The notes under the pieces: model-generated
Database searches by the model: none
The model's input: only the letters and a program-made list of their open reading frames with translations
What the model was told of the DNA's origin: nothing
DNA from: Paracamarosporium sp. OC-R06-R3
Lineage: Eukaryota; Ascomycota; Dothideomycetes; Pleosporales; Didymosphaeriaceae
Length of the DNA stretch: 14,859 bases
Assembly: GCA_019828545.1 (NCBI GenBank)
Contig: JACVRA010000075.1
Coordinates: forward strand, 1-14,859
Direction: 5' to 3'
Program-made: the position numbers and the translations under genes
Shown: positions 1 through 14,859 of the stretch, in pieces
Layout: each line of letters begins with the position of its first letter
Numbering within the stretch: the first letter of the stretch is position 1

Positions 1-300
1 TCTACTACTATAAATAGTAACGTTTAAATTTACTTTTATTCTTAAGAGTCTATAAGCTTTATATTAAGGACTATAGTACTATATATTACTATTTAGGACC
101 TATTTACTACTTTTATAAGTAGATTATTTAAAGGCGTTACGTCTACCCCTAACTATTTAGTTTTTACTAAGGAGAGGAGGTTTAAGGTAGACGTAGAGTC
201 TACTAGGGCTTCTATAAACTCTTATTTAACTTTAGCCCTAAGGGTAAGCATCCCTTTTAGCTACTTATATAGCTAGTTAAACAACGAGTCTATTTTATAG
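1..300 (-). pseudogene. Aspartic protease start of element C pol, partial
   Basis: In the minus frame -1 to gag there is a retropepsin-like pattern. Ala-Leu-Val-Asp-Ser is followed by Thr-x-Thr-Leu-Asn-Leu-Leu-Ser (active-site aspartate at 198-200, motif 186-203), then a Lys-x-Lys-x-Leu-Gly segment and a hydrophobic strand pattern near the window edge. Gypsy-type proteases read Asp-Ser-Gly-Ala; here the Gly position is Thr (ACG), which a G-to-A change of GCG would give. This polyprotein would mature Gag and Pol. It carries several stops and runs off the left edge. The frame was chosen because it has far fewer stops than the gag frame over 1-250. Confidence 0.55.
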
Positions 301-1545
301 ACTTCTAGGACTTAATTAATATAATTTATAACTAAATTAATATAGATAGATAGGGCTACTATAAGTCCTTCTACTACTTATCTTTTTTTAATAGGTATAA
401 CTTTTCTTTATCTACCTTAGCGTCTTATAACCTAGGGGTGGCTACCTTATTAAGAGTAGGGTAGTCTAGGTAGATATATCCTACTTTATTATAATAATAG
501 TACGTTAGTATATTATTAGGCTTAGTAGGTTTTAATAGTGCTACCCTACTCCTTTTTAGACTATTACCCTACTTATTAGCCTTCTTTATTTACTTTTAGA
601 GTCTATTGCTCCCCCTAGTTTCTAACTTCTACTATTAGTTCTTAGGTAGTTGTCTTTAGGCTAGAGAAATAGTCTTTATTATAAATAATTTTTCCGTCCT
701 AAAAATAATTAAAGCTTAAAGCTTAATGTTAAATATTATTATTTTAAGTTCTAGTAGAATCGTCTATAGGCGTTGTTAGATATATAAAGAGAGGTACCTA
801 ATAAACTTTAACTTTTAACGTTTAACATTAATAACCTTTAACTCCTCTTAATAGCTCTAAAGATAGTCTAATAGGTTTAAAGGGGCCTAGTCTAGTCTCT
901 ATTAGCACCGTTTTAATTAATCGTACGCTAATTGGCGTCGTTCTTTGGGGGATTCCAACGCTTAAAGTATCTTTCCCTTTAGTGCCTCCTATGTCTCCTT
1001 CTAGGATGGATCTATTAATAATTGGGACTAGACCTTAGTCTTCTAGGCTATATAAAGGACGTTAAAGATAAACTATAAAATATAATTAACCTTTATTTAT
1101 TTACTAATAAAATACGTCTTTAAGGCTTAAAAGTAAAGTTTATAATTATTCTTCTACTAGTTAAAGTTACAATAATCCTTTTATATATACTTATAAGGCT
1201 ACTTTTATATTAGTGGCTATAGAGAGGGAGCCTTTATAGCTCCTTACTATTATATAGTATCCTATATAGACTTAAAGAGTACATTAGCGTTGCCTAACTT
1301 ATAGCGTTGCTAAATATTATTTATATACTATAGTTCTACAGCGTTTCTTTTATCTCTTAGCCATTTAAGGGCTATATTTAGATTACTAAACGTGCCGTCG
1401 TCTATTATATCTTAACTAATTATAGTCGTCGTTAGCTGGTCCTCTCTTAAGCCGTTAGGCACTAGTGGGCGTTAACTGGCGTAGGTTGTTGCTAGTTAAC
1501 GGAGAAGAGGAGGAGTTATTAAAGACAGAGTTAGTCGTACGTCTT
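290..1545 (-). pseudogene. gag: gag of element C, with CCHC zinc knuckle, RIP-inactivated
   Basis: Gag would form the virus-like particle and bind the element's RNA. One minus-strand frame runs about 415 codons without an indel, and most of its stops read as former Gln or Trp codons. Near the C-terminus, at 461-502, the spacing C-x2-C-x4-H-x4-C is kept although every Cys and His is now Tyr (TGC to TAC, CAT to TAT); a Gly sits before the His position and an Asp before the last Cys, as in retroviral knuckles. Upstream is a helical, charged Gln/Lys/Leu-rich region typical of capsid proteins. No start codon is visible. The protease follows in the -1 frame. Confidence is good for gag, lower for the exact limits. 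Confidence 0.68.
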
Positions 1546-1560
1546 TACTTACTAAATTAG

Positions 1561-1833
1561 TATTATCTACTAAGACTATAATATAAGAGTCTTGGGCGGC
1601 CTAGCCGTTTCTAGATTTAATCCGTTTAAAGTCTATAGAGGTAAGTTAGTCTAGACTGCTTACGTAAAAGTAAGAGCAATTTAAATATTAGGTTATAGGT
1701 AGTAGTAATATAGACTTAACTTAAAGAAATTAATAATAGATTATAGAATAGATAAATTACTAGCTAACTATTTTTATTAACTCTAGTATAATATAATCCC
1801 TTATTACCTAACGTATCCCATTAGGGCCTAACA
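1561..1833 (-). repeat. Probable 5' LTR of element C
   Basis: The minus-strand start TGTTAGGCCC at 1833 follows directly on the interrupted integrase of B. The 3' limit near 1561 (a RIPed CA end, now TA, before the gag frame opens) is a guess. Length would be about 273 bp. The matching 3' LTR and the second copy of the flanking five bases (ggccc at 1834-1838, plus strand) are outside the window, so neither boundary can be confirmed here. Confidence 0.45.
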
Positions 1834-1842
1834 GGCCCTAAT
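1820..1842. repeat. 23-bp palindrome at the C/B junction
   Basis: Perfect inverted repeat: attagggcct (1820-1829), spacer aac, aggccctaat (1833-1842). It spans the point where the LTR of C begins and the integrase of B ends, so half of it is LTR and half is target DNA. Confidence 0.85.
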
Positions 1843-4070
1843 ATCCCGTATAGAATAAAAATAGGTACTCTTTACCTACCTATATAACATTAGTTTTTAT
1901 AGTTTAAAGTATAATTATAGAGATACACTATAGTATAGATAATCTCTAGCTAAAGGTCCTATAGGAGATTAATATTAAGGCGTATAGTATAAGCCTTTTT
2001 CTTAATTAAACCCCCTAAGCGCTTAGCTCCTCTATTTTATACCTATATATTAAGTGCTAAGGGCTTAATTTTAATGCCTTTACTTATACACTAGCGTTTA
2101 ACGTCTGCCTTAATAGTAAAGATTTCATTATCTAACTTAATTACTTTAATAGTTACGTTAAACTATACTTTAGTAAATAGTATAAATTTATTTAGTACTT
2201 TAATAATTAATCTAATAGAGTAATTATCCTTAAAGTAAAAGTCTTATATATAGCTTAAGTATTAATTAGTAATAAATATTTAACTATACTTCTTATTAAA
2301 ACTATATACCTTATAGTTATAAAAGTTAATTATAATACGTTTACTAGGTTTCTTATTATTTAGTCTAGCTTTTTATTAGATCTACTATTTTAACTTTGCT
2401 CTACTATAGGCATTGCATTTAACTATAGGTATACCTTTAATATATACCCCCTTAGCTTACTATATAAAGTGTTTAAGTGTACTAGGTTTTAAATAACCTA
2501 AATGCTTATACTATACCTCTATATTAGCAATAGCTGACCTCTATTTTATATATAAGTTAATTTTATAAATGGTAAAACTAGTACTATTATTTATAGTACG
2601 TAATTAACTTATAGGTTTATATTTAATTACCTACTAGCTATATAGTTCTTAAAGCTCTACAATTACTATATTATTTATATATTTAATTATTATAGGCTTA
2701 ACTTTAGTATTCTACTATAGTCCTTAACGTCTAAGTAGACGGAACAATACTAGGTTATAAAATAAATTAAAGTAAAATACTATATTATTTAGTTTAATTA
2801 TATTATTGCTACGTAAGCTCCTTAGGCGTATATAGACGCTGCCATATCCTTATATTTATACTTATATATTTCTGGCCTATATAAAATTACCTGGCCTAGG
2901 TAGCTATAGTGCAACAAATTAATTAATGTCGTTAAAGATATAGTAAGTTATGCCTAAGTTAAAGATTATTAAGTAGTAGAGTAGATACGTATTTAGGTTA
3001 AATTACTTAATAGTATTAAAACTTATATTAATTACTATTAGACTTATACTATTATTAATAATACTAATTTAACAACCATCTAGTTACTTATTACCTACCT
3101 TAGTAAATAGAGTTGGTATAGGCGTATAGAATTATTTAATATAAGGTATTTATATTTATAATCTACTTTAACTATATATTAATACTTAAAATATACTATT
3201 ATATTTACGTTTAAGCTCTATTAGTTAACTAATAGCTGGCTTTAGTTTCTACTACTTAAGTATTAGTTTTAGATAAACGTAGTAGTAGTCCTTAAGGGTA
3301 TAGCCTTAAGTATATACTAGGTATATTATATTTAGCTTATTAGTTAATAGTTAAAAGGTCTCTTATATAATTACTTTCTTTTATTTTAGGTTAAGTCGTT
3401 TCTTAAATGGCGTATATTTAGTATAAGAGGTATTCCTATTATTACTTTAAGTAGATTTACTACTATTAGTAAGAAAGCTTCTATATAGGTTACTACTAAG
3501 TATATTTATAGTTATAAAGGCTACTTAGTATTTTCCTTTTATATTAAGATAGTTAGTTATTATATATTCTTGGAATTATTTTATTATCTCCTTTTTAGTT
3601 ATACTAGTGGTATATCTTCTACTATTTTAAAAGTTAGTAGCCTATATAGGTACTACTTTATTAATAGCTACTAGAAAGTCCTTTATAACTATATCTAATT
3701 AAGTTACTTTAGTAACTATATAAGTCTCTACTTCTATAGCTGCCTAATTATATTTAGCTAGCTAGGATTCTTATAAGGCAATACTTTTTATTTATTTAAG
3801 AGCTATAAGGTATCTATCTCTTGTACACTCCTTCTTATATTAATTATTAATGCTAATAGTAAGCTTAAGGCTTATAATCTATTTATAAGGTATTTTATTT
3901 AATAGGTAGTAGATATTCTATAGGTAACTTACTACTATTTATTAAATAAATATAATAATATACTAGAGGCTTGTTTACTCCCTTTTATATTTATATTAAT
4001 CGTTCTTATACTATTCTTAGAATAGCTTATAGTACTTTAGGTCCTCCTTAAAGGCCTTCTAACTAGCTAT
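1834..4070 (-). pseudogene. gag-pol: copia gag-pol polyprotein (gag, protease, integrase), RIP-inactivated, 3' end cut off
   Basis: A single minus frame of about 745 codons has no indel. Gag (about 3330-4070) matches fungal copia Gag in its layout of short Lys/Gln-rich helices, ending in a knuckle C-x2-C-x3-H-x4-C at 3285-3323 with Cys/His now Tyr. The protease motif at 2946-2960 reads Asn-Leu-Gly-Ile-Thr where Asp-Ser-Gly-Ala-Thr is expected. A GAG-pre-integrase WHxxLGH-like segment near 2500 is followed by Cys-Asn-Ala-Tyr at 2406-2417 (HHCC remnant). Integrase core: first Asp is Asn (2325-2327), second Asp is kept within Leu-Asp-Asn-Glu (2130-2132), and Glu is Lys (2022-2024), exactly 35 residues later, inside Gln-Asn-Arg-Gly-Ala-Lys-Arg. 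The frame ends at the LTR of C. Gln-to-stop changes dominate the damage. Confidence 0.85.
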
Positions 4071-4447
4071 TAATAGCTTAGACTATTGTATTAGTATGGT
4101 TACATTAGTTACTAACGTATATTTAGTAATAATAAATATCCTGTAGGCTACCAGCTTTATTATTAGTAGAGTAGTTAACTTAGAGTTAACTTTATCCTAT
4201 ATATTATAAGTAATATAGCAGTTCTATAGCTGCTTAAACTATATTATAAAGTTACTATAGTTATAAAGCGTTATTTCTTTACGTTAAGTAGTTATTTAGG
4301 CTACTATAATTACTTAGTATATTAACTAAGGTACTAAGACTCTTAATTATTAGATTTATATAGTAAAATTAATAGATCTTAGTAAACTAGTAAAAAAATA
4401 GATTTATTAATTATATATTAATACTCTATTAGCTATTATTTAGTTTC
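4071..4447 (-). other. Leader between B's LTR and gag
   Basis: About 375 bases with no recognised gene. By position it should be the primer-binding site, 5' untranslated leader and possibly the first Gag codons of B. No primer-binding site could be recognised, which is not surprising if its TGG was RIPed. A 10-bp inverted repeat (4459-4468 with 4479-4488, loop 10) lies just outside, in the presumed LTR. Confidence 0.4.
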
Positions 4448-4559
4448 TGTTAACTATTCCTTACTTAAGGGCTAGGTATTAAGTAAGGGAGGCTAGTATT
4501 GTGCCGACTACTAGCCTAACGCCCTTATATCTAATAACTATTATTAATAGTATAAAACA
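4448..4559 (-). repeat. Tentative 5' LTR of copia element B
   Basis: Minus strand from 4559: the sequence begins TGTTTTATAC and a matching AACA end lies at 4448-4451, giving 112 bp with TGTT...AACA ends. The 5' boundary is supported by the gypsy A frame resuming at 4561; the 3' boundary is a guess. This stretch keeps several TG, CA and CG pairs (gtgccgacta at 4501-4510), unlike its surroundings. Confidence 0.42.
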
Positions 4560-4560
4560 T

Positions 4561-6867
4561 TGCAATACTTAATAGGAGCCCTTATATTTAATAAATACTA
4601 GCCTAAAGGTAAATTCTAACAAGATTAAAGTACTATATAATTAAAAAAAATTAATTATAATTATTAAAGTAAAGTTATTCTTAGGCTTTACTAGATTTTA
4701 TTAATAGTTTATATAGGGCTTTTTATATATTACTAGGCTACTAAATACCTTATAAAGCTCTTAGGTGCCATTTATATAAAATTTAAATTATAATAGAGTA
4801 TTTAATTATATTAAGGATATACTATTAGCTATTTTAATACTTTATTATTTTAATCTAGAGCTACCTACTAGAATAGAGACTAATATATCTAATAAAGTAA
4901 TTATAAATATTCTATTATAAAAATACTTTAATAGTTAAACCTATTTAATTACTTTCTATAGTTAAGTACTATTAGGCTTAAAGTTAAACTAAGAGATTTA
5001 TAATAAGGAGTTATTTACTATTATTATAGTCTTTATTAAATAGTATATTAAACTAACTTTTACTTAGGCTACTATATAAGTATATTTTAATTATTAATTA
5101 CTAGAGTATTTTATAACTATTAAGATGCTTAATATTAGGTAAGTCTATTAGTTAGAGCTACTAGCTCTATTTAACTTTTAAATCTAATATACCCTAGGCA
5201 AGAGTAATACTTAAGTAAATATCTTAAGCTAATAAAAGTAGAACTTAATAAACTTTAAGGTAGTTTAAAATAATACCTAATCTTACGTCTTCTTTAGTCT
5301 ATATAAATTAAATGGCCAAATTAATTCTAATTTAGCTTTAAGATATATAGCTTAATTAATAGCTTAAGTTAAAGTATTTACCTTATTAATTAATTAAGAC
5401 TTTATAAGCCTAGATTTCTTAGAACTAATTAAAGCTCTATTATAGATAAATTAAGCTGGCTTTTAAAAAGAATAGAATAGCCTACTTAATAAGTATTAAA
5501 TTAAAAATAAATTACTACTATATAATAGTTAACTTTATATTTAGCCTAATTTAATACTATATATATACCTTATTTATAAAACTTATAATTAGAAGTTTTC
5601 TACTTATTCTGGCTATACTAAGATTTATTAACTACTAGCCTAATAATACTATTAGAAAGGAATAGAGGCTACCTATAAGTAATATATATATAATTATATT
5701 TTATATAGGTATATTTATCTTTAGTAGACTTAGTTAACTAGCCTACTATATCCCCTACCTATTTTTAATTAGCCTATATAGTACCTCTATATAGATTTTA
5801 AGGAATTTCTAAAGGATAAAGCTAATTATAATTAGATTATAGTTATTATTAATAGACTATTAAAATATATAGTATTTATCTTATACTATAAGAATATAAA
5901 CGCCTATAGTATAGCTAAACTATTTATATAGTAGATTTATTAATTTAGCTATATTTTAAAGACTATTATCTTAAATTATAGCCTATAGTTTATTTTAACG
6001 TTTTAGTTTAAGTTCTATAGGATATTAGGTATTAAAGTTAAGCTATTAACTACCTATTATAAAGAAACTAATAGCTAAATAGAAATTATAAATAAGTATA
6101 TTAATTAATACTTTTAGCCTTTTATATTTTATTATTAAAATAACTAGAGCTTACTACTACTATTAATTAATAAAGTTTAAATAATACTACTTTATTTAAC
6201 TATTAGTATATTTCTATATAAGATCTTATATAGCTTTAAGCTATAGTAGAGCTAAGATTAGACTAGTCTATTATTAACCTAACTAAATAATTAAATAAAC
6301 GTTTAAGAGGCTTAAAAGCTAGTCTAGTATATATATACTACTTAATAGTTAACTAAGAATAATATATAAAGAGCTTAAGACTAAATATAAGTAATAATTA
6401 ATTAATACTATAAATAAATTAACTAAAGTATTAGTAATATAGTATATCTTAATACTTAAAATCTAACTATATTACGGCCTAGTTAAAAGCTATTAGATAA
6501 ATAAGAAGGCCTATTTAAGGTACTTAAATAGATAGGCTATACCTATTAATTATAGCTACTCTAAAGTTTTAAAATATATAATATATTTACTTTAAATTTA
6601 CTTTATAAAGATTTATAAGATTTATTACTAAGATAAGAAGCACTTAAGCCACTAGTAATACCTATTAATGGTATAGAAAAATAGAAAGTAGAAGAAATCT
6701 TAACTAATAAACTTATATATAAAATACTAAAATATTAAGTGAAGTAGCTAAAATATAATTTAAATTTTATATAGTATTTAGCCTTAAACTTTATAGGAGC
6801 TTTTTATAAGCTTAAAAGCTTCTATAATAGATATCTAAATAAGCCAGGTCCTTTAGTAGCTTTAAAT
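4561..6867 (+). pseudogene. pol: gypsy A pol, C-terminal part: RT end, RNase H, integrase, chromodomain
   Basis: One plus frame of about 770 codons without an indel. RT thumb/connection: a Phe-Leu-Gly-Phe-Thr-Arg-Phe-Tyr segment at about 4678-4701. RNase H (about 4831-5240): Glu-Thr-Asn-Ile-Ser for the catalytic Thr-Asp-Ala-Ser (Asn at 4882), then an Asn-Lys-Glu-Leu segment and a terminal Gly-Lys-Ser-Asn. Integrase: zinc-binding Ser-Gly-His(Tyr)-Thr-Lys near 5608, first Asp kept in Ile-Asp-Phe (5794-5796), second Asp replaced by Asn (5974-5976), Glu kept (6082-6084) with exactly 35 residues between. Chromodomain at about 6676-6840: Val-Glu-Glu-Ile-Leu start, a Tyr-Gln-Val-Lys-Trp-like strand and a Lys-Pro-Gly-Pro end. 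Stops read as Gln or Trp. The natural stop is uncertain. Confidence 0.85.
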
Positions 6868-7533
6868 AGATAAATTTATAACTAAAAATATAGTATTAAG
6901 TAGCCAGCTAGCCTACATAGCTCTAATAAGTATAAATAAGGGACTATCTATAGAGTTTAAGTAAAGAGAAGTATAATAAGGCTTAAGCTTAATCCTATTA
7001 ATCTTATTAAGCTCTAAAGTAGATTTAATGTTAAGCTAATATATATATAATTATTAGGGGCTTAAATAATTAGAATCTTAGTAATATAGATTAAGTCTAC
7101 CTATATAGTTAGCTTTTAGCTCCTAGTAGATTTAATAGCTTTTTAGTATCCTTTTATACTAGACCTATAAGGTATTTAATTTATTCTAGGTTATCTTTTA
7201 ATTATATACTCTTATATACCTTTGCCTAGAGCTATACTAAGTTTAGAGCTTTAAGTAACTTTATACTAATATACTACCTTACTTATATTATTAATCTTAT
7301 TATTTAGGATATTATTTAGTACCTTAAACTTTTAACTTTAAATAAAATAGATATTACTAAAACCTTATAAAGGTATTATATTAATAATATTAAAATAAGG
7401 GTATTAGTACTAAACTTTTTTTATAAGGTTAATAGAATTATTATAACTATTTATTACTTATTAACTTAAGGTAGCTCTATATTATCTATATTATAATTAA
7501 TTAATTATTATAACGTTTTAAGCGTTTTATTCT

Positions 7534-7544
7534 TATATAAAAGG
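7534..7544 (+). promoter_or_regulatory. TATA-box-like site in the presumed LTR of A
   Basis: tatataaaagg is a good TATA-box match at a plausible U3/R position near the end of the presumed 3' LTR. In sequence this AT-rich such matches occur by chance, so it is only a candidate. Confidence 0.25.
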
Positions 7545-7601
7545 ATAAGGAGCTAAAGAAGCATCTCTCTATTATATAAAATATAAAAATATAATAAAAC
7601 T

Positions 7602-7629
7602 TTATATATAATATATATATATATATATA
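7602..7629. repeat. TA-rich dinucleotide tract
   Basis: Nearly pure (TA)n for about 28 bp, interrupted once by aa. It lies close to where the LTR of A should end and the hAT sequence begins. RIP of a former (CA)n or (TG)n tract, or plain TA expansion, would both give this. Confidence 0.8.
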
Positions 7630-7639
7630 ATTTATCTAA

Positions 7640-8870
7640 GGAATTATATTAATAAATAGCTTTAAACTAAAATTATACTAAAGATAAGTTTAAATACTTA
7701 TATAAAGAGTAGTAAAGTTTTTAAGGTAGATTTTTATAATTTAAAATAACTTTAATTATTAATTATTAAATAGCATTATCTTAAGCTTCTTATAAAGATA
7801 TTAAAGAACTTTAAGGATACAACTACCTTTTTAAGTTAAAATAAAAGGCCTTAGATTTTATATATTTAGCTTATATATAACCGCCTTTTTAACTTCCTTA
7901 ATAAGATAATAGAAGACTTAAGTAAAGATTAAAATAATAAAAAAGTTATAAATTAGCCTAATATTATAAAATTAATAGCTAAAAGGGGTCAAGTAAAGCT
8001 ATTTAAATATTACGTAAAAATAAAAGATAAATATAAATACCTATTTAACTATATAACTATACTAAATTTAACTTAAAAGCTTATAATATATAAGGTATAT
8101 TATTATAGCTATTTATTATAAAGACTTTTTAACTATATATATAAGATAAGACCTAAGAGGTTTAAAATAAGTATATATACTATAAGGAGTTTCTTTAGTA
8201 TCTAAACTACTATAACTCTTTTAAAGAAAGGAATATTACTCTAATTTTAATAATCTACTTTAAAAGGATATAGACTAGTAAATAGTTTTATAAGCTATAA
8301 TAGTAATTATTAAGTAATCTATCTTAATACTCTATTTTTACTTTACTTAAGGCTAAAGAAGACTACTTAAGGGCTACTTATTAAAAAGGTAAATTATACC
8401 TTAGTACTTTCTATATAAGATAAAGCAAAGACTTTAATTTTCTTTAATAATAAAAAGATAATAAAGAAGTTTATTTATAGCTTACTTAAGTTACTAAAGA
8501 TATTTTAGCAATACTAATTACTAAAGTTAATATAAAATAGGTTTTTAATATAGCTAAAGATATTATTAGTAATTAAAGATATAACCTTTTTATAAGTATA
8601 ATTTAATAGCTTTTAATACTTAAATATACAATTACTTAAAAGACGGATAATACTTATATAACTTAAGAAGTTAAAATTAAGAATAGTAAGAATAGTAGTT
8701 AAGTTAATAACTTATTTAAACTTTTAAGTAATATATTAAAACTTAAGTTATTAGTATCCTTAGAAGAAGAGGAAGAGGAAGAGGAAGAGAAAGAGAAAAA
8801 AAAAAAGACTCTTAAGTATAGTCTTATATAAAGTAGGCCTATATAAAATAGATTTAAAGAAAAAATAGTC
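7640..8870 (+). pseudogene. hAT-family transposase, C-terminal half, RIP-inactivated
   Basis: hAT transposases cut and paste DNA through an RNase H-like fold interrupted by a helical domain and dimerise through a C-terminal segment. At 7681-8062 one frame shows hAT features: Ile-Leu-Lys-x-Phe-Lys-Asp-x-Thr, then a Lys-Tyr-Tyr-x-Lys-x-Lys-Asp segment before a Leu-x-x-Lys-Leu stretch where hAT proteins have LDPRxKL. About 8400-8650, in another frame, carries the dimerisation domain: Lys-Asp-Ile-Leu-Ala-Ile, then Val-Phe-Asn-Ile-Ala-Lys-Asp-Ile-Ile-Ser-Asn (family ERxFSxA...) and a Leu-Ile-Leu-Lys-Tyr helix. An acidic run (9 Glu, then Lys) follows at 8763-8812, as in fungal hAT tails. The frame changes between about 8078 and 8130. 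The BED zinc finger and N-terminal half are absent, probably displaced by A. Confidence 0.72.
8762..8807 (+). repeat. 46-base purine-only tract (GAAGAGG repeats, then A11)
   Basis: Every base from 8762 to 8807 is A or G on the plus strand, mostly gaagag units. In the hAT frame it encodes the acidic Glu/Lys tail. It contains no CpA or TpG on either strand and so is a poor RIP target, which explains its relatively high G content here. Confidence 0.85.
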
Positions 8871-9195
8871 TAACTACTATTATAAAAGTATTAAAGGCCT
8901 AGGTACTACTTAGAGTAGCTACCGCTATAATAAATAACTATAATAAATATATATACTTAATAAAAATTATTTTAGTATCTTAAATAAATCTATTTTAGTC
9001 TAATAGTTATTTTAATAACTCTATTTTAGCTACTTCTCTCTATAAAATAAAAATACTCCTAAAATATATATATCTTTTTATAAAAGGTCTTTTATTTAAG
9101 TTATAAAATAAATAATACTTTTACTATTTATATAATTATTAACTATAGTACTTTATATAACCTAGGTAGGTATATCTACTCTACCTTTATTTAAG

Positions 9196-9318
9196 CTTTA
9201 ACTACCTCTACTTTATCCCTACTTAATACTTTAATTATTTATATTTTATTTCTATTTAATACTTTAACTATCTCTATTTTACCTTTACCTATACTTAAAT
9301 TACCCCTATTCTACCTAC
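9196..9318. repeat. Minisatellite, 33-bp unit, about 3.7 copies
   Basis: Units start at 9196, 9229, 9262 and 9294, each opening CTTTAA(C/T)TA or a close variant and ending around TTAATA/CCTATA; lengths are 33, 33, 32 and a partial. The first three differ mostly by C/T changes, so unit 2 looks like a fully C-to-T version of unit 1. The plus strand is pyrimidine-rich. Confidence 0.8.
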
Positions 9319-9335
9319 TACTTACTAGTAGGTAG
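9311..9335. repeat. Perfect 10-bp inverted repeat
   Basis: ctacctacta (9311-9320), spacer cttac, tagtaggtag (9326-9335), directly after the last minisatellite unit. It could fold as a hairpin; no function can be assigned. Confidence 0.85.
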
Positions 9336-9439
9336 GTCTACCTATTTACTAGCCTATAACTATAAGATTAGTATAAACGTTAATAAAATCTTAATAATAA
9401 ATATATATATAATTAATAATACTACTAAATAAATATAAT

Positions 9440-9835
9440 CCCTAATAGACGACTAGTTAAAAGAAGATAGTATACTAAAAAATTACTTTTTTAAAATATA
9501 AAAAACCTTTAAGGACTAAAAGACCTATAAAAAAAAAATTAAAGTAATATTTAAAAAAGTTAATAAAAGAAAATAAATAGAATAATAAATTTAATACTTA
9601 AAGTAAATTAGCTTAGTAAGAAAATATACTACTATATTTAAATAACTATAGAATAAAATTAAATAGGATAATAATCTACTTTAATTAACCTACTATAATA
9701 AATTAAAAAAAGTAGTTAAGGACGAACTTATATACTATATTAAACTTAAAAATTTAGAGAATTTAATTAAGGTATTAATTAAAATTAATAATTATCTATA
9801 TAAATAAAACTAGGAAAAGTAAAAAGATACTAAAA
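9440..9835 (+). pseudogene. gag: gag of gypsy D, C-terminal capsid part
   Basis: The plus frame at 9601-9830 matches the retrotransposon gag family: a Tyr-x-x-x-Phe-x-x-Leu-x-x-Lys-Ile segment, then Val-Lys-Asp-Glu-Leu (9715-9729), Leu-Glu-Asn-Leu-Ile and Ile-Lys-Ile-Asn-Asn before a Gln/Glu/Lys-rich tail. This is the 'GLKDELxxxxxPxxLxxLIxLAIxIDNRLxER' region of fungal gypsy Gag. Upstream the frame stays readable to about 9440 (Phe-Lys-Asp near 9516), but the expected first 100 or so residues are missing. No zinc knuckle could be placed with confidence downstream. Confidence 0.72.
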
Positions 9836-10265
9836 AATCTACTATAACTAAAGCTAATACTTTAAAGAGGTAAGAATACTAAGATAAAGATAAAAATATT
9901 ATTATAGTAAATAGAATACTATTAAAAGAGTATAAAAAAAATATTTATAATTAAAAACTCTACCTTTACTAGTATATCTTAATAGATTTAAAAGTTAATA
10001 TTAGTTTATTATACTATAGATAGGAACTATAAAAGTAATTATAAAATATAATTAACTTAAGTAATATAATATAGTAATAGACTAAAGAAAATAAATAATT
10101 ATAGCTAAATAGACTATACTAGTAATTAAGAAAGTAAAATAGCCCTAAAAGAGATAAATTAAAAGAGTATTTCCTAAAATAGATAAAAACATTTAAGAAA
10201 TTTTAAGAGCTAGAATAGTAAGACTTTTATAAAGGAAACCTTAAAATATTAAAGTAATATAAGTA
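9836..10265 (+). other. Gag-pol connecting region of gypsy D, protease not securely placed
   Basis: By position this should hold the zinc knuckle and aspartic protease. The gag frame contains Leu-Ile-Asp-x-x-x-Asn-Ile-Ser at 9979-10005, which loosely resembles a protease active site (LIDSGAxxNFIS), but the Gly is absent and the context is weak. Nothing else was recognised. Confidence 0.35.
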
Positions 10266-10546
10266 TAAAAATTAAATCTTTAAGTAATATCTATACCTAA
10301 AAATATTCTACTAGAATATAAAAAGTATATAAAACTCTTTAAGAAAAAAAAAAAGAAGGCCTTACTAAAATACTAAAAATAGGATTATAAAATACCTTTA
10401 AAAGAAGATATAAAACTATAACTAAAATAGCTAAAACTAATATTTATAAATTAAAAAAAAGGAGCTATAGAAGTATTTATAAAAGAATTTAAGTAAATAG
10501 TTTATTTAAGAAAGTAAAAGCCTAACTATATTTTTAATTCTTTAAG

Positions 10547-10714
10547 TATAATAAAGTAAATACCTTATCTTTAAAATTAATATTATATAGCTTCTCTTAC
10601 CTATACTAAAAGGTATATATAAGAATACTTAAGCTAAGTATTTTTATATAGTATAATATATAAGGATTAGTATTAAAGGAGTTATATATACTACTATATT
10701 TTAATTTTATTATA
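10547..10714. repeat. Left LTR of the miniature element (168 bp)
   Basis: The gapless partner is 10928-11095. This copy has lost more C and G, especially at its right end, where several C/G positions of the partner are T/A. Confidence 0.85.
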
Positions 10715-10927
10715 CTATTTCCCCCCCTTACCGTTTTAGTTCCTTAAGACGTAAGGCTAAGAATATATATCTACTTTATCTTAATTATAATAGCTTTATA
10801 ATCTAGCCCTATATAGGCTACCCCTGGCGCCTTATAAGCCCTAGCCTTATAAGCCTATAATTTAAGCTAGAGGATTAACGGCTATACTATAAATTAAACT
10901 CTTAACCTTAAAGTAGCTTAAGTATTA
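10715..10927. other. 213-bp interior of the miniature LTR element
   Basis: Noticeably richer in C and G than its surroundings: a run of seven C (10721-10727), ctggcgcc near 10824, and two copies of ccttataagcc about 15 bp apart. It has no coding capacity. No tRNA primer-binding site next to the left LTR could be recognised. Confidence 0.7.
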
Positions 10928-11095
10928 TATAATAAGGTAGATACTTTATTTTTAAAATTAATACTATATAGCTTCCCTTACCTATACTAAAAGATATATA
11001 TAAAAATACTTAAGCTAAATATTTTTATATAGTATAATATATAAAAATTAATATTAAGGGAGCTATATATACTGCTACGTCCTAGCCTTATTATA
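10928..11095. repeat. Right LTR of the miniature element (168 bp)
   Basis: Direct repeat of 10547-10714. It keeps CpG and CC pairs (ctacgtcctagcc near 11075-11087) that are TA or TT in the left copy. Confidence 0.85.
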
Positions 11096-13900
11096 TTAAG
11101 TACTTAAGAAAAATAGTAAATTATGGCTTTATATAAATTATAAATAGTTAAATAATACTATAATAAAAAACTAATACCCCTTACTACTTATTATAAAATT
11201 AATAAATAGACTTAAAGGAGTTAAGTAGTTTATAAAATTTAATATATATAATAAATATTACTATATATAAATAGCTAAAGGTAAAGAATAGAAAACTACA
11301 TTTAAAACTTAATATAAATTATATAAGTATATAGTTATACCCTTTAGGTTAACTAATATACTTATAATATTCTAGGCGTTAATTAATAAGGTACTATATA
11401 AATATTTAAATGTATTTTATATAGCCTATCTTAATAATATACTTATTTATTCTATAGGAACTTTAGAGGAGTACTAGGAATATATAAAAAAAGTACTTAA
11501 AAAAATAAAAAAGTATAAACTACTTTTTTATTTAAAAAAGTATAAATTTTACGTTACTAAAACTAAGTACCTAAGATTTATAATCTTAAGGAAAGGTATA
11601 TTTATAAACTTAAAAAAGGTAGCTACTATATAAAAATAATAGAAACTTAAGTTAGTAAAGAATATTTAATCCTTTTTAAAGTTTATTAACTTTTATTAAA
11701 AGTTTATTAAGGACTACTCTAAGATAATAGTACTATTAATAGAATTTATAAAAAAAGGGGTTTAATAAAACTACTTTCGTAAAAAGCTAAAAAAAGTATT
11801 TTAAAAATTTAAAAAAAGATTTCTAGAAAAACTACTATTATAAATATATAATCTTAAGAGAAGGATATATATAAAAATAAATACTTTAGATTATATACTA
11901 AAAGTAATTCTTTTATAGCTATATAAAGATAAAAAATAGAGACTAGTATTTTACTATTTATATAAGTTTTTAAAAGTAAAACTAAACTATAACGTTTATA
12001 ATAAAGAACTACTAATAATAGTAAATATCTTTAAATAATAAAAAGTATAATATATAGGTATACTATATTAAATTAAGATTTTAATTAATTATTAAAACCT
12101 AATAAGCTTTACTACTACTAAGAAACTAAATTAATAATAGGTATAGTAGATTAAACTTTTTATAAACTTTAACTTTAAAATTTACTATTAACTAAGAACG
12201 TCTAATAAAGTAGTAGATGCCCTAAATAAAAAATTAAATCTAATAAAAAAAGAGCCCTTAAAATAGTATATAATATTAAAGATAATTTAAAAAAGTATAC
12301 TTTAATATAACTAGCTAAAAGAATTATACTATTAAATAAACCTAAATAGAAAGGTAATAAAAATAGAGGTATAAAAAGTAACTACTATATAATATTAAAG
12401 TTTAAAAGTAAATAACTTCTAGGACTATATTTAACTCTCTATAGAATAAAGAGAGGAATATAATTTCTATTAAATAGAATTTAATAGAAAAGACTATTAA
12501 TAAAGATAGATAATTTAAAAGGGATAAAAAAACTTCCTAATTAAAAAGCTTTATAAGTTAAGGAAATAGAAATACTCTAGTATTAAAAAAATAATATATT
12601 AGATTATAAATAAATATACTATACCTAGACTTAAGGGGATAGTTAAAAAAGTATTAAGTAACTATTTAACTTATTATAAAAATAAGCTTAAGAGATATAA
12701 GTCCTATAGATTACTATAACCCTTACTACTACTAATATAACTATAGTTAAGTATAATAATAAATTTTATAATAAAGCTCTTAGTATTACTATAACTAAAG
12801 TTAAATAGAATATATAATATAATATTAAATATTATAAATTAATTAATAAAAGTATCTAAGTTTATACCTATAAAAAAAATTAATAATAGTAAAAGAACTA
12901 GTCTATAAAGTTAATAAAGTACTTCTCTTAAAGTATAACACTTTAAACAAAATTATTATAAATAAAAATAAGCTCTTTATATTTAGATACTAAAATATAT
13001 TTATAAATACTTTAGAAATAATAAGGAAGCTTTTAATAAATTTCTACCCTTAAATAAATAGATAAATAAAACGTATAAATTAGATACTAAAATAGTACCT
13101 ATAATTCTACGTAAATAAGTAGTAAAATAACTAAATTAAACTTCTATTAATAGTATAGTTAATATATAATAGTATTAGATTAAGTATAATAGACTATTTA
13201 CTATATTATATTAACTATAGGTATAAGTTAGTAGCTTATAAGGACTTTAGAGACGTAGAAAGTACTACTATAAGAGTTTAAAAAAAGGCTTAAAAAATAA
13301 AGGAATTATATTAAGTCCTATAAAATAGAATATTCTATAAAGCCCTCTTAGTATTTAAGAATGTAAATAAGTAAAGGATTAAAAAATTAACTTTTAAAAG
13401 GGGGGATAAAGTTTTCCTATTATAAAAAAATCTTAAAATTAAATAGTAAAGTAAAAAACTAGATTACCTATAAATAAAACCCTTTAAAATTCTAAAAAAA
13501 TAAAAGATTAATTATAAATAAGCTTAAATTACTAAAAGGAATTAAAATATACTTAATCTTTTATAAATTACTATTAAAACTAGTATCTTAAAATACTTTA
13601 ATTAAAAATTAATTAAAACTAAAGAATAATAAGTATAAAGTTAAAACTATTAAGGACTTATAAAAGATTAATAGTTAACTTAAGTATTTAATATTATAAA
13701 AAAAATAGTTAAAGTAGTATAATATATTAGAAGTAAAGGAAAACCTTATAAATTATAAAAAATTACTAAAGGACTTCTAGTACTAGTATATAAAGGTATA
13801 CTTTTAAAAAAGTATAATTTTAAACCTAAAGCTAAGGGAATAGTATTAAAATTATAAAAAAAATTAAAAAAATTAAGTAAAGAAGGATTAGCCTATAATT

Positions 13901-14473
13901 AGCTTAAGTTAAATAAAGGTTTAAATAGTAAAGGCTTAGAAAGTAAAAATATAATAGTAGCTATACTAATTAAATCTACTACCTACTTTAATCTTTTTAA
14001 CTCTTTAATAGAAGTAATATTTTTTAATACTTAATAATACTCCTTCTCTTTAACTATAGCCAATTTATTCTTAAAATCTAGAATATAATAATAAGTAGCT
14101 TATAAATTAAAGGTAATTTAATACTACTTCTTTTATATCTCCTACTACTTAGTTTCTAACAATACTAGGTTATAATAATATTTAGTATAAATATAAAAAC
14201 TATAGTAATTTATTAATAACTTTATTATATACTTTAAACCCTTTTTTTTATAATAACTATAGGGAGTTAGTATCTCTATATTAACTATAAAAATTTAATT
14301 AATATAATAATAATAGTACTAGGTTAAAGATAGATAAACTTTTAGTATAGTTAAATAGATAAAGATAAAGAGAAAAAAAATATAATAAAATAAAAATACC
14401 TACCTTTATACCCTAATAATATAACGTAGTATAGTTAATAAATTACGTAAGTTTTTAAAATAAAAACCCTAAA
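13901..14473 (+). other. 3' untranslated region of gypsy D
   Basis: About 570 bases between the end of the chromodomain frame and the polypurine tract. No conserved domain was recognised in any frame; some C-rich patches and a T8 run (14244-14251) stand out but suggest nothing specific. Confidence 0.5.
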
Positions 14474-14484
14474 TAGAGGGGTAA
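14474..14484 (+). other. Polypurine tract of gypsy D
   Basis: tagaggggtaa directly precedes tattataag, which is what TGTTACGAG or similar would become after RIP. A G-rich tract followed by TAA and TGTT is a common 3' LTR junction in fungal chromoviruses. It would prime plus-strand DNA synthesis. Confidence 0.55.
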
Positions 14485-14859
14485 TATTATAAGTATAAAA
14501 AACTAAGGGCTATAAAATAGTACTTATAAGGTACTAAAGGCCAGAGGCCTTAATACTAATCTAAATAATAAAGAAATCCTATAAGGTAAAATAAGTTAAC
14601 TAGAATTACGTAACCTTAATTTATTAAAAATAGGGTTAAGTAATAGAGTATACTATGTAACTATAATCTACTAAAAACTAAAATATATAATAGAGTAAAA
14701 TAGTACTCCCTTTAAAAGAGAAGACTAAAAAAGATTATAAATAAAATAAAATAAAAATAAAAAATAAAATAATTAATATATAGTTTAAAAAAATTTTTAT
14801 ACTTTTTTTATTTTTTATAGTTAATTTAAATTATATTTTAACTCTTTAGTTAAGTAATT
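14485..14859 (+). repeat. Start of the 3' LTR of gypsy D, cut by the window edge
   Basis: It begins tattataagt after the polypurine tract. It contains a small palindrome aaggcc-aga-ggcctt around 14538-14552 and patches with retained CpG (attacgtaacc near 14610). No matching 5' LTR was found upstream of gag, so the call rests on position and the junction only. The last 150 bases are low-complexity A/T runs. Confidence 0.45.
14738..14772. repeat. ATAAA-type simple repeat
   Basis: Irregular tandem ataaa/ataaaa units for about 35 bp, followed downstream by T-rich runs (14803-14818). Confidence 0.75.

Follow-up and report, generated by a model that had tools for sequence, protein, structure and literature searches.

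The window analysed here is the whole of contig JACVRA010000075.1 (C311; 14,859 nt) from the Paracamarosporium sp. OC-R06-R3 assembly GCA_019828545.1. At positions 10547–11095 it carries a 549-bp element, whose limits, as proposed in a preliminary description, proved correct to the base. Two long terminal repeats (LTRs) of equal length, 168 bp each (10547–10714 and 10928–11095), align without gaps and are identical at 146 of 168 positions; all 22 differences between them are transitions (12 A/G and 10 C/T). Among the best 20 of 22 direct-repeat families in the window, this pair is the longest (171 nt at 87%), followed by a repeat of 56 nt at 73%. The LTRs enclose a 213-bp interior (10715–10927) that is non-coding, as had been supposed: in the related 560-bp copy on contig C4, whose open reading frames were judged by length and strand rather than by a protein-family scan, the longest frame is antisense and encodes 71 aa. 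The element is flanked by the target-site duplication TTAAG at 10542–10546 and 11096–11100. Its ends, TATAATAA...TTATTATA, had been read as TG...CA altered by repeat-induced point mutation (RIP), and little-mutated copies do start with TGTAATAA and finish with CGTTACA. An Rfam scan of the window gave no matches at gathering scores, and no Pfam family was detected in the three minus frames of positions 1–9200. Elsewhere in the window, three 33-bp direct repeats lie at 9196–9294 in a stretch with a strong excess of C over G (GC skew -0.47 for 9001–9500).

The orientation of the element follows from a putative polypurine tract on the minus strand at 10715–10727, which reads GGGGGGGAAATAG in the window and GGGGGGGGATAG in three complete 560-bp copies and immediately precedes the LTR at 10547–10714. 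The element RNA therefore reads from right to left in the window, and a plus-strand reading was rejected. On the minus strand, 10928–11095 is accordingly the 5' LTR and 10547–10714 the 3' LTR. One base inside the 5' LTR lies a candidate primer-binding site (PBS), AATACTTAAGCTA (10914–10926, minus strand), and within that LTR a candidate self-primer, TAGCTTAAGTATT (11005–11017, minus strand), which has a second copy in the other LTR (10624–10636, minus strand). The RNA 5' end is predicted at 11017 from its position relative to a TATA-box-like sequence, TATATATTATA, located upstream at 11033–11043, also on the minus strand.

The insertion splits a RIP-damaged Ty3/Gypsy element. On the plus strand at 11106–11579, a reverse transcriptase (RT) domain (RVT_1, 37.9 bits) contains five TAG and three TAA stops and is followed by RT_RNaseH_2, RT_RNaseH and a sub-threshold SH3_Tf2-1 match (16.9 bits, cut-off 30). 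When the same frame was submitted with X at the stops, RVT_1 was absent from the Pfam listing. The left flank had 31 matches in the genome, from which five loci were fetched; one is the window itself, and the four host copies (L092–L095) all align across the joined flanks with neither a junction gap nor a duplication. The empty site reads TTAGG in three of them and TTAGA in one, compared with TTAAG in the window. The proposal that excision rejoins the RT frame of the host thus stands as far as the DNA alignment through the joined flanks is concerned. It is a statement about DNA alignment because the left flank yielded no Pfam domain in any of the three plus frames and RVT_1 was unlisted with X at stops.

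Copies in the source genome and decay by RIP

When the window element was used as a query against the source genome (G000; 43.09 Mb, 337 contigs), at least 32 matches were obtained, four of them palindromic second hits within copies, leaving at least 28 places. Interior sequence is present at no fewer than 13 of these (C311, C138, two on C4, C299, C161, C95, C87, C96, C156, C109, C214 and C150, the last with just 12 bases of interior), and at least 15 consist of LTR sequence only. Further queries with a complete 560-bp copy (at least 26 matches) and a little-mutated solo LTR (at least 28) added no recognisably new place. The copies fall into two lineages, one of 549 bp with LTRs of 168 bp and one of 560 bp with LTRs of 171 bp. 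Four copies are complete, namely the window copy (549 bp) and those on C138, C4 and C299 (560 bp), with C299 and C138 being 98% and 96% identical to C4. At one further locus, C93:102811-103269 (L021), two LTR pieces in the same orientation lie 182 bp apart with no recognisable interior between them, possibly a rearranged copy.

An identical pair of 5-bp duplications was found at seven of the eight loci at which outer LTR ends and flanking sequence are present on either side, a count that omits truncated LTRs such as the one on C171. The four complete copies carry TTAAG (C311), GAAAC (C138), TCTAG (C4) and AATAA (C299), and three solo LTRs carry CTATA (C161), CGTAC (C106) and GTTAA (C127); the solo LTR on C79 is bordered by AAAAT and ATTAA. 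The several copies with distinct duplications anticipated in the preliminary description are therefore present.

To describe the decay of the window copy, we compared it with a little-mutated solo LTR on C127 (L025), which belongs to the same lineage without being its ancestor. With both window LTRs pooled and either strand considered, C-to-T changes affected 38 of 38 CpA sites, 34 of 40 CpG sites, 17 of 44 CpC sites and 11 of 40 CpT sites. Because the changes are biased towards CpA and CpG, the reading of the ends as RIP-altered TG...CA holds; RIP here is not confined to CpA, CpG being nearly equal to it and both lying far above CpC and CpT. The three 560-bp copies present a different picture. 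They are hardly mutated and have TG...CA ends (TGTAATAA...CGTTACA), their LTR pairs differ at only 7, 5 and 2 of 171 positions, all by transitions, and their GC content is 0.45–0.47, compared with 0.18–0.27 in their 500-bp flanks. It seems that these copies either landed in DNA that was already AT-rich or were spared by subsequent RIP. Since three complete copies remain hardly mutated amid AT-rich, RIP-like surroundings, small size may help the element to escape this process.

Complementarity between the LTR and the interior

Sites that pair with tRNA 3' ends begin with TGG. In the four complete copies the interior starts with TAATACTTAAGC(C/T)A rather than TGG, and so differs from a tRNA 3'-end site of the kind exemplified by the metazoan GalEa site (PMC5445492). 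Instead, the 13 nucleotides from the second interior base are, in all four complete copies, the Watson–Crick complement of LTR sense positions 79–91 (82–94 in the 560-bp lineage). Dinucleotide shuffles reached 13 Watson–Crick pairs in 0, 1, 0 and 0 of 2000 trials for the four copies, and in 4, 2, 1 and 0 of 2000 when G–U pairs were allowed. Among the 203 interior 16-nt windows of the C299 copy, only the first two reach 13, and 16 of 67,088 16-mers drawn from TRIM-free loci did so; this pool replaced an initial random 16-mer null (35 of 20,000) whose sequences had included LTRs of the family. The complementarity is also retained across the family, the 13-nt duplex being preserved in all eight aligned copies, with Watson–Crick pairing throughout in six and a single G–U pair each in C87 and C214. 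This leader alignment covers 8 of the 13 interior-bearing copies, C214 being partial; C96, C156, C109, C150 and the second copy on C4 were omitted because an arm or the stretch itself is missing from them.

The position of the LTR stretch is likewise consistent with a primer function. In all six little-mutated LTRs that were inspected, TATATA starts 29 nt (560-bp lineage) or 26 nt (549-bp lineage) before it, and on the basis of this spacing the stretch is predicted to be the start of the transcript.

Minimum-energy folds of the predicted leader pair both arms in all four copies folded in this manner (C4, C299, C95 and the window). The folds of C4 (z = -4.75), C95 (z = -3.83) and C299 (z = -2.78; 1 of 100 shuffles as stable) are more stable than their shuffles, and for the window copy (z = 0.41) the fold does not exceed its shuffles in stability. 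Across the eight aligned copies, a 12-pair helix shows pairing in 96 of 96 cells; two of its pairs have changes on both sides and two include G–U. Of the cells of the whole 112-pair structure, 94.4% pair. Both-side changes occur at 22 pairs, compared with 11.9 (sd 2.3) in shuffles and 6–9 in slid controls, and the number of further pair types is not raised over shuffles (54 compared with 54.8; 368 of 500). The covariation is weaker evidence than it looks, because the primer motif includes the palindrome CTTAAG and RIP alters both arms in the same context, so that these numbers overstate independent compensation. When a 480-nt C4 sequence including the whole 5' LTR was folded, the LTR stretch lay in a local hairpin and the PBS paired with the copy in the 3' LTR. 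This alternative pairing, together with the unraised count of pair types, slightly lowers the odds of self-priming.

The LTR–interior–LTR structure, the many copies with 5-bp duplications, RIP decay, the empty site, the lack of a substantial open reading frame and the conserved 13-nt complementarity are established, and the best explanation for them is probably a terminal-repeat retrotransposon in miniature (TRIM) with Tf1-like self-priming that carries cis signals only and depends on proteins supplied in trans. The main rival, priming by a tRNA whose anticodon region would pair with the site, is unlikely and clearly weaker. We surveyed at least 62 tRNA places (63 of 1284 candidates were scored), of which 28 are crowded on C26 and C300 and were taken as mitochondrial, and compared 20 of the other 34 with the site. 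The best candidate seen, a tRNA-Lys(CTT) precursor (L080, C245:189778-189899), has CTTAAGTATT across its anticodon and the start of its intron, which provides 10 nt of complementarity from the first paired base of the site and is shared with the primer stretch of the LTR. Internal-tRNA priming is reported as frequent in fungal Helenus and Copia elements (PMC10886601), the site of the Copia element FunCo1 is described as pairing with an internal part of tRNA-Lys (PMC5445492), and 4 of the 11 Copia RT (RVT_2) hits in the genome are free of stops. Against this, the tRNA match extends over 10 nt compared with 13 for the LTR and depends on the intron, whereas for most fungal Helenus elements the partner inferred is the anticodon loop of a mature tRNA (PMC10886601). 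The FunCo1 site, given as ATTAAGAGTCT (PMC5445492), also differs from the sequence found here, the interior start lacks TGG, and the other 19 of the 20 tRNA genes compared offer at most seven consecutive Watson–Crick pairs.

It is also improbable that the complementarity between LTR and interior has some other role, be it in dimerisation or packaging of the RNA or as a conserved hairpin site of the GalEa kind, and that priming takes place differently. The CTTAAG palindrome, the local hairpin that the LTR stretch can form with the sequence upstream of it and the long, 44-pair hairpin in the interior would suit such a role, and GalEa elements are described as having no classical PBS (PMC5445492). 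The duplex nevertheless begins exactly where a PBS is placed and at the expected RNA start, and the published GalEa motif does not fit the interior start. Finally, we regard it as highly improbable that the element is no family of its own, whether as part of a longer LTR element with coding capacity or as the product of tandem duplication in place. Six LTR fragments do stop at contig ends where a longer element could be hidden (C157, C257, C230, C93, C275 and C83), several LTR pieces are truncated and the C79 LTR lacks a matching duplication, but the same unit occupies four complete sites with four different duplications, the window locus has an empty counterpart, and no such LTR pair at coding-element spacing surrounds a longer interior among the matches listed.

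Proposed replication and possible helpers

Under Tf1-like self-priming, transcription would start 26–29 nt past the LTR TATA box, giving an RNA that begins TGGCTTAAGTATT or TAGCTT[A/G]AGTATT. The first nucleotides of this RNA could then anneal to the PBS next to the 5' LTR, and an RNase H cut would leave a short RNA primer, expected to begin TGGCTTAAG or TAGCTT. From this primer an RT supplied in trans would begin minus-strand synthesis, the polypurine tract would prime the plus strand, and an integrase, again supplied in trans, would insert the product with a 5-bp duplication. We lean, with some reserve, towards the full version of this scheme, in which a non-coding element of about 550 bp would dispense with a tRNA, produce an RNA that itself bears the primer, the primer site, the enclosing fold and the polypurine tract, and exploit the machinery of other LTR retrotransposons in a fungus with RIP. 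Both lineages keep the primer/PBS pair.

Regarding the source of these proteins, 39 of the 41 RVT_1 hits in the genome carry stops, which leaves no evident intact helper of the Tf1 type; the stop-free Copia RT hits make a Copia helper possible. One of the two stop-free RVT_1 hits, on C134, is probably a host gene. It belongs to a protein with an RT domain, open over at least 867 aa (L096, C134:260600-263600, minus strand), that shares 85% identity with proteins of Didymosphaeria variabile and Paraphaeosphaeria sporulosa, both Didymosphaeriaceae (Pleosporales), and has at least 561 relatives across Pezizomycotina at E-values up to 1e-30. It looks like a reverse transcriptase of the fungal rvt type that the host has retained.

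An autonomous partner sharing the ends of the element, envisaged in the preliminary description, was searched for and none was found. The PBS pattern GCTTAAGTATTN{0,3}TR returned 32 rows, compared with 11 in a reversed control, of which 19 lie within copies of the element or their LTRs and 13 elsewhere. With up to two mismatches, the pattern GGTGGCTTAAGTATT gave 60 rows compared with 58 in the reversed control; apart from three exact rows, one in each complete 560-bp copy, it did not separate from chance. Neither of two Gypsy RT loci with less damage (C297 and C107) showed a convincing LTR pair, and both were set aside as partners. A Copia element was rejected as a partner by LTR, its LTR (at least 127 bp) having no similarity to that of the TRIM; located at C3:50636-51283 (L097/L098), it has a Copia-type RT in a 1628-aa open frame and 127-bp LTR pieces that are identical over the compared length. 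Among the 13 rows of the PBS pattern outside the family, one falls in an AT-rich site at C335:129200-129700 (L088), where approximately 26 bases resemble the LTR/PBS junction without the rest of the element. This may be a chance match or a relic, or else a related element may have its PBS there.

Novelty and comparison with known systems

The preliminary classification as a TRIM-like non-autonomous element is supported, with corrections concerning the strand, the priming site, the partner and the novelty among fungi. Fungal elements of this size had been called little described, yet TRIMs have been reported in fungi more often than this implies, with 9 in Cochliobolus heterostrophus (PMC4112212), several at Venturia effector loci (PMC4646964) and 113 Helenus families in rust fungi (PMC10886601). 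A literature search over open-access titles and the beginnings of abstracts retrieved no TRIM with a proposed self-primer. We class the element as a new family of TRIMs that bears a putative signal for Tf1-like self-priming, in a kingdom from which TRIMs as such were already known. If this interpretation is true, a very small retroelement supplies its own primer, and Tf1-type self-priming is separable from the coding element and can be accommodated in about 308 nt of leader. The absence of a recognisable tRNA site from some TRIMs could also be explained in this way, and the element would offer a compact model for the co-evolution of primer and PBS and for the fate of short repeats under RIP.

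TRIMs are reported from plants, ants, cestodes, bivalves and some fungi. The present family resembles them in being shorter than 1000 bp (549 and 560 bp), in its LTRs of 168 and 171 bp (within a range of 100–250 bp), in its non-coding interior and polypurine tract, and in its dispersed copies with target-site duplications. As usually defined, TRIMs have a PBS that is complementary to a tRNA (PMC6934838); here, in contrast, the site is complementary to the LTR of the element itself. An affiliation with Cassandra or Ajax was rejected, as Rfam searches at E-values up to 10 gave four weak matches on the five loci with little-mutated copies, none of them to 5S and none inside the element. The interior also contains GTTCGATTC, which resembles the B-box consensus, and a tRNA origin on this ground was unsupported by ARAGORN and Rfam. 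The species Cochliobolus heterostrophus and the genus Venturia belong, as does the source fungus, to the Dothideomycetes. Their TRIMs (PMC4112212, PMC4646964) thus have both the TRIM label and the class of the host in common with the present family.

Helenus elements (Kojima 2024, PMC10886601) are likewise fungal TRIMs with 5-bp duplications, and the fungal hosts named for them are Pucciniales and several Agaricomycetes. Their LTRs contain tRNA-like sequence and most fungal members have an anticodon-loop PBS, as described in the available text of that paper, and neither feature was seen here. Assignment to Helenus was rejected, with ARAGORN detecting no genes and Rfam no tRNA at E-values up to 10 on the five loci with little-mutated copies. 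Fungal GalEa elements of the Copia type share with the present family the lack of a classical tRNA 3'-end PBS. They are described as having CTGATCAGT or CTAATTAGT after the 5' LTR, palindromic with its last A (PMC5445492). Compared with these two published forms, the interior start here, TAATACTTAAG, does not match; the available text of the same paper reports no LTR sequence complementary to the conserved hairpin motif.

The closest parallel in priming is provided by Tf1/Tf2, Tj1 and other self-primed Ty3/Gypsy elements, which also have a PBS beside the 5' LTR that is complementary to the 5' end of their own RNA, an end that is predicted in the present case. A folded leader, predicted in the present family, is likewise described for self-primed Tf1/Tf2 and Tj1 (PMC7175516, PMC4600332). 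The duplex comprises 13 nt here compared with 11 in Tf1, and Tf1-type elements encode Gag and Pol, whereas the present element consists of about 550 bp without coding sequence. Having neither Gag-Pol nor a substantial open reading frame, it may therefore work like Tf1 and the sushi Gypsy elements without being a member of that group.
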